From NCBI GenBank assembly GCA_947041065.1, contig CAMRCV010000009.1, positions 1 through 10,087 of the forward strand: a stretch of DNA of 10,087 bases, in the 5' to 3' direction. This stretch comes from an uncultured Mycoplasma sp. (lineage in GTDB: Bacteria; Bacillota_I; Bacilli_A; Mycoplasmatales; Metamycoplasmataceae). Every line of letters begins with the position of its first letter. Positions within the stretch are counted from its first letter, which is position 1. Below the pieces are notes generated by a model, which was given only the letters and a program-made list of their open reading frames with translations, ran no database searches and was not told the DNA's origin. Made by a program: the position numbers and the translations under genes. This document shows, one piece after another, positions 1 through 10,087 of the stretch.

Positions 1-770
1 GCATCTTTTTGATTTTTAGCTTCAGGAATCGGGATTTGCATTTCTTTATAAATTTCTCCAATTGTTAATCCATGAAAAGGTTGGACTTTACTAACTATCG
101 AAAACATGACATCACCTTCATTACTTTTAACGCCTTCGCTATAGAATATCTTGTTAACATAATTAGGTTTTAATAAAAACTCTCTTGATGTAACAGAAGC
201 TTCTGATGCTTCAGAAATTACAATACTTAATTCTTCTGTTGAAGATTGACTTAACTCTGCCACCTTCCCTTTTTTAAGTTTTGATGAGATCAGAGCATAA
301 TCATCTGTTAGTGTTTTAATATTGGTTGAGGCGTCTAGTTCAACATATTTAAAATCAATAACCTTTCATTCAGACATTGGTTTGTCATATCTATATTCAT
401 AAAAAACATATAAAGTCTTTTGCATTTGGTTATATAAAGCTGATTTTTCAAAATTAGGTTCATCAAGAATTGCTTGGTCACTAATTGACCCTAATGAAAT
501 AATTTCTTTCGCTTTATATTTTCTGCCTTCATTATCAGGTTTTTTATATTTTATTAATCCAGTTACTTTTAATTGAATCCCTAATTTTTCAAAATTATTA
601 GGATTGTTTTTTTGTAATTTAATGTTGAAAACTTCTTTTTTAATAAGGTTTTCTAATTGTAATTTATCCTGAGATTCCAAGACATTTTGTGATGTCAAAA
701 TATCTTTAACTTTCTTATTCTTAATTTCTGCACATTTTCCAATTATTTGATCAAGTGTTATGTATTCCAT
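1..770 (-). CDS. Sau3AI/MutH-family endonuclease paralogue RE1, catalytic acids substituted, 3' end beyond window
   Basis: This gene is read right to left from ATG at 768-770 and leaves the window after about 256 codons; a TGA at 366-368 must be read as Trp. GGAGG ends four bases before the ATG. The protein is about two-thirds identical over its first 134 residues to RE2 (3012-4349), and the similarity continues to the window edge (KPNYVNKIFYSEGV, IYKEM). It therefore belongs to the Sau3AI-like GATC endonucleases with an N-terminal MutH-fold nuclease domain. In that family the metal site is D-x6-E-x-K, seen in RE2 as PDFEELGIELK. Here the same stretch is NNFEKLGIQLK: D becomes N59 (codon 594-596) and E becomes Q66 (573-575), with K68 kept. 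I infer a cleavage-dead DNA-binding protein, either a decaying copy or a regulatory subunit. It has no adjacent methyltransferase. The C-terminal half is not visible. Confidence 0.9.
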
Positions 771-857
771 GATGCCTCCAAATGTTAATATTTAATTAGC
801 ATTTTCTCTTTAAAACATATTATATTATGAATAAGTCAAAAGGGTTCAAGTTAAATG
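771..857. repeat. Divergent intergenic segment, copy 1 (matches 4350-4446)
   Basis: This stretch between the RE1 start and a plus-strand ATG at 855-857 aligns with the RE2/methyltransferase intergenic region. Shared blocks are CCTCCAAATG (the endonuclease RBS on the minus strand), CATTTT-TCTTT, a TATTATATTAT core and TCAAGTTAAATG (methyltransferase leader and start). Copy 2 has an extra block of about 10 bases near its middle. The conservation includes the leader of a methyltransferase that is no longer present, so this marks a duplicated RE-methyltransferase module. It probably still drives RE1 on the minus strand. Confidence 0.8.
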
Positions 858-875
858 TATAAATTATTAATATAA
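855..875 (+). pseudogene. Six-codon remnant of a lost methyltransferase start
   Basis: ATG at 855-857 follows AAAAGGGTTCAAGTTAA, which corresponds to AAAAAGGAATCAAGTTAA before the intact methyltransferase ATG at 4444. The frame reads M-Y-K-L-L-I and stops at TAA 873-875. None of the residues after Met match the methyltransferase (M-S-K-P-I-K), and no FAGVGG or PCQ motif appears downstream, where the CBASS promoter and operon begin. I read this as the 5' scar of the methyltransferase that once paired with RE1; the breakpoint lies within a few bases of the start codon. It could still be translated as a tiny peptide, but I see no sign that this matters. Confidence 0.6.
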
Positions 876-934
876 AACACAATTAGAAAACTTAATTTAG
901 TATATTTACATACTTTAATATATTTGAATAAAAA

Positions 935-971
935 TAAAATTAGCAATATTTAATTTTTATTGCTAATTTTA
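935..971. promoter_or_regulatory. 14-bp perfect inverted repeat over the CBASS promoter
   Basis: The left arm TAAAATTAGCAATA (935-948) and right arm TATTGCTAATTTTA (958-971) are perfect complements separated by the 9-base loop TTTAATTTT. The right arm ends two bases before a TATAAT at 973-978, and the loop lies where a -35 box would sit. An operator for a dimeric regulator, or a hairpin at the promoter, fits the position. A terminator for the lost methyltransferase transcript is the alternative, but there is no uninterrupted T-run after the right arm and the stem is GC-poor. Confidence 0.6.
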
Positions 972-972
972 G

Positions 973-978
973 TATAAT
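973..978 (+). promoter_or_regulatory. Probable -10 box of the CBASS operon
   Basis: A consensus TATAAT lies 34 bases before the CD-NTase start codon, leaving a leader of roughly 25-30 bases that carries the ribosome binding site. There is no good -35 hexamer at 17 bases upstream (TTAATT at best), common in AT-rich mollicute promoters. Assigned from position and consensus only. Confidence 0.45.
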
Positions 979-1012
979 TTAACTACACAAAAATAAAAAT
1001 AACGGAGAACAA

Positions 1013-1891
1013 ATGAGTCAAAAATATGTAAAAGAATTTATGGAAAAGAATATTAATCTTGATGTAGATAGATATATAAAAATAATAAAAACATACAAAA
1101 ATACAAAAGAATTATTAGAGAAGAGTGGTAATTTTGCAAAAATTTCAAAACAAGGCTCTGTTGCCACCAAGACATCAATAAGACCTAAAAATCCGGAACA
1201 TGAATATGATTTAGATGTAGCTGTTCAAATTAATAATAACAATTTTATATCTAAGAAAAATGAATTAGAAATTATATTAAAAAATGAATTTGGTAATAGA
1301 GTTTTTAGAAAAAATAAATGTGTTAATGTTGTTTGAAATAAAGAATTTAATGCTGATTATGTAATTATGCAAAATTTAAATAATCATCAGTCAATCTTTG
1401 ATGAAAGCAAAAACAAAGAAATAAAATCTGATAATTTAAATTTAATTAAAAATATTAATGATGTTTTTTCTAAGTCAACTAGTGATGCACTAAGAGATAC
1501 TTCTAAATTAATAAAATTTTATTTAAGACAACACAAGGAAGTTAGTGGGTTGATTCCTTCAATTGTACAAAATCTTTTGATTTGTGTTAATGCTGGATCT
1601 AAAGATTTGGGATATATGGGACAAATGACAACCACCATTTCTAACATTATTTATTTTTTAAATAATTTAAAAAATTCAGGCACAATTTTAAATACTTATA
1701 TAAATCCTTCTAACTCTAGTATAATAAATTTAAATATCAAAACTTTAATTGATATGCAAAATATTTCTTTAGTACTTCAGGACTTAAAAATAGATATTAT
1801 GAAGTTATCGTTAAGAGTGTTAAATATAAATTCAGAAATAAGGTCTAAAAATTTAGGTTCAGCAGTCACAGAAAAACCATGGAAGATTTAA
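1013..1891 (+). CDS. CBASS cyclic-oligonucleotide synthase (CD-NTase)
   Basis: This 292-aa cytosolic nucleotidyltransferase of the cGAS/DncV-like superfamily would make a cyclic oligonucleotide alarm signal on phage infection. One TGA (1334-1336) is read as Trp. Motifs in order: QGSVATKT, the G-S nucleotide-binding loop (G48, S49); EYDLDV with the two metal-binding aspartates D66 and D68; and ADYVI with a candidate third aspartate D115. The remainder is the helical C-terminal half, as expected for the family. The start is set by GGAG five bases before the ATG. The gene overlaps the E2-like gene by 13 bases and is first in a three-gene operon with a Cap15-type effector, which independently supports CBASS. 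The C-terminus ends EKPWKI rather than in the terminal glycine known from several E2-regulated CD-NTases. The nucleotide product and exact clade cannot be told by eye. Confidence 0.9.
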
Positions 1892-2427
1892 TTGAATACT
1901 TTAATTTAAATTTAGATTCAAATAAGTATTATTTTGTTTTTATAAAAAAAACACATATTTTTGAATTTCATTATAAAAACAGTTTGAAATGCCAATTATC
2001 AATAAAGAAAATTTATAAAATTAAAAACCCTAAATTACTAATTATAAATAAAGAAGATTTCTTTCATATTAAAGATGCGCATTTAGAATTTGATGGGAAA
2101 GCTTGTTTATCTTTAAGGACCGATGAAATCCTAACCCCTGAAGAAGTTTTGGTGAGAGTTATTGATTGATGTGAAAATTTATACAAAAGAAATATTGGGG
2201 AAATGGAATACCAAGACCATGGATATAGACATTACTTTGCCGGTGTTGTTGAAGAATATTTTTCACTTAATTCATTGCCTTTGTTGGAAGTGTATTGTCA
2301 TAAAGTTAATGAATATGATTTATTTAAGATCGCAAGAAAGAATGCCCATTTCAAAAATTACAGTAAAATTGATATGAAAAAAGAATGGAAAAATGTAAAG
2401 GAAAAATGAGATGAAATTATGAGTTAA
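1879..2427 (+). CDS. CBASS stand-alone E2-like conjugation protein
   Basis: This 182-aa protein needs two TGA codons (2167-2169, 2407-2409) read as Trp. Residues about 45-105 resemble prokaryotic E2 ubiquitin-conjugating-like proteins of CBASS: H68 is followed eight residues later by C76 in DGKACLSL, matching the H-x7-C pattern of the family, then a conserved-type Trp (IDWCE, W97). C76 would be the thioester-forming cysteine. In short type II CBASS such an E2 acts without E1 or JAB protease and links to or regulates the CD-NTase. The position between CD-NTase and effector fits that role. The ATG overlaps the CD-NTase end by 13 bases with no strong RBS, suggesting translational coupling. The C-terminal part (about 110-182, including QDHGYRHYFAG) is less familiar. 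Family assignment rests on one motif plus context. Confidence 0.72.
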
Positions 2428-3010
2428 GAAATTTATTATATTATTCAACCTTACTATGGCGGCAATGGCGGCTATATTTGTTATTGTTTTTTCTACATGA
2501 GATAATAATTATTATGCATATTTTGCGATAATTCCTATTGTTTTGCAGTTTTCTTTTAATGCTTTCATGAATATAATTCCGGATTATTCTACAAATAAAT
2601 ATTTACATTTTTTTTATGAACAATCTTTCGTTGGTTGTTATGAAGCTGATTTTAAATATAGCGCTTACATCAACAGTGATAAAAAGTTAATGCAAGGAAT
2701 GAATAAAATTTGATTTTCATTAGAAATAAGTGATGATGGTAAAATTATTAAAAAACAAAAAACAGTTGAAGGTAGTGATTCAACATCTGATAGTGAATCT
2801 TATATTGTATCTTCGTCTCAAGATAAAAAGACGATTGTAATATACTTGAAATACATTCAAAAAGCGAATTATAAAGACAACTCTGACCGAGTACATGACG
2901 GATATGAAATAATAGAGTTTGATAAAAAACAACAAAAAATAAAAAATTCTATATACTTCACTGAAAAACCTTCTGCAGGAGAAATAATTAATATTAAAAA
3001 AATAAAATAA
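2411..3010 (+). CDS. cap15: Cap15-like CBASS effector (2 TM plus beta-barrel)
   Basis: This 199-aa membrane protein appears only with TGA as Trp (three such codons, W4, W30 and W101). Two hydrophobic helices at about 8-28 and 36-56 are followed by a soluble, strand-rich domain from about 70 to 199. That domain shows the Cap15/S-2TM-beta signature: GCYEADF near its start, IVIYLKYIQ, VHDGYEIIEF (H162, G164), then IYFTEKPSAGEI (Y182, G190) near the end. In this family the barrel binds the cyclic nucleotide and the protein assembles in and damages the inner membrane; here it would act on the single mollicute membrane. The ATG at 2411 lies inside the E2 gene (17-base overlap), with AAAGGA eight bases before it. 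The stop codon is one base from the stop of the convergent RE2 gene, with no terminator hairpin visible. Confidence 0.82.
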
Positions 3011-3011
3011 A

Positions 3012-4349
3012 TTATTTTGAACTAATAACTTTGATAACATCTTCTACTTCGTTACTGTTTAATCAGTATTGATGATTAGTAATAATTTGATTAAAAGGAG
3101 TTGTTATAGTATCTTTTCCATTTTCGCCATGAGGTCTTAGGTGAAATCCTTGATTGTCGGATTTGTGAATTAAATTTGTAAATCTTTTTCCATTCTTAAC
3201 TTCTATATCCATTCCAAAAAGAAACTTTGATTTAGTGTCTTCATAAACAATTTTTGCTTTTTTAATTAATTCACTATCAAATTGAAAAAGTAAAACATCT
3301 TTTAAAATAGATTCATTTTCTCTTTTTTGTCATACGATAAATAAAAATTTATACGATGTTAAAAATGTATATAACTCACTTTCATCAAAAGGAATGTTAT
3401 CAATAAATTCTCTCAAATTAACATTCATTAACCCTATTTCTTCTTTTAATTTTCCGGTATTTTTTAATTCAATATTCTTTATCTTAAAAATACTTTGTTT
3501 AATGTTAGGGATTTTTGAATAACTATCAACGCCCATTATTTTGTTAATGATTTTTACTTTTTGATTTTTATCATTTGAAATTTCAATATTTAGTTTTTGA
3601 TAAATGTTGATCATACTCATTCCTTTAAAGGGTTGTATTTTATCAATAATAAAATTCATAACATCTGCTTCAGGTACTTCAACGCCTTCGCTATAAAATA
3701 TTTGGTTAACATGGTTTGGTTTTCAACTAAAAGCTCTAGGTTTTACTAATGTTTCAGAGTTAGGTTGTTTTACCAAAGATTTCCCTGTTCCTTTTGTACA
3801 TGCTCCTAATTGTTTAGTTAGTCCTTCGCTTAATTCTTCAGCTTTTCCATCTTTAATTTTTGAAAAAATAACATCATAATCTTCTGTTAGAGTTTTGATG
3901 TTGGTTGATAAATCCAATTCAACATATTTAAAATCAACAATTACTCATTCAGACATTGGTTTGTCATATCTGTATTCATAAAAAATATAAAGAGTTTTTT
4001 TCATTTTGAAATAGATGTGTGATTTTTCAAAAGTTGGTTCATCAAGAATAGAACCATAGTTAATCATCCCTAACGAGATTCTTTCTTTAGCTTTATATTT
4101 TCTACCTACATTATCAGGTTTTTTATATTTTATTAATCCAGTTACCTTTAATTCAATCCCTAATTCTTCAAAATCAGGGGCACTATTGTTGTTTACTTCA
4201 ATATGAAATACCTCTTTTTGAATTAAGTTACCCAGTTTGCCCTTATCTGCTGATATTAAAATATTTTCTTGAGAAACAATATCTTTTACTTTTTTGTTCT
4301 TAATTTCTTCACATTTTTTAAGTATTTGCTCAAGAGATGTATATTCCAA
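3012..4349 (-). CDS. Sau3AI-like type II restriction endonuclease RE2 (GATC)
   Basis: One 445-aa frame runs from a TTG start (4347-4349) to TAA at 3012-3014, with four TGA codons read as Trp; under the standard code it would look like three fragments. Sau3AI is about 490 aa, so the length fits. The TTG start is chosen because GGAGG lies four bases upstream and the protein then aligns with RE1 from residue 1. The N-terminal MutH-fold domain keeps the catalytic triad D59, E66, K68 in PDFEELGIELK, followed by KAKE. Near the C-terminus, HLRPH (403-407) followed by GENGKD resembles the RP-x-A-x-A-K region of MutH, as expected for the second MutH-like DNA-binding domain. With the divergent C5-methyltransferase it forms a restriction-modification pair, most likely recognising GATC. 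Specificity is inferred from family. Confidence 0.93.
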
Positions 4350-4443
4350 AATTCCTCCAAATGCAATTATTTATTTAATCTATAATTACCATTTTTTCTT
4401 TGTATGTTATTATATTATAATAACCAAAAAGGAATCAAGTTAA
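4350..4443. repeat. Divergent intergenic segment, copy 2, RE2/methyltransferase
   Basis: This region of under 100 bases lies between the divergent starts of RE2 (minus) and the methyltransferase (plus). It holds both ribosome binding sites (GGAGG on the minus strand; AAAAAGGA at 4426-4433 on the plus strand) and must contain both promoters. It is the intact counterpart of 771-857. The shared control region suggests that expression of nuclease and methyltransferase is balanced through overlapping promoters, since I see no C-protein gene nearby. Confidence 0.8.
4405..4421. promoter_or_regulatory. Overlapping divergent -10 cluster
   Basis: On the plus strand TGTTATTAT (4405-4413) is an extended -10, giving a leader of about 20-25 bases to the methyltransferase ATG; a second TATAAT at 4416-4421 is too close to the RBS to be the likely one. 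ATTATA at 4409-4414 and 4414-4419 reads TATAAT on the minus strand and could serve RE2. The same TATTATATTAT core survives in copy 1. Consensus match only. Confidence 0.4.
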
Positions 4444-5586
4444 ATGTCGAAACCAATTAAAGTAGTTGAATTATTTGCTGGTGTTGGTGGTTTCCGGGTA
4501 GCAGCTCAAAGATCAGGCAAAGATTTTGATTTTATTTGAGCTAATCAATGAGAACCAAATAAAAAAATTCAACATGCTTTCGATTGTTATGAAAGACATT
4601 TTGGAGTTTCAGATAAACACTCAAATGAAGATATTTCTATTGCTAAAGAACAAATTCCTAAAAAATTTGACCTTCTAGTCGGAGGATTTCCTTGTCAAGA
4701 TTATTCAGTAGCAACAACTAAGGCTAAAGGTATTGAAGGAATCAAAGGTGTTCTTTGATGAGAAATCGATTGAATATTAAAAAATCGTAATCCAAAATAT
4801 GTCTTACTTGAAAATGTAGATCGTTTATTAAAGTCTCCTGCCAAACAAAGAGGTAGAGATTTTGCCATCATCTTAAAATGTTTTAATGATAATGGTTATA
4901 ACGTGGAATGAATGGTTAATAATGGTTCTGATTTTGGTTTTTCACAAAGAAGAAAAAGAGTTTTCATCTTTGCTTACAAACAATCTCAGAAAAAACAAGA
5001 TATATTTAAGCGTGCTTTTAAGTTCGAGTTAATAGATAAACCACTAGAAGTTAATATAAATTCTTACAATGATTTACAAGACCTTTCTGATACCTATAGT
5101 GAGGGAAAGTTCTTAGAATATGGAGAGATGAAAAGCGGAATTGCAACAAGTTCAAAGTTTTTGAGCAAATATGAAGGTGAAAAACTTGTGCTTAGAGACA
5201 TTCTTATTCAACAAAATCTAAATAATGAGTTATTATTAACTAATCATCAATTTGAAAAAATGGAATATTATAAAAGTCACAAACGTCTCATAAGAGAAAA
5301 GAGTGATGGAACTAAATATAATTATTCTGAAGGTAAAATGAATTTGTATGATGATTTAGATAAAGCGGCTAGAACTATGTTAACTAGTGAAGCTACTTCC
5401 AATAGATCAACACATATTGTACAAACTAAGCAAGGGGCGAGATTTCTTTCTCCTGTTGAATGTGAACGTTTAAATGGATTTGATGATAATTGAACAGAAG
5501 GAATGCCAAATAGAGCAAGATACTTTACAATGGGTAATGCTCTAATTGTTGGCGTTGTTTCTGAGATAATGAAAAATATTAAATAA
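4444..5586 (+). CDS. DNA (cytosine-5)-methyltransferase, Sau3AI-type modification enzyme
   Basis: This 380-aa enzyme has seven TGA-encoded Trp residues. It carries the C5-methyltransferase motifs in order: I, ELFAGVGGFR (9-18, SAM binding); IV, GGFPCQDYS with nucleophile C84; VI, ENV (123-125); VIII, QRRKR (168-172); a target-recognition region of about 190-325; IX, RFLSPVECERLNGF; X, GNAL near the end. It would methylate cytosine in the host's copies of the RE2 site, inferred as GATC because RE2 is Sau3AI-like and lies divergently next door. M.Sau3AI is slightly longer (about 410 aa). The start has AAAAAGGA nine to ten bases upstream. Only 12 bases separate its stop from the next gene on the same strand, so it is probably co-transcribed with 5599-9262 and beyond. 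Confidence 0.96.
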
Positions 5587-5598
5587 TAAGGATTTTTA

Positions 5599-8019
5599 AT
5601 GAGAACAATTTGAGATTTACATATCATTAAAGATAAAAATATTTCAATTAAGCTTATTGAAAAATGAGATGAAATTGGAATTGAAATAAGTGATTTTTAC
5701 AATAAAACTTATAAAATAGAAGGAAAAATCATGAATGATATTGCTGATTTTTTGATAGAAAATAAATTTAAACAACCATTTAATAACTTAGGTATTTTAT
5801 GTAAATATAATTTAACAGAATCAATCCTAAAACACCTTGACAATAATTTGGATTTAGATATTTTGCTGTTGCTTAAAAATAATAATATTTCTTTGTATAA
5901 TAAAAATACAAAAAACCTTGAAGGTGTTTCTTTGGAAAAAATGGAAACAGCCTTATCTTTATATTCACAAAGTGAAGATTATTTTGACATAAAAAATCTA
6001 GCATCTATATATGAAAACATAGAAGATCAAGGAAGTAGCATTACTTCTTTGATAAATAAAACTTCTCTAGATCCAGAAATTGTTTTTCAAAATATTGATA
6101 AACTTATTTTAAATAAAGTTGTATTTCCATCGCCAGAAGGAGTAAGAAAAGTTTCTTATGGTACGACAACCAAAATGGATATTATGACAGTTGTAAACGA
6201 TAATATAGACTCGCACTCATTATCTTATAAATGTATTTCATTGATTTTGAAAAAATATAATTTTTCAAAAATATCCCAAGAATTAAATCTTAACTCTAGA
6301 GAAGTCAAAAAAATGTGCAAACCTCTATATGATTTTAAAATTTTAAATAAAAATTCGTCTTTATACTTTAATATGATTTATGACTTTAATGTTCCTTCTC
6401 AAATATTTTGTGAAATATTTGAGATTAATATTGAAACGTATAATTACCTAAAATATTTTTACAAAAAAGTTAACAGTGAAGATGACGGAGAATACAATGA
6501 AATTAATTTTTTTAATGAGTTAAATATTGATCAAAAAGAGGCTTATTTGAAATATAATAATTTAATTTTTGAAAACAACGAATTGATAAAAATAAATTTT
6601 CATGAAATATTAAATTTGTTTATCCACCTTAACAAGGGCAAAGTTTTTCATATTGAACAATTAGAAAAAGAGTTCATTGAATTTGCAATGGAGCGAAATT
6701 TGATAATTGAAAAAGGTAGAAATACAATTGCTAAATTAGAAAGAAATGAAAGTCTAATTTTATCTTTTGGAAAAGAAGTCAGGTATTATGATTATTCTTT
6801 GATTGATAAAAATGTATTGTCAAATATAGAAGATATTCTTTTAAATTATAAGGGTTTATATTCAAGTAAGTATTTTTATGATAAACACACATTTTTCAAA
6901 CATGATTTAGATATTTGAAATCATTATGAATTACATAATTTAATTAAAAAATATTTTAGCGATATACAGAATAAAGGTATTTTAATTAAAAGGATGCCAA
7001 ATATTTTAATTGGTTATAAAGATAAAAAAGAATTTTATAAGCAATTAATTTTCGAATTGGCTCCTATCAAAGAAAATGATTTTTATAATATGCTAAATTT
7101 GGAATATGGAAATGATATACCTACTCTAAAATCAAATTTACCAGTTTTACTTTCAAAATACCACATCAATAATGAATATATAATTGACTTTATGTCATTG
7201 ACAGATATTCAAGAAAATAACATCCTTAATGAGTTGCATAAAGGCGACATCCAACAAGATATTATTTCGATCGATATTGTTAAATCAATTTTCAATCAAT
7301 TTAACATACCAGAAGAAATGTTTCATAATAAAAATATTTTAAAATTAGGTTATAAAATTGAAAAATCTTATATTTTCAAAAAAGAATACAACTATTTTAC
7401 AGATGCAATTGCTGCTGAAATGATTGGAAAAGGAATGTTTGATAAAAATATTTTCACAAAATATAATAGGTATGAATATATGGATAAATTGTTAAAAGAT
7501 AAAAAAATCTTTCATTTTACAAAAAACAAGTGCATAACCAGAGAAAAATTATTAAGCAACAAATTCAATGAAAATTTATTGAATGAATTACTTAGCAGTT
7601 TAAATAATATTCATGAAGAATTGGGTGAAAGATTTTACTCTGTAAAAATGATCAGAAATGAAATGAATGAGAAGTGAGATGATTTTGGATTTGAAGATTA
7701 TTTTTTCGAATCTTTATTAGAGCACGCTTTGGAATGAATGGTAATTAGAACCACGAACAAAATATTTTATAAAGAAAAAAAAGTAATTACAAACTCTAGT
7801 TTCATTGAATATTTAGTTAGTGAGTTTGGTTCTGTTTCTAACAGAGATTTGAGTTATCATTTGGAAGATAAATATTTTATTATTATTGAAGAAGATAAAT
7901 TGGAAGTTTATCTAAAAAAATGCGATAATATTTATTACAACAACGAATTAAAGAAAAGTTTTATTGATAAAGATAAATATTATGATGAATTAGAAAAATT
8001 TGATGAAAGCAAGGTTTAA
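5599..8019 (+). CDS. 806-aa uncharacterised helical protein with HTH-like segment
   Basis: A single frame from ATG 5599 to TAA 8017-8019 carries five TGA Trp codons; read with the standard code it would break into four pieces. AAGG lies seven bases before the ATG, just after the methyltransferase stop. I do not recognise a named family. The protein is Lys/Asn/Ile-rich and mostly predicted helix, with no signal peptide, clear membrane segment or Walker motif. Residues about 221-243 (NFSKISQELNLNSREVKKMC) look like a helix-turn-helix of the sigma region 4/LuxR kind, and a nearby stretch (FCEIFEINIETYNYLKYFYK) looks like a second helical repeat. WDEIGIEISDF near residue 23 and WDDFGFEDYFF near the end may be related elements. 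It is followed after one base by the ParB-like gene. I infer a DNA-binding or scaffold role in a module with the ParB-like and PLD proteins. Confidence 0.9.
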
Positions 8020-8020
8020 T

Positions 8021-9262
8021 ATGAAAATAGATTTATTGGATATAGTAGGAAAAGGCGAAGGTGTAGAATTAATAAACAAAACTAAAAGTGTTGTTTTGCA
8101 TGGTGTAAAAAAAGACTTGCAAGTTTACAAAATAAGTTTAAATTTATTGAACTATAATACTAAAAACGGAAGAATTTCAAGTCAGATAAATGAACATGAA
8201 AATGAAACAGGAATTGAATTAAATAAAGAATACATTGTAGCTTCATCTGAATTGAACAATTTGATTGAAAAATTTATAATTAACTCTAATAAAACAGCGT
8301 TCAAATCTACAAAGAATAGTATTGATAATTTTGGACAACATGAAACCGGAGTGGTTCTTCATGATGGAACTGTCATTGATGGAAATAGACGTTTCACTTG
8401 TTTGAGAGTTTTGTCTAAAGAAAATTCAAACAAATTAGAATCTTTATTTTTTGAAGCAATTATATTACCTAAAGATATTTCTAGAAAAGAAATTAAACAA
8501 TTGGAGTTACAAATACAACATGCAACAGAAGAAAAAGTTGATTATGATGTAATGGATAAGATAATTGACGTTTATAAATATATTAAAATTGAAAAAGAAT
8601 TAACTGTTGAAGAATATGCTAAAAATAGTAATTGAGATAAACAAAAAATAAATGAATATTTAGAAACTTATGAATTAATTGATGACTATTTAGAAAGCAT
8701 TCACAGTAAAGGTAAGTTGTATTTGGCAACAAATTGAAAACTTCAAGGTCCAATGAGGGAAATTTGATTAATTCTTAAAAAAATAAATGATATAACAGAT
8801 AAAAATAATATTAAAAACACTTTATTTAATTTAATAAAAATATCAAGTAGTGGAGATTTAACGAGGGTCATAAGGGACAATGGTAAAACTTTGTTAGCTA
8901 TGTCTAAAAATGACGGAGAAGAATCACAAGCAGTATTTAAAAAATTAAGCGATTTAGACGTTGAATTGGACAACATGTATGACAACTCACTTCCCGTAAA
9001 CGAAAATTTAGCAAATATTAGATCGAGTAAATATTCTAGTGAATTCAAAGAAAGTCTAGAAAATCATGATGAAAATCTAAGGTTTAAAAATGAAAAGAAA
9101 TTAGAAAAAGAAAAATTAGAAAGAATTTATGAAATGATTAATTCTATTGATTTGAAAAAAGTGGAAATAAGTTCAATTGAGATGAAAAAAGAAATAATTG
9201 ACATTTGTGAAAAAATAGAAAATAAAATAGTTGAAATAAAAACTAATGCTGAAAAATCTTAA
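8021..9262 (+). CDS. ParB/Srx-fold domain protein (DGNRR motif)
   Basis: This 413-aa protein has three TGA Trp codons. The start at 8021 follows the previous stop by one base, with GCAAGG six bases before; an in-frame TTG/ATG pair at 8000-8005 would lengthen it into the upstream gene and is less likely. Residues about 34-150 form a ParB-like N-terminal domain: VYKISLNLLNYNTKNGRI (35-52), then LHDGTVIDGNRRFTCLRVL (113-131), the ParB box in which the arginines bind or hydrolyse nucleotide. Residues about 160-250 (QIQHATEEKVDYD, then helices with VEEYAKNSNWDKQKI) fit the KorB/ParB-type HTH region. The last 80 residues (KNEKKLEKEKLERIYEM) are charged and coiled-coil-like. There is no ParA gene here, so plasmid partition is unlikely. 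ParB-like proteins next to PLD or helicase nucleases occur in defence loci, and I infer DNA binding or nicking there. Confidence 0.85.
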
Positions 9263-10087
9263 TCTTAAAAATTCTTATACAACTCAATCTTCAGATATTA
9301 TAAAGGAATTTTATATTCCTGTTTTTAGTGAAACTGAAAACTATGATAGAGCAACTGGTTATTTTAGTTCTGCTATTTTAAAGCTATATTCTAAAGGTTT
9401 GGAATATTTCAAAATAAACAACGGAAAAATAAGGTTTATTATGTCTCATGAAGTTTCTGAAAGTGATTTTTTAGAAATGCAAGAAGCTTATGCAAATATT
9501 CAAGCAAGATCTGAAAGTGAATTTTGGGATGATGATATTATCGAATCTAGAGAAATATCTAACCTTGCTTATTTAATAAAAATAGGAATGGTTGATATAA
9601 AAATAGCTTTTATGACTAAATCTACAGGCATCTATCATTCTAAATTTGGAATTTTTTCAGACAAAGAAAATAGTGTATTTTTTAACGGTTCGAATAATGA
9701 AACTTATAGTGCAGTACAATCTAACGCCGAGAGATTTGATATAACTCTTGATTGGGCGGGTGCATCTAATAGAGAAATAGCTAAAATCGAAGATGCTAAA
9801 GCAGAATTCGAAAGAACTTGGAATAATAAAGAAGAAGGTGTGATAACAATGAGCCCCTCTGATACCTTTTTCAACAAAATTATTTCATTTAGCAAGGGGA
9901 AGTTGATTTATGACAATGGTGCTTTAAAGATCAATTCTGTTTTACTCGATTTTAATGATGAACAAAATTTGGAAATTAAATTTAATATTAAATTTAATAA
10001 AATATCCGAGTCCGATTCCTTTTATATAAAGAGAATAAAATATTTAGTAAAGAATGTAGCTGATGATAGAATAAATTTAATTGACAA
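9246..10087 (+). CDS. PLD-family nuclease-domain protein, 3' end beyond window
   Basis: This frame is open from ATG 9246 to the window end (at least 280 aa) and overlaps the ParB-like gene by 17 bases, with no clear RBS, suggesting translational coupling. The N-terminus FYIPVFSETENYDRATGYFS matches the conserved opening of phospholipase D-like nuclease domains that sit in front of SNF2/DEAD helicases in restriction-type enzymes. The catalytic HKD half-site is YHSKFGIF with H and K, then FFNGSNNET ten residues later. One HxK site per chain implies a dimer, as in BfiI-type PLD nucleases. Whether a helicase follows cannot be seen. All three visible Trp codons are TGG and none is TGA, unlike every neighbour, which hints at a different origin. 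Confidence 0.85.
   Translation, partial: MLKNLNLKNSYTTQSSDIIKEFYIPVFSETENYDRATGYFSSAILKLYSKGLEYFKINNGKIRFIMSHEVSESDFLEMQEAYANIQARSESEFWDDDIIESREISNLAYLIKIGMVDIKIAFMTKSTGIYHSKFGIFSDKENSVFFNGSNNETYSAVQSNAERFDITLDWAGASNREIAKIEDAKAEFERTWNNKEEGVITMSPSDTFFNKIISFSKGKLIYDNGALKINSVLLDFNDEQNLEIKFNIKFNKISESDSFYIKRIKYLVKNVADDRINLID

Follow-up and report, generated by a model that had tools for sequence, protein, structure and literature searches.

A likely AbiR-type defence operon coding for a ParB-like protein and a probable PLD-SNF2 helicase-nuclease in a mycoplasma relative

A three-gene operon following a C5-cytosine DNA methyltransferase gene in an uncultured Mycoplasma sp. is, in our judgement, likely to be an AbiR-type, methylation-gated defence directed against DNA. 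The initial annotation had presented these genes as an undescribed defence module. The assignment to defence and the link to the methyltransferase look right. The term "undescribed" is probably wrong because AbiR has a helicase (AbiRc) and a required methylase that match those of the module, a likeness drawn from the published descriptions. What appears to be new is the anatomy, i.e. a ParB fold, a PLD-SNF2 protein and an RNA-polymerase-like recognition protein, as well as the coupling of nuclease and methylase, the Sau3AI-derived readers devoid of catalytic half and the spread of the module.

Gene layout and protein architecture

The window, i.e. the whole stretch of 10,087 nucleotides that was analysed, is the complete contig C9 of a genome that is 75% complete and distributed over 116 contigs. 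With genetic code 4, in which TGA codes for tryptophan, three closely spaced frames are found 3' of the methyltransferase gene (4444..5586, forward strand; 380 residues, 7 in-frame TGA), as was described earlier. A 12-base gap separates the end of this gene at 5586 from the start at 5599 of the gene coding for an 806-residue protein referred to as BIG (5599..8019, forward strand; 5 in-frame TGA). The BIG stop is followed at a junction of +1 by the ATG of the ParB-like gene (8021..9262, forward strand; 413 residues, 3 in-frame TGA), which overlaps the third gene (9246..10087, forward strand, frame to 10085; 280 residues, no TGA) by 17 bases. An alternative ParB start, TTG, is present at 8000, upstream of the ATG at 8021. 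Translation with table 11 breaks the BIG and ParB-like genes, so that recoding matters, and the TGA code further hides the genes of the module in mycoplasmas. Recoding of TAG was also tried and lengthened none of the module's frames.

BIG and the ParB-like protein have no believable match in Pfam, PADLOC or NCBIfam, consistent with the earlier view that the 806-residue protein belongs to no recognizable family, and neither was matched by PADLOC 2.0.0 among the scanned proteins. The BIG family profile contains a pair of RNAP alpha-CTD-like domains together with an HTH of the sigma-region-4-like type, which lies at about residues 221-261 in the protein described here. A winged helix is present in the structure model, which is weak over residues 1-130 and whose listed fold matches mostly cover one winged helix. 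The C-terminal module of BIG (residues 513-798), referred to as BIG-C, is portable. BIG is proposed to be a recognition or adaptor protein. In the ParB-like protein, the ParB-type box noted initially is found as IDGNRR at residues 119-124. The structure model displays a ParB/KorB/Noc-type nucleotide domain and an HTH and matches the layout of the ParB/Srx superfamily. This predicted fold points to DNA loading. The roles of recognition, loading or nicking, and cleavage initially attributed to the three proteins are a sensible division, except that there is no sign of nicking by the ParB-like protein.

The window ends where the contig ends and the third gene is therefore truncated. Its product matches PADLOC PbeA (5.3e-56), the match being confined to the N-terminal portion of that model, and falls just below the cut-off of Pfam PLDc_2 (26.9 bits for a cut-off of 27). 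The catalytic-type residues are found at positions 131-133 (HxK) and 148-151 (GSxN) of the 280-residue fragment. The PLD domain of the initial annotation is thus retained but a free nuclease is not, as the relatives of this protein are PLD-SNF2 fusions. A helicase domain was sought beyond position 10087, and a helicase C-terminal piece of the same genome lies at the start of contig C42 (C42:10-513). The third gene thus probably codes for a PLD-SNF2 helicase-nuclease, of which the contig contains only the N-terminal portion. On C42, the genes adjoining the helicase end are on the opposite strand and resemble restriction-modification (R-M) genes by eye.

The methyltransferase is recognized by Pfam (1.1e-66) and by the PADLOC model MTase_II PDLC03329 (4.5e-139). 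On the reverse strand, the gene at 3012..4349 codes for a Sau3AI-family (MutH-like) restriction endonuclease of 445 residues that scores 300.8 bits with NCBIfam restrict_Sau3AI (equivalog cut-off 300) and 9.7e-19 with Pfam MutH, and that carries a GIELK motif at residues 64-68.

Conservation of the module and its link to R-M genes

The best 80 of 121 relatives were kept and correspond to 79 loci. L008 and L087 have the same length and are apparently one contig; of the two, L087 alone is counted among the 79. The ParB-like gene is followed by a same-strand SNF2 helicase and/or PLD gene in 73 of the 79 loci, and a BIG or BIG-C relative is encoded upstream of it in 62. The co-occurrence of the three families in other genomes, which had been raised as a check, is thereby established. 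Tens of genomes belonging to different genera share this gene order, so the arrangement is not due to chance. Plasmid forms of the module occur, for example, in Lactiplantibacillus and Priestia. The module is a real and widespread unit that often adjoins R-M genes.

For statistics, loci were clustered at a ParB identity of 80% or more and one was retained from each cluster (60 out of 79); the main test was restricted to 38 clusters in which ParB is flanked by 7 kb or more on either side. A methyltransferase was counted if it matched the window enzyme or a second query derived from L068 (E≤1e-6), those of L068 and L073 being counted only through this second query. A PLD domain is present in 36 of 57 typed clusters. 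Among clusters with good flanks, a C5 methyltransferase accompanies 20 of 25 PLD-type modules, compared with 1 of 12 modules devoid of PLD (p=5e-5). The methyltransferase, initially suggested as perhaps guiding the complex, is thus linked to the module, and it more likely protects the host. Of the flanking genes, 121 out of 132 were scanned in a first round, for which the list covered the loci other than 11 (the window, L007-L009 from mycoplasmas, and near-duplicates), and 50 out of 66 in a second.

In other loci, the module frequently has Sau3AI-like genes linked to it. A direct Sau3AI-BIG fusion occurs once (L021), and the Sau3AI C-half is fused to BIG-C in 7 of the 79 loci. Three C-half-only Sau3AI-derived proteins contain a loose ExK pattern, which the Sau3AI encoded in the window also has in its C-half, at residues 292 and 381. 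The missing N-half, rather than this pattern alone, argues that C-half-only proteins are non-catalytic. A BIG homologue in L089 was dropped, as it owed its score to having been part of the alignment from which the initial model was built, and a cleaner model gives it no BIG match. Its place behind a Type III Mod and its appearance by eye are those of a Type III Res. Neither in L089 nor in L095 did a search reveal BIG-C fused to Type III Res.

The ParB of the window has no match in the viral contigs scanned, and a staphylococcal ParB has matches in 4 of 50,697 phage records. One ParB relative (P0232) comes from L. lactis bv. diacetylactis. The ParB gene of L007 is rearranged. Inverted repeats might have explained this but were discounted, the best at this locus being AT-rich and imperfect among the 25 of 145 pairs listed.

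Proposed mechanism and alternative explanations

The operon probably attacks DNA. BIG, through its alpha-CTD-like, sigma-4-like and winged-helix DNA-binding domains, would recognize some property of foreign DNA, unmethylated GATC or similar being the likeliest, and would be joined in some relatives by a Sau3AI-derived reader. BIG would then load the ParB-like protein, which would serve as a nucleotide-dependent clamp. Recruitment of the SNF2 motor would follow, and this motor would move on or remodel the DNA, and the PLD domain fused to it would cut or nick the DNA, which would stop phage DNA replication. By modifying host sites, the C5 methyltransferase would spare the chromosome from the same machine, in line with its likely protective role. 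The Sau3AI endonuclease could be a partly independent, conventional arm responding to the same signal. We tentatively entertain a more specific version, which is possible without being the expected outcome: in a restriction-like machine, interchangeable readers (BIG or Sau3AI C-half-BIG-C) would load the ParB-type nucleotide-dependent clamp, in place of the endonuclease, at restriction sites that are unmethylated, and the clamp would recruit SNF2-PLD, so that a ParB-SNF2 core would be common to Type II, Type III and Eco57I-like R-M via swappable adaptors.

A similar defence distinct from AbiR, consisting of an unnamed ParB-SNF2 effector pair served by varied recognition modules (BIG, Sau3AI readers, Type III and Eco57I-type R-M), is an unlikely alternative. 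It would fit the ParB-helicase pairs that come immediately after a Type III res gene in L095 and, in one scanned actinobacterial locus out of six clustered at ≥80% ParB identity (L050), behind Eco57I-like and ResIII genes together with a BIG-C protein; it would also suit the fact that BIG and ParB have no counterpart in PADLOC. However, the helicase and protective methylase of AbiR closely match the PLD-type form.

An ordinary Sau3AI-type R-M pair lying beside a separate, unrelated operon is highly improbable. Although Sau3AI-like R-M is described as an ordinary two-gene system in Listeria (PMC10059834, accessible part) and the methyltransferase also occurs away from the module, 16 of its 23 plasmid records being absent among the PLD-SNF2 or ParB matches listed, the Sau3AI fusions to BIG and BIG-C and the non-random coupling of PLD and methyltransferase argue against independence. 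Still less credible is plasmid or island maintenance, in which a partition-like system would be built on ParB and the helicase would act in DNA transactions of the element. The predicted ParB fold, the 66 plasmids bearing the ParB and the ParA-type genes upstream in Exiguobacterium agree with it, but ParA (AAA_31) was found in 4 of 50 proteins from the five loci scanned and is absent among the 25 of 97 families listed for other loci, which contributed 121 flanking proteins. The PLD nuclease and Sau3AI partners suit defence better than partition.

If the module is indeed AbiR, its anatomy of protective methylase, ParB-type clamp, SNF2-PLD nuclease and RNA-polymerase-like recognition domains makes the mechanism testable. 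It would then also exemplify a tendency, across bacteria, of a nuclease domain to co-occur with a methylase that protects the host itself, and a ParB fold that serves in immunity instead of chromosome segregation.

Comparison with known systems

PbeA combines a PLD and an SF2 helicase, and some PbeABCD/CxC ABC-ATPase-DndE systems carry C5 methylases, according to the accessible passages of PMC10853773. The PLD part described here is closest to PADLOC PbeA, and a helicase part is found in relatives and on C42. In contrast, the upstream partners are BIG and ParB-like proteins, and neither the ABC-ATPase (PbeC), the DndE-like protein (PbeD) nor PbeB was found in the window or on C42 past the helicase end. 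Filing under PbeABCD was dropped, the PLD-helicase alone being in common. Sau3AI-type R-M consists of an endonuclease and a methyltransferase (PMC10059834), and the window contains an equivalog-level endonuclease with an adjoining methyltransferase. It differs in the attached helicase-nuclease operon and in relatives that reuse the C-half without the catalytic half.

In both DISARM and Dpd, DNA modification occurs together with SNF2-type helicases and PLD-type proteins, and all three have their likeness here. A ParB-like protein, DpdB, is described for Dpd in the available part of PMC12839542. The DISARM core proteins DrmA and DrmB and a TGT have no match among the nine proteins of the window, C42 being the only contig viewed beyond it.

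AbiR comprises three genes in an operon. It is located with the LlaKR2I methylase on the Lactococcus plasmid pKR223, LlaKR2I being a GATC R-M system. In the accessible passages of the literature, which dates from 2000 (cited reference), AbiR is a multigene system (PMC6458302) that inhibits phage DNA replication (PMC8765062), depends on an accompanying methylase to keep its host safe (PMC2661086) and includes AbiRc with an SF1/SF2 helicase domain (PMC12278908). These passages propose no mechanism, and no name for the module other than AbiR was found in the literature searched. The host here differs, being a code-4 mycoplasma relative, as does the intact Sau3AI gene, which precedes that of the methyltransferase and is on the other strand. 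The likenesses are a three-gene operon (with its conserved order), a helicase component (PLD-SNF2 in relatives and the C42 piece) and a linked methylase (C5 methyltransferase 12 bp upstream and Sau3AI equivalog), the last being a likeness of linkage with a GATC target deduced from the Sau3AI family. PLD-SNF2 is thus a candidate equivalent of AbiRc, and BIG and the ParB-like protein may each correspond to one AbiR component. By component descriptions, the module is likely a distant version of AbiR.

Genes of the window and the probable continuation of the third protein

The window has a G+C content of 22-29% per kilobase over its 10,087 bases and its genes need TGA to be read as tryptophan. Under this code, the three genes of the initial annotation were recovered with the lengths and junctions first described: the 806-residue BIG protein (5599..8019, +), a ParB-like protein (8021..9262, +) and a PLD gene (9246..10087, +). 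The upstream methyltransferase (4444..5586, +) is a C5 enzyme according to Pfam and PADLOC. It is preceded on the opposite strand by a Sau3AI-family endonuclease that barely exceeds the NCBIfam equivalog cut-off (300.8 bits versus 300). A second Sau3AI copy at the contig edge (3-770, -) carries QxK in place of ExK (GIQLKVTG) and may be unable to cut. The two Sau3AI copies bracket a probable CBASS operon (1013-3010, +), whose overlapping genes code for a CD-NTase (PADLOC cyclase, 1.5e-14), an unassigned 182-residue protein and a Cap15-like 2TM effector with a weak PADLOC match (2.8e-4).

The window is the entire contig C9 of a 641-kb draft genome that is 75% complete. The 280 visible residues of the third protein match the N-terminal part alone of PADLOC PbeA, a PLD and SF2 helicase protein. 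A search of the same genome found, at the start of contig C42, a piece carrying a helicase C-terminal domain and aligning to residues 677-843 of the 851 of a complete relative (locus L018); with this relative as query, the middle part of the protein was not found in the assembly. In all probability, then, the third gene codes for a PLD-SNF2 fusion interrupted by an assembly break. The helicase sought beyond position 10087 was thereby located, the adjacency of C9 and C42 being putative. Past the helicase end, C42 (L094, 553-5454) appears by eye to code on the other strand for a small protein resembling nucleases and for a Dam-like N6 methyltransferase that spans two frames, and further for HNH-like and Mrr/NTPase-like proteins, a content that makes this region look like a defence island.

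Conservation and distribution of the module

ParB-like relatives were gathered from one genome per species, the best 80 of 121 giving 79 loci. An SNF2 helicase and/or PLD gene follows ParB on the same strand in 73 of the 79, within 30 bp in 71 loci (median -8), and a BIG relative or the BIG C-terminal module (BIG-C, residues 513-798) precedes it in 62, within 60 bp in 58 (median -1). The co-occurrence that the initial annotation proposed to look for in other genomes is thus found. Six loci lack a helicase gene behind ParB: in L038 the two are fused in a single protein, L017 has two ParB copies of which the second had been chosen, and contig ends cut L048 and L063. The remaining two, L081 and L086, have a longer ParB with no helicase behind; relatives of about 570-580 residues comprise these two and the database proteins P0110 and P0120, both of which carry PF18731, a HEPN-type family.

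Within the family to which the window belongs, 5 of 135 genomes, its own among them, gave a ParB-like match, as did 66 of 72,556 plasmid records; the module occurs in 9 of the 392 genomes drawn from the phylum, own included. Record titles name hosts among the Bacillota, Actinomycetota, spirochaetes and Gastranaerophilales, plus one archaeal bin. The module is rare, patchy and sometimes carried on plasmids, a distribution of the kind shown by defence or mobile-element functions.

Two further loci were noted. On a 3,776-bp contig of a congener (L007, 1-2538), the ParB gene is broken into two parts that lie on opposite strands; its neighbour, a tyrosine-recombinase-like gene, is by eye likewise divided in two. 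Either the locus is rearranged, and perhaps switchable, or the assembly is at fault; a repeat search of the locus gave no clear inverted repeats among the pairs listed. In another family member (L009, 8091-10115), a distant ParB and a helicase-like gene lie directly behind what appear by eye to be rpoB and rpoC; the similarity is weak.

Association of the PLD domain with the C5 methyltransferase

Two forms were distinguished among the 82 loci with assigned neighbours. In the PLD form (43 loci), to which the window belongs, the gene immediately downstream codes for 840-895 residues with a PLD domain, HxK and GSxN being invariant in all 43 proteins. In the PLD-less form (28 loci), it codes for 600-660 residues, in which the PLD model found no match. 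Pfam identified 15 C5 methyltransferases and 7 MutH among 121 flanking proteins; 15 of the 121 matched the PADLOC model that fits the window's methyltransferase best.

Loci with ParB at least 80% identical were grouped into 60 clusters, each represented by one locus. In the main test, restricted to the 38 clusters with at least 7 kb on either side of ParB, the methyltransferase was present in 20 of 25 PLD-type versus 1 of 12 PLD-less clusters, one further cluster being cut (Fisher p=5e-5). When all 60 clusters were included, the counts were 26/36 versus 2/21, with three cut (p=5e-6); both p-values are optimistic because clusters still have common ancestry. The PLD domain and the C5 methyltransferase thus go together. 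Exceptions are five PLD-type clusters without this methyltransferase (L014, L015, L037, L046, L085), whose 50 neighbouring proteins include no methylase among 25 of the 60 families listed, and two PLD-less ones with it (L045, L076).

Plasmids agree with this coupling. With the PLD-SNF2 protein of L023, itself incomplete, as query, eight plasmids among the matches listed matched over at least 80% of its length, seven of them within the 23 methyltransferase records (E<=1e-40). Enterococcus accounts for 52 of the 66 ParB-positive plasmids and for none of these 23; in 22 Enterococcus plasmids among the PLD-SNF2 matches listed, the helicase part alone was matched. The Streptococcus family yielded four further genomes with a match, and the best two, those examined, hold all five genes. 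Vsr (very short patch repair) endonuclease genes were also seen in two C5-methyltransferase cassettes (L097, 13501-13938; L098, 16211-16684), and their presence would suit 5-methylcytosine.

Proposed recognition proteins, possible mechanism and resemblance to AbiR

Several loci connect BIG with Sau3AI. In L021, a single 1,311-residue protein consists of a complete Sau3AI (19-460) followed by BIG (465-1309). A protein of about 510-518 residues joining the Sau3AI C-terminal half to the C-terminal third of BIG occurs in 7 of 79 loci, representing five clusters (L013, L017, L018, L019, L020, L024, L026), and on a Priestia plasmid. The Sau3AI half of L018 aligns with solved Sau3AI chains across the C-terminal region of the complete protein (2reu, 7xm0, 4pxg 257-503). 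The N-terminal half, where the window's enzyme has GIELK (residues 64-68), is absent from the fusions. The C-terminal domain of Sau3AI binds a second GATC without cleaving it. The fusions may be non-cutting GATC readers, with the caveat that C-halves, too, contain the loose ExK motif.

The ParB-SNF2 pair is also employed by other recognisers. In L095 (5119-13133), on a Lactococcus plasmid, it comes straight after Type III mod-res genes, the res-ParB and ParB-helicase overlaps each being about 11 bp, and in Mammaliicoccus sciuri ParB has a Type III Mod two genes upstream. An actinobacterial locus (L050, 3145-13064), the one scanned of a cluster of six whose other five members are also actinobacterial with ParB at least 80% identical, aligns in a row an Eco57I-like methylase, a T5orf172-ResIII protein, a BIG-C protein, ParB and a helicase. 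A shared effector core of ParB clamp and SNF2 helicase with swappable R-M readers is conceivable, if somewhat doubtful.

The anatomy of the module supports a scheme in which BIG or Sau3AI-derived readers recognise DNA, with a clamp of ParB type, an SNF2 motor, a PLD nuclease and host protection by C5 methylation. By extension, the signal could be unmethylated GATC, BIG could load ParB, PLD could cut the DNA and the effect could be anti-phage. The PLD-less forms would need another explanation, such as motor-driven blocking or a nuclease located elsewhere.

On the Lactococcus plasmid pKR223, the GATC R-M system LlaKR2I lies beside the anti-phage system AbiR. The title of a 2006 study names the LlaKR2I methylase and AbiR, and its abstract reportedly describes AbiR as three genes in an operon, toxic without the methylase. 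AbiRc is listed among defence proteins with an SF1/SF2 helicase domain (PMC12278908). Because these described features (helicase component, three-gene operon, methylase link) agree with the PLD form, the module is probably an AbiR-type system. The database also contains a ParB relative from L. lactis bv. diacetylactis (P0232). In Listeria, earlier papers report 20 of 30 helicase genes in a region flanked by type II R-M (PMC10059834) and a helicase upstream of a Sau3AI-like enzyme (PMC3935953). These helicases near Sau3AI-like R-M are given there without a function, and may or may not be that of the module. The listed matches from the open-licence literature contained no account of a ParB, PLD-SNF2 and sigma-like three-gene system under another name. 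Overall, of the undescribed three-gene module first proposed, the system itself is real and conserved; its novelty fares less well, the features of AbiR indicating a kind of system probably known already, whose anatomy now becomes legible.
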